56,694 bases of DNA from Bacillus sp. FJAT-27245 (GTDB lineage: Bacteria > Bacillota > Bacilli > Bacillales > Cytobacillaceae), in the NCBI RefSeq assembly GCF_001273955.1, contig NZ_LIGI01000001.1, positions 3,100,492 to 3,157,185 on the forward strand. The letters run 5' to 3'. Numbering within the stretch: position 1 is the stretch's first letter; every line of letters starts with the position of its first letter. The notes under the pieces are model-generated. The model saw nothing but the letters and a program-made list of their open reading frames with translations, was not told where the DNA came from and searched no databases. The position numbers and the translations under genes were made by a program. Positions 1-56,694 of the stretch are shown in pieces.

Positions 1-2246
1 TTGATGCATACGCTCTTCCCGGATCCGGTCGCGCCGGCGATAAGCCCGTGCGGCATTTTTTTTAAGTCCGTGACAATCGGTTTGCCTGAAATATCAAGGC
101 CAAGTACAGCTGTCAGTGGAGAAGGATTCTCCGCGAACACGCTGCTGCCGATGATTTCACTAATTAGGACAGGGCGCGATGACGGGTTTGGAACCTCTAT
201 TCCAATCGTATGCTTCCCCGGGATTGGGGCTTCAATCCTTATATCCCTGGCTGCCAGGCTTAATTTAATATCATCGGAGAGATTTGTTACTTTGCTTACT
301 TTTACCCCCGGTTCGGGATGGACTTCAAAACGCGTGACGGACGGACCCTGTGTCACATTGACAACCTTCGCACCGACGTTGAAATTGAACAACGTTTCAT
401 CGAGCATACTTCGCCTTGCCTCAAGCCATCCCGGATCCGCTTCAACTTTCACCGGGGGGTTCAGGAGGTCCATCCCCGGAAAGAAGTATTGGGGGACAGG
501 AACGGAATCATCATTTTTTTTATCTATAGTGGCCGGCCTCTTATCGGCCATAGGATTGGAATTGACCACATGGTTTTTCTTTATCCTGTTTTCCTCAAAC
601 TTTCTTTTATCTTGCTTCAGCATTAGGACGTTAAACGGCAAATGGGAGCGCCCTGCCGATTGCTTTTTCTCAATGGCAGGCTTTGGATCAGCTGCCGGCG
701 TGGCTATCGTGGCGCTCAGTCCATCAGCCGGGCCGGAACTCACTTCAGCTTTATTTACAACTGCAAATCCGGAGCTAACTTCTGTTTTTTCTTCCGCAGC
801 CGGTATGGCATCCATTTCAGTTTTATCTTCATCTTCGGATTTGGAGACCACTTCTATCTCGTTCGCATCTGTTTGTTCAAATACCACTTCTGTTTTTTCT
901 TCGGCTGCCGGTATGGCATCCATTTCTGTTTTAACTTCATCTGCGGATTCGGTGACCAATTCTATCTCGTTCGCATCTGTTTGTTCAAATACCACTTCTG
1001 TTTTTTCTTCGGCTGCCGGTATGGCATCCATTTCTGTTTTATCTTCATCTGCGGACTCAGAGACCAATTCTATTTCGTTCGCATCTGTTTGTTCAAACAC
1101 CACTTCTGTTTTTTCTTCAGCTGCCAGTATGGCATCCATTTCTGTTTTAACTTCATCTGCGGATTCGGTGACCAATTCTATCTCGTTCGCAACTGTTTGT
1201 TCAAATACCACTTCTGTTTTTTCTTCAGCTGCCGGAGCGGAAACCACTTCTGCCCCCTCTTCGGTTACAGGAGCAGGAAGGGATTCAGTATTCGAAGGTG
1301 GAAGTGGGAGGGCTTCAACGTTAGCGGCAGAGATGACTTCAACCGGCTCATGCTCGATTCCGCACCTGTCTTTGCCGTTCACATCCAGCCCTTCCTTCAG
1401 CAATCTGTGAAGGGCATCCTCTTCCGTTAAATGCTGCTCCTTTGCAGGCAATGAGGCCTGTTGATTTTTATCAAAAGAAGAATTGACTACATCTTGAAGC
1501 TGGGAGTGTTCACTTCTATCAAAGGAAGGAGTGCCACCATTCTGAAGCTGGGCCTGTTCACTTTTATTAAAGGAAGGAGTGCCACCCTGCAATGGCTGAG
1601 ATTGGCCATTTTTTAAAAAAGCATTTGGTTCCACGTCCTTCGATACCGCCAGCCCATTTCCGATAGGTTCCGTCATCAATTCGGTTGATGGTGTTTTCTC
1701 CATGTTTATGTAAGGGACATCCTCTTCCCTAAAACGCTCCGGAGCTCCAACATCCCTAGGGAGTTCCCGTCCGTTTTGCACACCCTCAAGTGGATGGACC
1801 GGACCGGAATGCCCCTCTTTTCCGTTAGGAATGTTTTCTTCGGTTGCCAGGAAACCGCTCAGTTCATATTCAACCTCTTCCTTCTTGGCTGGTTTTGAAT
1901 AGCCATAAATAGGTGAAGGAACTTCGGTGGGGGTAAAAGGCCTTACCTTTTTTTGTGGCATTTCCCGCTTTTTTACCGGTTCTTCTTTCCGTTGGACGGG
2001 CTGTTTCTTCTTGGCATCTTCCTGCAGAGGGAGTTTTCTCTCCCTTGGCCTTCTTTCATCCGGAATCAGCGGAAACCGGAAATTGCCTTTTGGGTAATCA
2101 TAGATGATTTTTGCTTCAAGTTCTTTATTTATACGATTCCTTATCGGTGCTGGTGCTTGGGCCTGGACTTCCGTTTCCTCAACATCAGGCTCTTCCGAGT
2201 TGGTTATCAGTTTTCTATATAGATTTTTAATAAATCTCAAATCCAT
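1..2246 (-). CDS. sftA: DNA translocase SftA (FtsK/SpoIIIE family), 3' end outside window
   Basis: A hexameric ATP-driven DNA pump that acts at the division septum to clear chromosomal DNA. The frame runs leftward from ATG at 2246 (preceded by AGGAAAGAG) and leaves the window right after a Walker A motif, GATGSGKSVCI, with its lysine at about residue 744. It starts MDLRFIKNLYRKL and has no membrane segments near the N-terminus, which fits soluble SftA rather than SpoIIIE. A PSPIYGY motif lies in the N-terminal part. The roughly 500-residue linker before the motor is acidic and carries two tandem-repeat blocks: 16-residue units (1465-1600) and 36-residue units (778-1240). The linker looks longer than is usual for the family. 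In B. subtilis ytpR lies between this gene and ytpQ; here it is absent. Confidence 0.93.
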   Translation of the reverse strand, partial: MDLRFIKNLYRKLITNSEEPDVEETEVQAQAPAPIRNRINKELEAKIIYDYPKGNFRFPLIPDERRPRERKLPLQEDAKKKQPVQRKEEPVKKREMPQKKVRPFTPTEVPSPIYGYSKPAKKEEVEYELSGFLATEENIPNGKEGHSGPVHPLEGVQNGRELPRDVGAPERFREEDVPYINMEKTPSTELMTEPIGNGLAVSKDVEPNAFLKNGQSQPLQGGTPSFNKSEQAQLQNGGTPSFDRSEHSQLQDVVNSSFDKNQQASLPAKEQHLTEEDALHRLLKEGLDVNGKDRCGIEHEPVEVISAANVEALPLPPSNTESLPAPVTEEGAEVVSAPAAEEKTEVVFEQTVANEIELVTESADEVKTEMDAILAAEEKTEVVFEQTDANEIELVSESADEDKTEMDAIPAAEEKTEVVFEQTDANEIELVTESADEVKTEMDAIPAAEEKTEVVFEQTDANEIEVVSKSEDEDKTEMDAIPAAEEKTEVSSGFAVVNKAEVSSGPADGLSATIATPAADPKPAIEKKQSAGRSHLPFNVLMLKQDKRKFEENRIKKNHVVNSNPMADKRPATIDKKNDDSVPVPQYFFPGMDLLNPPVKVEADPGWLEARRSMLDETLFNFNVGAKVVNVTQGPSVTRFEVHPEPGVKVSKVTNLSDDIKLSLAARDIRIEAPIPGKHTIGIEVPNPSSRPVLISEIIGSSVFAENPSPLTAVLGLDISGKPIVTDLKKMPHGLIAGATGSGKSVCI
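778..1240 (-). repeat. 108-bp in-frame tandem repeat inside sftA
   Basis: The motif acttctg recurs at 778, 886, 994, 1102 and 1210, exactly 108 bp apart, with the sequence between nearly identical in the middle copies. Each unit encodes 36 residues, beginning VVFEQTDANEIELVTES and ending AAEEKTE. The block is strongly acidic. The outer copies are more diverged, suggesting expansion from the centre. Confidence 0.95.
1465..1600 (-). repeat. 48-bp in-frame tandem repeat inside sftA
   Basis: The motif atcaaa/attaaa recurs at 1470, 1518 and 1566. Units encode 16 residues of the form GTPSFNKSEQAQLQNG, GTPSFDRSEHSQLQDV and a diverged VNSSFDKNQQAS. It is polar and glutamine-rich, and independent of the 108-bp block. 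Confidence 0.85.
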
Positions 2247-2392
2247 CACTCTTTCCTGAAAAACTTCTTCTCTCTATTTTATCAGGATTTCGCAAAACTT
2301 CGACAGGATTCAACGATTTTTAGCGAAATTGCAAATGATTGGGCAAATGGTTGTGCTTTAGGGAAAACATTGCAAATTCCTGTTTTTAAAAG

Positions 2393-2411
2393 ATAGGAGA
2401 AAAGACCTATG
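2393..2411 (-). terminator. weak terminator-like hairpin after ytpQ
   Basis: On the minus strand ATAGG/CCTAT pair around a short loop and are followed by CTTTTAAAA. The stem is only 5 bp. Confidence 0.3.
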
Positions 2412-2414
2412 AAA

Positions 2415-3230
2415 TTATTTGCCGTCTTTTTTCCGAGGCTTATTTTTCCCAAGAATAAAGATTGGCTCAAGCTCCCCATTTTCAAAAAGAAAGGACAATG
2501 CGGTTACCGGGACTTTACCCTCAGCAAAAAAGCTCATCGCCATTTGGGCAAGCACGTCATAGCCGGTATCGTTGCGAATATCGGCGATAATCAGGACATC
2601 CTGGTGGGGAATGGCAATCGCCATTGTACCGTTGATTCTGGCACTCATCTCCACAAGAAAGCCTTTATTGAGGATTCTGCTCGCATCGTAGCCATCATTA
2701 GTATTCAAAAAGTAAAATGTGTTTCCGGCGACCGTGTCCTCTTTTAGCGGGGCAGGAAGGGATCTTACATTGAACATCGCCATTTCCCTGATTTGCCCAT
2801 GTTCCCATCCTTCCTTTTTTGCCAGGCGCGAATCAATCAGTCTATAGGAGTTCCCCATATCATACGCATAGTACACCCTTGTTTCTGCTGTATGGTCATC
2901 ATAAAGGAACGGATTGCCTTCTTCAGCCTCACCCGGAAAAGATGCGGAGCGGATAACAGGAAAGATTTTTTTCTCCCCTCCTGTTATCGTCGCCTCGCTG
3001 TCCATTGCTTGTAAGCCTTCTTCTATATAATAAACGACTTCATCGATTGCCGTTTCTTTTTTCTGGTGCCATTTGGCGACAATGCTTCCTAAGGAGACAG
3101 TGATTCCTTTTCCGCTCTCCTCATTTTCCACCCTCAGTTCATCCTTGTCCCTGTTATATGTAAACACCCGGCCGGGCTTAGAGAGCCTCTCCTCAAGCGT
3201 TCTCCTCATTTTCCTGCTATCCATTTTCAT
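2415..3230 (-). CDS. ytpQ: DUF1444 family protein YtpQ
   Basis: A 271-residue soluble protein of the DUF1444 family, matching B. subtilis YtpQ in size and in its position beside ytpP and sftA. It starts [16 protein letters not shown] and shows no signal peptide or membrane segment. The biochemical function is unknown. ATG at 3230 has GGAGG about 11 bp upstream; a second ATG at 3224 is further from it, so 3230 is chosen. Confidence 0.85.
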
Positions 3231-3342
3231 TTATAAAAATCCTCCGATACTATATTTACAAGGTTATTTGCCGGCCGATGCTACCTCGAATTTCAATCCT
3301 AAATTGTCTTTTTTTATAAAAAATGATAAACATCAGCCGTAG

Positions 3343-3408
3343 ATAAGTGCCTGCGGCCGTCTGCGCCATATTGGCGAGAGAGAAGCAGCAAGCGAGACAA
3401 ATACTTAT
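3343..3408. repeat. small imperfect stem-loop in the ytpP-ytpQ gap
   Basis: ATAAGT (3343-3348) and ACTTAT (3403-3408) frame an inner GCGCC-atatt-GGCG hairpin at 3363-3376. No function assigned. It lies between the ytpP terminator and the ytpQ start. Confidence 0.3.
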
Positions 3409-3425
3409 ATTTCTTTATATTCTCA

Positions 3426-3460
3426 CAAAAACCTCCATCCCAAAACGAGGGATGGAGGTT
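3426..3460 (-). terminator. Rho-independent terminator of ytpP
   Basis: Perfect 12-bp inverted repeat AACCTCCATCCC/GGGATGGAGGTT with a short loop, followed on the minus strand by TTTTTGTG. Confidence 0.9.
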
Positions 3461-3467
3461 CAGCCGA

Positions 3468-3782
3468 TTAGCGCAGGCCCGTTATGAATCCTGCGATTTC
3501 CTCTGGTGTTTTCCTGTCCTTGCTGACAAAACGGCCGAGTTCCTCTCCGCCTTCGAAGCCAATGAAACTTGGGATTCCGTATACATCGAGCTGTTGGCAC
3601 AGGTCTATGAATTTGTCCCTGTCCACATACACAAACGTAAATTCATTGAATTTCTCTTCAATGTCCGGCATAACGGGCTCAATGACCCTGCAGTCCGGAC
3701 ACCAGTCCGCGGAAAACATGAAAACATGCTTTCCCCCGTTTTTCATCTCTTCGAACTGTTCCATCGACTCTAACTGTTTCAT
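3468..3782 (-). CDS. ytpP: thioredoxin-like protein YtpP
   Basis: A 104-residue thioredoxin-fold protein, probably a cytosolic thiol-disulfide exchanger. The active site reads SADWCPDCRVIEP, a CxxC with Pro-Asp between the cysteines, and a cis-proline segment YGIPSF follows about 45 residues later. The start MKQLESMEQ at 3782 is chosen over an upstream in-frame GTG because AGGAGG lies 8 bp before it. It is followed by a strong terminator. Confidence 0.9.
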   Translation of the reverse strand: MKQLESMEQFEEMKNGGKHVFMFSADWCPDCRVIEPVMPDIEEKFNEFTFVYVDRDKFIDLCQQLDVYGIPSFIGFEGGEELGRFVSKDRKTPEEIAGFITGLR

Positions 3783-3954
3783 TATGAATTCCTCCTGTTT
3801 CACCATTTGGCAAAAACCTTTGTTCCCATCATATCAAGCTGTTTCATTCAGGTCTAATCATTCGTCCCGCCATGGGAGCTGCCCCTTAAATCGCGGCTCG
3901 CAATAGCGGAGATGGTAGCGTTTCACCTTATTTTTCCCCAACCATGCCATTAAC

Positions 3955-3985
3955 AAACAAAATAGCGGAGGCACGGCCTACCGCT
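3955..3985 (-). terminator. Terminator of the lipoprotein gene
   Basis: Minus strand AGCGG(T)AGGC pairs with GCCTCCGCT across a 3-base loop with one bulge, followed by ATTTTGTTTG. Confidence 0.75.
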
Positions 3986-3991
3986 GAGTTT

Positions 3992-4507
3992 TCATTTTTT
4001 AATTTTGGCTGAATTGGCGATTTGCATCATCGCTTTTGCATCTTCCCCAAGGTTCGAGGTTTTAGTTTCTGTTGTAATTTTAACACCGCCGACTCCCGTG
4101 GTCAGGATGTTCATGCCGCCATCCAACTGTTCTACCAGCAAAAAGCCAAGTTTGCCCTTTCCCTTAAACTCTTTGTTCGTTTCAAGCTTTTCGTACTGGG
4201 CAACAGATGCTTTATAGACTACCTTGCTTTCCTTATCCTCATTTGGATTGTAGAACAAAATATATGTTTTAGAACCATTTTTCAATATGATGTTGTTCGG
4301 CGTTTTCTCTTTTATCTCAAATCCGAACGGCAAATAAAAATCGATGTCTTTGTTTTTTTGGTTCGGCACTTTTGCTTTTTCGCTAAACGCGGTTTTGGCC
4401 GCTTCTACGGCTTTCGCGCTTTCTTCCTTATACGAAGCCTTTCCGCAAGCGGATAGTAAAAAGGCGGTTAGTATCAGAAACGAGATGGCACGAAAAATTC
4501 TTCCCAT
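3992..4507 (-). CDS. Predicted lipoprotein of unknown function
   Basis: A 171-residue secreted lipoprotein. It has a basic N-terminus (MGRIFR), a hydrophobic stretch and a lipobox LLSAC with the lipidated Cys at about residue 21, then a lysine- and glutamate-rich mature domain with no motif I recognise. GGGAGGG precedes the ATG at 4507. It lies between ytpP and the DUF84 gene, all leftward, with its own terminator. It would be anchored on the outer face of the membrane. Confidence 0.8.
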   Translation of the reverse strand: MGRIFRAISFLILTAFLLSACGKASYKEESAKAVEAAKTAFSEKAKVPNQKNKDIDFYLPFGFEIKEKTPNNIILKNGSKTYILFYNPNEDKESKVVYKASVAQYEKLETNKEFKGKGKLGFLLVEQLDGGMNILTTGVGGVKITTETKTSNLGEDAKAMMQIANSAKIKK

Positions 4508-4675
4508 TTTATTCCCTCCCGGCTGGCCGGTTCACCCGAGCTGGCCATTTGTGTGGAGCATGAAAGAGGATGATCGGATAACCGCACCCTCCGACAAAAT
4601 TCTTCTTTACCCTCTATCATACTCTCACAGGGAACTGGTGACAACCCTCTCCCAGCAATTTGCCAGCCATGGGAA

Positions 4676-5200
4676 TTACAAGTGGGTGCCGCCTGCTTTC
4701 CGATATTCGTATTGCCCCGCCAAAAGCTTTGTCAAGTGGGTGAACATTTCGGATCGGTCGATGTGGCCATTTGAAAAAATTCCGATAGCCCCTTCGTTTT
4801 TTCGTATATTCTTTTTTTTCGTGAATTCGTCCATTACTGGGCCGAGTTCCCGGCCGGCCAACAGCTTTCCGGCAATTTCATCGGGAAGGGGTATTCTCGC
4901 CCCGCCCGCGATTATTGGGGGATAGCCCGGCTCTGCCAGTGCCCCCCAGTTGCAAAGGAAAAGCCCGTGTTTTGTCATATGCACTCCGCCTTCGAGGCCG
5001 ATCCCGATTTCTCCATCTCCCTGTTCCAGGGCGGCCATGGCTCGGTTGATTGCCCCCTCTATCGTTTCCTCGTCCGAAAAAGGCTGAGCTGAAACATTAG
5101 ATGGGACATCGATTGCCAGGAATTCCACGCCTGACGAGTTAAACGCATTTTTGACGGCTGCAATCTTAGCCGGGTTTTCTGAACCTATAATAATTTTCAT
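4676..5200 (-). CDS. Inosine/xanthosine triphosphatase, DUF84 (YjjX family)
   Basis: A 174-residue protein with the DUF84 signature: N-terminal MKIIIGSENPAKIAAVKNAF, then EETIEGAINRA and GIGLEGGV. E. coli YjjX of this family hydrolyses ITP and XTP, so a role in cleansing the nucleotide pool of deaminated purines is likely. The length is as expected. The start at 5200 is the natural family start. It lies between ytoP and the lipoprotein gene on the same strand. Confidence 0.85.
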   Translation of the reverse strand: MKIIIGSENPAKIAAVKNAFNSSGVEFLAIDVPSNVSAQPFSDEETIEGAINRAMAALEQGDGEIGIGLEGGVHMTKHGLFLCNWGALAEPGYPPIIAGGARIPLPDEIAGKLLAGRELGPVMDEFTKKKNIRKNEGAIGIFSNGHIDRSEMFTHLTKLLAGQYEYRKAGGTHL

Positions 5201-5246
5201 TTTTTTTGACCTCCATTATGCCGAAAATACCTGTAACGCCCCTTAC

Positions 5247-5283
5247 AACAAAGATGCCTTCGCCACTATGTTCGGCGAAGGCA
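5247..5283 (-). terminator. Terminator of ytoP
   Basis: Ten-bp stem TGCCTTCGCC (5255-5264) / GGCGAAGGCA (5274-5283), followed on the minus strand by TCTTTGTTG. Confidence 0.65.
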
Positions 5284-5398
5284 CCATCCCCTATTCCGGC
5301 TTGTTTGCTTAAAACTTCCTTCCGCTCCCGCAATGGAAATCGAATCAGAATGATAAAAGACTATTTAGCGCTGGTGGTGCCTATTTCCAGTGTTGATG

Positions 5399-6472
5399 TC
5401 AGCTTTGTGATTTAATTGTTTCCACTGTTGTTTTATCAAATGCCTTAACAAGCCTTACGAGCAATTCCTTTGCAGCCGCATAATCATCCACGTGCACAAT
5501 TGAAGCATGTGTATGGATGTAACGGGAACATATACCGATAACCGCGCTCGGGATTCCTTCCAGGGAAGTGTGGACCCGTCCGGCATCCGTTCCGCCAGCC
5601 GATACAAAATATTGATATGGGATATTGTGTGTCTCAGCCGTATCGAGCACAAATTCCCTCATGCCGCGATGGGTGACCATGGACCGGTCAAGAATCCTTA
5701 ATAATGTCCCTTTGCCCAACTGGCCAAACTCTTCCTTATTCCCGGCAGCGTCGTTCGCAGGACTAGCATCAAGAGCCAGGAACAAGTCCGGTTTAATTAG
5801 ATTGGCAGCTGTCTGTGCGCCGCGAAGGCCGACTTCCTCCTGGACAGTCGCGCCGGAATACAGTGTATTCGGTAGTTCCACGCCATTTACCTCTTCAAGC
5901 AATTCGACAGCCAGCCCGCAGCCATAGCGGTTGTCCCATGCCTTGGCGAGGATTTTTTTCGGATTGGCCATCGGCGTGAATGGGCAAGTTGGCAAGATTT
6001 GCTGGCCAGGCCTGATGCCTAACCGCTCTGCATCTTCCTTGTCATCCGCGCCAATATCGATGAGCATGTTTTTTATTTCCATCGGCTTGTTCCTCTTTGC
6101 CTCATCAAGCAGGTGGGGAGGAATCGAACCGATTACCCCGATTACCGGTCCTTTATCGGTAATGACTTGGACCCTTTGCGCAAGCAGGACTTGGCTCCAC
6201 CAGCCTCCAAGCGGCTGAAAACGGATCATGCCATTTGAAGTGATTGCTGTTACCATGAAGCCAACTTCGTCCATATGTCCGGCGACCATTATTTTCGGAC
6301 TGCCTTCCTTGCCTTTTTTTACACCGAAAATGCTGCCGAGATTATCCTGGATGATTTCATCCGAATAGGGCGCAAGGCGTTCTTTCATATATTTTCTGAC
6401 AGCATGCTCGTTCCCGGGTGCCCCGGGCAATTCAGTCAATGTTTTGAAAAGCTCCAACGTTCTCTCGTTCAT
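5399..6472 (-). CDS. ytoP: M42 family glutamyl aminopeptidase YtoP
   Basis: A 357-residue cobalt/zinc-dependent aminopeptidase that trims peptides in the cytosol. The M42 metal and catalytic motifs are present in order: [27 protein letters not shown] (catalytic and ligand glutamates), [10 protein letters not shown] and a C-terminal [14 protein letters not shown] at 6472 ([10 protein letters not shown]) has AGGGA upstream. The frame is open further upstream, but that part has no ribosome binding site. It is divergent from ytzB. Confidence 0.93.
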
Positions 6473-6649
6473 GGCGCACTCCCTAATTGTTTTTTCAGCC
6501 AATGGCTGTTTTTTATGTACAGAATTAATTTTACAGAACTTTCGCGCTAGTTTCCAGACCCGCAAGAATAAATCTATAGGAACCGGCTGCCAATCTGGGC
6601 TATACTAAAAGAGATGCAGCGGTTGATTGATTATCGAAGGGGTGGTTGT

Positions 6650-6970
6650 ATGAATTGGAAGGCTTTTCTGCTCGGGGCAGTGGCAGGGGCTGCTGGAGCA
6701 TATGCGGTCAATGCCGCGATTTCACACAATATGGATGTGCCGGCACAAAAGGTCCTAAGCCATGCAAGGAGCCAATTCAGGCTATCAGGGCAAGTAAGCG
6801 GCTCGTGGATCCACATGGAGGCAGTCCCTTTTGAAAAAAACGGCATAGAATATCGGGTGTACAGGGGCGGAATTACGAGAACCTCCCCCGAACTTGAAGA
6901 TCGAAGCGAACAATTTGAATTTGTAGCCGATGCCACGACCGGAACAATCCTTGATGTGTACAGGCTCTAG
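6650..6970 (+). CDS. ytzB: PepSY-domain protein YtzB
   Basis: A 106-residue protein with one N-terminal membrane segment (FLLGAVAGAAGAYAVNAAI) and an extracytoplasmic PepSY domain ending ATTGTILDVYRL. PepSY domains are thought to bind or restrain extracellular peptidases; the partner here is unknown. ATG at 6650 follows AAGGGGTGG. It is divergent from ytoP and followed by its own terminator. Confidence 0.82.
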   Translation: MNWKAFLLGAVAGAAGAYAVNAAISHNMDVPAQKVLSHARSQFRLSGQVSGSWIHMEAVPFEKNGIEYRVYRGGITRTSPELEDRSEQFEFVADATTGTILDVYRL

Positions 6971-6975
6971 CTAAA

Positions 6976-7003
6976 AAAGGAGACCGCAACCCAGGTCTCC
7001 TTT
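6976..7003 (+). terminator. Terminator of ytzB
   Basis: GGAGACC (6979-6985) / GGTCTCC (6994-7000) followed by TTTGCTCATTT; the A-rich 5' flank may also help on the other strand. Confidence 0.8.
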
Positions 7004-7138
7004 GCTCATTTAAAAGGCTGTTTTTCTTCAATGGATTCAGCCCAGGCCAATCAGGTTCCCGAATGATAGCTTGCCATTCGAAATGGGCCATCAGCCGGTT
7101 CGATATTATTACCTTTGGAATGGTTCTAGACGGATGCT

Positions 7139-7987
7139 CTATTGTTCCCTTACTCTTTTGACGCACTCTGCAATTTGCCCTTCCCCGTCCCATTTAACCG
7201 CGCGGAAAAACGCGTCATGGTAAAACGTGAACCAGGCCCCTTTTTCCAGTCCATGATTAATCCATTTTTGCTTCGCAAAGATTGAATCCATTGGATAATC
7301 ATCATAGGCCAGGACCCAAAGTGGGTTCAGGTGGGCGTGGGTCGGCATCAAATCAGCCATATGGACAGCCAATTCACCACTATCCTCAATTAGGATGATG
7401 GAGTGGCCATCGCTATGCCCTCCTGTGTGAACCATCGTAAAGGGCCCATGCTCCCATTTGTCTTCAAACGGTTCAATCTGGCCTTCTATCGCTTGCCAAT
7501 TTTCTTCCCAGTATGTATTCCTGGACCGGATGTTCGGATTTCTCATTTCATCCCATTCCACTTTTGATGCGATAATTTTGGCGTTCGGGAAAACGGACGA
7601 GTATGATCCATCCGGATTCGGCTTAGTCAGTCCGCATGCATGGTCAAAGTGAAGGTGGGTCATCAGGACATAATCAATCTGTTCCGGTTTCAGCCCAACA
7701 TTTTCAAGCTCGGATTCCAGTTCGGATTCCTCTGTCGCACCGTAATTGCGCTTTTGCTTTTCTGTCAGCTTTCCATTCCCCATCCCCGATTCAATTAAAT
7801 AATTTTTACCTTCATGCCGGATTAAGATAGGGTCCGACCGGAGTTCTATCTGATTTTTTTCATTGCATGGATATTTCTTTTCCCATAGCGGTTTTGGGAC
7901 GACCCCGAACATAGCCCCGCCATCCATATGGGTAACACCGCCCTTTAGCCAGACAAGCTTGAGTCCGCCTACTTTCAAGCGCTCCAT
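7139..7987 (-). CDS. ytnP: Metallo-beta-lactamase-fold lactonase YtnP
   Basis: A 282-residue MBL-fold hydrolase with the dinuclear-metal motif HLHFDHACG (HxHxDH), GGHSDGHS and HDAFF. B. subtilis YtnP is reported as a quorum-quenching lactonase that disturbs Streptomyces signalling; that activity is carried over here by homology. AAGGAGGGG precedes ATG at 7987. The gene is monocistronic and leftward, facing ytzB. Confidence 0.9.
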
Positions 7988-8050
7988 CGATTATCCCCTC
8001 CTTGTACTTTTTTCATTTTACCATGATTGGAACCGCTTTTCCGGTTTGAA

Positions 8051-8084
8051 CCAAAAACGCGCCCACCCGGATGGATGGACGCGT
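8051..8084 (-). terminator. Terminator of trmB
   Basis: Minus strand ACGCGTCCATCC pairs imperfectly with GGGTGGGCGCG and is followed by TTTTTGGTTC. Confidence 0.75.
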
Positions 8085-8089
8085 ATTAT

Positions 8090-8731
8090 TTAAGATCGGT
8101 ATTGTACTTCGCATCTATAAATGCGGTTGCCTTTTTCGGAAAACTTTTCTTCATACTCGGTCATGATATTTCCTTCAAATCCGCTGTTGTGGAGATCAAG
8201 GCTGACATCCTTCAGCAGCATTCCATATTCGGAAAAGCTGACAAGTGAAAATTCAAACAGCCCCTGGTTATCTGTTTTAAAGTGGATTTCCCCGCCATCA
8301 ATCAAAATTTGTTCGTACAGGGCCAAAAAGCTTTTATAGGTGAGGCGCCTTTTTTCATGCCTCGTTTTTGGCCATGGATCCGAAAAGTTCAAGTAGAGGC
8401 GGCTTACATCATTTTTCGCAAAATACGAAAGCAGTTCGGCTGCATTGACATTTAGCAATTTTACATTTGGCAGTTCCGCTTCAATAAGGCGGTCAAGCGC
8501 GGATGCGAGGACACCCATGTGAAGTTCGATGCCGAGATAGTTGATATCAGGGTTCGCTTCAGCCATGCCGGTAATGAACCTGCCTTTGCCTGTGCCTACT
8601 TCAATATGGAGGGGGTTGTTATTGCCAAACACCTCATGCCACTTTCCTTTATGCGTTTCAGGCGCGGCAATGACATAGTGCGGATATTGCCGGATTTTTT
8701 CACCGGCCCACGGTTTATTGCGAAATCTCAT
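8090..8731 (-). CDS. trmB: tRNA (guanine-N7)-methyltransferase TrmB
   Basis: A 213-residue SAM-dependent enzyme that makes m7G46 in the tRNA variable loop. It starts [13 protein letters not shown]. The SAM-binding strand [15 protein letters not shown] is present, then YLGIELHM and the substrate-binding [16 protein letters not shown], which is diagnostic. AGGAGTG precedes ATG at 8731. Length is normal for a bacillar TrmB. Confidence 0.95.
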
Positions 8732-8911
8732 ACGTACACTCCTATTTTCTCACCCAGCTTCGGGAACCTTGCCGCACGGCGGTATGGTGTACAAGCTGGT
8801 TATTTCTTTACGACTATATGATGACATACATTCTTATTTTTAACATGAAGGCTTTAAGCTTGCAAGCTGGTTTGGGATGTTTCCCCTGCGCGCCAGCTGC
8901 ATAAACAAACG

Positions 8912-8942
8912 GAGGAATCCATAAGCTAGTCATGGATTCCTC
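8912..8942. other. Perfect 11-bp stem-loop upstream of ytzH
   Basis: GAGGAATCCAT (8912-8922) and ATGGATTCCTC (8932-8942) around a 9-base loop. The following T-tract is weak on either strand (TAATTTC on plus, CGTTTGTTT on minus). It could be a degenerate terminator or a leader hairpin of ytzH. The rest of the 249-bp gap shows nothing clear. Confidence 0.55.
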
Positions 8943-8980
8943 TAATTTCAGTCGGATTGATATTGTGGAAAGGATGATGG

Positions 8981-9274
8981 ATGCACATGCCATTGAACAA
9001 CCAGGACAAAGCTTCTGTCCTAAGGGATATCCTGAGCAGCCACCAAATCGATTGCTGCGGCTCTGTCGCCGAATGCGAGCAGGTCGAACGGCTCGTTAAA
9101 TCCCTTATGGCAAAGACAGGCATCAACCAAAATGTAAAAGGCATTCTCCAGGAAATTTATGAGTATGGCCAGCATGGCGCCCAAAGCGCGGACCTTGATG
9201 CACATATCGAAATGAACCAGGGCCGGCTACAGAATTGGGTGGATGACATCGACCAATTTTCCGGGCAATTATAA
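8981..9274 (+). CDS. ytzH: YtzH-like protein
   Basis: A 97-residue soluble protein with the YtzH plan: LRDILSSHQIDCCGSVAECEQVERLVKSLM, then a helical C-terminal half. Function unknown. ATG at 8981 is 7 bp from AAAGG; the ATG at 8987 (MPLNNQDK) is the alternative and may correspond to the usual family start. Its stop codon overlaps the end of convergent ytmP by 6 bp. Confidence 0.8.
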   Translation: MHMPLNNQDKASVLRDILSSHQIDCCGSVAECEQVERLVKSLMAKTGINQNVKGILQEIYEYGQHGAQSADLDAHIEMNQGRLQNWVDDIDQFSGQL

Positions 9275-10042
9275 TAGCCCTGAAAGGAAGTCCGACCATT
9301 TTTTCATTTCCTCAAAACGGCTTCTCCTTTTATGCCATTGAATGGATTCGATTGCCTGGGCAGCAGCATACCATTTCATCCGCAGCTTCAACTCCGGTGT
9401 TAGCACGGCGCCATAACGGCTCAGCCAATCTCCCCAATCCTGCTCGGGGATGTACCAGTACAGGAGCATCCCCAGGTCAATCGCTGGGTCGCCGACCATC
9501 GCGCCGTCCCAGTCAATTAAATACAGTCGGCTATCTTCTCCAAGAAGCCAATTATTATGGTTAACATCGCCATGGCACACGACCTGTTCAGCCGATGCGA
9601 GATTTCCGACTTCTTTTTCCAAAAAAAGCTTTGCCTCCCGGACTGCCGGCATAGCCGAGACACCAGGGTCGAGGCTGTCTTCAAGTTTCCCGAGGATTCT
9701 TTCAGGAAGGGCAGGCGCCTTGCCAAGCCTCCGAAGCATAGCAAGCAACGGCTCGGAGCAATGGATTTTCTTTAGTAGCTTCGCAACACGTTCCTGGCCC
9801 ATTTCATGGGATTCCAGTTCACGTCCGCTTTTCCATTGCTGGGCGGTAATGACGTCCCCATTTTCCAGCCTCTTTGTCCACACCAGCTTCGGAACAATTC
9901 CTTCAGCGGACAACACCGCAAGGAAGGGTGAGGAATTGCGCTTCAAAAAAAGCCGCTGTTCATGGTGCTTTGCAAAATAAGCTTTCCCCGTGGCTCCCCC
10001 GGCCGGGGTTATTTCCCAGTCTTCCCCTAATAGATAATCCAA
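9269..10042 (-). CDS. ytmP: Aminoglycoside/choline-kinase-like phosphotransferase YtmP
   Basis: A 257-residue protein of the APH/choline kinase fold. It has the Brenner-type catalytic loop VCHGDVNHNNWLL and the metal-binding LIDWDGAMVGDPAIDLG. The physiological substrate is unknown; nothing suggests antibiotic resistance specifically. It sits between trmB/ytzH and amyX as in B. subtilis. The 3' end overlaps ytzH tail to tail. Confidence 0.87.
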   Translation of the reverse strand: MDYLLGEDWEITPAGGATGKAYFAKHHEQRLFLKRNSSPFLAVLSAEGIVPKLVWTKRLENGDVITAQQWKSGRELESHEMGQERVAKLLKKIHCSEPLLAMLRRLGKAPALPERILGKLEDSLDPGVSAMPAVREAKLFLEKEVGNLASAEQVVCHGDVNHNNWLLGEDSRLYLIDWDGAMVGDPAIDLGMLLYWYIPEQDWGDWLSRYGAVLTPELKLRMKWYAAAQAIESIQWHKRRSRFEEMKKWSDFLSGLL

Positions 10043-10137
10043 AATTAGTCACCTACATTGTGTCCGGCAGCCATCGGTTTTTGTTCCCGGATCTATTTTG
10101 CCAAAGTCTATAGTTAGCTTAAACGTGAATATTGAGT

Positions 10138-10173
10138 AGAAAGAAAAAGACAGCTATTGCCAATTTCAATAGC
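10138..10173 (-). terminator. Terminator of amyX
   Basis: GCTATTG (10153-10159) / CAATAGC (10167-10173), followed on the minus strand by TGTCTTTTTCTTTCT. The remainder of the 285-bp amyX-ytmP gap has no recognisable gene. Confidence 0.65.
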
Positions 10174-10327
10174 CATCTAATAAATTTTATCCCCTTTCGC
10201 CATTTTTCGTCAAGGGGAAGGATAAAAAAATACTCTTAAACACTATTTATTTCATTCCAAAGCTGGCAAGAAGCCGCTAAAATGCAGTACTTGATTGGCG
10301 GAAAAAAGCAATAGCCCCATTCTCTGC

Positions 10328-12469
10328 TTAATCCTTTACCAACACCATGACGCTGACTGGTTCAATGGATGCATTTGCATGAGGGGGAATTGTCCTTAAC
10401 GGGGTGGTTCCCGCATGGAGGTCATCGGCAAGGACATGCCATTCACCTTCCGGAAGCGATAGCTGGTGGATGAATACAGTCGGATTCACAAGAAGGATGG
10501 CCTCCATCTGCCCCCACCCACCCTTATAGTGAAGGCCGATAAGCGGCGGCGGCAGCCGAAGATCAGTAAGGGTGTCCCGGATTTGTTCGCTGCTTCTCAT
10601 CCTGAAGTGGGGTAGCGCTTTTCTGATTTCAATCATCCCTTGAATGTAGCGGACATTATCGGCGAAGGCCGCTTTTCTTTCCCAATCGAGCCAGTTGATG
10701 TTTTCAGGCGACTTGTAGCTGTTTCCGTCACCATGCTTCGTCCGGAAAAACTCCTGTCCGCTGTGGAGGAATGGTAGCCCCTGGGAAAGAAGGACGAGGC
10801 TTGTCGCCAAACGGTGGCACTTCCTTTTCAGGAGATCACCTGCATCGGCCAGGCATGCCTCAAGCTTATCCCAAAGAGTATGATTGTCATGGGATTCAAC
10901 ATAATTGACGGACTGGCCGGGATTGCTGAAAAGCGGCTCCCCGGAAAAGGCTCCAACGCTTCCTGCAATTGCTTCCTTTGTCTGTTCAGTATACGTTCCG
11001 TTTCCGAGGGCATACCCGCGTTCATACAAATTGAATGTACTTCCCTTGATGGCATCCCTGAAACGGTCATTGAATTGCCCGATTGATGGAAGCTTACGCT
11101 GGTTGCGGATGGTTGCTTTTTCACTCTGCGTGATTGGAGTATTGAGTTCCCACCCTTCGCCGATGATAATCATTCCCGGCTTCAGGCTATCGCACACTTT
11201 TCGTATTTCAGCCATGGTTTTGATATCAAGGATGCCCATCAAGTCAAAACGGAACCCGTCAATATTGTATTCCCTAACCCAATGGCGGACGGAATCCAGG
11301 ATGAATTTCCTCGCCATTAGGCGCTCGGAGGCAAAATCATTGCCGACCCCGGTTCCATTCGAAGGCAGGCCATGCTCGTTATAACGGAACCAGTATCCCG
11401 GGACAAGCAATTCAAAAGATGATTTTTCCCGGATAAACACATGATTATAAACGACATCCATGATCACTCTTATGCCAACCCCGTGAATGGATTCAATCAT
11501 TTCCTTCAATTCCCGTATCCTCGCGTAAGGGTCGGCCGGATTGCTTGAATAACTTCCCTCCGGAACATTGAAATGCAAAGGGTTGTAGCCCCAATTGTAT
11601 TCCGCCCGTGGATTCGTTTCATCAACCCCGGCAAAATCGTTGAATGGCAAAAATTCTATATGGGTGGCCCCAAGTTCCCGTACATGGGCCAACCCCGTTG
11701 GTTTCCCGTCTGGCCCCGCTGTCCCCGCTTCCGCAGCCCCTTTATATAATCCTTTGTTTACGGCGCCACTGTCAGGATGAATCGTAAAGTCGCGAATATG
11801 GGTTTCATAAATAACCGTATCCGCTGGGTGGCTGAACGGAGCAAGTTGAACTTTTGGAACACCCGTTTTTTCAAGGCGCGCCACAATCGCATGAGATCCA
11901 TTCGCGGCCACGGCTACCGCATAGGGGTCGACCGCCTCTCTCCACTCCTGGTTAACTGAAACCATATAAGTATACCTAGCATGCTCAAGGTCCCGGCCAA
12001 GCTCTACGGCCCATACCCCTTTTTCTTCCCTTTCCATTTTCACCAATTCAAAATGGTTTTCATCTGGCGGAAAAATCTTCAGCTTCACATTTGTCGCTGT
12101 GGGGGCCCACACCTTAAAGGACGTACGGCCGTATTGGCAAAAGGAACCAAGGTCCTCCCCCTCGTAAAAGAATTCCCGGTCAAACTCCTTGCTCCTCGTG
12201 ACAGCACCAATTTGAACGTCTGTCCTCATGCCGTTTCCGCTTATTACCCAATGGTCCATCCCAAAAGAGTAAGTGCCTGGAAATGTACAAATAAACTTGC
12301 TGTATCCTTCGATTTCATGGCGTTCTTTTATGGAGAGCCCATTCCCGCCAAGCCTATTCTCAAGCCTGAACGAAGTTGGCTCCGTATCATTAAGGGGCAG
12401 CGGAAGCAAAACAGTGATTGTATTCATGGCATCTAGATATGCAAAAAATGGACGATTAACCGAATCCAT
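10328..12469 (-). CDS. amyX: Type I pullulanase AmyX
   Basis: A 713-residue alpha-1,6-debranching glycosidase acting on pullulan, amylopectin or glycogen-type glucans. It has no signal peptide, so it is intracellular. An N-terminal beta domain and a CBM48-like module (about residues 110-200, TSFKVWAPTATNVKL) precede a GH13 barrel with YNWGYNP (pullulanase signature), DVVYNHVF, GFRFDLMGI (nucleophile Asp), IIGEGWEL (acid Glu) and YVESHDNHTLWD. ATG at 12469 (MDSVNRPFF) has AGGGG 8-9 bp upstream; a GTG at 12478 is too close to that site. The start overlaps the end of ytlR, so the two are probably cotranscribed. Confidence 0.94.
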   Translation of the reverse strand: MDSVNRPFFAYLDAMNTITVLLPLPLNDTEPTSFRLENRLGGNGLSIKERHEIEGYSKFICTFPGTYSFGMDHWVISGNGMRTDVQIGAVTRSKEFDREFFYEGEDLGSFCQYGRTSFKVWAPTATNVKLKIFPPDENHFELVKMEREEKGVWAVELGRDLEHARYTYMVSVNQEWREAVDPYAVAVAANGSHAIVARLEKTGVPKVQLAPFSHPADTVIYETHIRDFTIHPDSGAVNKGLYKGAAEAGTAGPDGKPTGLAHVRELGATHIEFLPFNDFAGVDETNPRAEYNWGYNPLHFNVPEGSYSSNPADPYARIRELKEMIESIHGVGIRVIMDVVYNHVFIREKSSFELLVPGYWFRYNEHGLPSNGTGVGNDFASERLMARKFILDSVRHWVREYNIDGFRFDLMGILDIKTMAEIRKVCDSLKPGMIIIGEGWELNTPITQSEKATIRNQRKLPSIGQFNDRFRDAIKGSTFNLYERGYALGNGTYTEQTKEAIAGSVGAFSGEPLFSNPGQSVNYVESHDNHTLWDKLEACLADAGDLLKRKCHRLATSLVLLSQGLPFLHSGQEFFRTKHGDGNSYKSPENINWLDWERKAAFADNVRYIQGMIEIRKALPHFRMRSSEQIRDTLTDLRLPPPLIGLHYKGGWGQMEAILLVNPTVFIHQLSLPEGEWHVLADDLHAGTTPLRTIPPHANASIEPVSVMVLVKD

Positions 12470-13439
12470 TCGCCTCACCCCTTTTTTCCAAGTGTGTTGC
12501 CCGGTCTCCCGATGCAGCCAGCCTGACCGCCTTTGGGACAGCTTTAAATTCTCCTATGTTTGCCATGCCGATATATTCGCCATCCGCATGGACGTGTATG
12601 GGAGAGAATGACTGGACCGTAATTTCTTTTCCGCGCAACATAAGTACTTCCCTGAAAGAAGTATGTTTTCCCCAAAAAACGCTCAAAAAAACGAGCAGCA
12701 GCTTCGCTTTTGACAGACTGTGGACAATCGTTATATCAAGTTCACCATCATCGGGCAAAGCCCCAGGTGAAATAATCATGCCGCCTCCATAAAAGGGCTG
12801 GTTCGAAACGGTTACAAACCATGCCTCAGGAAAGTCATGGACAATTCCATCAACCGTGACCCGGACTGCCGTTCGTTGATACGCAGCGAGCTCCTTCAGT
12901 AAACAATACACATAAACCAACTTCCCTAGCGACAGCCGGTTGAAGAGGCCTTTCATGCGTGATTCATTCGCTTTTTTCGACACGAGCGCATCGAATCCAG
13001 CCCCGGCATTATTGATAAAAAGACTTGTCGTGCCATTCAGGGAAAGGGAACCGCTATCAGTGTTTGTAGAGGCCATCTCCCGCATTCCGATAAGATGGCC
13101 AAGGGCTTCACTCGGGTCGGATGGAACATTGTACCCACGTGAGAAATCATTCCCCGTTCCGGCAGGAATAAACCCAAAGCTGGCATCAGCATAATGTCCG
13201 AGGCCATTCAGCACTTCATGGGCTGTGCCATCCCCGCCCACCGCAACCACGACAGACTCCTTCCCATCCGCCATTTTTGCGGCGAGCCGGGACAGTTCAA
13301 TGGCATGCCCCGGATATTCAGTAAAAAAAGCATGGTAGGGAATGTGAAGGCTTTTGAGCTTTTGCTCGGTTTTTTGCCAAACCGTCCCGCATTTGCCGTT
13401 TCCCGCCTTCGGGTTCACAATAAAATAAAATATTTTCAT
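12456..13439 (-). CDS. ytlR: Diacylglycerol kinase family lipid kinase YtlR
   Basis: A 327-residue member of the DAGK catalytic family. The nucleotide-binding motifs are NPKAGNGK, VAVGGDGTAHEVLNG and IPAGTGNDFSRGY, in the usual order in the first 110 residues; the C-terminal beta-sandwich ends with HADGEYIG. It should phosphorylate a lipid, but the substrate is not evident (DgkB handles diacylglycerol in Bacillus). GGAG lies 7 bp before ATG at 13439. It overlaps amyX by 14 bp. Confidence 0.88.
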   Translation of the reverse strand: MKIFYFIVNPKAGNGKCGTVWQKTEQKLKSLHIPYHAFFTEYPGHAIELSRLAAKMADGKESVVVAVGGDGTAHEVLNGLGHYADASFGFIPAGTGNDFSRGYNVPSDPSEALGHLIGMREMASTNTDSGSLSLNGTTSLFINNAGAGFDALVSKKANESRMKGLFNRLSLGKLVYVYCLLKELAAYQRTAVRVTVDGIVHDFPEAWFVTVSNQPFYGGGMIISPGALPDDGELDITIVHSLSKAKLLLVFLSVFWGKHTSFREVLMLRGKEITVQSFSPIHVHADGEYIGMANIGEFKAVPKAVRLAASGDRATHLEKRGEANGFG

Positions 13440-13480
13440 CTGCCGGCTCCTGCCCCTCTTGCATTCTATTCTCTCTCTCT

Positions 13481-14041
13481 TTATTGCGGTCCCAGGCTCT
13501 TTAGCCTGAACCGCTTTATCGGCTCGTATTTCGGGGTTGTGCCGATGTTTGTTCTGTATAGGACAACTTCTTCGAGCATAAATCCGAGATTGAGCGGTTG
13601 TTCATCAAGTTTTCCTGGAATAAAAGGGCCTTCGCCTTCCCAATTTCGAGCAAGTGTTACATGGGGCGAGAACGGCCTCGTTTCCAATTGGAATCCCGCC
13701 TCTTCACATGCAGTAAATACACTGCCCCTTAGTTTCGTTAGTTGTTCACTTTTTGAAAGCGATGCCCAAAACACCCGCGGGCTATCTTTTCGTCCGAAGG
13801 TTCCCAGACCGTTCATTGCGAGCGGGAATGCATCAGTGGTTGCGAGTGCTCTCCCGACAAGTGAACACGCTTTTTCCAATTTCCCTTCCGGGGCCGCCCC
13901 AAGAAAAGCGAGGGTAATATGCAAATCCTCATGATGGACCCAGCGCCGGAAAGGAAACTGTTTTCTTAACTCATCCATATTGCCTTTCATGGCAAGCTTC
14001 GTTTCCTCTGGAATCTTACCCGCAAAAAAATAATGGCTCAT
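13481..14041 (-). CDS. thpR: RNA 2',3'-cyclic phosphodiesterase (LigT/ThpR family, YtlP)
   Basis: A 186-residue 2H phosphoesterase. The two catalytic HxTx motifs are HITLAF and HVTLAR, about 80 residues apart. Members hydrolyse 2',3'-cyclic phosphate RNA ends. ATG at 14041 (MSHYFFAGKIP) is preferred over an upstream GTG because AAAGG lies 9 bp before it. It is close behind ytlR on the same strand (41 bp). Confidence 0.9.
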   Translation of the reverse strand: MSHYFFAGKIPEETKLAMKGNMDELRKQFPFRRWVHHEDLHITLAFLGAAPEGKLEKACSLVGRALATTDAFPLAMNGLGTFGRKDSPRVFWASLSKSEQLTKLRGSVFTACEEAGFQLETRPFSPHVTLARNWEGEGPFIPGKLDEQPLNLGFMLEEVVLYRTNIGTTPKYEPIKRFRLKSLGPQ

Positions 14042-14190
14042 ACCATCCACCCTTTAAGTACATTTTAGCAAACCATCCCCAAATAAGGTTAAACATTCCT
14101 TATTTTCAACAAGATGTACAAGCTCCATGCTCCATATTATCAAGCGATATTTTTATATTTCGATATGGCTGCAATTTCTTTTTCTTATGT

Positions 14191-14233
14191 TTTAAAAAAA
14201 TAGGGCTGCCCATTCATCCCGGGGCAGCCCTTT
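14191..14233 (-). terminator. Terminator of dat
   Basis: AGGGCTGCCC / GGGGCAGCCCT stem around a 9-base loop; minus strand continues CTATTTTTTTAAAA. Confidence 0.88.
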
Positions 14234-14261
14234 CCTGCGGGCTCCACTGAAGAGAAGCCGC

Positions 14262-15128
14262 TTAGCTATTCATGGCAAGCTTTCCGCATTGCCTTTCAAT
14301 CTCCTGCTCGAACAGGGATTGTAGTTTTCTTGATACAGGTCCAGGTTTTCCGCTGCCAACAGGCTGGCCATCCACTTCAACGACCGCCGCAATTTCCGTA
14401 GTTGTGCTCGCAACGGCAATTTCATCGGCTGCCAGCATGTCTACTACGGAAAATTCTTTTTCTACAAACGGAATTCCGGTTGCTACGCATAATTTTTCGA
14501 GCGTCTGCCTCGTAATTCCGTTCAAAATCAAATTGTTGGCCGGGTGGGTAAAGACTGTCCCGTCCTTAATGATAAAAATATTCGAGGAACTGCCCTCGGT
14601 AACCGTTTCCCCTCTATGGAGGAGGGCCTCATAGCACCCAGCTTCGGCGGCTTTTTGTTTTGCGAGGATATTGCCAAGCAAATTCAAGCTTTTGATGTCA
14701 CAGCGAAGCCAGCGGATGTCCTCAGCCAGTATCGTTTTCACGCCGTTGGCAAGATTGTTCGCCGGACGCTGCATGTCCCTTGTATAAGCGACAAGGGTTT
14801 GGGCAACTCCTGCCGGTGGGAAGGCGTGACTCCTGGGGGAAGTGCCCCTTGTTACCTGCATGTACACAATTCCGGTGCCGAGCTGATTTTTTTCAATTAA
14901 CGAATTAAATAATTTTTCAAGATCCTCAATTGGCCATCCGAGCTTCATGCCGATTTTTTCCGCGCTTGATACAAGCCGCTCGAGGTGCTCAAGTGCGGTG
15001 AACATCCTTCCATTATAGACACGGATAACCTCGTAAACACCATCCCCGAATTGATAGCCCCGGTCTTCTACATCGATTTTCGCCTTGTCCCGTTCAATAA
15101 TTTCCCCGTTTAAAACAACATATTCCAT
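14262..15128 (-). CDS. dat: D-amino-acid transaminase
   Basis: A 288-residue PLP enzyme of fold type IV that interconverts D-alanine and D-glutamate with their keto acids, feeding peptidoglycan precursors. Motifs: VEDRGYQFGDGVYEV near residue 25, the Schiff-base lysine in CDIKSLNLL (about 145) and ETVTEGSSSNIF. GGAGG precedes ATG at 15128. It follows pepV by 14 bp, so the two likely form an operon ending at the terminator at 14191-14233. Confidence 0.94.
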   Translation of the reverse strand: MEYVVLNGEIIERDKAKIDVEDRGYQFGDGVYEVIRVYNGRMFTALEHLERLVSSAEKIGMKLGWPIEDLEKLFNSLIEKNQLGTGIVYMQVTRGTSPRSHAFPPAGVAQTLVAYTRDMQRPANNLANGVKTILAEDIRWLRCDIKSLNLLGNILAKQKAAEAGCYEALLHRGETVTEGSSSNIFIIKDGTVFTHPANNLILNGITRQTLEKLCVATGIPFVEKEFSVVDMLAADEIAVASTTTEIAAVVEVDGQPVGSGKPGPVSRKLQSLFEQEIERQCGKLAMNS

Positions 15129-15142
15129 ATAATATCCTCCAC

Positions 15143-16567
15143 TTATTCTTCCCTGGCCAGTTCATAGATGGCCTGGGCATAAATTGACGCAGCCCTCAGA
15201 AGATCGTCGATGAACATGTACTCATCCTTCTGATGGGCAATGTCCGGCCTGCCCGGGAAAAGCGGCCCAAACGCAACACCGGACTTGAGCGACCTCGCAT
15301 ACGTCCCTCCGCCGATTGCAATCAGCTCAGCGGGATCGCCGGTCTGCTCCTCATAAACCTTCTTTAGGACCTGGATAAGGAAATCATTCTCCTCTACATA
15401 ATGGGGATTTGAATTTGTGAACCTGCCAATGCGGAAGCCATACTCCGGTACAACAAGTTCAACTTTCTCCTTAATCTCATCCATTTTGGCCGTTACCGGA
15501 TAGCGCAAATTCAAGCCGATCATACCGCCATCTTTCTTTGTATACGCAAGCTTTCCGGCATTGATCGTCAGCTCTCCGGAAATATCGTCCCTGTACGCAA
15601 CCCCAAGCCTGTTTCCTCTTGAATCTTTGAAAAAGAACTGGGAAACAAATTCGAAATATCGTTTTGCTTTCGTATCCACATCCAGCGATGAGATAAATTC
15701 AGCTAAATACAGGCCGGCATTCTTCCCATTCTCCGGCTCCATTCCGTGTGCAGATACCCCTTTGACTTCAAAAATCGTGTCACCGGCATCGACATGGACA
15801 TCTTTTTCAAGGCCGTGCTGGTCCATGAATTCAATGAATTTCTGCATGATTTCCGTTTCACCATTATGTACAAGAAGCGCTGCTTTCGCATAATCAGGCA
15901 CCATATTGTATCTGCGTCCGGCTTCAAACGTGAGCACTTCAACTTGCGCCTTTTCTTCTTCCACGGTATTTGTTACTTCCTGAACGAGGTCAAAATCTGA
16001 AATGCCCTTTTCCGCATTAATAATCGGGAAATCGGCATCAGGCGCGAAGCCAAGGCCCGGCATTTCCTCTGTTTTAAAATAACGCTCGACACACCGCCAA
16101 TTGCTTTCCTCATCCGTGCCAACAATCATCCGTACCCGTTTTTTCAGCGGCAATCCGAGTTCCTTTACAATTTTCATGCCGTAATAGGCGGCCATTGTCG
16201 GACCCTTGTCATCGAGCGCGCCACGCGCATAAATTTTCCCATCCCGGATTTCGGCTGAATACGGATCGCTTGTCCAGCCATCGCCTTCCGGAACGACGTC
16301 CACATGGCAAAGAATCCCGACGAGTTCCTTTCCCTCGCCCATTTCGATGTGCCCGGCAAGATTGTCGGTATTTTTCACAGCAAAGCCATCGCTTTCGCCG
16401 AGATTCAGCATAAAGTCAAGGGCTTCCTTGATTCCCTGACCTAGCGGGGCTTCCGTGGAAACAGCCTCCTCGTCCAGCACGCTTTTGATTTGCAAAAGCT
16501 TCCGGGTATCTTCAAGAAGATTGTCCTTCCTCTTTTCAACTTCTTCCATCCAGTTGACCTTACCCAC
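15143..16567 (-). CDS. pepV: Dipeptidase PepV (M20 family)
   Basis: A 474-residue zinc dipeptidase. Metal ligands: HVDVVP (CHVDVVPEGDGW), ARGALDDKGP, GTDEESNW and a late HQKDEYMFID; length matches PepV. The start is GTG (MGKVNWMEEVEKRK), with GGGAGG 8 bp upstream; no ATG fits better. It is cotranscribed with dat, suggesting handling of D-amino-acid-containing dipeptides, though specificity cannot be read from sequence. Confidence 0.93.
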   Translation of the reverse strand: MGKVNWMEEVEKRKDNLLEDTRKLLQIKSVLDEEAVSTEAPLGQGIKEALDFMLNLGESDGFAVKNTDNLAGHIEMGEGKELVGILCHVDVVPEGDGWTSDPYSAEIRDGKIYARGALDDKGPTMAAYYGMKIVKELGLPLKKRVRMIVGTDEESNWRCVERYFKTEEMPGLGFAPDADFPIINAEKGISDFDLVQEVTNTVEEEKAQVEVLTFEAGRRYNMVPDYAKAALLVHNGETEIMQKFIEFMDQHGLEKDVHVDAGDTIFEVKGVSAHGMEPENGKNAGLYLAEFISSLDVDTKAKRYFEFVSQFFFKDSRGNRLGVAYRDDISGELTINAGKLAYTKKDGGMIGLNLRYPVTAKMDEIKEKVELVVPEYGFRIGRFTNSNPHYVEENDFLIQVLKKVYEEQTGDPAELIAIGGGTYARSLKSGVAFGPLFPGRPDIAHQKDEYMFIDDLLRAASIYAQAIYELAREE

Positions 16568-17068
16568 TTAGAAAACCTCCCATGATAGTGTATGGGAAAC
16601 GCCCATAAAATAAGACTTTCCGTATGGCAATAATCTTACCAATAATTTTTTAAAAAACGAAGCAATTAACAAGAGAATCATGGGAATAGTACAAAGCCTG
16701 GTTTAATAGACGGCCTCAAACGTGAAACCGCCCACTCCCCCCGCTAAACCCCACCGTCTATTGTCCCTCGAGTGTTAGCCAAATATTCAAATAAATCACC
16801 TTTAAACTATAAGTTTATCGAAAACAGAATAAATTAATGAATTTTTTATGTTATTTCCGAATATTAGATGTAAACTTCACATAAATATTTTGTAAATTTA
16901 CTAAATTGGGTAGAATTCCTCAAGAAAGAGGGATACAATATAGACATAAGGTTTATAGTATGTTTTGGAAGGGAGTGGCTGCCAGGAAAGGATTTCTTAA
17001 CTGGGTCTTAACCTGCCGCCGTTAGAAGGATATGCCAAGGGTTTGAAAAATGGATAGGGAGTGGTTTT
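16568..17068. other. Divergent noncoding region between pepV and ytzE
   Basis: About 500 bp with no supported gene. It contains an inverted repeat AATAGACGG (16705-16713) / CCGTCTATT (16754-16762) around a C-rich 40-base loop, a strongly A+T-rich stretch (16790-16930) that should hold the two divergent promoters, and a leader of roughly 130 bp before ytzE. No -35/-10 pair convinced me. Confidence 0.5.
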
Positions 17069-17290
17069 TTGAAACCTTCGACTAACCGTATGTTAAACCG
17101 CATCAAGTGCATCTACATGTTCATCTCGAAGAACGGGACTGTGACAACACAGGACCTTGTAGAGGAATTCGGCATCACTCCTCGTACCATTCAGCGGGAC
17201 TTGAACGTCCTGGCCTATAATGACCTCGTCCAAAGCACAAGTAGAGGAAAATGGACCACCACGCAAAAACGGGTAAAAATGTCATCGTAA
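17069..17290 (+). CDS. ytzE: DeoR-type helix-turn-helix regulator YtzE
   Basis: A 73-residue stand-alone DeoR HTH: IYMFISKNGTVTTQDLVEEF, then GITPRTIQRDLNVLAYNDLV with the typical recognition helix and wing. There is no effector domain. The start is TTG at 17069, with AGGGAGTGG close upstream; the ATG at 17090 would remove part of the first helix. Targets are unknown. It is followed by a strong terminator. Confidence 0.85.
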   Translation: MKPSTNRMLNRIKCIYMFISKNGTVTTQDLVEEFGITPRTIQRDLNVLAYNDLVQSTSRGKWTTTQKRVKMSS

Positions 17291-17297
17291 AAAACAG

Positions 17298-17330
17298 GAA
17301 ACCGCCTAAAGCTGGCGGTTTCTTTTCATT
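17298..17330 (+). terminator. Terminator of ytzE
   Basis: GAAACCGCC (17298-17306) / GGCGGTTTC (17314-17322) followed by TTTTCATT. Confidence 0.88.
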
Positions 17331-17424
17331 AGGCTAACATCGGACGCAACCTCCCCTCTTTTCCAAGTAGCAGGGGATGCTGCTTATTGGCAAGTCAAAA
17401 AGAAGCGGAAGGTGCGGCATCCAA

Positions 17425-18294
17425 TCAGCGTTGGAAAATTTGTTGATCAATCGAATCAATTGAGGAAATCACTGTATAGAAATTTTCAATCTTCATTTTT
17501 TCGTCGATTTCCGGCTCATCATAATTTTCGCCAATGAATGAAAGCCATTCATCCTCCAATTCGTCAACGTTTTTACCAAACACTTCGAGAAGCTTTTCCC
17601 CGAGATTGGCCTGATTATAAATCTTCTCAAATTTCTCCAATCCATATGTATCAATTAAAAAGGTTACAAAGGAAGCGGCATGATAATAGCTCATCGCTTG
17701 GACAGCATAGTCATCCGGACCATTAATGAGTGGGCGAAAAAGGCTGTCATCCTGATCCAAATCCATCAGCTTATTCAGCGGAATAGCCTTCCCCATATTT
17801 AAGAACAATTTCATTACTTTATGGATTGGGTATTTCTGTTTGCCGAATCTATTTTCCATGTAAACCGCAAAACCTTCCTGAGTCAGATACCCCCTGCTTG
17901 AATCAAAATTATTACCATATCCCGATAAGGTATGAGTAAGTTCGTGAACAAGGGAATCCCTCCCGATCAGAACGCCGTATAATTTTATATCAGCCTTCGG
18001 GCCCCAAGAGACCTCACTCCCCTCCAGAAGATGAATGTTGATTTTTTTCGAAGGGGTATAGTCGGTTTTAAGTGTTTGCCTAATATCATCGTAAGCTTTC
18101 AATGCTTCCTTCTTAATAGCCGTTACCCTTTCCTCCGGGACATTTGCGGTATTAAAAATTCTAAAAGTTACTTTACCATCGTTCGTAACAGCAATGTTTT
18201 CCTGTATTCCCTTCGCTTCTTTTAGGGGCTGATTGTTTGAACAGCCAACCTATAAAAATAATAAAAAAGAAAATGCGATCAACCTATTTGCCAT
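17425..18294 (-). pseudogene. HELTH metallopeptidase-like lipoprotein, interrupted by one in-frame TAG
   Basis: From ATG at 18294 (GGGGGG upstream) the frame reads MANRLIAFSFLLFL, a TAG at 18250-18252, then VGCSNNQP and stays open to 17425, 289 codons in all. The N-terminus is a signal peptide and VGC the end of a lipobox; the amber codon sits at position -3, where Leu is expected, one base change from TTG. The mature part has a zinc-binding HELTH (VHELTHTL) and a downstream EGFAVYMENR that could supply the third ligand, as in gluzincins. A TTG at 18102 could start a 225-residue cytosolic fragment but lacks a good ribosome binding site. It could be a fresh pseudogene, a sequencing error or a suppressed stop. 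Confidence 0.8.
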
Positions 18295-18328
18295 TGAATC
18301 CCCCCAAACTATTTGGCGTATTCATACT

Positions 18329-18357
18329 TACATTTTATTACAAATTTAATGTATAAT
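18329..18357 (+). promoter_or_regulatory. Candidate promoter for the small membrane protein gene
   Basis: TATAAT at 18352-18357 with a weak -35 (TACATT, 18329-18334) 17 bp upstream. Confidence 0.4.
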
Positions 18358-18399
18358 ATAGGAAAATTACGAAAAACCGGGTTAAAGGTAGGGGGGCCT

Positions 18400-18612
18400 A
18401 TGGAGAAAAAGAAGGAAAGAATTATGAACATATTGCTGGTTTTCCTCATTGCCAGCCTGGTGGGAGGATTTGCACTATTTTTTATGGGTCTATATAAATG
18501 GTCGTTAATCGTAATGGGCGTATTCCTGTTTTGTACCATGTTCATAAGCAAATGGACAAGCACAAAAAATGCCGATTATGTTTACCGTGAACAACTTAGG
18601 AACAATAAATAA
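18400..18612 (+). CDS. Small two-helix membrane protein
   Basis: A 70-residue protein starting MEKKKERIM with two hydrophobic helices, about residues 10-30 (LLVFLIASLVGGFALFFMGLY) and 33-50, and a polar tail. Function unknown. ATG at 18400 follows GGTAGGGGGG. It is divergent from the interrupted HELTH gene and convergent with ytzG. Confidence 0.7.
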   Translation: MEKKKERIMNILLVFLIASLVGGFALFFMGLYKWSLIVMGVFLFCTMFISKWTSTKNADYVYREQLRNNK

Positions 18613-18631
18613 AGCCGCAGACGTCTATTTT

Positions 18632-18775
18632 TTGGACCAGAACGGGCTTTGCCACTCAACAGGATTTGAGTAACAGCCTTTTGGGATTTGTGCGACACCT
18701 TTAAGCCAATTCGGCGAATATTTGTTACTCATCGGGATTTGTGCGACCCCCAAATCAAAGATTTTTCACGCCCCC
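18632..18775. repeat. Intergenic repeat array A (51-bp spacing)
   Basis: GGGATTTGTGCGAC occurs at 18683 and 18734 (51 bp apart), with a shorter relative GGATTTGAGTAAC at 18662. GAGTAACA (18668) is the reverse complement of TGTTACTC (18723), and GCCACTCAAC (18651) resembles GTTACTCATC (18724). It lies between convergent genes. Confidence 0.65.
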
Positions 18776-18790
18776 TCGCTTCCCACACCA

Positions 18791-18830
18791 ATAAAAAACA
18801 GCCGGCGGAAGTCTCCCTCCCCCGGCCGTG
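18791..18830 (-). terminator. Terminator of ytzG
   Basis: GCCGG (18801-18805) pairs with CCGGC (18822-18826), extended by an inner GGA/TCC pairing; minus strand continues GTTTTTTATT. Confidence 0.7.
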
Positions 18831-18833
18831 CAT

Positions 18834-19550
18834 TCATGGCTGATAGTCCATCAGCATCCCAATCTCGTCATCCGTCAGCTCCCGATACTCGCCGAGCTCC
18901 AGTGTTTCATCAAGCTTCAACGGCCCCATCGTAAGCCGCTTCAAATAAACGACCCGCTTCCCGACCGACTGGAACATCCTCTTCACCTGATGGAACTTTC
19001 CTTCCGTAATCGTCAGTTCGATATCCGACATCAACCCCGACTTCAGGATTTCCAGCTCCCCTGGCTTTGTGTGATATCCGTCATCAAGGGTGACGCCCTT
19101 ACGAAACGCTTCTACGTCAGCCTCCGTAACCTCGCCCTCAATAACCGCGAAGTACGTCTTCGGCACATGCTTCTTCGGCGACAGCAGCCGGTGCGCAAGC
19201 TGTCCATCGTTCGTAATCAACAGCAAGCCCTCTGTATCCTTATCAAGCCTGCCGACCGGAAACGGCTCATACACCTGATCTTCCAATTCAAGCAAATCAA
19301 TAACCGTCTCATCCCTGGAGTCTTCCGTCGCCGACAGGACCCCAGGCGGCTTGTTCATCATCAAGTACACGAACTCTTTATACTCAATCACAGAGCCGTT
19401 CAGCATGACAACGTCTTTCTCCGGATCCACATGCTGCTTCGCATCCTTAACCGCCTTGTCATTCACCGTCACGGCTCCATCCTTCAAAAGCTTTTTAACT
19501 TCCTTCCGGCTCCCATAGCCCAGATTGGCCAGCATCTTATCAATTCTCAT
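18834..19550 (-). CDS. ytzG: 16S rRNA pseudouridine synthase, RsuA/RluB family (YtzG)
   Basis: A 238-residue enzyme with an N-terminal S4 RNA-binding domain (MRIDKMLANLGYGSRKEVKKLL) and a catalytic domain with GRLDKDTEGLLL (catalytic Asp), MMNKPPGV and GKFHQVKRMF. It isomerises a uridine in rRNA, most likely position 516 of 16S by family assignment. ATG at 19550 has AAGGAGGGG upstream. It lies directly downstream of murJ, separated by a terminator. Confidence 0.9.
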   Translation of the reverse strand: MRIDKMLANLGYGSRKEVKKLLKDGAVTVNDKAVKDAKQHVDPEKDVVMLNGSVIEYKEFVYLMMNKPPGVLSATEDSRDETVIDLLELEDQVYEPFPVGRLDKDTEGLLLITNDGQLAHRLLSPKKHVPKTYFAVIEGEVTEADVEAFRKGVTLDDGYHTKPGELEILKSGLMSDIELTITEGKFHQVKRMFQSVGKRVVYLKRLTMGPLKLDETLELGEYRELTDDEIGMLMDYQP

Positions 19551-19565
19551 TCCGACCCCTCCTTT

Positions 19566-19600
19566 TTTAAAAAAAGACCGCCCACCCACCGGGCAGGCGC
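19566..19600 (-). terminator. Terminator between murJ and ytzG
   Basis: Minus strand CGCCTGCCC / GGGTGGGCG stem followed by GTCTTTTTTT. The tail merges into the ytzG ribosome binding site. Confidence 0.75.
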
Positions 19601-19608
19601 ATCATTCG

Positions 19609-21213
19609 CTAGGCCCTCAGTTTCAGCTTGCCCAGGAGCCTGTCAACCTTGTCCCCGAACAGGAAATAGATAAGCCGCGTCTTAAACGAAAAGTAGAAGT
19701 ACACTATCCCGCCGGCAAGTGCGCTTGCCAAGATGATGATCAATGACTGGAACTCTGACGCGGGTGACAGGAACCCAGTCAAAAGCTTGTACACGCCAGC
19801 CGCAACAGCAAGCATCAATCCGCCAAAAATCACGATCAACAGGCTTCTGCGCAACACTAGCCTGAACTTGTATTTCGAGTAAATTTTAATAATAACTAAA
19901 TTAATCGCAATGGCTGCACCATACCCGAGTGTGGTAGCCAAAATTGCACCATCTGTTTCATACATCTTAATAAGCGGAATGTTTAGGACAAATTTCACAA
20001 GCAGGCCCGTCAGCAAACTCAATATTGTCCATTTCTGTTCATTGATGCCCTGCATGATTGCCGCGGTAACGGAATACAGGGCAAACAGGATGGCGACAGG
20101 AGCGTACATCTGGAGCACTTTCGTCCCAAGGTCCATATGGCCGTAGAAAACCGTGTAGAAAGGTTCCGCGAGCAGCGATAACCCCGCCGCAGCCGGCAAG
20201 GTCAGGAACAGAAGGACCTGGAATGTCTGGTTCAGCTGCCTGTTCAGGCTCTTCCGGTCATTTTCAACAAAAGCTTTCGTAATGCTTGGGACGAGCGTCA
20301 GCGAAAAAGCTGTGGCAAGTGACACAGGTATGATAACGAGCTTATGCGACTGGAAGTTCAGGATTGAAAATGCATCACCCGCTGCCTTTTCACTAATCCC
20401 GATTGAAACCATCGCCCGCTCAAAGGTGATTTGGTCGATAAACTGGAAAAGCGGGTTGGCAATCCCGACCAGGACAAAGGGTGCCGCGTAAATCAGGATT
20501 TCCTTATACATATCCTTTAAGGAAATATCAACAGTCCCTTTATCCTTCTCAAGAAGTTCATCAAGCCCCGGCTTCCTTTTCACCCAGTACCAGCCAAGCA
20601 CGAAAAGCCCGCCGACTGCACCGATAAATGCGGCAAACGTGGCCGCCTTTACAGCATCAACCGTATTTCCATCAAGGAATTTCAGGATGATGTAAGCACC
20701 CGCAATAACGAAAACAATCCTGACAATTTGCTCAACAACCTGAGAAACCGCAGACGGCCCCATCGACTGGTGCCCCTGGAAAAAACCGCGAATCATGCTC
20801 ATGAACGGGACAATGATCAAGGCGAAGGATACAGCCCGAATAACGGATGTAATGTCTTCCGCGGGCAACTCCCTTCCAGTCGAAAGCAATGGAGCTGTAA
20901 AATACAGGACCAGGAAAGCCAGGATTCCCGAGCACATCATGACAACGAGCCCAGATTTGAATAGCTTCCGGCCAACCGCATATTCATCCATCGCATTATA
21001 TTTGGCAATAAATTTTGAAACGGCAAGCGGGATGCCCGCCGTGGCTATACTAATAAAAATCGTATAGGGGATATAGGAATACTGGTAAAGCAGTGTCCCC
21101 TCAAGCCCAACGATACGTGTAAATGGAATAACATAAAACAAGCCCAGCATCTTGGAGATCATCGTTCCAAGAGTTAAAATAAATGTTCCCCTAATTAATT
21201 TCGATGACGACAT
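19609..21213 (-). CDS. murJ: Lipid II flippase MurJ (YtgP), MviN/MATE-like
   Basis: A 534-residue polytopic membrane protein with about 14 predicted helices of the MviN/SpoVB group. It starts MSSSKLIRGTFILTLGTMIS and shows the family features PLAVSKFIAKYNA in the first third and a long charged loop (KRKPGLDELLEKDKGTV) mid-protein. It moves lipid II across the membrane for peptidoglycan synthesis. ATG at 21213 has AGAAGGG upstream. In B. subtilis the orthologue is redundant with Amj. Confidence 0.92.
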   Translation of the reverse strand: MSSSKLIRGTFILTLGTMISKMLGLFYVIPFTRIVGLEGTLLYQYSYIPYTIFISIATAGIPLAVSKFIAKYNAMDEYAVGRKLFKSGLVVMMCSGILAFLVLYFTAPLLSTGRELPAEDITSVIRAVSFALIIVPFMSMIRGFFQGHQSMGPSAVSQVVEQIVRIVFVIAGAYIILKFLDGNTVDAVKAATFAAFIGAVGGLFVLGWYWVKRKPGLDELLEKDKGTVDISLKDMYKEILIYAAPFVLVGIANPLFQFIDQITFERAMVSIGISEKAAGDAFSILNFQSHKLVIIPVSLATAFSLTLVPSITKAFVENDRKSLNRQLNQTFQVLLFLTLPAAAGLSLLAEPFYTVFYGHMDLGTKVLQMYAPVAILFALYSVTAAIMQGINEQKWTILSLLTGLLVKFVLNIPLIKMYETDGAILATTLGYGAAIAINLVIIKIYSKYKFRLVLRRSLLIVIFGGLMLAVAAGVYKLLTGFLSPASEFQSLIIILASALAGGIVYFYFSFKTRLIYFLFGDKVDRLLGKLKLRA

Positions 21214-21467
21214 AAAATCCCTTCTCACTTAAGAAATACTATATCCTGCCAGGAGCCGGTTAAAGATGGCACAGCGCGGCTGCTTACCTTGAAGCTACGT
21301 TCGCTGTTCCGGCACGCTAATTAGTAGTGTACCTTTCTTTTCCCCATTGCGCCACTGACACTCATTATATTTCGGGGCAAGTGTCTTCTTTTCATTGCAG
21401 CCCTTCCATGTATATAATAAGAAAACAAGTTTACCACATATCATGATTAAAAAAGTTGGTGTTTTTT

Positions 21468-22739
21468 ATGAAATATGATGTCATCGTGATTGGCGGCGGA
21501 CCGTCGGGATTGATGGCTGCGGCCGCGGCCGGGGAGAAAGGTGCGCGTGTCCTGTTGATTGACAAAGGGGACAAGCTTGGCCGGAAGCTTGCCATTTCAG
21601 GCGGAGGCCGCTGCAACGTAACGAATCGGCTCCCTGTTGACGAGATTATTAAACATATTCCCGGCAATGGCCGGTTTTTGTACAGCGGGTTTTCGATTTT
21701 CAGCAATGAAGATATTATCGCCTTTTTCGAGAGCCTTGGAATAAACCTCAAGGAAGAGGATCATGGCAGGATGTTTCCGGTAACAGACAAAGCGCAATCC
21801 GTCGTCGACGCCCTCCTTGAAAAACTAGAGAAGTTAAACGTAAAGATTTTCACGAATTCACCTGTCAGGGACGTCATTTTCAAGGATGGCCAAGTAAAAG
21901 GAGTGCGGCTTGGCAACGGCTCCGATGTGGAAGCAGATGCCGTTGTAGTCGCAGTGGGCGGTAAATCGGTTCCCCATACCGGTTCGACCGGTGACGGTTA
22001 TGTGTGGGCTGAAAAAGCCGGCCATACGATTACCGAGCTTTTCCCGACTGAAGTGCCCGTAACGTCCAAAGAGCCTTTTATTAAAAACAAAGTCCTTCAG
22101 GGTCTGTCGCTCCGGGACGTTGCAGTCAGCGTGCTGAACCCGAAAGGAAAGCCGCTCATCACGCACAGGATGGACATGCTATTCACCCATTTCGGGGTAA
22201 GCGGCCCCGCGGTACTGCGCTGCAGCCAGTTCGTAGTCAAAGCAATGAAGAAGTGGAATCTGAAGGAAGTCGGGATGCAAATCGACGTGCTTCCGGATCA
22301 GAACGGCGAAGCGCTATTTCAGGAAATTGTCGGGCTTGTTAAGGCTGAACCGAAAAAGAGCATGAAGAATTTGGTGAAAGGCCTTTTACCGGAACGGTAT
22401 TTGCTGTTTTTGCTTGAACAAAGCGGGATTGACGCCGGCGCGCAGGGAACGGAGATTTCACATGAGAAAATCCGTACTTTCTGCGGACTGTGCAAGCAGT
22501 TTACGTTCAATGTGAATGGCACCCTCCCGCTTGAAAAAGCTTTTGTGACTGGGGGCGGCGTTTCCGTAAAGGAGATTGAGCCTCAGACAATGGCATCCAA
22601 AAAGATGGCCGGGCTTTATTTCTGCGGGGAAATTCTTGATATCCATGGATATACAGGGGGCTACAATATTACCGCAGCGTTTGTGACCGGCAGGCTTGCC
22701 GGCGGAAGCGCGGCTGAATACGCAACCGAAGTCCGTTAA
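21468..22739 (+). CDS. ytfP: HI0933-family FAD-dependent oxidoreductase YtfP
   Basis: A 423-residue flavoprotein. The N-terminal dinucleotide-binding motif [19 protein letters not shown] is followed by [18 protein letters not shown], specific to this family, and the C-terminal [21 protein letters not shown]. Substrate unknown. ATG at 21468 ([10 protein letters not shown]) is preferred; a TTG at 21456 lacks a ribosome binding site. It is divergent from murJ. Confidence 0.9.
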
Positions 22740-22790
22740 AAAAGGAGCTTTCCGCCAAAATTGATGTGGTGGGGAGCTCCTTTGTATTTA
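22739..22790 (+). terminator. Terminator of ytfP
   Basis: AAAGGAGCT (22741-) pairs with AGCTCCTTT (-22783), with an inner CCGCCA/TGGTGG pairing, followed by GTATTT. Confidence 0.8.
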
Positions 22791-22859
22791 GTTTATTATG
22801 AAGCTATTGGCTATTTTCACGAATGCGGATTGTTTTTTCATTGCCAACTATAACGCTGG

Positions 22860-23042
22860 TCACGCTCGGTAGATAACCATGGCTGAGAAGCAGTAAATCT
22901 GATCATCCTCGTCTTCCTGAAGGGCTGCGACATTGTATTTAATATCGAGCAGCTTTTTTTCATCGAGCCCTTTCAGGAAGTTATTCATATCGGTTTCAAG
23001 GTCTGCTTCATGCTCCTTGTCGAAAAGTTTCACCTGGATCAT
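22860..23042 (-). CDS. cse60: Sporulation protein Cse60
   Basis: A 60-residue acidic protein (MIQVKLFDKEHEADLETDMNN) ending DDQIYCFSAMVIYRA, matching the Cse60 family, a sigma-E-controlled small sporulation protein in B. subtilis. Biochemical role unknown. A ribosome binding site of GAGGGAGGA type precedes ATG at 23042. It faces ytfP. Confidence 0.8.
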   Translation of the reverse strand: MIQVKLFDKEHEADLETDMNNFLKGLDEKKLLDIKYNVAALQEDEDDQIYCFSAMVIYRA

Positions 23043-23158
23043 TATGCCTTCCTCCCTCTTTTTCCAACAGTTTTACCAATATTTCAACTTTTTAACAGAT
23101 GGCGACGGATAAGGTTTGTTTTTTGCGGAAAAATAAGCTTAAAAAGGAGGCTGGCTAA

Positions 23159-23410
23159 ATGGCTAGACGCAACAAGATTCTCGTTCCGGAAGCTAGAAAA
23201 GGGCTTGATGAATTGAAAGCAAAGGTGGTCGGGGCAAACCGTCCCGAAGATGCCAAATTTGAAGCCGCAAAAGAGGTCGGAGTCCCGCTTCAGCATGGGT
23301 ATAACGGCAGGCTGGCTGCAGAAGACGCCGGGAAAGTTGGCGGAAGGCTTGGCGGCAGCATGGTTAAGGAACTCGTACGCATGGCGCAGGAGAATTTGAA
23401 AAAGAAGTAA
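23159..23410 (+). CDS. Alpha/beta-type small acid-soluble spore protein (divergent)
   Basis: An 83-residue spore DNA-binding protein. The core KFEAAKEVGVPLQ corresponds to the GPR protease site region (EIASEFGV in canonical SASPs), and AGKVGGRLGGSMVKELVRMAQE to the conserved SVGGEITKRLV helix. The N-terminus MARRNKILVPEARKGLDELKAK is more basic than SspA/SspB, and about ten extra residues precede the core. AAAAGGAGG lies 8-9 bp before the ATG. It should be made in the forespore to coat DNA. Confidence 0.85.
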   Translation: MARRNKILVPEARKGLDELKAKVVGANRPEDAKFEAAKEVGVPLQHGYNGRLAAEDAGKVGGRLGGSMVKELVRMAQENLKKK

Positions 23411-23437
23411 CAGTTTTGTTAGAGCCGATGGAAATTT

Positions 23438-23630
23438 GCTCTGATTTTGGAACAACTTTGGACACACGGACCTTGATTTTTCACTTTACTGTCCAAACAT
23501 CGAGCATCTTTGGACTCGCATCCCTGAAAAATTCACTTTGCTGTCCAAACATCAAGCATCTTTGGACACATACACACCGGGATTTAGAAAAGCTGTCCGA
23601 ACACAAGGTACCTAGCGACCCCCTCTGCTA
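23438..23630. repeat. Intergenic repeat array B (52-bp units)
   Basis: TGTCCAAA at 23490 and 23542 and TGTCCGAA at 23594 are each 52 bp apart; TTTGGAC occurs at 23457, 23509 and 23561, also 52 bp apart. TGTCCAAA and TTTGGACA form a dyad with an 11-base centre. ttcacttt(a/g)ctgtccaaac is shared between units. It lies between convergent SASP and ytwF genes. Confidence 0.85.
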
Positions 23631-23658
23631 CAAATCAACTTTCTATCTGAAAGAAAAC

Positions 23659-23697
23659 AAAAAATGCTTTCCACCTCATCTGTGAAAAGCATTTTTT
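23659..23697. terminator. Bidirectional terminator between SASP gene and ytwF
   Basis: AAAAATGCTTTCCAC pairs with GTGAAAAGCATTTTT; T-runs of seven on plus and five or more on minus. Confidence 0.88.
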
Positions 23698-23734
23698 TAA
23701 TAGAAACCCTAATGTACCCTAAAAAATAAATCAA

Positions 23735-24049
23735 TTACCCTTTAACTTCAACGTCGCCTTCCCACTCGAGCATGCCGCCGTCCATGTTGATAACCTTGTA
23801 GCCCTGCTGCTGCAAGAAGTGGCAGACGTTCATGCTTCGACCGCCTGACCGGCAAATGATGATATGTTCCTTGTTTTTGTCCAGTTCCTCGAGGTGCGCG
23901 GGAATGTCCCCCATTTTGATATGTTTCGCTCCCGGGATCATTCCGTAAACAACTTCATCGTCTTCCCTGACATCGATCAGTTCAAGATTTTCTCCATTCT
24001 CAAGCTTCTTTTTCAGCTCTTCCGTAGAGATTGTTTTAATTGGTTCCAT
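23735..24049 (-). CDS. ytwF: Rhodanese-domain protein YtwF
   Basis: A 104-residue single rhodanese domain, a likely cytosolic sulfur carrier or sulfurtransferase. The active-site loop is IICRSGGRS with the persulfide-forming Cys at about residue 71; LIDVREDDEV is the CDC25/rhodanese entry motif. AAAGGGGTG precedes ATG at 24049. Acceptor unknown. It lies just downstream of leuS, separated by a terminator. Confidence 0.9.
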   Translation of the reverse strand: MEPIKTISTEELKKKLENGENLELIDVREDDEVVYGMIPGAKHIKMGDIPAHLEELDKNKEHIIICRSGGRSMNVCHFLQQQGYKVINMDGGMLEWEGDVEVKG

Positions 24050-24064
24050 GATTACACCCCTTTG

Positions 24065-24094
24065 TTAAAAACATCCCCCGCATTCCGGGGGATG
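24065..24094 (-). terminator. Terminator of leuS
   Basis: CATCCCCCG / CGGGGGATG stem with a 5-base loop; minus strand continues TTTTTAAC. Confidence 0.88.
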
Positions 24095-24178
24095 CTATGA
24101 ATGTTTTTTCACCCTATAGTTTCCCATGAAGCTGTTTTTTCAGCCACCATTACGGCCATCAGGCCATGTCGTATCCTG

Positions 24179-26590
24179 TTAATTCGCAACAACATTGACA
24201 AGCTTGCCTGGTACGGCGATTACCTTGCGGACGGTTTTGCCCTCAAGCTCGGCGCTGATTTCTTTCATCGCCAGTTCTTCCATCGCTTCTTTCGTCGCAG
24301 CGGACGGAACCATCAGCTTTTTCTTAAGCTTGCCATTGATTTGGACAACGATTTCCACTTCATCTTCAACAAGCTTAGTTTCATCAAATGTTGGCCATGG
24401 CTCATAGGCAATTGTATCTGTATGGCCAAGCTTTTGCCACAGCTCCTCACAAACATGCGGTGCGATTGGCGAAAGAAGTTTGACGAAGCCTTCCATGTAT
24501 TCCTTTGGAAGAACATCAGCTTTATACGCTTCATTAATAAACACCATTAATTGGGAAATGGCGACGTTGAAACGAAGCCCTTCGTAATCCTCGGTAACCT
24601 TCTTAACAGTCTGGTGGTACACGCGTTCAAGGTTATCCGCTTTCGCACCTTTTTGGATTTTCGCGGATACCGAGCCATTTGCCTCAATGAACAGGCGCCA
24701 TACCCGGTCAAGGAACCTGCGCGCGCCGTCAAGCCCGTTCGTTGACCACGCAACAGAAGCATCGAGCGGCCCCATGAACATTTCATAAAGCCTCAATGTA
24801 TCCGCACCGTGGCTTTCAACGATATGATCCGGGTTGACAACATTGCCTTTCGATTTACTCATCTTTTCATTATTTTCGCCAAGGATCATCCCCTGGTTGA
24901 ACAGCTTCTGGAACGGTTCCTTTGTAGGAACGACTCCGATGTCGTAAAGGAATTTGTGCCAGAAACGGGCGTATAGCAAATGCAATACCGCATGCTCGGC
25001 GCCACCAATATAAATATCGACAGGAAGCCATTCCTTCAATTTTTCCGGATCGGCTAGCTGTTCATTATTTCTTGGATCGATATAGCGCAGATAGTACCAG
25101 CAGCTTCCTCCCCATTGCGGCATTGTATTCGTTTCGCGGCGCCCTTTTTTGCCTGTTTCCGGGTCAACCACATTTACCCAGTCCTCAATGTTCGCAAGCG
25201 GCGATTCGCCCGTTCCGGATGGCTTGATATCTTTTGTTTTTGGTAAAACAAGCGGCAGCTGGTCTTCCGGTACGGCGGTACTTGTGCCATCTTCCCAGTG
25301 GATGATCGGAATCGGCTCTCCCCAGTAGCGCTGACGGCTGAACAGCCAATCACGCAGGCGGTACGTAATCTTTTTCGTGCCGATGCCTTTCTCTTCAAGC
25401 CAGGCAATCATGTCACGGATCGCATCCTCTTTATTTAACCCATTTAGGAAGCCAGAATTAACATGCTCGCCATCGCCAGTATAGGCTTCTTTTTCAATAT
25501 CCCCTCCGGCTACGACTTCAACAATCGGCAGGCCGAATTGCTTCGCGAATTCGTAGTCGCGCTCATCATGCCCAGGCACCGCCATAATTGCACCTGTCCC
25601 GTAGCTCGCGAGGACATAATCCGCAATCCAGATCGGCATTTCTTCACCATTTGCCGGATTGATTGCATAGGCGCCTGTGAAAACGCCGGTCTTTTCTTTC
25701 GCAAGGTCGGTCCGTTCTAGGTCGCTTTTGCTCTTGATTTTTTCAAGATACGCTTCAACCGCTTCTTTCCTGTCAGTGGTTGTGATTTTCTCAACAAGCG
25801 TATGCTCAGGAGCCAAGACAGCGTAAGTTGCTCCGAAAAGCGTATCGGGACGGGTAGTAAAAACGGTGAAAGTGTCGTCATGGCCCTTTATGCTGAAAGT
25901 AACTTCAGCACCTTCAGAACGGCCAATCCAATTGCGCTGCATACCCTTCAGGCTTTCTGGCCAATCAAGCTCTTCAAGGTCCTCCAAGAGGCGGTCAGTG
26001 TAGGCGGTAATTTTCAAAACCCACTGCTTCATCGGGCGGCGTTCAACCGGATGGCCCCCCCGCTCACTCTTGCCGTCGATGACTTCTTCATTCGCAAGGA
26101 CGGTCCCAAGCGCCGGGCACCAGTTAACCGACACCTCATCAATGTAGGCAAGCCCTTTTTCATACAGCTTCAGGAAAATCCATTGCGTCCATTTGTAATA
26201 ATCCGGATCCGTTGTATTGATTTCCCGGTCCCAATCGTATGAAAAGCCTAGTTCCTTGATTTGGCGGCGGAAAGTGTTTATATTCCTCTCGGTGAACTCC
26301 GCCGGGTCGTTTCCAGTATCAAGCGCGTATTGCTCGGCAGGAAGTCCGAATGCATCCCAGCCCATCGGATGAAGCACATTGTAGCCCTGCATCCGTTTCA
26401 TGCGGGAAAGGATGTCAGTCGCCGTGTAACCTTCCGGGTGGCCGACGTGGAGGCCCGCCCCAGAAGGATACGGGAACATGTCAAGCGCGTAAAATTTCGG
26501 CTTGCCCTTCTCCTCGCCCGTTTTAAATGTTTTTTCTGTCTCCCACTTCGTCTGCCACTTCTTTTCAATTTCCCTGTGGTTGAAGCTCAT
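24179..26590 (-). CDS. leuS: Leucyl-tRNA synthetase
   Basis: An 803-residue class I aminoacyl-tRNA synthetase that charges tRNA-Leu. The HIGH-type motif is [12 protein letters not shown] near residue 45, the CP1 editing domain occupies the middle ([23 protein letters not shown]) and the KMSKS loop is [15 protein letters not shown] near 570. ATG at 26590 ([12 protein letters not shown]) follows GGGAGG; the open frame upstream lies in the leader and is not coding. Controlled by the T-box at 26621-26875. Confidence 0.97.
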
Positions 26591-26620
26591 CTCGATTTCC
26601 TCCCTCAATCTTTTTTTCCA

Positions 26621-26875
26621 AAATAAAAAAACTCCCATCCCTTAAACAGGGACGAGAGGATATGTATCTTCCCGCGGTACCACCCACATTAGTGTGAAAA
26701 CACTCGCTTCATTCAGTCCTTAACGCGGAAAACGGCAGGCATTACTGGCACTTCACGCCTGCGACTCAAAGGCGAGTTCATGATGGTCCCGGCCGGCTTG
26801 CACCAACCGCCAGCTCTCTACAATGCGGGACGGAATCACTACTATTCCTTTTCACAGTCATTAAACTATTTACAT
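26621..26875 (-). promoter_or_regulatory. Leucine T-box riboswitch upstream of leuS
   Basis: The conserved T-box core GGGTGGTACCGCG is on the minus strand at 26673-26685. The terminator is CTCTCGTCCC / GGGATGGGAG (26631-26659) followed by TTTTTTTATT, and the T-box core can pair into the competing antiterminator. In Stem I the specifier context GAACTCGCC (26771-26779) presents CTC, a Leu codon, at 26774-26776. Uncharged tRNA-Leu should let transcription continue into leuS. Confidence 0.93.
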
Positions 26876-26881
26876 AGTGCT

Positions 26882-26910
26882 ATTTTATTAAAATTTGCCG
26901 CGGGATGCAA
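26882..26910 (-). promoter_or_regulatory. Sigma-A promoter of the leuS leader
   Basis: Minus strand TTGCAT (26910-26905), 17 bp, TAAAAT (26887-26882); start expected near 26875, at the 5' end of the T-box. Confidence 0.75.
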
Positions 26911-27017
26911 GCCGCCCGGTTGAAAATGTGCCATTGCGGAGATTTCCGCCATAATCAGGAGTATGCAGCCCCCTGTTTTGATAGCTTTAAAATAGATCCA
27001 TCTTAATATAAACAATC

Positions 27018-27050
27018 GAAAAAGTCCCGCTCCGTAAAAAGGCGCGGGAC
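27018..27050 (-). terminator. Terminator of yttB
   Basis: GTCCCGC (27024-27030) / GCGGGAC (27044-27050); minus strand continues TTTTTCG. Confidence 0.85.
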
Positions 27051-27055
27051 TCTCT

Positions 27056-28237
27056 TTATGCACGAACCGGCTGGGTTTTCCCCTTAATGCCCCGGTCATA
27101 CACGACAGTCGTTCCAATTGAAACGATAAACAAGCCGATCAGGATCATGAACAGCATGGACATGCCAAACAGGTCGACGAGGATTCCGCCCAGAACCGGT
27201 CCGATCATCCTGCCGCCGGTTGCCGTACTGTTGACAATTCCCTGGTAAAAGCCTTCACGGCCCCGAGGCGCAAGTTCGCTGGCAATTGTCGGAACCGCCG
27301 GCCAAATGAGCATTTCACCGGCTGTTAAAATGATCATCCCCGCCATAAATCCTGTAAAGCTCCCCGAATTGGCCGCTACGATGAATGCGACAACAAAAAT
27401 TAGCATGCCGAGCACCATCTGGGTTTTAAGCGACCGGCCAAAACGTTTCAAAAAGCCGTTCAGTACTGGCTGGCCGAGCACAATCATCGCCCCGTTCACT
27501 GTCCAAAGCAAACTGTACTGGGTAAGAGTTATATTGATTTCCTGTGTATAAGAAGCGATTGTTGTCTGCCACTGCACATAGGCAACCCAGCAAAGGAGAT
27601 AGCCAATACAGAGGATGAGCAGCGCTTTTAGCTTTTTATTCATACCGGCCGAGGGATTCTCCTGCAAAACAGAAGTCTGGGCACCTTCCCGGTCGGCGAT
27701 GTTTTTATAGCCCCAAAATGCAATCGCCATAAAGACGATATACATGAACAGGTTTGCAACAAAAATCAGCTGGAACGAAAAACTGGCAACTAAACCGCCG
27801 AGCGCCGCACCCACAGCTACACCAAGGTTCTGGGCAACATAAATCGCATTGAATGCGCGCCTTCCCCCTTCCTTCCAGACAGCTCCCGACATTGCATACA
27901 TTGCCGGAAAAATAATTCCAGCGCCAAAGCCTGCAATTGTAAGGAAAACCGCATAAGGGGTAAATTCGTTCCAAAATGTCAATCCAAGCAATGCAAGCAA
28001 AGCAATGCCAATCCCAAGCAAAATTGTTTTATAACCGCCAAGCCTGTCAAACAAGCTTCCTCCCGCCAGGTTTCCTGCAACGCTCGCCGCGGAGTTCAGC
28101 ATAAGGACTATGCCCGCGGTGGTTAGCGATTTGCCGAGGTGGTCATGGATATAGATTGCATTCAAAGGCCAGAGAAAGGATGAACCTGTGACGTTGACGA
28201 CCATTCCGATGATTAAAAGCCATAATGAACGCGGCAT
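27056..28237 (-). CDS. yttB: MFS transporter YttB
   Basis: A 393-residue major facilitator protein with 12 predicted helices. GGSLFDRLGGYKTILLGIG is the loop 2-3 signature, and a cytoplasmic loop near residue 185-200 separates the two halves. It resembles drug-efflux-type MFS proteins; the substrate is unknown. GAAGGGAG precedes ATG at 28237. A GCGCAAGCGCC-type repeat begins 27 bp upstream of the start. Confidence 0.85.
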   Translation of the reverse strand: MPRSLWLLIIGMVVNVTGSSFLWPLNAIYIHDHLGKSLTTAGIVLMLNSAASVAGNLAGGSLFDRLGGYKTILLGIGIALLALLGLTFWNEFTPYAVFLTIAGFGAGIIFPAMYAMSGAVWKEGGRRAFNAIYVAQNLGVAVGAALGGLVASFSFQLIFVANLFMYIVFMAIAFWGYKNIADREGAQTSVLQENPSAGMNKKLKALLILCIGYLLCWVAYVQWQTTIASYTQEINITLTQYSLLWTVNGAMIVLGQPVLNGFLKRFGRSLKTQMVLGMLIFVVAFIVAANSGSFTGFMAGMIILTAGEMLIWPAVPTIASELAPRGREGFYQGIVNSTATGGRMIGPVLGGILVDLFGMSMLFMILIGLFIVSIGTTVVYDRGIKGKTQPVRA

Positions 28238-28263
28238 CTTGATTCTCCCTTCTCATTAGTATT

Positions 28264-28390
28264 GCGCAAGCGCCCCGTTTAGCGTCGTATGGACTTGAGA
28301 CCACGAAGCACGATGAGCACAAACGAATCGATGTTGGCTTATCGTAGCAAGGGGGCCGAAGTACACTAGGCGCCGGGCGCAGAGCTAGAC
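28264..28390. repeat. GCGCAAGCGCC intergenic repeat, long copy
   Basis: A 127-bp element beginning GCGCAAGCGCCCCG and ending GGCGCCGGGCGCAGAGCTAGAC; the ends can pair (GCGCC with GGCGC). The same start and a similar end occur at 39043-39117. It sits in the presumed 5' leader of yttB and makes up most of the 330-bp gap to nrfA. Confidence 0.7.
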
Positions 28391-28477
28391 ATATTTCTTT
28401 AAAAAGTTGTTTCCCATTTCCAAACACAAAGGATATTCTATTCCTTTTCCCAAAACTGTGCAATGCTTTTTATCCCA

Positions 28478-28518
28478 AATAAGAGAAAAGCACTGTAACC
28501 AAAATGGCTACAGTGCTT
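28478..28518 (-). terminator. Terminator of the nrf operon
   Basis: AAGCACTGTA (28488-28497) / TACAGTGCTT (28509-28518); minus strand continues TTCTCTTATTT. Confidence 0.85.
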
Positions 28519-28566
28519 CCATTGAGACTATTGGCGCTCAAGCTTCCAGATAAATCCCGGCTGAGC

Positions 28567-30009
28567 TTACTTTTTCGGTGTTGCCGGAACAACCGGCTGC
28601 TGTGCAGGGAATTCCCCATTGATGGCGTGTGTTTTCTTCTGGAAGTTATCCTTTTCGCCTGTTACAGCGTTTTTCGCCTTTTCGATTTCCTCTTTCAGTT
28701 TATCGATATTGACGCCTTTTTTAACCAACTCTTCGGTTGCAATCTGGATTGCCTGGTTCGATTCTTCGATTGAAACTGCGAGGGAATCCATCGCTCCCTG
28801 TGGATTATGGAAGCCTGCGGAGCTCTCCGCAGCGACGATGTCCCAGAACCATTGGGCTTTCCTTACATGCTCTTGCGCCGCTTTTACCTTATCCGACTTG
28901 ACGCCTGTGGTGATCATTTTATTCACATAGTAATGCGCATTGATGGAAACTTCTTCCGCCGTATGCAATTGCCTCATGTGGGTATCCTGGATTTCCATCA
29001 CCCTTGCTTCCAGCTTATCCAAGTCCCTGTCGCCATGGCATGTTCCGCACGATGATTTCATTGTCTTAAGCGGGGACGTCCACCAGTGCGATGAAATCTT
29101 GCGTTTGCCATCGACCCGTTCATACGGCATATGGCAATCCGCGCATGCAACGCCGGCTTTGCCATGGGTGCCTTCCATGAATGTTTCGAAATCCGGGTGC
29201 TGCGCCTTCAGCATTGGGGTTCCGGAAACATTGTGGATCCAGTCTTTTTCAAAGCCTTTTTCCTTGGCGATTGTCGAATAGTATTCATACATGTCTTCCG
29301 GCTTGTAGCCCTTGTCCCACGGGAAGGTTACTTCGCTGTTGGTTGCGTCGAAGTAATATTCAACGTGGCACTGGCCACACACATAGCTGCGCATGTCATT
29401 CTTTGTCGCCTTTGATACATCGATGCCCTTTCGCTCCATCGCTTTTACGAAGCTTGGCCGCGTTACGCGAAGGTCCATTGTCTGCGGGTCGTGGCAGTCG
29501 GAACAGCCGATTGGCGAATGGCCCATCTTTTCACCCTTAGGGAAAATCTCTGTTTTAAAATTGGCGCTCCAATACTTCTCGCCCATTTCTTCAATCATTT
29601 TCGGCACAGCGGTCGATTTACATGTATAGCAGGAACCAACCGACTTATCGGTAATCCTTGCGACATTCTTCACATCCTCGAGCGCATAAACGTGGCCGCG
29701 GTCTTCGTTATATTCAGTTGCAAAACCATATCCATTAAATAGGATTGGCAGGTATGGCTCTTTGTCCGGGTCATATTTTGAACGTTTGACGGAACCGCTG
29801 TATTTCGTGTCCGACATTTTTTCGTTCTTCATGTAGCTGTTGTATTGAAGCGGAAACATGTCCTTGAATGCTTCATTTGAGATTTCATCTTTGGAAAGAC
29901 CTGTTGTTTTCGGTTTGGCGGCTGCCTGTTCACTGGAGGAACTGCAGCCCGTAATAATCAGAATGAATGCCAAAAGCATCAAGTATGCTCCGAAACGGAA
30001 CTTGGACAT
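28567..30009 (-). CDS. nrfA: Ammonia-forming cytochrome c nitrite reductase NrfA
   Basis: A 480-residue pentaheme lipoprotein reducing nitrite to ammonium with six electrons on the outer membrane face. The lipobox is IITGC (Cys at about 22). Heme sites in order: CYTCK (the active-site heme with lysine ligand), CSDCH, CGQCH, CADCH and CGTCH. The MLKAQHPDFETF segment carries the KxQH residues of calcium-dependent NrfA, and KAQWFWD the conserved C-terminal helix. It starts 2 bp after nrfH. A lipid anchor replaces the free periplasmic form of Gram-negatives, as expected in a monoderm. Confidence 0.96.
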   Translation of the reverse strand: MSKFRFGAYLMLLAFILIITGCSSSSEQAAAKPKTTGLSKDEISNEAFKDMFPLQYNSYMKNEKMSDTKYSGSVKRSKYDPDKEPYLPILFNGYGFATEYNEDRGHVYALEDVKNVARITDKSVGSCYTCKSTAVPKMIEEMGEKYWSANFKTEIFPKGEKMGHSPIGCSDCHDPQTMDLRVTRPSFVKAMERKGIDVSKATKNDMRSYVCGQCHVEYYFDATNSEVTFPWDKGYKPEDMYEYYSTIAKEKGFEKDWIHNVSGTPMLKAQHPDFETFMEGTHGKAGVACADCHMPYERVDGKRKISSHWWTSPLKTMKSSCGTCHGDRDLDKLEARVMEIQDTHMRQLHTAEEVSINAHYYVNKMITTGVKSDKVKAAQEHVRKAQWFWDIVAAESSAGFHNPQGAMDSLAVSIEESNQAIQIATEELVKKGVNIDKLKEEIEKAKNAVTGEKDNFQKKTHAINGEFPAQQPVVPATPKK

Positions 30010-30011
30010 CC

Positions 30012-30524
30012 TTAAAACCCTCCCTTATGTTCAAGCAGCTCGCCGGACTTAGGCGGCTTATTGAATTCTTTTGTTTTAAAATTCTTTCCATGCGGCACGC
30101 TGCGGTGGCATGTCGTGCAGCTTTCCTTTGCATCGTGCTCTATGTTTGTGAGTGTGCTTTCATGGCATGTAATACAGTTTTGCTCGACAACCCTTTCTGT
30201 CTTTTCGGTTGCATGCAGCACGTTCGGGATTTTTTCGGTCCCGAGCGTATTAAAGTACATATGCCCCATTCCGGCCTTTCCCTTGAATACCAGCTTCTTA
30301 GCCACGCTATCATGCGGCAAATGGCAGTCATTGCAGGATAAAGTCGAATGTGTCGAATCCGTAAAAGATCCGTACGCAGAGTCCATGATGTGGCAGCTCT
30401 GGCAGAAATCCGGCGAGTCCGTATAGGCCATCGTTTTCACAGTCACAACAGACAGGACAATCCCCGCGAAGAGCGCGGCGAAAATGAGTATTTTTTTATC
30501 AATCGCCAAAAGTTTCTTAAACAT
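30012..30524 (-). CDS. nrfH: Tetraheme quinol dehydrogenase subunit NrfH
   Basis: A 170-residue NapC/NirT-family cytochrome. One N-terminal membrane helix (ILIFAALFAGIVLSVVTV) is followed by four heme sites CQSCH, CNDCH, CITCH and CTTCH; the first is followed by IMD, with the Met typical of the NrfH heme 1. It takes electrons from menaquinol and passes them to NrfA. A GGGGAGGTG site precedes ATG at 30524. Translationally close to nrfA. Confidence 0.95.
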   Translation of the reverse strand: MFKKLLAIDKKILIFAALFAGIVLSVVTVKTMAYTDSPDFCQSCHIMDSAYGSFTDSTHSTLSCNDCHLPHDSVAKKLVFKGKAGMGHMYFNTLGTEKIPNVLHATEKTERVVEQNCITCHESTLTNIEHDAKESCTTCHRSVPHGKNFKTKEFNKPPKSGELLEHKGGF

Positions 30525-30619
30525 TCTTTCACCTCCCCAGGTAAATGTTTATCTATTAAAACACCAATGTGTTCTAATCAGTTCCATTATTGCTTCGGGC
30601 GTTCCGGCCACATTTACAC

Positions 30620-30952
30620 TTATTGTCCGGCATCCGCTGTGTTTGCTTTTGAGCGGATGAAGGCAAGCGCTTTCCGGATATCTTCATCCACCTCGCGCTT
30701 CTCTTCAATGGTTTCTGCTGCAAGGCGGTAATACGACTCTTTCAGGATGTTAAAATCCTCAGCCGAAATCTTGTTCATTAACACGTCCATTTCAAATTCA
30801 TTGACGGCCTCATACACTTGTTTCAACTCAAGGCCTTTTTCAGTTTCGGCTGTTGCCGCAAGCCTGTCTCCCCCAAAAAAGGGTGCGATGACAAGGTAAA
30901 GGCAGGCCGAGACAAGCAGCGCACTGATCGTTATGATGTACAGCAAACCCAC
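30620..30952 (-). CDS. CcmI-like membrane protein (N-terminal domain type)
   Basis: A 110-residue protein with one N-terminal helix (LLYIITISALLVSACLYLVI) and a helical cytoplasmic-type segment (EFEMDVLMNKISAEDFNILKE), the pattern of the CcmI N-terminal region without the TPR domain. In System I cytochrome c maturation CcmI or NrfG presents apocytochrome to the CcmF/NrfE heme lyase. The start is GTG with AAGGGGG very close upstream. It follows the CcmH-like gene by 13 bp. The family call is by pattern and context. Confidence 0.65.
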   Translation of the reverse strand: MGLLYIITISALLVSACLYLVIAPFFGGDRLAATAETEKGLELKQVYEAVNEFEMDVLMNKISAEDFNILKESYYRLAAETIEEKREVDEDIRKALAFIRSKANTADAGQ

Positions 30953-30965
30953 CGCCCCCTTTTTG

Positions 30966-31442
30966 TTAAAAATACTTCCTCCGCTCGTTGTCGAGCGTTT
31001 CTTCCAGGCTTTCGTATTCCCTACCGCTTAACGGCTCTCCGGCAAAACAAGCTGATTCTTTTTGCATGTTCCTCTTTGTAATCCTTTTCATGGCAACCGC
31101 CGCTATTGCCCCTCCGCCCGCCAGCCCCGCAATCGGCATTAGCCAGGCGAGCAGCCCGCTTCCTATCTTTTCGGGAACCTTCAGTGCCCCGGGGCCGAGT
31201 TCATCCGTGTAATAGCTGATAATATCCTTCGGCTCCATACCTTTGTTCAGCATCTCAACCACTTCACTGTTATAGGCTTTCCGCACTTTGCATGTTGAAA
31301 GATCATGTTCAGAGTGGCCATCCATATTAAGCTGGCTTGTTACTTCCCTGAATTCCGGGGAATTTTCCGAAAAGGAGGCAAATGCGGCCGCGGGAAGCGA
31401 CGCCAGGAAGAACGCCAGAAGAAAGATTGCTTTTCTGCTCAT
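30966..31442 (-). CDS. CcmH/NrfF-like cytochrome c assembly protein lacking the CxxC motif
   Basis: A 158-residue protein with a signal peptide (AIFLLAFFLASLPAAAFA), a three-helix-type domain and a C-terminal membrane helix (LLAWLMPIAGLAGGGAIAAVAM). The segment SEVVEMLNKGMEPKDIISYYTDELGPGALKVP aligns by eye with CcmH (LREQIAAGKSDQEILDFL...YGxxVLLxPP). Where CcmH has LRCxxC this has LNMDGHSEHDLSTC, with one cysteine only. ATG at 31442 overlaps the ccmF-like stop as ATGA, so the two are translationally coupled. Confidence 0.72.
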   Translation of the reverse strand: MSRKAIFLLAFFLASLPAAAFASFSENSPEFREVTSQLNMDGHSEHDLSTCKVRKAYNSEVVEMLNKGMEPKDIISYYTDELGPGALKVPEKIGSGLLAWLMPIAGLAGGGAIAAVAMKRITKRNMQKESACFAGEPLSGREYESLEETLDNERRKYF

Positions 31443-33418
31443 CGGATCGCCTCCCTTTTTGTGACATGCTGCACAATGGCAGCTCCAGCTGTCTGCCTTC
31501 TGCCCGATAAGGCTACCAGGATGCCCGCCAGCATAATATATCCCCCAGTCCAAATCCAGCTGACGAACGGATTCACCCTGGCAAGGACAGTAATCTTGTT
31601 TTTCGTTTCCCACGAGCTGAGGACTACATACAAATCCTCATTCCATCGCGACTTTACAGCCACCTCTGTCGATGGCTCCGCCCAGTTGTCATAATAGATT
31701 TTTTCCGGGTGGACCGGGGCAAGTTTTTCCCCCTTATAGGCTACTCCCATTTCTGCAAAAATGATGTCCCTGTCGGCTTTTTTTACTTTGTTAAAGCTAT
31801 TGAACGTTAACTCGTAGCTCCCGATAGTGAAACTCTCACCCTTGTTTACCGTTTTAATCAGTTCGAGCGGATAGGCCTGGGAGCTGATGATGCCGACAGC
31901 AAGTACCCCGACTCCAATATGGACAAGATAGCCGCCGTATCTTCGCCTGTTTTTTGTAAAAAGCTTCAATAAGGCTGTTGCCGCGTTTTCGGATGTCGCC
32001 TTTCTCCTTGCCCTGACTGCCAGGATGATTTCCATCGCATGTGTTGCCAGCATGAACACGCAAGCCGATATCCCGATAATGGCAAACAGTCCATTGACGC
32101 CGCTCCCCGCCAGAAAGACAGCAAACAGGACGGATAGCCCGAGGGGCAAACTGATCTGCCTCAGGAAACGTGACAGGCTTGCTTTTTCCCAAGGGATGGC
32201 CGGGCAAATTGCCATAAGCAAAATGAGCGAGAGCAGGATCGGGCCCATAACCTGTTTAAAATAAGGGGCGCCGGTGTTGATTTTCACGCCTAGAAATGTT
32301 TCAGAAACAAGCGGGAAGATCGTTCCCCAAAAAACGGCGAAGGCCGCGGCGAGCAAAATATAGTTATTTAAAAGGAAGCTGTTTTCCTTTGAAAAGTAAG
32401 TCGTGACCGGTACACTCCCGTTATTGATGAGCCGGTAACGCGATACAACCATGTAGGCCGCGAACAGGACCATGAATGACAGGAAAATGAAAAAGTATGT
32501 ACCAAGGCTGCTGTCGGCAAAGGCATGCACACTGGTCAGGATGCCGCTTCGGACGAGGAAGGTTCCGAACAAGGTCAGTCCGTATGACAGAATGACAAGG
32601 AACAGGTTCCATTTCCTGAGCATATTTTTCCGTTCCTGGATCATCACCGAATGGAGCAGCGCAGATACAGTAAGCCACGGCATAAACGAAGCGTTTTCAA
32701 CCGGGTCCCATGCCCAGTAGCCACCCCAGCCAAGCTCGACATATGCCCACCACGCCCCGATAAGGTTGCCCGCGGTCAAAAACATCCATGAGGCGAGGGT
32801 CCATTTCCTCGTCAGCCTCAGCCATGCCGAATCCATGCTTTTTATCATCAGCGAAGCCATCGCAAACGCGAACGGAACCGCCAATCCGACATAGCCAAGG
32901 TACAGTGTGACCGGATGGACGACCATACCCGGGTTTTGCAGCATCGGATTCAGCCCATTCCCGTCCGCGGGGATGGTTTCCGAGAGTTCAAACGGGTTGG
33001 CCAGCCCCAGCAATACCCCAAAGAAGAAAAGCAGGTTCATTGAAAGTACTGCAAGGACATATGGCGTATACTTGCTGTTTTTCGAAAAGGCGATGATTGC
33101 CGTGTACATGCTAAGCAACAGCGTCCAGAACAAGAGCGACCCGGCATTTCCCGCCCAGAAGGCGGAAAGCTTATAGATGAGCGGAAGGCTCTCGTTTGTA
33201 TAGGAAGCCACATACGTATACTCGTACTTGCCGGCTGCCAGGAAATAAAGGAGCAGGCTGGATGCCGAAATGGATACTAGGAGTACCCCGAAGACTCCAC
33301 CCCTCGCGCTGCCAAGCCACTGCTGGCTCTGTGACCTGATGCCCATGGCAGTTGCGGCAAGAATATAGGCCGACAGCAATATTCCAAGGATTAAAGATGC
33401 ATTTCCAACAATATACAT
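31439..33418 (-). CDS. CcmF/NrfE-family heme lyase
   Basis: A 659-residue membrane protein with about 15 helices. The heme-handling WWD motif reads WGGYWAWDPVENASFMPWL near residue 235, with LHSVMIQERKNM after it and the family segments GNAGSLLFWTLLLS and NPGMVVHPVTLYLGY before it. CcmF/NrfE attaches heme to CxxCH or CxxCK sites. AAAGGAGG precedes ATG at 33418. Bacillus normally uses System II (ResB/ResC) for this, so a System I-type lyase next to nrfHA suggests a dedicated route. Confidence 0.9.
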   Translation of the reverse strand: MYIVGNASLILGILLSAYILAATAMGIRSQSQQWLGSARGGVFGVLLVSISASSLLLYFLAAGKYEYTYVASYTNESLPLIYKLSAFWAGNAGSLLFWTLLLSMYTAIIAFSKNSKYTPYVLAVLSMNLLFFFGVLLGLANPFELSETIPADGNGLNPMLQNPGMVVHPVTLYLGYVGLAVPFAFAMASLMIKSMDSAWLRLTRKWTLASWMFLTAGNLIGAWWAYVELGWGGYWAWDPVENASFMPWLTVSALLHSVMIQERKNMLRKWNLFLVILSYGLTLFGTFLVRSGILTSVHAFADSSLGTYFFIFLSFMVLFAAYMVVSRYRLINNGSVPVTTYFSKENSFLLNNYILLAAAFAVFWGTIFPLVSETFLGVKINTGAPYFKQVMGPILLSLILLMAICPAIPWEKASLSRFLRQISLPLGLSVLFAVFLAGSGVNGLFAIIGISACVFMLATHAMEIILAVRARRKATSENAATALLKLFTKNRRRYGGYLVHIGVGVLAVGIISSQAYPLELIKTVNKGESFTIGSYELTFNSFNKVKKADRDIIFAEMGVAYKGEKLAPVHPEKIYYDNWAEPSTEVAVKSRWNEDLYVVLSSWETKNKITVLARVNPFVSWIWTGGYIMLAGILVALSGRRQTAGAAIVQHVTKREAIR

Positions 33419-33439
33419 GCTGTCGGCCTCCTTTCATTT

Positions 33440-34393
33440 TTATAGGTTAAGTTTTTTATGAAGTTCATTGTACTCTGCTTCGGTAATCGTCCCATCGACA
33501 AGCATTTTCCGGAGCTGCGCTTTTTTAGTACCAACGCCAGCGGGTTCAAAAGATGCTGTCACGGCTGAAGTATGCCTTTTTTTCAAAAAAAGGAGGAGCA
33601 ACCCGCACGCAAGCAGGCTTGCCGCGCTAATACCGGCAATCGTAAGGCCTAGCGGCATTTTTTCCGTTTGGGCAGCCTTGGCTGGCTCGGCCGTCTTTCC
33701 GGCAGCCTCAAGCAGCTCATTCGTCGTCCGAGTTTCTTTCCGGTCATAGGAAAGTGTGAAATCTTTCGCCTCGCCTGCCTTCATCCCTTTTACCTGGTAC
33801 GTATGCATCTTCAGCCCGTACGGATTCTCATGCGGAGCTTCGGTTGCCGAGGGGGTGAGCTTCACATTGGCTGCCTCCATTGGCTCAAGTACGGTCAGGT
33901 TGACAAGCATAATGTCGGCGAAGCTTTTAAACGAATAATCCAAAACCTTTTTGGTGCCTTTTGTTTTGATTGCATCGGTGTAAAACTCGATCACGAATTT
34001 ATATTGGTCATTTGGCTCGATTGCCCGGCTCGTTTCCCAGGCGATCGTCCCTTTTTTCACATCGAGCTCATAATTTATCTCAAACATTTGTGACAGGTCG
34101 CTGGAATAATCGGCGACGAACCCAATCCGGAAATTGTCCTCATTCACGGGCAGGGGAATTTCAATTTTTCCTTTTTGCGCTTTGCCTGAATTGTTGATCA
34201 GGCTGCCCTGGTAGCCAATCAGGAGCGGTGGCTTTCTTGTTTCTTTGTCATTCGGATGAATGGCGAATTCAGGCATAACCTGGATGGACAGCTCCTCCAT
34301 CTTCAAAATCCCGTTTTCCTTTTCTTCTCCAAGTACTGAAACGGGCAGCATAAGAACCATCACTAAAAAACAGGCGATAACTTTTTTAACCAT
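33440..34393 (-). CDS. Nrf-operon membrane protein with SHOCT-like tail, function unknown
   Basis: A 317-residue protein, first in the operon. It has a signal peptide (IACFLVMVLMLPVSVLG), an extracytoplasmic beta-rich region (about 25-220), a linker, one membrane helix (about 248-268, TIAGISAASLLACGLLLLF) and a cytoplasmic SHOCT-like end (LRKMLVDGTITEAEYNELHKKL). It has no heme sites, and its only cysteines are in hydrophobic segments. A role in assembling or anchoring the Nrf complex is inference from position. A GGAAGAG site precedes ATG at 34393. Confidence 0.75.
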   Translation of the reverse strand: MVKKVIACFLVMVLMLPVSVLGEEKENGILKMEELSIQVMPEFAIHPNDKETRKPPLLIGYQGSLINNSGKAQKGKIEIPLPVNEDNFRIGFVADYSSDLSQMFEINYELDVKKGTIAWETSRAIEPNDQYKFVIEFYTDAIKTKGTKKVLDYSFKSFADIMLVNLTVLEPMEAANVKLTPSATEAPHENPYGLKMHTYQVKGMKAGEAKDFTLSYDRKETRTTNELLEAAGKTAEPAKAAQTEKMPLGLTIAGISAASLLACGLLLLFLKKRHTSAVTASFEPAGVGTKKAQLRKMLVDGTITEAEYNELHKKLNL

Positions 34394-34480
34394 CGTCCAC
34401 TCTTCCTTTCAAAAGAAAATCTGTCCAAACCCGCAGAAGTTGAGGCTTTAACAAAGGATTTCCGCTGTTTTGCTACCTTA

Positions 34481-34523
34481 TTTAAACCATGGAACCCCCC
34501 CTCATTCTGTGACCAACATCACA
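34481..34523 (-). promoter_or_regulatory. Fnr-type operator and -10 element of the nrf operon
   Basis: TGTGACCAACATCACA at 34508-34523 is TGTGA-N6-TCACA with fully complementary arms, the Bacillus Fnr box. On the minus strand TTTAAA (34486-34481) follows it by 21 bp, placing the box near -41.5 as in Fnr-activated class II promoters. The remaining gap up to 34743 holds a leader and a terminator. Confidence 0.75.
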
Positions 34524-34680
34524 AAAATAAATTGACTCGTTTCCAAATTGTGAACGGCAAGTTTCTGTAGTTTGTGGTTTTAGGAAAATCAAGGAACAGG
34601 AATGGTTTTAAAGGAGTTTAGGAAGGATTCGAATTGTGAAGATTTTATGAACATAGGGGTGAAGCGGAGCAAAAATCATC

Positions 34681-34712
34681 CAAAAAGGCAGCACCCATAC
34701 GGGCACTGCCTT
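34681..34712 (-). terminator. Terminator of the 58-residue protein gene
   Basis: AAGGCAG (34685-34691) / CTGCCTT (34706-34712) with inner CCC/GGG pairing; minus strand continues TTTTTGG. Confidence 0.85.
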
Positions 34713-34743
34713 GGGAGGAAGTTCCATCTTTCCTGGCCAATGG

Positions 34744-34920
34744 CTAATACTTGTTGTTTTCAACATGCATTTTCGATTTCACCGGCTGGCCGCCTGTCTT
34801 TTCATAAGCCCTTTTCGCTCGGTCAATCAAATTTAGGTCGGTTCCAACCTCTACATCCTGGCTGTTGTAGCCATTCCGTGTTTTTTGTTCGGGATTATTC
34901 TTTTTCGATCTTTTTTTCAT
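34744..34920 (-). CDS. Small basic protein of unknown function
   Basis: A 58-residue lysine-rich protein (MKKRSKKNNPEQK) with a conserved-looking middle (DLNLIDRAKRAYEKTG) and no membrane segment. AGGAGG lies 8 bp before ATG at 34920; an in-frame GTG two codons upstream is too near. It is 12 bp downstream of ytzC and shares its direction, so probably cotranscribed. The size and composition resemble small spore proteins, but I cannot place it in a family. Confidence 0.65.
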   Translation of the reverse strand: MKKRSKKNNPEQKTRNGYNSQDVEVGTDLNLIDRAKRAYEKTGGQPVKSKMHVENNKY

Positions 34921-34932
34921 AGTCACGCCCTC

Positions 34933-35196
34933 CTAATGCCTTTGGAGAATCAAGTCATTCTGGATGCCCTGGAGCTGAAGCCTCATCCTGTTCAGCCGTT
35001 CGCGCTGCTGGGAATTGGCGCTCATGGCAAGAATAGTCATATCATTGTAAGCATCTTCGAGAGCTTTTAGCGCTTCAGTATACCCCTCGGCATTGTAATG
35101 CTCCTGCCTGGCTGTATGATTGTATTGATCCTGGGCAAATTCGATTGTCTGCTGGCATTTGCCGATGAAATCCTCGATTGATTGCCGGGTTGCCAA
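34933..35196 (-). CDS. ytzC: DUF2524 protein YtzC
   Basis: An 87-residue soluble helical protein: (M)ATRQSIEDFIGKCQQTIEFAQ, then SANSQQRERLNRMRLQLQGIQNDLIL, matching YtzC. Function unknown. The start is TTG at 35196, with GGGGGG six bases upstream; the frame is open to 35214 but no start there has a spaced ribosome binding site, and the family begins MATRQS. Confidence 0.85.
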   Translation of the reverse strand: MATRQSIEDFIGKCQQTIEFAQDQYNHTARQEHYNAEGYTEALKALEDAYNDMTILAMSANSQQRERLNRMRLQLQGIQNDLILQRH

Positions 35197-35444
35197 TGAA
35201 GTCCCCCCTAACATTGGTAATACGTCCCGTTTTCCTTCCGGGCCGGAACCTGCAACAGCAGCTTCATACTTAGTGTGTTCACCCAGCCGCCAGCTATCAC
35301 GTCTCCGAGCTGATAATTAGTGGGAAGAAATGAAATAGCCTGAAGAAGCCATTCGTGTTAAAATTCAGTTTGTGCCTCCCTGTTCATCCGGCGGGAAGCA
35401 AAATATCAACAACAAAATGACAGTAAAAAAATGAGGTGTGCGAA

Positions 35445-36434
35445 TTGGCGCAAACCAGCCCTTTTCCATATGCAATGGACACTAAACGATATCATACGTG
35501 GAATTATCATCTTCGGGGCCACTTCGGCCACAAAGTTTTCAAGGTGGCGCTCGATGGCGGCTTTGACTGCCCCAACCGGGATGGCACAGTCGCACATGGC
35601 GGCTGTACATTTTGCAGCGCCGCAGGGTCGGGTGATTTCGCCGGAAAGCGGGCGGATGAACTCGAGACCCAATTCCATGAAATAAAAAACAAAATGCACA
35701 CGAAATGGAAGAATGGCAAGTATATGGCCTACTTCCAGGCTTTTACGAATACACATGCGCCCGTTTCCGAGCTGCGTGAAAAATTCGAGGCCGTCCTTAA
35801 GCAGGAAGGCGTTGTCGGACTATCAATTGCGACTCGGCCAGACTGCCTCCCCGATGATGTCGTCGAGTACCTGGCAGAGTTGAATGAGCGCACGTACTTA
35901 TGGGTCGAGCTTGGCCTGCAGACTATCCACGAACGGACTGCAAGCCTGGTCAACCGGGCGCACGATTACAACTGCTACAAAGAAGGCGTCGCAAAGCTCC
36001 GCAAACATAATATCCGCATTTGCACGCATATTATCAACGGCCTGCCCCTTGAAACGACAGAGATGATGCTTGAAACAGCGCGTGAAGTTGCGAAACTTGA
36101 CGTGCAGGGAATCAAAATTCACCTGCTCCATCTCCTCAAAGGAACGCCGATGGTGAAGCAGTATGACAAAGGGCTCCTTGAATTCCTCAAGTTCGATGAG
36201 TATGTAAATCTTGTTTGTGACCAGCTGGAGCTCCTGCCGCCTGAAATGATCGTCCACCGGATAACCGGGGACGGGCCAATCAATTTGATGATCGGACCAA
36301 TGTGGAGCGTCAATAAATGGGAAGTGCTGAACTCAATTGATGCGGAACTAAAGCGGCGGGACAGCTGGCAAGGAAAGTTTTATAAAAGCCGCATAGGTGC
36401 AAGAGAAATTGGAGGTAGTTGCAATGAAGCTTGA
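35445..36434 (+). CDS. mnmL: Radical SAM tRNA-modification enzyme MnmL (YtqA)
   Basis: A 329-residue radical SAM protein. The cluster motif is FDCPNRDGTVAHGGCTFC, the spacing typical of the YtqA subgroup; SIATRPDCLPDDVV and GLPLETTEMM follow in the barrel. YtqA has been renamed MnmL and acts in making mnm5s2U at the tRNA wobble position in bacteria without MnmC. The start is TTG at 35445, giving (M)AQTSPFPYAMDTKRYHT like B. subtilis, with GAGGTG six bases upstream. It overlaps mnmM. Confidence 0.92.
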   Translation: MAQTSPFPYAMDTKRYHTWNYHLRGHFGHKVFKVALDGGFDCPNRDGTVAHGGCTFCSAAGSGDFAGKRADELETQFHEIKNKMHTKWKNGKYMAYFQAFTNTHAPVSELREKFEAVLKQEGVVGLSIATRPDCLPDDVVEYLAELNERTYLWVELGLQTIHERTASLVNRAHDYNCYKEGVAKLRKHNIRICTHIINGLPLETTEMMLETAREVAKLDVQGIKIHLLHLLKGTPMVKQYDKGLLEFLKFDEYVNLVCDQLELLPPEMIVHRITGDGPINLMIGPMWSVNKWEVLNSIDAELKRRDSWQGKFYKSRIGAREIGGSCNEA

Positions 36435-36996
36435 TGGCGTCCTTCCTTTTGCAAGGATCCTGTTGGAAAAAGCCGTCACGGAAGGCGGTGCCGCTATCGA
36501 TGCGACAATGGGAAACGGCCATGACACGCTTTTCCTCACCCGGCTCACAGGCGAAAATGGAATGGTTTTTGCGTTCGACATCCAATCGGAGGCGCTTGAG
36601 GCAACTAAGCAACGGCTTGCCGAAAATGGTGTGAAAAGGGGGGCAACACTTTTCCATGCCGGCCATGAACGGGCCATGGAGCTGATTCCCGCCAAGTATC
36701 ACGGGAAACTGCAGGGGGCCATTTTCAATCTTGGCTATCTGCCGGGAAGTGACAAGAGCATTGTCACCAAACCTGGAACAACGATTGCGGCAATTGAACA
36801 GTTGCTCGAAATAATGGCACCCGGCGGAATCATTGTCCTCGTCATCTATCACGGACACGAGGGAGGGGCAAACGAACGCGACAGCCTGCTCGAATTTGCA
36901 AGCGAGCTTGACCAGAAAGAGGCGCATGTCCTTCAATATGAGTTCATCAATCAGAAGAACAATCCACCTTTCATAATTGCTATCGAAAAAAGGTAA
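36424..36996 (+). CDS. mnmM: tRNA 5-aminomethyl-2-thiouridine methyltransferase MnmM (YtqB)
   Basis: A 190-residue SAM-dependent methyltransferase with VTEGGAAIDATMGNGHDTLFL (motif I) and IFNLGYLPGSDKSI (NLGYLPG, typical of YtqB). It methylates nm5s2U to mnm5s2U in tRNA. ATG at 36424 follows GGAGG and overlaps the mnmL reading frame by 11 bp, so the pair is translationally coupled and serves one pathway. Confidence 0.92.
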   Translation: MKLDGVLPFARILLEKAVTEGGAAIDATMGNGHDTLFLTRLTGENGMVFAFDIQSEALEATKQRLAENGVKRGATLFHAGHERAMELIPAKYHGKLQGAIFNLGYLPGSDKSIVTKPGTTIAAIEQLLEIMAPGGIIVLVIYHGHEGGANERDSLLEFASELDQKEAHVLQYEFINQKNNPPFIIAIEKR

Positions 36997-36997
36997 A

Positions 36998-37037
36998 AAA
37001 GAGGCATCCGCAAAATAAATACTGTGGATGCCTCTTT
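36998..37037. terminator. Bidirectional terminator between mnmM and ytpB
   Basis: AAAGAGGCATCC (36998-37009) / GGATGCCTCTTT (37026-37037), A-rich 5' and T-containing 3' flanks on both strands. Confidence 0.88.
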
Positions 37038-37038
37038 G

Positions 37039-38109
37039 TTAATTTGGCATGACTTTTTGGAAAAAACGGTAGGCGATGCCGTTAACATAGAAAAATCGGC
37101 TGACAGGGCCGCCATACTTGATGATTTTTTTCGCAAGCTTCCGGACCCCTTCCTGCTTGCGGACCTTTTCGTCGGACAAGTAAATGCCCAGCAGGCCCCG
37201 GTTGATCAGCCTATGGAATCGCTGGTTCGGCAGCCCTTCCGTATGCCGGTCCGCCTCTTCCATAAAATGCCTCAGCCTATTGAACAGCGTTTCCTGGTTT
37301 TTGTAATAAAAGCAGAAATTCAAATCCCCGCCCGCGAGGTCCTCCTCCTGGTCGATGAAATAATCAAGCAGGATATGAAGCCCCTGGATATAAGGGAAAT
37401 AACCGTTCATCACCTTTTCCGCTTCCCGTTCGCTAAAATCGCTCCCAAGGGCATACGAGACAAGGCAGAAAATGCCGAGCGTCGAACCGGAGCAGGCGGA
37501 AAATTCGTACCACTCCATTTCCGGCATCCGTGTTTTATGCCGCGCAAACCATTCCTGCAGGCGTGGTTCCCTCTCTTCAGGGGTAACATGCTTATGTACC
37601 TGAAGCTCGCAGTAGAAGCCGCACAATTCGAGAAGGTGGTCCCTGATAACCGGATACCTCTCCATGGAAGCGAGGACTGAGTTGCATTTTCCGACAAGCT
37701 CTGCAAGGTAACCGCCATCATCCCTGTCCTCACGCTTGCTGTAGTAATCACCGTGCGGCTCGCCCGGGATGAGCGCATCGAACATCGCATCATGGAGGCT
37801 TGCAAAATCATCCGGGTCAAGCGACGTACTCCTGTCGCAAAGATTATCAAGATAATCGCTAATTGTCTGGTAGGCAACGATGAACGAAATCGCCTTTTTA
37901 TACTCTTCTTTTGCGATGAGCGCGAGGATGGCCCCGCCTTCGCAATGGAACGCTTTCGTGTCTATGCTCGCCAAAGCCTGTGTGCGCAGTTCCTTATTCG
38001 GGATGGCTTCGGCCCTTTTTTTCCAATAAGATAATTCGTCTTTAACTGCCGGGAAAATCTTCCGGTATGTTGTAGCCATTAAACTGGCCGGTTTCATTGG
38101 GATTGCCAT
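37039..38109 (-). CDS. ytpB: Tetraprenyl-beta-curcumene synthase YtpB
   Basis: A 356-residue class IB terpene synthase (DUF2600). The conserved metal-binding region reads TISDYLDNLCDRSTSLDPDDF (first about 17 residues of that box), with CEGGAILAL before it and the second acidic cluster FIDQEEDLAGGDLN late. In B. subtilis it makes the C35 head of sesquarterpenes from heptaprenyl diphosphate. ATG at 38109 follows AGGTGAT; a GTG three codons earlier lies inside that site. Leftward, behind ytpA. Confidence 0.88.
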   Translation of the reverse strand: MAIPMKPASLMATTYRKIFPAVKDELSYWKKRAEAIPNKELRTQALASIDTKAFHCEGGAILALIAKEEYKKAISFIVAYQTISDYLDNLCDRSTSLDPDDFASLHDAMFDALIPGEPHGDYYSKREDRDDGGYLAELVGKCNSVLASMERYPVIRDHLLELCGFYCELQVHKHVTPEEREPRLQEWFARHKTRMPEMEWYEFSACSGSTLGIFCLVSYALGSDFSEREAEKVMNGYFPYIQGLHILLDYFIDQEEDLAGGDLNFCFYYKNQETLFNRLRHFMEEADRHTEGLPNQRFHRLINRGLLGIYLSDEKVRKQEGVRKLAKKIIKYGGPVSRFFYVNGIAYRFFQKVMPN

Positions 38110-38125
38110 TGTTATCACCTATCAT

Positions 38126-38199
38126 TCGAAAAGCACGGGCTTCTGGAATCCGGGACGGGTTAATCCCCGTGCCTGATATCACTTGTGGATGCCCGTGCT
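38126..38199 (-). terminator. Terminator of ytpA
   Basis: AGCACGGGC (38132-38140) / GCCCGTGCT (38191-38199) with an internal structured loop; minus strand continues TTTCG. Confidence 0.65.
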
Positions 38200-38212
38200 G
38201 GCATTTTGTAGT

Positions 38213-39019
38213 CTAGTCAATTACATAACCGATTTCCCGCAACTGGCCATTGACAAAGTCGTGGGCGTATTCAAATACCTTGTCACGCTCGGGTTCATTG
38301 AAGATTTCATGGTAGAATTCCGGCCATTCCTTGATCCTTTTTTCCGATAGCGGCGCCTGGTTGAACCAGCTCCTGACCGCTTTCTTGCTGACAATCAAAT
38401 CATTCCCCGCCTGCATGACAAGCGCTGGGACGTCCTGGATGTGCCCAAGATCATGGAACGCTGCTTTCATCGCATCCTGCAGCTCCCGGTACCACCTGAC
38501 CGAAACCTTCGTCACATAAAGAGTGTCATTCAAATCAAATTCCTGGACTTCCTTGTTCCGTGTCGCCATCTTAACCGTAATCCCCGATTTCATTCTTAGT
38601 GAAGGGATTACAAGGTTGAGGCCATAGGAAAGGAAGTTGATAAACTTTGGCGGCTCATGGACAAGCCCGAGGCATGGAGATGACAGAATCACTCCAGCTA
38701 TTGTCAGTTTTTCTTCCTGCAGGAGCCTGATGGCAATCAGCCCGCCCATGCTATGCCCCAACAGGAAAACCGGCAAGCCGTATATATACGCCGCCTCTAT
38801 CCATTCCTTCACTTCAGTTAAATATTCATCAAACGAATCGATATGGCCACGGTATGCGCGCGTGGTCATCCCCTGGCCGGGAAGGTCGCCCATGATGACA
38901 TGGAACCCGGATGAGCGCCACATTTCAATCAGCCACCCGTAGCGCCTATGATGCTCCATCGCTCCGTGCACCATCACGATGACGGCTTTTGCTTCGCCGT
39001 CTGCTTCCCATTTCCACAT
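38213..39019 (-). CDS. ytpA: Alpha/beta hydrolase (phospholipase) YtpA
   Basis: A 268-residue monoacylglycerol-lipase-like hydrolase with MVHGAMEHHRRYGWL (oxyanion loop), nucleophile elbow LLGHSMGGL, and acid and base near NDLIVS and FYHEIFNEP. B. subtilis YtpA is implicated in forming the lysophospholipid antibiotic bacilysocin; that role is by orthology. AGGAGG precedes ATG at 39019. A GCGCAAGCGCC repeat starts 24 bp upstream. Confidence 0.87.
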   Translation of the reverse strand: MWKWEADGEAKAVIVMVHGAMEHHRRYGWLIEMWRSSGFHVIMGDLPGQGMTTRAYRGHIDSFDEYLTEVKEWIEAAYIYGLPVFLLGHSMGGLIAIRLLQEEKLTIAGVILSSPCLGLVHEPPKFINFLSYGLNLVIPSLRMKSGITVKMATRNKEVQEFDLNDTLYVTKVSVRWYRELQDAMKAAFHDLGHIQDVPALVMQAGNDLIVSKKAVRSWFNQAPLSEKRIKEWPEFYHEIFNEPERDKVFEYAHDFVNGQLREIGYVID

Positions 39020-39042
39020 AAATCTTCCTCCTAGCACAAAAT

Positions 39043-39117
39043 GCGCAAGCGCCTTGATTAGCCCCGACAAGCGCTGAAGGACCGAAGCGAACTCGAGGGG
39101 CTAGACGCTGAGCTGGA
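39043..39117. repeat. GCGCAAGCGCC intergenic repeat, short copy
   Basis: A 75-bp element starting GCGCAAGCGCC and ending GACGCTGAGCTGGA; TAGCCCC and GGGGCTA inside it can form a 7-bp stem. It is related at both ends to 28264-28390. It occupies the leader of ytpA. Confidence 0.75.
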
Positions 39118-39301
39118 TTACAATAACTTTATTCGAGTTATTCACAAAGTTCTATATTATGAATACTTAAGCAGCAACCGAAAACTAACGTTAAAAGAAT
39201 AATAACATAGAATTGTCCCCGTGATACCCATTTTGCTTTGCAAGTAATGGACATAATCCGGTACACTTTCAATGTATGAAAAAGATAAAGGGGAGTATTC
39301 A

Positions 39302-39826
39302 ATGATCTATCCGTATAAAGGCAAGTATCCGCAAATAGATGAAACCGCATTCATCGCAGATTACGTCACCATTTCGGGCGATGTGGCAATCGGCCCTGAA
39401 TCAAGTGTCTGGTACAACACGGTCATCCGGGGCGATATCGCGCCTACAATCATCGGCAAAAAGGTCAATATCCAGGACAATTCCGTCCTCCACCAAAGCC
39501 CCGGCAACCCGCTCATCCTCGAGGATGAAGTAACGGTCGGCCATCAGTGCACATTGCACAGCTGCATCGTCCGGAAAAACGCGCTAATCGGGATGGGCTC
39601 CATTATCCTCGACAAGGCTGAAATAGGCGAAGGCGCCTTTATCGGGGCTGGGAGCCTCGTTCCTCCCGGCAAAAAAATCCCTCCCCGGACACTGGCGCTC
39701 GGAAGACCGGCAAAAGTTGTCCGCGAACTAAACGAGGAAGACATTAAGGAGATGGAGAGGATTACAAGGGAATATGCCGAAAAAGCCCAGTATTATAAGG
39801 GCCTTACACCCCTAAACCTGAAATAA
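39302..39826 (+). CDS. ytoA: Gamma-carbonic-anhydrase-like hexapeptide protein YtoA
   Basis: A 174-residue left-handed beta-helix protein of the YrdA/gamma-CA group. Hexapeptide repeats start at DETAFIADYVTISGDVAIG, and candidate metal histidines lie in SVLHQSPG, VGHQCTLHSC. Whether it hydrates CO2 is unproven for YtoA. AAAGGGGAG precedes ATG at 39302. Convergent with asnB across a shared terminator. Confidence 0.87.
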   Translation: MIYPYKGKYPQIDETAFIADYVTISGDVAIGPESSVWYNTVIRGDIAPTIIGKKVNIQDNSVLHQSPGNPLILEDEVTVGHQCTLHSCIVRKNALIGMGSIILDKAEIGEGAFIGAGSLVPPGKKIPPRTLALGRPAKVVRELNEEDIKEMERITREYAEKAQYYKGLTPLNLK

Positions 39827-39856
39827 GCAGATCAATCGCGGCCAGCGACTTTTGAT

Positions 39857-39902
39857 AAAAAAGCAAGGAGCTCCCCTCTATACAAGCGGGAAGCTCCTTT
39901 TT
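39857..39902. terminator. Bidirectional terminator between ytoA and asnB
   Basis: AAGGAGCT (39865-39872) / AGCTCCTT (39892-39899), extended by CCC/GGG, then TTTTTAAC; A-rich on the left side. Confidence 0.85.
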
Positions 39903-39911
39903 AACAACATT

Positions 39912-41801
39912 CTAATTCATGGCCTGATACGATTGCTTCGCGCCAAAGGAATACTTATCTTCAACGTACACTTGATGCCAAACCATGAACATCAGTACTG
40001 TCCAGATTTTCCGGCTGTTGTCTGCTTTTCCGAGGCAGTGGTCATCGAGCAGCTTAAGCAGGTACTGCTTGTTGAACAAGTGGTCCGTGTTGCTCTCGCG
40101 GATGATATCCTTTGCCCATGAGTTCATTTCGTCCTTCAGCCAGTGGCGGATTGGCACTGGGAAGCCAAGCTTCTTCCTGTTGAGTACATGCGCGGGAACA
40201 AAGCTTTCGGCCGCTTTCCTTAAAATATACTTCGTTGTGCCGTTGGCCGTTTTCAAATCGGCTGGAATCCTTGAGGCGATGTCAAACACTTCCTTATCCA
40301 GGAACGGTACCCGGAGTTCGAGTGAGTGCGCCATCGTCATTTTATCCGCCTTCAACAGAATGTCTCCGCGCATCCACGTATGGATATCGATATACTGCAT
40401 CCGGTCGACTGGATTATAGCCTTCGCTTTCAGAATATAGCTTTTTCGTAATATCGGTAAAATCAAGCCCTTCGCGGTACACGTTCAGCAATTCGCGCTTT
40501 TCTTCCTCGGTGAACATTTTCGCATTCCCGATATAGCGCTCCTCCATCGGGGTTACACCGCGTTCAATAAAGCTTTTGCCCCGTGTTCCTTCAGGCATCA
40601 TGCTGGCAATTCCTTTTAAAAGAACTTTCCCTACCCGTGGAATCTTGTTGAACACTTCGAGGTCGCCCGGTTCGCGGTATATATTGTATCCGCCGAACAA
40701 CTCGTCCGCGCCTTCACCAGACAGGACAACCGTTACATGCTTCCTGGCCTCGCGTGCGACGAAGTACAACGGAACACAGGCCGGATCGGCAAGCGGATCA
40801 TCCATATGCCACATGATTTTCGGAACCTCGGCCATATACTCCTCCGGGGTGATCACGTAACTGATATTTTCCACGCCGAGCCTATCGGCCGTTTCCTTCG
40901 CCACATCAATCTCACTGAAGCCGTCCCGCTCAAAGCCGACCGAAAACGTCTTGATGGCAGGATGGTATTCCTTCGCGATTGAGGCGATGATTGAAGAATC
41001 GATACCGCCGGACAGGAAAGAGCCGACAGGGACATCGCTCCGCATATGCATTTTAACTGAATCGAAAAGCACCTCCCTGATTTCCTTGACGAACTCATCC
41101 TCGGATTTCAAAACAGGAGTGAAATTCGCTTTCCAGTACCGTTTAATTTCCATTTTCCCGCCGGCTTTTTTTGTAAAATAATGGCCCGGCTCAAGTTTAT
41201 GGATTCCTTCTGTCATCGTCTCCGGCTCCGGAACGAATTGATATGTCAGATAATGCTGGAGCGAATCATAATTCAGCTCCTCTTTGTTGAGCGCAAGCAG
41301 GATGCTCTTTTTCTCTGAGGCAAAAAACGTCTTGCCATCGCCTTCATAATAAAAGAACGGCTTGATTCCAAAATGGTCGCGGGCGCCGAACAGCGTCTTT
41401 TCCTGTTTGTCCCAAATGACAAACGCAAACATCCCGCGCAGCTTCTGGACAGCCTTTTCCTTCAGATGGCTGTACAGGGCGAGGATGACTTCCGTATCCG
41501 AACTTGTCGAAAATGTCAGCCCTTCCTTTACTAGCTCTTCACGAAGCTCGACATAGTTGTAGACCTCGCCATTGAAAATAATCCAATAACGTTCGTTTTC
41601 ATATGTCAGCGGCTGGGCGCCACATTCGATATCAATAATGCTCAATCGCCTGAAGCCAAACTGCACATGCTCGTCAAAATAGTATCCATCATCATCCGGC
41701 CCGCGATGGGTAATGATATCATTCATGCATTTAAAAATCTTCTTTTCATCGTCCCTGAAACTTTGTTCTTGTTCATGGACACAACCGATAAAACCGCACA
41801 T
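39912..41801 (-). CDS. asnB: Asparagine synthetase (glutamine-hydrolysing) AsnB
   Basis: A 629-residue two-domain enzyme making asparagine from aspartate, glutamine and ATP. After Met removal the N-terminal Cys2 nucleophile is in MCGFIGCVH; the glutaminase region has ITHRGPDDDGYY and NGEVYNYVELR. The synthetase domain has SGGIDSSIIASIA (PP-loop) and SGEGADELFGGYN. ATG at 41801 follows TAGGTGA. The usual Bacillus neighbour order metK-asnB is kept. Confidence 0.95.
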   Translation of the reverse strand: MCGFIGCVHEQEQSFRDDEKKIFKCMNDIITHRGPDDDGYYFDEHVQFGFRRLSIIDIECGAQPLTYENERYWIIFNGEVYNYVELREELVKEGLTFSTSSDTEVILALYSHLKEKAVQKLRGMFAFVIWDKQEKTLFGARDHFGIKPFFYYEGDGKTFFASEKKSILLALNKEELNYDSLQHYLTYQFVPEPETMTEGIHKLEPGHYFTKKAGGKMEIKRYWKANFTPVLKSEDEFVKEIREVLFDSVKMHMRSDVPVGSFLSGGIDSSIIASIAKEYHPAIKTFSVGFERDGFSEIDVAKETADRLGVENISYVITPEEYMAEVPKIMWHMDDPLADPACVPLYFVAREARKHVTVVLSGEGADELFGGYNIYREPGDLEVFNKIPRVGKVLLKGIASMMPEGTRGKSFIERGVTPMEERYIGNAKMFTEEEKRELLNVYREGLDFTDITKKLYSESEGYNPVDRMQYIDIHTWMRGDILLKADKMTMAHSLELRVPFLDKEVFDIASRIPADLKTANGTTKYILRKAAESFVPAHVLNRKKLGFPVPIRHWLKDEMNSWAKDIIRESNTDHLFNKQYLLKLLDDHCLGKADNSRKIWTVLMFMVWHQVYVEDKYSFGAKQSYQAMN

Positions 41802-42109
41802 ATGTAGTTCACCTACTCCGATCATTGCTTTTTTTTGACTGTAATTATCCCTGCGGCATGCTTCCGTAAGAGGTGCAGCCAACAGTTTTAAATTCAAAGT
41901 CACTTGGTTATGTTTACTCGTTAAATGGCCGTTACTTCGGCACCACTTAATACTACCATTTTTCAGAAAAAAATTGCACTTGCAGCCGAAGGAAAATTAC
42001 GGAACACATGGATTTTAGTCCAAAACCGCGTCCCCAACCTCCTTTTCCTTTATTGACGCAAATAAAAAACGGGAGTTACATGATATCATGCAACTCCCGT
42101 TAAGCACAA
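41802..42109. other. Gap between metK and asnB
   Basis: 308 bp, A+T-rich. It holds the metK terminator at its right end (42061-42101) and presumably the asnB promoter; no clear -35/-10 pair, operator or small gene was seen. Confidence 0.5.
42061..42101 (-). terminator. Terminator of metK
   Basis: AACGGGAGTT (42068-42077) / AACTCCCGTT (42092-42101) with an extended palindromic loop ATGATATCAT; minus strand continues TTTTATT. Confidence 0.92.
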
Positions 42110-43309
42110 TTATTTGGATGCCTGTTCCTTCAATGCGTCAGCCTTGTCGGTACGCTCCCATGGGAGGTCGACATCATTGCGGCCAAAGTGGCCATAGGCG
42201 GCTGTTTGTTTGTAGATTGGCTTGCGAAGATCAAGCATGTTGATGATTCCGGCAGGGCGAAGATCAAAGTTGTTCTCAATGAGTTCAACAAGAACCTCTT
42301 CGCTTACATTGCCAGTTCCAAATGTATCAACCGAAATCGATACAGGACGGGCAACCCCAATCGCGTAGGCAAGCTGGACTTCTACCTTGTCAGCAAGGCC
42401 TGCGGCAACAAGATTTTTCGCTACATAGCGCGCTGCGTATGCGGCGGAACGGTCAACCTTTGTCGGATCCTTTCCGGAGAAAGCACCACCGCCGTGGCGC
42501 GCATAGCCGCCATACGTATCAACGATGATCTTCCGGCCGGTAAGTCCGGCATCCCCTTGAGGGCCGCCGATGACGAAACGTCCGGTCGGGTTGATGAAGT
42601 ATTTTGTCTTGTCATCCATAAGGTCCTGCGGAACAACAGGGCCGATAACATGCTTTTTCAGGTCGCTCTGGATCTGTTCAAGCGTAGCTTCCGGGCCATG
42701 CTGGGTTGAAATAACAATTGTATCAATTCGGACTGGATTATTGTTTTCATCATATTCAACCGTTACCTGGGTTTTTCCATCCGGGCGCAGGTATGGAAGT
42801 GTTTCATCCTTGCGCACTTCTGTCAGCCTGCGGGAAAGCTTGTGTGCAAGCGAGATTGGAAGCGGCATTAGCTCTTCTGTTTCATTGCAGGCGAAACCGA
42901 ACATAAGTCCCTGGTCCCCCGCACCGATTGCTTCAATTTCCGCATCCGACATGCTGCCTTCACGGGCTTCAAGCGCCTGGTCAACGCCCATCGCGATATC
43001 GGCTGATTGCTCGTCAATTGACGTCAATACTGCGCATGTATCGGCATCGAAGCCATATTTCGCGCGTGTATAGCCAATTTCACGGATTGTCTCACGGACG
43101 ATTTTTGGGATATCAACATAAGTTGACGTTGTGATTTCACCCGCTACAAGGACAAGGCCTGTTGTAACGGAAGTTTCTGCAGCGACGCGGGCATTTGCGT
43201 CTTTTGCCAGGATCGCATCTAAAATCGAATCGGAAATCTGGTCGCAGATTTTGTCTGGATGGCCTTCAGTCACTGATTCAGACGTGAATAGTCGGCGTTT
43301 TGATGGCAT
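42110..43309 (-). CDS. metK: S-adenosylmethionine synthetase MetK
   Basis: A 399-residue methionine adenosyltransferase. It has [20 protein letters not shown] (ATP and metal binding), the signature [10 protein letters not shown], and [18 protein letters not shown] in the P-loop-like region. It makes SAM for the methyltransferases encoded nearby (mnmM, trmB) and, through recycling, for luxS. ATG at 43309 follows AGGAGG. Controlled by the S-box upstream. Confidence 0.97.
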
Positions 43310-43480
43310 CTGGATTCCTCCTATATCTTCTTTATAAATGAGGTCAGCTGCATGGAACATTTCCGGCCTGCCTTGCAACCTCGGTTTCACGGTACTCATT
43401 TCCCTAAGTAGTATGAAGTAAACCTGGGGGTTTTATGAATACCCCGCTCCTTAAGATGCTGATTCGTAAGGCTGCAAATA

Positions 43481-43663
43481 AAAAACCTTCCCTTTTGAGG
43501 AAAGGTTGCATTGAGTGGTTTGCGCCTTTCACTCTTATCGTTCAAGGCATGCGCCTTGCATCAGGTTTGGCACCTTTTCCGGGAAATATTTCCCATAGGC
43601 AGGTTGCCGGGCTTCATAGGGCCTGTCCCTCCACCGGCTCAGGATAAGAGAGTATCCGTTCAA
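43481..43663 (-). promoter_or_regulatory. SAM-I (S-box) riboswitch of metK
   Basis: Minus strand shows the S-box signature: CTCTTATC at the 5' end, GGTGGAGGGACAGGCCC, TATGAAGCCCGGCAACC and the closing GATAAGAG, followed by a terminator AACCTTTCC / GGGAAGGTT (43484-43507) with a T-run. High SAM should stop transcription before metK. It occupies most of the 455-bp gap between metK and the DUF393 gene. Confidence 0.96.
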
Positions 43664-43669
43664 GGTAAA

Positions 43670-43697
43670 ATCATACCACACTGTCGAAGCATGTCAA
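43670..43697 (-). promoter_or_regulatory. Sigma-A promoter of the metK S-box leader
   Basis: Minus strand TTGACA (43697-43692), 16 bp, TATGAT (43675-43670); start expected near 43663. Confidence 0.82.
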
Positions 43698-43764
43698 TGA
43701 TTTTTATGAGAAAACCATCTTCAAAAACCATCTATTTTTCTTATGGTTTTTCATAAAAAAACCA

Positions 43765-44139
43765 TTAGATTGAACAGCTTCCATCCGCACACATTTCGCC
43801 CATCCATTTGACCCTGTTTCTGGCAATCCAATTGTAGATTGGAATTCCGGCTTTTGCGGCAAATGGGAGGTAAAGGAGAAGTGCCGGCAAGAAAGTTACA
43901 GGGAATTGGAGCAGCAGTTTCCTGACCGCAAAATAGCCTTTGTAAACCTTCCCGTCCCCGCCAATCAGGTGCAACTCCCTGCGAAGGTCGATTGCCCTGA
44001 AATCGGGCTTGCGGCCTTCCTTTTCATATTCTTGAAGAGAGAGCCACTGGACTCTTCCAAGCCAATCGATTTTTTCGGATTTCGCCTTCGACTTATTGCA
44101 AAGGACACAATTTCCGTCATACAGCGCCAGCAGCTTCAT
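43765..44139 (-). CDS. DUF393 thiol-disulfide oxidoreductase-like protein
   Basis: A 124-residue protein of the DCC (DUF393) family with YDGNCVLCNKSK near the N-terminus, the conserved DGxCxxC, and a hydrophobic stretch around 85-105 (VTFLPALLLYLPFAAKAG). Partner and redox role unknown. ATG at 44139 follows TGGAGGG. Divergent from pckA. Confidence 0.82.
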   Translation of the reverse strand: MKLLALYDGNCVLCNKSKAKSEKIDWLGRVQWLSLQEYEKEGRKPDFRAIDLRRELHLIGGDGKVYKGYFAVRKLLLQFPVTFLPALLLYLPFAAKAGIPIYNWIARNRVKWMGEMCADGSCSI

Positions 44140-44182
44140 TGAAAACCCTCCAAATTTATTATAAAAAAGATTGTTATTAGTA

Positions 44183-44210
44183 TAGACCAATTAGATGAAT
44201 GTGCTATACT
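44183..44210 (+). promoter_or_regulatory. pckA promoter overlapped by a CcpN-type operator
   Basis: TATACT (-10, 44205-44210) with TAGACC (-35, 44183-44188) 16 bp upstream. TGTGCTATACT at 44200-44210 fits the CcpN consensus TRTGHYATAYW and covers the -10. CcpN represses gluconeogenic genes including pckA in B. subtilis. Confidence 0.72.
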
Positions 44211-44264
44211 ATTCGTGGGATAAAAAAGCGCTTTATAAACAAAAGGCAAAGGGGAAATTAATAC

Positions 44265-45854
44265 ATGTTTGGTGTGCATAATCCAGAAACTCCGTTCAAG
44301 TTGCTGAATGAAGCAAACCTTCTAGTCCAGCTATCCGTTCCGGAATTAGTTGAAAAAGTGTTGAGCCGTGGTGAAGGGCTGCTGACATCGACAGGTGCAA
44401 TCAGCGTATCGACCGGTAAATATACAGGCCGTTCTCCTGAAGATAAGTTCATTGTCGAAGAAAAATCAAGCAGCGGCAAAATAGATTGGGGCCCAATTAA
44501 CCAGCCTATTTCAGAAGAAGCATTCTCTACTCTCTATAATAAAGTAATTGATTACTTAAAACAAAAAAATGAAATCTTCGTGTTTAATGGATTTGCTGGC
44601 GCGGATAAAAAATACAGGCTGCCAATCCAGGTTATCAATGAATACGCCTGGCACAACCTTTTCGCACACCAGCTATTCATCCGTCCCGAAGAGTCGGAAT
44701 TGCCTGGACATAATCTGGAATTCTCGATTATCTCCGCGCCCGGCTTCAAGGCCGACCCGGAAGTCGATGGAACGAAATCGGAAACGTTCATCATCATTTC
44801 TTTTGAAAAGCGAATCGTTCTGATCGGCGGAACGGAATATGCCGGAGAAATGAAGAAATCGATTTTTTCCGTTATGAATTATTTATTGCCCGAGGCTGGA
44901 ATCATGCCGATGCATTGTTCTGCCAACGTTGGGGTCGAAGGCGATGTAGCCCTGTTCTTCGGCTTGTCGGGCACAGGAAAAACGACCCTGTCCGCAGATG
45001 CGAACCGCCGCCTGATTGGTGACGACGAGCATGGCTGGTCCGCAAACGGCGTCTTCAATATCGAAGGTGGCTGCTATGCAAAAACGATCAACCTCAGCCG
45101 CGAAAAAGAACCGCAAATTTTTGATGCAATCTGCTTTGGTGCTGTCCTTGAAAACGTTGTCGTCAACCCGAACTCCCGCGCTGCCGACTATGATGACGGA
45201 TCGCTGACCGAGAATACGCGTGCCGCCTACCCGCTTGAAGCGATTAAGAACATCGTTTCGCCAAGCGTTGCCGGCCATCCGAACACAATTGTCTTTTTGA
45301 CGGCGGATGCTTTCGGTGTCTTGCCGCCAATTTCAAAACTGACGAAGGAACAGGCAATGTACCACTTCCTAAGCGGCTATACGTCCAAGTTGGCCGGAAC
45401 CGAGCGCGGCATTACCTCGCCGCAGGCAACGTTCTCCACCTGCTTCGGCGCGCCTTTCCTTCCACTCCCTGCCAAACGCTATGCGGAAATGCTCGGAGAA
45501 AAAATCCTTGAACACAACGCGCAGGTGTTTCTTGTCAACACTGGCTGGACCGGCGGTGAATATGGAACAGGCAGCCGGATGAAGCTTGCCTATACACGAG
45601 CGATGATCCAGGCCGCCCTTGAAGGCGAGTTAAGCAACATTGAAACGGTCCAGGACGACATTTTCGGCCTGCATGTTCCGCTTCATGTCCCTGGGGTTCC
45701 TGATGAAGTCCTGCAGCCGGAAAAGACTTGGGAGGACCCAAAAGCCTACCGCGTAAAGGCAATTGAACTTGCTGAAAAATTCCGCAGCAACTTCAATAAG
45801 TTTTCCGGCGTCGCTCCGGAGATCGCTGAAAAAGGCGGACCGATCATACAATAA
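44265..45854 (+). CDS. pckA: Phosphoenolpyruvate carboxykinase (ATP)
   Basis: A 529-residue gluconeogenic enzyme converting oxaloacetate and ATP to PEP. It has [13 protein letters not shown], the kinase-1a motif [13 protein letters not shown] (about 235), [18 protein letters not shown] and [12 protein letters not shown]. The ATG at 44265 follows AAAGGGG at rather long spacing. Terminated by a strong hairpin; convergent with ytmB. Confidence 0.96.
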
Positions 45855-45891
45855 GGAATTGTCGGCAGTTTGTTAATAAGGTAGGATAAAT

Positions 45892-45940
45892 AAAGCACGT
45901 GAGGAAAACGGAGCTGTTTCCCTCACGTGCTTTTGTTATT
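45892..45940 (+). terminator. Terminator of pckA
   Basis: GCACGTGAGG (45895-45904) / CCTCACGTGC (45921-45930) followed by TTTTGTTATT. Confidence 0.9.
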
Positions 45941-45952
45941 TCTTTATACTCG

Positions 45953-46290
45953 TGTGACATCTGGGACGAATTTTGGGCTTCTTTTGGCACTGTTCATGTA
46001 ATTTTTCTGACAACCTAACCCAATTTCAGCCTACGCTTGTCACATATCTAGGCTCTATCTGACAACCCAACCAAATTCCAGCCTCCGCTTGTCACATATC
46101 AGGGCTTTATTTGACAAGCTAATCCAATTCCTGCCTTCGCTTGTCACATATCGGGGATTTCTTACAACCACACCTGGATTTTGCCCTTTAGTTGCACTTA
46201 ACCGTGATTCGAGCGACACCCTAAACCAACTTTATACACGAGGTTATCACGCATCCAATTTTTGCAACACCCAATTCCAAACTGCTCTAC
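45953..46290. repeat. Intergenic repeat array C (six to seven 52-bp units)
   Basis: GACAA occurs at 46009, 46061 and 46113 and TTGTCACATATC at 46037, 46089 and 46141, all 52 bp apart. Degenerate units continue on both sides: GACAT 45956 and TTGGCACTG 45984; TACAA 46163 and TTGCACTT 46192; GACAC 46215 and TTATCAC 46244. TTGTCA and TGACAA face each other as a dyad in the middle units. The array fills the space between the pckA and ytmB terminators. Confidence 0.9.
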
Positions 46291-46292
46291 AA

Positions 46293-46323
46293 CAAAAAAA
46301 CGCCCCCGGCACGCCGCCGGGAG
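46293..46323 (-). terminator. Terminator of ytmB
   Basis: CCCCGGC (46304-46310) / GCCGGG (46316-46321); minus strand continues GTTTTTTTG. Confidence 0.87.
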
Positions 46324-46364
46324 CATTCATCATAGGCTTCTTTTCAACACTAAAACCATACCTA

Positions 46365-46607
46365 TCAATTCGGTGAGCTAAGTGCAATAAGCTCATACGT
46401 AATCCGTGTCTTGCCGCCTTCAAGTTCAACCTTCAGGATTTTTGCCGTCCCGCTCGAATCCGCTTCGATGGTCCGCCGGATATCGACAGGAATATCAATT
46501 GGATAGAGGCGGTATCCTTCTTTTTCCAAAAGGAATAAATTTTCTTCGAGCCTTTGCTCCTTGCCCTTGGTAACGATCATTGTATTCACTTCAAGTGGCA
46601 TTCCCAT
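46365..46607 (-). CDS. ytmB: DUF2584 protein YtmB
   Basis: An 80-residue soluble protein starting MGMPLEVNTMIVTKGKEQRL, matching YtmB (DUF2584). Function unknown. GGAGGG precedes ATG at 46607. It lies 37 bp after ytmA in the same direction. Confidence 0.85.
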   Translation of the reverse strand: MGMPLEVNTMIVTKGKEQRLEENLFLLEKEGYRLYPIDIPVDIRRTIEADSSGTAKILKVELEGGKTRITYELIALSSPN

Positions 46608-46644
46608 ACTTGACCCTCCTCAAATTCACCTTTCTCTAATCATA

Positions 46645-47436
46645 TCATTTGCCGCTATGGCTTTTCATCCACTTCGTAACGTCCGCGACAACTTTCCTGT
46701 TGACCGCCGGAGGGAAGTAATGGGTGAATTCCTCAAAATACCAGCTTTCGACTGGTTTGCCCAGTTCCTTCAGCCTTTTTTCAAGCCTGTATGAATGTTC
46801 CGCTGATACATTTCCATCCTTGGCACCGTGAATGATTAGGACCGGCACCTCCAACTGTTCGAGTCTGTAAAGCGGTGTCCTGTACTGGTATCTCTCTGGA
46901 TATTTCAATGGCGTACCTCCGATGACCCGCTTCATCATTCTCCGCAAATCCTTCCTTTCCACATAGGTAAGCGCCATATCGCTCACCCCTCCCCACGTCG
47001 CCATCGAAGCGGCTTCCGGGAATTCGAGTGCTGTTAACAGGGCCATGACCCCTCCCCGCGAAAATCCGAAAATATGGATATCACGAACGGAAGGCAGCGA
47101 CTGTAGAAGACGGAAAGCCGAGAACGCGTCCTGCCTGTCCTCACCGGCAAAATCCTCATCCCCCTCGCCCCCCTGGTTTCCACGGTAAAATGGCGCGAAA
47201 ACCGTAAAACCTTCTGAAGCGAATTGGGCGATCCGGGCAGGGCGCACCTTGCCGACGTTTTTGATACCTCCTCGCAAATAGAGGAAACCATCCGCCGGCT
47301 CATAGCCCAAAGGCTTGGCCAGCATCCCTTTTACCTTCAGGCCGCCGGAATAATAGGTGACCAAAGACAGGGCGACATCCGGATTTGGTGACGGGAACCG
47401 CTGCTCCGCAATGATTTGTCCATCCGCTATCTCCAT
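46645..47436 (-). CDS. ytmA: Prolyl-oligopeptidase-like alpha/beta hydrolase YtmA
   Basis: A 263-residue S9-type hydrolase: nucleophile elbow FGFSRGGVMAL, acid in HGAKDGNVS and base His in FTHYFPP. There is no propeller domain, so it is a stand-alone esterase or peptidase of unknown substrate. ATG at 47436 (MEIADGQIIAEQRF) has GGAG eight bases upstream; the frame is open a little further. Divergent from ytlA. Confidence 0.85.
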   Translation of the reverse strand: MEIADGQIIAEQRFPSPNPDVALSLVTYYSGGLKVKGMLAKPLGYEPADGFLYLRGGIKNVGKVRPARIAQFASEGFTVFAPFYRGNQGGEGDEDFAGEDRQDAFSAFRLLQSLPSVRDIHIFGFSRGGVMALLTALEFPEAASMATWGGVSDMALTYVERKDLRRMMKRVIGGTPLKYPERYQYRTPLYRLEQLEVPVLIIHGAKDGNVSAEHSYRLEKRLKELGKPVESWYFEEFTHYFPPAVNRKVVADVTKWMKSHSGK

Positions 47437-47550
47437 CCGTATCACTCCATCCAATTATTTTTTCCAATATGGGCATACACACAATCACGCCCGGTTCATA
47501 CGATATCACAAGAGCAAACAGCCCAATTATTTTACCCAGGAGGTATTTGC

Positions 47551-48549
47551 ATGAAAAAACCATTCAGGGCCGCCCTGATGATGCTTGCTGGCGCGATGCT
47601 GCTTCTCACCGCGTGCCAGGAAAAGCCAAAGGAAAAGAAGCTTGAAAAAGTCCGCATCGCAGAGGTGACAAGATCGATTTTCTACGCACCTGAATATGTA
47701 GCCCTCGCAAAAGGTTTCTTTAAGGACGAGGGGCTCGATGTCAACTTGACGACAACATGGGGCGGAGACAAAACGATGACCGCGCTTCTCTCCGGCGGTG
47801 CCGATATCGCACTTGTCGGATCCGAAACATCGATATATGTCCATGCACAGGGCTCGAATGACCCTGTCATCAATTTTGCCCAGCTCACCCAGACGGACGG
47901 CACTTTCCTTGTCTCCCGTGAAAAAATCGACAACTTTTCCTGGGATATGCTGAAAGGCAAAATATTCCTTGGCCAGCGCAAAGGCGGAATGCCGCAAATG
48001 GCCGGCGAATTTGTCCTGAAAAAGCATGGCATCGATCCGCACAAAGATTTGCAGCTCATCCAAAATATCGACTTCGCGAACATCGCCAATGCATTTGCCG
48101 GGGGCACAGGCGAGTTCGTCCAGCTGTTCGAGCCGACAGCAAGCATTTTTGAAAAAGAAGGAAAAGGCCATATTGTCGCATCATTTGGGACCGAATCCGG
48201 ACACCTACCCTATACCACATTTATGGCAAAAGAAAGCTATATGAAGAAAAATCCCGCAATCATCAAAAAGTTCACGAAAGCTCTCTATAAGGCACAGCAA
48301 TGGGTTGCCGAAACAGATGCAAAGGAAATCGCCAAAGCGATTGAACCATATTTTGAAGATACCGATCCAGGCATTATCGAAACAGTTGTCGACCGTTACA
48401 AAAGCCAGGGATCATTCGCAACCGACCCGATCCTTGACGAGGACGAATGGAACAATCTCCAGGACATCATGGACGAAGCAGGCGAACTTCCACAGCGGAT
48501 TGGCCACCAAACACTTGTTAACACGGAAATTGCTGAAAAAGTAAAATGA
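47551..48549 (+). CDS. ytlA: ABC transporter substrate-binding lipoprotein YtlA
   Basis: A 332-residue lipoprotein of the SsuA/TauA/THI5-like family with lipobox LLTAC (Cys about 24), then VRIAEVTRSIFYAPEYVALAKGFF and DVNLTTTWGGDKTMTALLSGGADIALVG, the family ligand-binding signature. Ligand probably a small organic anion or pyrimidine-like compound; not determinable here. AGGAGG precedes ATG at 47551. First of the three-gene importer ytlA-ytlC-ytlD. Confidence 0.9.
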   Translation: MKKPFRAALMMLAGAMLLLTACQEKPKEKKLEKVRIAEVTRSIFYAPEYVALAKGFFKDEGLDVNLTTTWGGDKTMTALLSGGADIALVGSETSIYVHAQGSNDPVINFAQLTQTDGTFLVSREKIDNFSWDMLKGKIFLGQRKGGMPQMAGEFVLKKHGIDPHKDLQLIQNIDFANIANAFAGGTGEFVQLFEPTASIFEKEGKGHIVASFGTESGHLPYTTFMAKESYMKKNPAIIKKFTKALYKAQQWVAETDAKEIAKAIEPYFEDTDPGIIETVVDRYKSQGSFATDPILDEDEWNNLQDIMDEAGELPQRIGHQTLVNTEIAEKVK

Positions 48550-48571
48550 TTGCCGCAAAGGAGGCCGTTTC

Positions 48572-49339
48572 ATGAGTTTCCTGACGATTGAAGAAATCCA
48601 CCACACTTATTTCACGAAAGACATGGCAGTAACGGCCCTCTCCGGTATCAGGCTCTCCGTTGAGGAAGGGGAATTTATCTCCTTCCTCGGCCCTAGCGGC
48701 TGCGGCAAAACGACACTGCTTTCCATCATCGCCGGATTGGTTGAGCCAACGTGCGGCCGGGTGCTGCTAGGCGGCAGGCCGGCAGCAGCCGCAAAGCGAC
48801 AAATAGGCTATATGCTCCAGCAGGACTATCTGTTTCCCTGGAAAACGATTGAGGAAAATGTCCTCATTGGCCTGAAGCTCGCAAATGCCCTCACTCCCGA
48901 GCGGCGGGAAGCGGCAATCAGGCTATTAAAGGAAATCGGGCTGCCCGGGGTCCAAAGGAAGCTCCCAAAACAGCTTTCCGGCGGAATGAGGCAGCGGGCC
49001 GCCCTCGCCAGGACCCTTGCTGCCGAACCAAAGGTCCTGCTTCTTGATGAGCCTTTTTCGGCGCTTGATTACCAAACAAAGCTGAAGCTTGAGGACCTTG
49101 TATCATCCACGTTAAAAGGACTTGGAAAAACAGCCATCCTTGTCACCCATGATATCGGTGAAGCCATTGCGATGAGCGACCGGATTTATTTATTATCCCC
49201 AAGCCCTGGCCGCATCCATAAAATTTTCGATATGCCGGATGCCATTCGCCGCCTGAAGCCTTTTGACTCAAGGAACCATGAGAGCTACAACAAGCTTTTT
49301 AAAGAAATATGGAAGGAGCTGGAGTCGCTTGAACAATGA
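48572..49339 (+). CDS. ytlC: ABC transporter ATP-binding protein YtlC
   Basis: A 255-residue ATPase of the SsuB/TauB type: Walker [11 protein letters not shown]-loop [11 protein letters not shown], signature [12 protein letters not shown], Walker [13 protein letters not shown] and switch His in [14 protein letters not shown] precedes ATG at 48572. Energises the YtlA/YtlD importer. Confidence 0.94.
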
Positions 49340-50132
49340 ACCGTCCATCAGCTCCCAACACGCGCTTTACCTGATGTCCCTGAAAAAAGAAAAACGGAAG
49401 GTCCGCTTTTTCCAGGCTTTAATCTTTCTTGTATTTTTTTCGGGCTGGGAACTTTGCAGCCGCCTGCAGTGGGTCGATCCGCTCATTTTCAGCGCTCCAT
49501 CGAAAATCTGGAAGCTGATGCTCGTAAAGCTGCAGGATGGAAGCCTTCTTTCCAACCTTGCTTTTACCCTGAGCGAAACAATTGCGGGGTTCATCCTCGG
49601 AACGCTGCTTGGGACGATGATTGCGGCGATTCTCTGGTGGTCGCCCATTCTCTCAAAAATCCTGGACCCGTATTTGGTCATCCTGAATGCAATGCCGAAA
49701 GTCGCCCTTGGCCCGATTTTAATCGTCGCACTTGGGCCCGGCTATCTTTCAATCATTTCGATGGGAGCCATTATTTCGGTTATCATCACGACGATTGTCG
49801 TCTATACTTCCTTCCGCGAAGTCGACCCGAATTACCTGAAAGTGCTGCAAACTTTCGGGGCAACGAGGTACCAATGTTTTAGGGAAGCAATTTTGCCAGC
49901 ATCCTTCCCGACGATTATTTCCACGCTAAAAGTCAATGTCGGACTCTCATGGGTTGGCGTCATCGTCGGTGAGTTCCTTGTTTCATCAAAAGGGCTTGGC
50001 TATATGATTATTTACGGCTTCCAGGTGTTCAATTTCACCCTTGTCCTTTTGTCGCTCCTCGTCATTGCCATCTTCGCGACGATTATGTACCAGCTCGTGG
50101 CCTTGTTGGAGAAGAAAATCGTAAAAAATTAA
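49329..50132 (+). CDS. ytlD: ABC transporter permease YtlD
   Basis: A 267-residue SsuC/TauC-type permease with about six helices and the EAA-like loop [22 protein letters not shown]. The start is taken as TTG at 49329, overlapping ytlC by 11 bp, with GGAG close upstream; ATG at 49374 is the alternative. It completes the importer. Confidence 0.87.
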
Positions 50133-50156
50133 AGGATTGGCGACTTCCATACCGTA

Positions 50157-50192
50157 CCGGCTGGCCAACCACGCCAGCCTTCGCTATTTTTC
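50157..50192 (+). terminator. Terminator of ytlD
   Basis: GGCTGGC (50159-50165) / GCCAGCC (50173-50179) followed by TTCGCTATTTTT; it runs into the end of convergent ytkD. Confidence 0.7.
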
Positions 50193-50663
50193 CCGAAGCT
50201 TTAATTCCCTTATCCTTTTCAGGCATTCTCCGACAACATCGTCCTTCATAATAAAACTATATTTTCCCCCAAACCTCAGTTCCTCAAGATCGCCATCGAC
50301 CAATTCAGGGCCGTAGGTTTCAAAATACGTTTCCCGAACCTGCACATCCCTGGCTACTCCATAAAAAACAGCTTTGACAAAAGAAGCTGCTGGGCTTGTC
50401 ACCCGGTATTCCGCAATCCAATGCAATTCGCAGAGAACCGCCCCTGTTTCCTCAAGGACTTCGCGGCGGGCCGCTCCTTCAAGTGTTTCGCCTAGTTCCA
50501 CCTTTCCGCCTGGGAATTCAAGTCCTCGATGACCGTGCTTCGTCAACAGCCACTTACCGTTATGCAGGCAAATGACAAGAACGTGGCCCTGTTTTTCCGA
50601 AAAAGCATTCCGGCAAAAGGATAATTCGACTTTATTCCCGTTTGTATCCGTAAATTGTTTCAT
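50184..50663 (-). CDS. ytkD: Nudix hydrolase YtkD
   Basis: A 159-residue Nudix enzyme; the full Nudix box is GGKVELGETLEGAARREVLE followed by ETG. B. subtilis YtkD hydrolyses 8-oxo-dGTP and other nucleoside triphosphates and protects against oxidative mutation. The start MKQFTDTNGNKVELSF at 50663 fits the family. Confidence 0.9.
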   Translation of the reverse strand: MKQFTDTNGNKVELSFCRNAFSEKQGHVLVICLHNGKWLLTKHGHRGLEFPGGKVELGETLEGAARREVLEETGAVLCELHWIAEYRVTSPAASFVKAVFYGVARDVQVRETYFETYGPELVDGDLEELRFGGKYSFIMKDDVVGECLKRIRELKLREK

Positions 50664-50832
50664 ACGTTACCTCACTAAATTGGGTTTCTCCCCTTGATCC
50701 TCTCAATTTTATATTAGTCGTGATTTACACTTCATTCAAATAAATGGCGAAAATTTTCGAACGATGGTTTTTATCCACGAAGATAAGGCTAAATGATAGG
50801 AAGGGAAAGTTTTGGAAGGAGAGGCATTTCTT

Positions 50833-51654
50833 TTGCAAAAAATATTGGCCATCGCCGCAGCCATTACCCTTCTCTATTCAATGGCCGGCTGTAACTGGAA
50901 CAAAAGCGGGCCGAAAAAGGCAAGTTCCGATTCTTATACCGTGGAACAGATCCTCGCAAAAGCAGATACGGCATTTGAAAGCCTGAGAAGCCTGTCTATC
51001 GATCTAGAGGTTACGCAGTTTATGGAGGTAGATGGAGCGGGAACAAGGCAGAAGCATTTCTCGGAAATTCATACCGATATGGTGACGGCTCCGGCGGCTT
51101 TCCACCAAACTTCAACCATTGAAGATTCAATTTCCGGCCTTCGCCAAATGTCGGAAACATACTATACTGACGATGGCATGTACCTAAATAATGAAAGTGG
51201 GGCCGGGTGGATAAAGGTAACGCCTGAGCAGGCAGCCCGGGCCGGCGCAGCGAGCTTGCAAATGAATCCCGCAGCAGAGCTTCACAAGGCAGATGGATTG
51301 CACCCCATCCTCTCCTTGGTGGAAAACAGCGAAGAATTTATTATTACGTTAAAGGCGGCGGGGGATAAGCATAGGAAGGATTTGAAAAAAATCATTACTG
51401 CAAGCATGCCTGCCGAACTGCAGCGTAATAATGAATTGCTTGAAAACCTGCACATTAAAAGTTTCAATTATGAACTTGTTGTTAACAGAAAAAGCTTTTT
51501 CCCTTCCCGTTTTAATGCAAAGGCGGAAATAGAGCTTTCCATCACAGGCAATTCTGTTACAATGGAACAGGAGATGGAAGGGAACTATTCCAACTTTAAT
51601 AAAATCAAGGGCATTTCAGTCCCAGAATCAATCCGGCAGCTTGCTGGGGATTGA
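50833..51654 (+). CDS. Predicted LolA-like lipoprotein
   Basis: A 273-residue lipoprotein. From TTG at 50833 it reads (M)QKILAIAAAITLLYSMAGC, a signal peptide with lipidated Cys near 19. The mature part has the pattern of DUF6612/LolA-like lipoproteins (FESLRSLSIDLEVTQF, YYTDDGMYLNNESGAGWIKV). AAGGAGAGG lies 8 bp upstream of the TTG; another TTG at 50812 is possible. Function unknown. Confidence 0.75.
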   Translation: MQKILAIAAAITLLYSMAGCNWNKSGPKKASSDSYTVEQILAKADTAFESLRSLSIDLEVTQFMEVDGAGTRQKHFSEIHTDMVTAPAAFHQTSTIEDSISGLRQMSETYYTDDGMYLNNESGAGWIKVTPEQAARAGAASLQMNPAAELHKADGLHPILSLVENSEEFIITLKAAGDKHRKDLKKIITASMPAELQRNNELLENLHIKSFNYELVVNRKSFFPSRFNAKAEIELSITGNSVTMEQEMEGNYSNFNKIKGISVPESIRQLAGD

Positions 51655-51658
51655 AAAT

Positions 51659-51988
51659 TCAAGCCATTGGATTTTCGGAAAGGATCCCCATTTCTTCTAT
51701 ATGGTTCTTTGCCTGCTCATCCCCTAAATCATGGATGGCCTGATAGATTTGTTTCAGCTTTTCATCTATAGCATTATTTTCCTTATCGTGGTGGTACTCC
51801 CTAAATGGAATGTGAGCCCTGATAAAGTTCTTCCATTCATTCGCATAATTCTCATTGAATAGGGAGCGCAACTCAGTAATTTCTTCATCCGTGGCCTTTA
51901 TTTTAAAACTCCAGGTTGAGCTCGTTTCATCCCTGGAAATTTCGCCGCTCTCAACAGCGATATAATATGTTTTCTTGTCCTGGCCCAT
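51659..51988 (-). CDS. Conserved-looking soluble protein of unknown function
   Basis: A 109-residue acidic protein starting MGQDKKTYYIAVESGEIS, with a first half likely beta and a helical second half (AIDEKLKQIYQAIHDLGDEQAKNHIEEMG). No signal peptide or catalytic motif. AAGGGGG precedes ATG at 51988. It ends 4 bp from the convergent lipoprotein gene. I do not recognise the family. Confidence 0.75.
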   Translation of the reverse strand: MGQDKKTYYIAVESGEISRDETSSTWSFKIKATDEEITELRSLFNENYANEWKNFIRAHIPFREYHHDKENNAIDEKLKQIYQAIHDLGDEQAKNHIEEMGILSENPMA

Positions 51989-52142
51989 TCCGAGGAGCCC
52001 CCTTCAAAACCGTATTATGATTTGTTTCCCTCAAACAGGGTGCAATTATTCAACGGTGCGAAGCTTGAACAGGAATACTTTTTTTAACAAAGGGTATTAA
52101 AATAATAGGCAAAAACTTTCTTCTTGTCTGGAGGTGAATGTT

Positions 52143-52397
52143 GTGAAATTGGTTGATGAGCTATATGAATTATACCGCAACAAACTTACCGGGGATGAGG
52201 AAGATATTGATATGCTTGCATTTGCCTTTCTTGAGGAAATGACGCATGAAGACCTGCTAGCCTTGATCCAGGATATGGACAAGCAGGAGCTGTATGACCT
52301 GATGGGAATTTATCTAATAGAGAGCCTGAAAGGAAAGTTTGCCAAGGATGACTACGGGCAGCGCCCCGTAACCTTCTATCCTAGAAATATACATTAA
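52143..52397 (+). CDS. Small acidic protein, DUF6154-like
   Basis: An 84-residue acidic helical protein: (M)KLVDELYELYRNKLTGDEEDIDMLAF, then DLLALIQDMDKQELYDLMGIYLIE. The start is GTG at 52143 with GGAGG eight bases upstream; a GTG at 52134 overlaps that site. Function unknown. Followed by a terminator. Confidence 0.75.
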   Translation: MKLVDELYELYRNKLTGDEEDIDMLAFAFLEEMTHEDLLALIQDMDKQELYDLMGIYLIESLKGKFAKDDYGQRPVTFYPRNIH

Positions 52398-52420
52398 AAA
52401 TACATAGGGGTTGGGAAAAG

Positions 52421-52456
52421 GGGAGCCTTCACACAAAGCGATAGGCTCTTTTTTTC
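52421..52456 (+). terminator. Terminator after the DUF6154-like gene
   Basis: GAGCCT (52423-52428) / AGGCTC (52443-52448) followed by TTTTTTTCG. Confidence 0.82.
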
Positions 52457-52566
52457 GTATAAAAGTGGTTGGGAAACCAGTCCTTTGGCCTTTCCACTTC
52501 TGCTATGCTACAATGGAACCAAAAGAAACAGCCGGCAAATATGGCTGTATGGAACGGGGGACGGAA

Positions 52567-52737
52567 ATGGTCATTGTCATGATTTTCAGCATCATCATTT
52601 GCATTGCCGTCATTTGGCTGACTGTTATTGTGACAAATAAAGCCTATGCTTTTAAACATTCGGTCGATTCGATGGATTCCCTGCCGAAAGGAAAAGATGA
52701 TTCAAAAGATAGCACCAGAAACGTTGCCAACAGCTAA
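52567..52737 (+). CDS. ytzI: Small membrane protein YtzI
   Basis: A 56-residue protein with one N-terminal membrane helix (MVIVMIFSIIICIAVIWLTV) and a short charged tail (AYAFKHSVDSMDSL), matching YtzI. Function unknown. ATG at 52567 follows GGGGGACGG. Confidence 0.8.
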   Translation: MVIVMIFSIIICIAVIWLTVIVTNKAYAFKHSVDSMDSLPKGKDDSKDSTRNVANS

Positions 52738-52780
52738 AAGGCTTCCCGGACCACATTGCCGGGAAGCCTTTTGTGTTTTA
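52737..52780 (+). terminator. Terminator of ytzI
   Basis: AAAGGCTTCCCGG (52737-) / CCGGGAAGCCTTT (-52772) with TGTGTTTTATC after it. Confidence 0.88.
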
Positions 52781-52807
52781 TCGTTAGGGCTTGCTATCCT
52801 GGGGAAA

Positions 52808-52904
52808 TATATAAATTAAACTTATGTTTTTCATGTTGCTCGACCTGCGCTCCAGGCACTTCGGTCCTGCATGGCAATTCTTTAGTTTAATTTATATAGA
52901 AAGC
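52808..52904. repeat. Inverted repeat between ytzI and luxS
   Basis: TATATAAATTAAACT and AGTTTAATTTATATA are exact reverse complements separated by about 60 bp (loop includes CTGCGCTCCAGGCACTTCGG). It lies between convergent genes, downstream of the ytzI terminator. Confidence 0.7.
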
Positions 52905-52918
52905 CCAAATCCTTTTAA

Positions 52919-53392
52919 TTAAGCGAATACTTGCTTCAATTCCTCTTTGCTGTGTCCGAGCCAGAAGCGCATCAGCTTCTTCGCGCCTTCAAGGTCATGA
53001 AGTTTTGCCTGGCCGCACTGCTTCTCGTTCGCAGCCGGGATCTCGGTAATTTCGACGGCATCCTTCATCGTATCATCAAGCAAATCAATAATTTCCTCCA
53101 CTGTCGGTTCACCGCTTACGACAAGGTAGTAGCCTGTCTGGCAGCCCATCGGGGAAATGTCAATAATATCGAAATGGTCATATTTATCGGCATGTTTGCG
53201 AATGTTGAACGCAAGCAGATGTTCTAGAGTATGGATGGAGTCAGGCTTCATCGCCTGCTTATTCGGTTGGCAGAAACGGATGTCATATTTATTTACAACC
53301 CCGTCGCTGCCGACTTTATGGACGCCGCAGTGGCGGACATAAGGGGCTTTCACGGCGTTATGGTCAAGTTCAAAGCTCTCAACTGAAGGCAT
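52919..53392 (-). CDS. luxS: S-ribosylhomocysteine lyase LuxS
   Basis: A 157-residue iron enzyme cleaving S-ribosylhomocysteine to homocysteine and the AI-2 precursor DPD, downstream of SAM use. Metal ligands: HTLEHLLA (HxxEH) and the late Cys in [10 protein letters not shown]; catalytic Cys in [13 protein letters not shown] at 53392 ([11 protein letters not shown]) has AAAGGAG 8 bp upstream. Works in the same SAM cycle as metK. Confidence 0.97.
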
Positions 53393-53535
53393 TTGCTTCA
53401 CTCCTTTAAGCATTCTTCCTATATCCTACCATAAATTCCGACTAAATTCATCTACTTTTAGGAAATTCATGTTTTAGACGCTTTACCTGTTTTATGGTAC
53501 AGTGATGAAAAAAAACACCAAAGGGAGAAATCATT

Positions 53536-53787
53536 ATGCTGCAGAAGCTTTTCATTGGAATTATCCGTTTTTACCAGATTGCCATTTCTCCTTTAAAACC
53601 GCCGACGTGCAGGTTCTATCCGACCTGTTCCACATACGGGCTTGAAGCGGTCCGACGTTTCGGGGCGCTTAAGGGCGGATGGCTGGCGGCTAAAAGGATT
53701 GTTAAATGCCACCCTCTCCACACCGGAGGAATCGACCCCGTACCGGAAGAATGGCCGGCTAGGAAAAAAACACCTGAAAATGGTTGA
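53536..53787 (+). CDS. yidD: Membrane protein insertion efficiency factor YidD (YtjA)
   Basis: An 83-residue protein of the YidD family: [23 protein letters not shown], then [19 protein letters not shown], with the conserved cysteines and an amphipathic N-terminal helix. It aids insertion of membrane proteins with YidC/SpoIIIJ. AAAGGGAG precedes ATG at 53536. Confidence 0.93.
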
Positions 53788-53811
53788 ACTATAAAATTAA
53801 TTTGGAGCATA

Positions 53812-53936
53812 AGTTGATTGGAGCGGAGCGCACCGGCTCCTCGAAAATGCTTCGCTTTTTCTTCGTGCGTGGGCAATTTCGAAGATACCATTCAGCGTCC
53901 GGCGGGCAAGGTGTGCCAGGAGCACCAATCAACCGC
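53812..53936. repeat. Decayed intergenic element with inverted ends
   Basis: Begins GTTGATTGGAGCGGAGCG and ends GGAGCACCAATCAACC; GTTGATTGG is the reverse complement of CCAATCAAC. The interior (about 100 bp) has no open frame I trust. It resembles the TTGATTGGAGCGG... repeats common in Bacillus intergenic regions, with a diverged centre. It lies between convergent yidD and ytiB. Confidence 0.65.
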
Positions 53937-53979
53937 AATGTTTTATTAGAATCTAATCCATTTATTTAGTGCCGCTTGA

Positions 53980-54537
53980 TCAATACCCATTTACAACAAG
54001 GTCAAGCTCCCCTGTTTCGGGATTGATGACAAGTCCGTGTACCGGGACATCCGTTGGCATAAGCGGGTGATTTTTGATCATCTCGACACTGTGTTTGACG
54101 CTGTCGCTTACATTTTCAAATCCGTGGAGCCATTGCTCGATGTTGATACCCGAATAGTTGAGTGTATCAAGCGTTTCTTGGGCAACGCCCCTTTCTTTCA
54201 TGCACTCCACCACCGGCTCCGCCTTCATTCCGCTCATCCCGCAATCATGGTGGCCAATCACCATCACTTCCTCTGCCTGAAGTTGATAAACCGCGATAAG
54301 GACGCTGCGCATAATACTGCCGAAAGGATGGGCGATTAACGCGCCAGCATTCTTAATTAATTTTACGTCGCCATTGCTGAGATTCATCGCTTTTGGCAAA
54401 AGTTCCAATAGCCTCGTGTCCATGCATGTTAAAATAACCATCTTCTTATTCGGGAATTTGGTTGTCTGGTATTTTTCATATTCTTTTTTGTCCACGAAGG
54501 TTTTATTGTATTCCAAAATTTCATTCAGCATTTCCAT
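53980..54537 (-). CDS. ytiB: Beta-carbonic anhydrase YtiB
   Basis: A 185-residue beta-class carbonic anhydrase interconverting CO2 and bicarbonate. Zinc ligands in CMDTRLLE (Cys with the Asp-Arg dyad) and HHDCGM (His, Cys). AGGTGA precedes ATG at 54537. Divergent from the zinc-binding lipoprotein gene, whose control region it shares. Confidence 0.9.
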   Translation of the reverse strand: MEMLNEILEYNKTFVDKKEYEKYQTTKFPNKKMVILTCMDTRLLELLPKAMNLSNGDVKLIKNAGALIAHPFGSIMRSVLIAVYQLQAEEVMVIGHHDCGMSGMKAEPVVECMKERGVAQETLDTLNYSGINIEQWLHGFENVSDSVKHSVEMIKNHPLMPTDVPVHGLVINPETGELDLVVNGY

Positions 54538-54640
54538 TATTCTCTCACCTTTTTATTGTAGATTTGCCGCGGCTGTTTGCCGCAAAAAGTTCCTTTTTAT
54601 AGAATACCGGAATGTATAAAGAAAAAACAATTTTTAATGC

Positions 54641-54669
54641 TTGCGTTCCGTATGATTTTTGTGTATGAT
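54641..54669 (+). promoter_or_regulatory. Promoter of the zinc-binding lipoprotein gene
   Basis: TTGCGT (54641-54646), 17 bp, TATGAT (54664-54669); start expected near 54676, just before the first Zur-type box. Confidence 0.6.
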
Positions 54670-54681
54670 AAACCAGTCAAC

Positions 54682-54744
54682 AAATCGGAATCATTACGTA
54701 TTAACTATATTTTTTTGGAATTTAAATCGGAATCAGTACGATTT
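54682..54744 (+). promoter_or_regulatory. Two Zur-type operators upstream of the zinc lipoprotein gene
   Basis: Two 21-bp boxes begin AAATCGGAATCA at 54682-54702 and 54724-54744; they end TTACGTATT and GTACGATTT. They are 42 bp apart, four helical turns. Both fit the Bacillus Zur pattern AAATCGTAATnATTACGATTT with a few changes. Zinc-loaded Zur should repress the gene. Confidence 0.8.
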
Positions 54745-54761
54745 AAGAGGAGGAACAACGA

Positions 54762-55733
54762 ATGAAGAAAAAGACACTGGCGTTAATATTCCTGATTGCC
54801 GGCATGCTTCTCTCGGCATGTGGCGGCACTGCCGGGCAGACGCCGGAACACAAGGATAAAAAAGAAGCACTTACCGTGTACACAACCGTTTACCCCCTTC
54901 AATATTTTACCGAAAGAATTGGCGGAAAGCATGTGGAGGTTCATTCCATTTACCCTCCAGGCGCGGACGAACATTCCTATGAGCCGTCCCAAAAGGATAT
55001 GATTTCTCTGGCCGAATCAGACCTGTTTGTCTATATAGGCCTAGGCCTGGAAGGTTTTGTGGAAAAGGCAAAGGACAGCCTGAAAAACGAACAAGTGAAG
55101 ATGGTGGCTGCCGCAAAGGATATCGAACTTGAAGACGGCCACGAAACAGAGATAGAAAGCGAAGATCACGGCCATGAGGAAGAAGCCGGGGAACATGGGC
55201 ATCATCATGGGGGTATCGACCCGCACGTCTGGCTTGACCCGGTTTATGCAAAGTCGCTTGCAGCCGAGATTGAAAAAGCATTGGCTGAAGAGCAACCGGA
55301 AAACAGGGCTGAATTCGAAAAGAATTATCAGGACCTCGCTTCCGATCTTGACGAGTTGGACCAGAAGTTCAAGGATGCCGCTGCAAACGCGAAGCATAAA
55401 GAAATCATCGTCTCCCATGCCGCGTTCGGCTATTGGGAATCCAGATATGGGATAAAACAAGTTTCGATCGCGGGAATGTCAACGGCAAGCGAGCCGACCC
55501 AAAAAGATATGGAGAGGATTATTTCGACCGTAAAAAAAGCCGGCATCAACTATATCCTTGTTGAGCAGAACATCTCCCCGAAACTCGCAAAAACCGTCCA
55601 GGCAGAGACGGGCGCGAAAATTATCCAGGTCCATAACCTCGCCACACGGACAGAAAAAGACATCAAAGACAAAGAAACCTATTTTTCATTAATGGAAAAA
55701 AATCTTGAGACGCTGAACAAGGCGATGAATTAA
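54762..55733 (+). CDS. Zinc ABC transporter substrate-binding lipoprotein (ZnuA/AdcA type)
   Basis: A 323-residue cluster A-I metal-binding lipoprotein: lipobox LLSAC (Cys about 20), zinc ligands in GADEHSYEPSQKD, DPHVWLDP and VSHAAFGYW, and a late Glu/Asp. A histidine- and acid-rich loop (HETEIESEDHGHEEE then HGHHHGG, about 127-150) is the zinc-sensing insert of this group. GAGGAGG precedes ATG at 54762. No permease or ATPase gene follows, so those must be elsewhere. Confidence 0.93.
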   Translation: MKKKTLALIFLIAGMLLSACGGTAGQTPEHKDKKEALTVYTTVYPLQYFTERIGGKHVEVHSIYPPGADEHSYEPSQKDMISLAESDLFVYIGLGLEGFVEKAKDSLKNEQVKMVAAAKDIELEDGHETEIESEDHGHEEEAGEHGHHHGGIDPHVWLDPVYAKSLAAEIEKALAEEQPENRAEFEKNYQDLASDLDELDQKFKDAAANAKHKEIIVSHAAFGYWESRYGIKQVSIAGMSTASEPTQKDMERIISTVKKAGINYILVEQNISPKLAKTVQAETGAKIIQVHNLATRTEKDIKDKETYFSLMEKNLETLNKAMN

Positions 55734-55751
55734 TCCTTGTTCACCACGAGA

Positions 55752-55787
55752 GCACCCGTTGCCCCGCCGGCAAACGGGTGTTTTTTT
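55752..55787 (+). terminator. Terminator of the zinc lipoprotein gene
   Basis: GCACCCGTT / AACGGGTG(T) stem around GCC...GGC, followed by TTTTTTTATT. Confidence 0.9.
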
Positions 55788-55802
55788 ATTAAAATCCGCT
55801 CA

Positions 55803-55842
55803 TTGACGAGGAAACGCGTCTAAAATATTGCCGCCTCGTCAA
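55803..55842. promoter_or_regulatory. Inverted repeat upstream of ythA
   Basis: TTGACGAGG (55803-55811) and CCTCGTCAA (55834-55842) are exact reverse complements with a 22-bp centre, about 36 bp before the ythA start. The left TTGACG could also be a -35. A possible operator or leader hairpin. Confidence 0.55.
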
Positions 55843-55877
55843 CACTGTTGCTATGCATTTTTGAAAGGAAGAGTGGA

Positions 55878-56694
55878 ATGAGCGATTTAGTCATAGCCCG
55901 GTCCCTGTTCGGAACGACAATGGGCTTTCATATTATCCATGCGACAATCGGAGTCGGCCTGCCGCTGATGATTCTCGCCGCTGAACTGCTGTATCAAAAA
56001 ACGAAAAATATTGAATGGGTGGTCATGGCAAAGCGGTGGACAAAAGCTTTTGCCGTTCTTTTGGGGGTAGGCATCCCGACAGGAACGATCGCAGGAATGC
56101 AGCTTTCTTTGTTATGGCCTGGTTTTATGGAAGTGATCGGACGGGTCATGGCGCTTCCTTTTCAAATCGAGATTTACGCCTTTTTTGTTGAAGCCCTGTT
56201 CATGTCCATCTATGTGTACGCGGCGGAAAGAATCAAACCTTGGATGAGAATAGCAAGTCTTATACTTGTCGCGCTCGGTGGATTGGCTTCCGCCGTGCTG
56301 ATCACAAACGTCCACGCTTTCCAGGGAACACCCGCGGGCTTTGACATCGTAAACGGTGAAATTGTCAATGTGAACCCTTGGGAAGCTTTCTTCAATCCGA
56401 GCTTTTTTGTGACAGCGACCCATGTGGCTGTCTCCGCCTATGTCGTCGGCGCATTCGTTGTTGCGATGGTCGCAGCCTATAAAATGCTTCGCGCTGAACA
56501 CGGTTCAAGGATTTACCGTTTCCACCAAAAGGCGCTAACCCTATCGCTTGTTATTGGGGGTATCTTTTCACTCCTCACAGCCGTAAACGGGCATGAATCC
56601 GCCCAGATGCTCCACAAATACCAGCCCGAGAAACTGGCAGCAGCGGAAGGTTTATTTGAAACACAATCGTACGCGCCGCTCGCGATTGGCGGGG
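55878..56694 (+). CDS. ythA: Cytochrome bd-type quinol oxidase subunit I YthA, 3' end outside window
   Basis: The first 272 codons of a CydA-family membrane subunit: MSDLVIARSLFGTTMGFHIIHATIGVG, with the conserved N-terminal His (about 17-20), helices at roughly 15-40, 55-75, 95-120, 125-150 and 180-205, and THVAVSAYVVGAF, which carries the heme-ligand histidine. It reduces O2 with menaquinol without pumping protons. It is closer to the YthA/CioA short-Q-loop type by position; the Q-loop itself is cut off. GGAAGAG precedes the ATG. Confidence 0.92.
   Translation, partial: MSDLVIARSLFGTTMGFHIIHATIGVGLPLMILAAELLYQKTKNIEWVVMAKRWTKAFAVLLGVGIPTGTIAGMQLSLLWPGFMEVIGRVMALPFQIEIYAFFVEALFMSIYVYAAERIKPWMRIASLILVALGGLASAVLITNVHAFQGTPAGFDIVNGEIVNVNPWEAFFNPSFFVTATHVAVSAYVVGAFVVAMVAAYKMLRAEHGSRIYRFHQKALTLSLVIGGIFSLLTAVNGHESAQMLHKYQPEKLAAAEGLFETQSYAPLAIGG

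Follow-up and report, generated by a model that had tools for sequence, protein, structure and literature searches.

Arrays of 52-base repeats with a shared TGTC-N19-GACA plan in Bacillus sp. FJAT-27245 and related genomes

We describe here a common plan, TGTC-N19-GACA (27 bp) followed by 25 bp to the next such dyad, for arrays of a class of tandem repeats published with a constant length of 52 nucleotides and, in the available text of that description, no stated common sequence (Subirana and Messeguer 2021, PMC8161180). The resulting period of 52 is exact across genera. An array between the genes pckA and ytmB in the window (the whole stretch of 56,694 nucleotides that was analysed, from Bacillus sp. 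FJAT-27245) is a real, small and partly decayed member of this class of 52-base repeat arrays. The shared core and fixed geometry provide a searchable definition, a single 16-base pattern for which the reversed control is zero across 398 genomes. The core also separates conserved from free positions, and with the plan fixed it becomes practical to look for a binding protein and to test biochemically, and directly, for the protein or enzyme responsible for the arrays.

The array between pckA and ytmB and its sisters in the genome

The array lies between two convergent genes, pckA (PEP carboxykinase, ORF at 44265..45854 on the + strand; PEPCK_ATP, PF01293, E 5.6e-229) and ytmB (DUF2584, ORF at 46365..46607 on the - strand; PF10763, E 1.7e-35). 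As the first-pass annotation had observed, it is bounded by the ends of these genes, sitting between two terminator-like hairpins. The left border, at the end of pckA (45892-45933), was recovered as an inverted repeat and by a terminator scan that lists it on the - strand only; the right one, that of ytmB (46298-46328, - strand), comes from the terminator scan. On the + strand the first hairpin, which pckA probably uses as its terminator, has a T-rich stretch (noted by eye) after it.

Tandem Repeats Finder, proposed as a check in the first-pass annotation, recovers a period of 52 with 2.8 copies and 85% matches at 46006-46152, and a repeat search of the window finds three 52-nt copies spaced by exactly 52. 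Units were called by an outward walk with re-centring by up to 3 bases and scored against base-composition shuffles. Three good 52-bp units span 46037-46190 (starts at 46037, 46089 and 46141), their plan being a 29-bp dyad, TTGTCA-N17-TGACAA, and then a 23-bp linker. This dyad and linker are seen in the central unit 46037..46088, and the dyad is likewise intact in the next central unit, 46089..46140, which emerges from both the repeat search and the shuffle walk. The third unit (46141..46190, about 2 bases short) keeps its left half-site, the right one being broken. On the left, a flanking unit (45985..46036) whose left half-site has decayed to TGGCA still agrees with the central consensus at 33/52 positions (0/2000 shuffles), and on the right a decayed flanking unit (46191..46240; TTGCAC ... 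GCGACACC) does so at 25/52 (p 0.0025). The outermost units on the left (45932..45984, with a TGACA word at 45955 and its register off by one; 22/52, p 0.057) and on the right (46241..46290; TTATCAC ... GCAACACC; 21/52, p 0.11) are both decayed and not significant. Five units are therefore supported against shuffles, where six to seven had been counted, and the sixth and seventh hold only if decayed half-site words are trusted, half-sites being recognisable from ~45955 to ~46270. The alternation of TTGTCA and TGACAA dyads along the array was correctly described. The units are in register at the centre, where the steps are exactly 52, but not at the decayed ends, which slip by 1-2 bases (successive steps of 53, 52, 52, 52, 50 and 50). 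Of the three central units, called well conserved in the first-pass annotation, the third decays in its right half (30/52).

Within the genus, 2/8 genomes carry an array between pckA and ytmB: that of the window and one taken as N. piezotolerans. Identity between units is 0.62 within the window array (three units only), 0.76 within that of N. piezotolerans (seven units) and 0.58 between the two; concerted evolution at this locus may be suggested by these values and, because the difference between 0.62 and 0.58 is small, is put no higher than that.

A second array with the same 52-bp plan and another arm class (TGTCCAAACATC...ATCTTTGGACA) occupies 23438..23620 of the window, with good units at 23490 and 23542 and one decayed unit on each side; under the exact core it yields a single dyad, at 23542. 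It belongs to the TGTCCAAA class, one of several arm classes that share one frame in this genome (TGTCCAAA/TTTGGACA, TGTCAGAAG/CTTCTGACA and the TGTCACAT type, the last being that of the pckA-ytmB array). The gap in which it lies separates a putative small acid-soluble spore protein gene (recognised by eye) from a gene on the opposite strand.

Used as a query against its own genome, the pckA-ytmB array matched 9 places, one of which, at 3862191-3862633, is an array of 9 units. A loose criterion gives 21 loci with at least two units. Exact TTGTCA-N17-TGACAA dyads number 15 in this genome (1 in the reversed control), and the two-unit TGTC-N19-GACA pattern has 26 exact matches and 59 with at most two mismatches (control 3). 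Arrays of period 52 are thus present at other loci of this genome, as they are in its relatives, and the refutation proposed in the first-pass annotation, an absence of arrays of this period from other convergent gaps of this or related genomes, is not upheld. Among the matches listed, 17/23 array-like loci (control 3) lie beyond the midpoint of the 4.58-Mb contig.

A plan common to arrays of several genera

Exact TTGTCA-N17-TGACAA dyads number 52, 125 and 213 in three genus mates (control 2, 0 and 0) and 0 to 2 in the four remaining ones. The exact two-unit TGTC-N19-GACA pattern occurs in all 8 genus genomes (20 to 337 matches each) and in 9 of the 398 genomes sampled from the class (up to 506 matches per genome), the reversed control being 0 in both sets, and was not found in the other 389 genomes of that sample. 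With three mismatches allowed, the two-unit pattern of TTGTCA-N17-TGACAA dyads is present in 37/193 family genomes belonging to 7/25 genera, with a control of 0 in every genome. A scan of 84,980 species genomes, which may omit the window's own, for two exact units of this dyad in register returned 48 stretches from seven species (Neobacillus notoginsengisoli, Bacillus sp. FJAT-27445, N. piezotolerans, Robertmurraya yapensis, R. kyonggiensis, Mesobacillus subterraneus and Niallia endozanthoxylica). A 400 kb sample of one genome had just 2 arrays, and the exact three-unit pattern was found in a single stretch of viral contigs and is thus rare there.

The 48 named stretches were selected as holding one or more exact two-unit matches. 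Within them, neighbouring exact half-site pairs have an inner spacer of 17 in 395/408 cases and an outer spacer of 23 in 400/421. Of 17 longer dyad-to-dyad steps within arrays, 11 are exact multiples of 52 and 14 deviate from such a multiple by at most a single base. Half-sites of other genera occupy the same frame (CTGTCA/TGACAG, ATGTCA/TGACAA, TTGTCC/GGACAA and CGGTCA/TGACCA among the arrays listed), and the TGTC-N19-GACA core is common to most of the arrays compared. Over 58 arrays with 427 interior units, the mean within-array difference is 0.013 for TGTC, 0.011 for GACA, 0.06-0.07 for the arms and 0.18 for both loop and linker, about 14 times the variation at TGTC and GACA; the invariance of these two words is partly built in, as the stretches and arrays were located through core patterns, an ascertainment that taking interior units by position only reduces without removing, and arrays within one genome are non-independent.

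Next to TGTC and GACA, roughly 5 bases make up arms of imperfectly palindromic sequence, different from class to class; across 95 arrays up to four pair types occur at one arm position, and pairing fades past pair 9-19 or 10-18. Over these 95 arrays, 3.96 of 6 arm positions are complementary; reassigning the right arms over all arrays gives 2.42 (0/2000), and reassigning them within genomes gives 3.86 (303/2000 reach the observed value, orientation not fixed). With orientation fixed, the window's genome has a complementarity of 4.11 vs 2.98 (18 arrays, 0/5000) and a fourth genome, with 4 arrays, 4.50 vs 3.69 (634/5000). Within-genome permutation with orientation fixed revealed no excess in N. 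notoginsengisoli, FJAT-27445 and N. piezotolerans, as would be expected were each of these samples mostly of one class; an apparent shortfall in three genomes, seen when orientation was not fixed, vanished once it was, and the excess in the window's genome persisted. Complementarity across classes, without excess in genomes holding mostly a single class, therefore indicates arms that are palindromic by class and not rebuilt for each array, and upkeep of the palindrome in every single array need not be assumed. Complementarity spanning the linker is likewise above expectation, at pairs 31-51 and 32-50 (43/70 and 36/70 vs 22 and 22 expected, orientation not fixed). In N. notoginsengisoli (arrays L067-L111), 20/21 array consensus units have a mismatch (T.C or G.A) at position 8 of the 29-bp dyad, with T on one arm and G on the opposite one, whichever way round, among surrounding pairs that match; single units vary.

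The first-pass annotation knew of no named family with such a plan, but the class has been published, as the 52 nt tandem repeats of Bacillus, and is reported in about 30% of Bacillus species among 176 genomes (PMC8161180); the window array is of this published kind. In our literature search, descriptions of the class were found only in papers of Subirana and Messeguer. The available text of the 2021 paper describes constant repeat length, no sequence conservation and a function that is called unknown, nucleoid proteins or small RNAs being suggested (PMC8161180). The terms '52 nt' and '52 bp' are absent from the available text of an earlier survey (PMC6749651), and no statement of the TGTC-N19-GACA core was found in the available parts of the published descriptions. 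Of the consensus repeats printed in Table 1 of PMC8161180, we compared the 21/27 that have 52-53 letters: 7/21 hold the core with at most one mismatch (5 exactly) and 14/21 are without it, and the class therefore has a common core in part. As far as the text of that paper is available, the likeness extends to a constant unit of 51-53 nt, which the arrays here share (the ends of the window array stepping by 53, 50 and 50), to several families per genome with short species-wide signals and their reverse, also found here, and to repeats that are non-coding, as here, and partially conserved between strains. Its SATFIND criterion calls for at least 4 repeats, 60% of equal length. With 3 good and 2 decayed units the window array is shorter and more decayed than this four-repeat threshold favours, and its sister at 3862191 has 9. 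The difference lies in the sequence, since the paper reports no sequence conservation and many of the arrays here share a core.

Among other known systems, REP/BIME elements (PMC2817692, PMC3733652, in their available text) are similarly short, palindromic, extragenic and dispersed in many copies, with several classes per genome, alternating orientation and frequent clustering. Unlike them, the arrays here have no unpaired GTAG tag, TGTC standing at both ends and inside the dyad, and have a tandem period of exactly 52; no RAYT gene flanked by arrays was found. Membership of the REP/RAYT system was rejected on the tag and on the flanks of RAYT genes, the 26 Y1_Tnp loci of the 8 genus genomes being without exact two-unit arrays within 1.5 kb. 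The CGTC-tagged REPs (PMC3733652, in its available text) come closer in being palindromic, in having no known transposase and in a terminal CGTC that is often TGTC, but they have an unpaired tag at one end, a stem of 8-9 bp and a loop of 4-5 bases, occur mostly in alpha-Proteobacteria and rarely cluster. In the arrays here TGTC is paired with GACA at both ends, the loop is longer in most, and the units are in tandem and in Bacilli. TGTC also stands at the outer end of the inverted half-sites of Tn3-type resolvases, whose sites measure 25-34 bp; the resolvase consensus seems to continue differently from most arms of the 52-bp arrays.

Genomic placement and neighbouring genes

By simple ORF picks, and by the ORFs around the window array, the arrays are non-coding and intergenic. 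A gene is present on both sides of 86/95 arrays, the gap being co-directional in 55, convergent in 27 and divergent in 4; the corresponding numbers for the 175 background gaps (100 bp or longer) of these loci are 95, 25 and 55 (gene calls by simple ORF picks, without a gene finder). Arrays are thus rarer in divergent gaps (4/86 vs 55/175, p 2e-7) and commoner in convergent ones (27/86, p 0.0017). The association with convergent gaps that the first-pass annotation anticipated is borne out as a bias, not as a rule, most arrays being elsewhere. In co-directional gaps they are closer to the 3' end of the upstream gene (median 111 vs 200 bp, p 0.0007). This placement fits a role at 3' ends and equally fits tolerance.

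Genes with a NERD (nuclease-related) domain adjoin arrays in six genomes; in the window's genome the NERD gene by an array does not reach the Pfam cut-off over the part that was scanned. Such genes are present in 191/193 family genomes, with 8-14 NERD matches per genus genome, and NERD was rejected as a partner of the arrays, as 0/30 NERD loci fetched (of 82 genus matches) have an exact two-unit array within 1.5 kb; a NERD-array link is doubtful. Lactate permease genes stand beside arrays in four genomes (by Pfam in three), and the place beside them is possibly an old orthologous array site.

Readings of the arrays

As 52 bp is about five helical turns of B-DNA and half-site centres are 23 and 29 bp apart, all half-sites should by simple arithmetic lie on about one face of the helix. 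We infer that the unit is read as double-stranded DNA, and the architecture points to recognition by a putative factor, whether this serves the host or propagates the repeat. The reading that we tentatively prefer, while giving it somewhat less than an even chance, is that an array is a DNA lattice of phased half-sites for a putative protein, REP/BIME-like in its behaviour and not a REP by defining features. Half-sites made of TGTC and an arm would alternate in orientation at distances of 23 and 29 bp, those pointing the same way recurring every 52 bp. The putative protein would bind the dyads cooperatively along one helix face at gene 3' ends, and the small nucleoprotein patch so formed might, in the way proposed for BIMEs, keep supercoils in place, for instance, or secure a loop between transcription units. 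Unequal exchange would lengthen and homogenise arrays, copies of which, mobile or converted, may take them to new 3' regions, and the window array would be one that is shrinking or decaying. The remark of the first-pass annotation that a period of five turns could suit a nucleoid protein is accordingly ranked first among the readings. In favour of a lattice are the exact spacing, its recurrence with other half-sites in other genera, the invariance of the core, the class-wise complementarity of the arms, the core in 7/21 printed consensus repeats, the avoidance of divergent gaps and the absence of strand bias. Against it, with several arm classes per genome, one protein would have to read little beyond TGTC/GACA or several paralogues would have to exist; hardly any excess of arm complementarity is left when right arms are reassigned within genomes; mere tolerance would also account for the avoidance of promoter regions; the folding of 58/95 arrays (see below) leaves room for a role of RNA or single-stranded DNA; and the 14/21 published families without the core, the 389/398 genomes without a two-unit match and the reported transcription of the B. 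coagulans 52-nt repeats (PMC8625621, in its available text) count against it as well. A broader proposal would unite the 52-nt satellites of Bacilli in a single system of phased TGTC/GACA lattices, bound by a dedicated putative protein or a small set of paralogues that forms local chromatin-like patches at the ends of transcription units, with arm classes that coevolve with the paralogues; we give it clearly less than an even chance.

The lattice is put only slightly ahead of a selfish satellite, which is nearly as likely and which we regard as a serious possibility. Such a satellite would be non-autonomous and without host role, spread to extragenic sites by a putative recombinase or transposase recognising TGTC...GACA and amplified in tandem, the spacing being the ruler of the enzyme, as with REPs and RAYTs. 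Related arrays at many loci per genome, classes common to several species, the widely differing load of sister species (the 20 to 337 exact two-unit matches given above), the restriction of the pckA-ytmB array to two genus genomes and the turnover of repeats from strain to strain described in the available text of PMC8161180 are all consistent with it. Next to the arrays no enzyme of this kind was detected: 0/26 Y1_Tnp loci of the 8 genus genomes lie within 1.5 kb of an exact two-unit array (single dyads near them number 1 vs 4 in the control). The flanks of arrays other than the two of the window gave 165 proteins of 100-650 residues. Alignment and family scans covered 147 of them, leaving aside 18 (17 belonging to L067-L076, the other to L241), and the 25 commonest of the 192 families in these 147 include no transposase or recombinase. 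The geometry retained in diverged units also speaks against this explanation.

That the arrays act as RNA, read-through from the upstream gene giving tandem hairpins for 3' end protection, as a protein sponge or as small RNAs, appears improbable. Hairpin folding gives a mean z of -2.96 over 95 arrays, 58/95 being below -2, values that are somewhat flattering as the better strand was taken and compared with base-composition shuffles of one strand; arms that are compensatory between classes, closeness to 3' ends and the B. coagulans transcripts fit as well. Several Mesobacillus-type arrays, however, fold scarcely better than shuffles, and on the gene strand of co-directional gaps there is no preference for G.T over A.C (152 vs 121 counts; 22 vs 20 arrays, 13 ties), hence no sign of selection on the transcript, and an RNA function is not favoured. 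A hairpin formed on the other dyad could not simultaneously use the complementary pairs 31-51 and 32-50 that span the linker. At the Rfam gathering score there is no match at the array, those in the window being a T-box and a SAM riboswitch elsewhere, and a strict 52-nt ruler is unexpected for RNA.

Neutral tandem repeats occur in many bacteria, and units here resemble one another a little more within a species than across species (small numbers), as the first-pass annotation's alternative of a simply expanding repeat would have it; yet a chance 52-bp segment multiplied by slippage or unequal crossing-over, with no recognition, is strongly disfavoured and very improbable, for it leaves unexplained the TGTC-N19-GACA/52 geometry in several genera with unrelated linkers (reversed control 0) and a variation patterned between core and loop or linker, the core words being the least variable by the 14-fold margin given above.

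The window also holds, at 778-1235, a 108-bp tandem repeat of 4.2 copies with 93% matches, whose length is divisible by three and which perhaps codes for a protein repeat.
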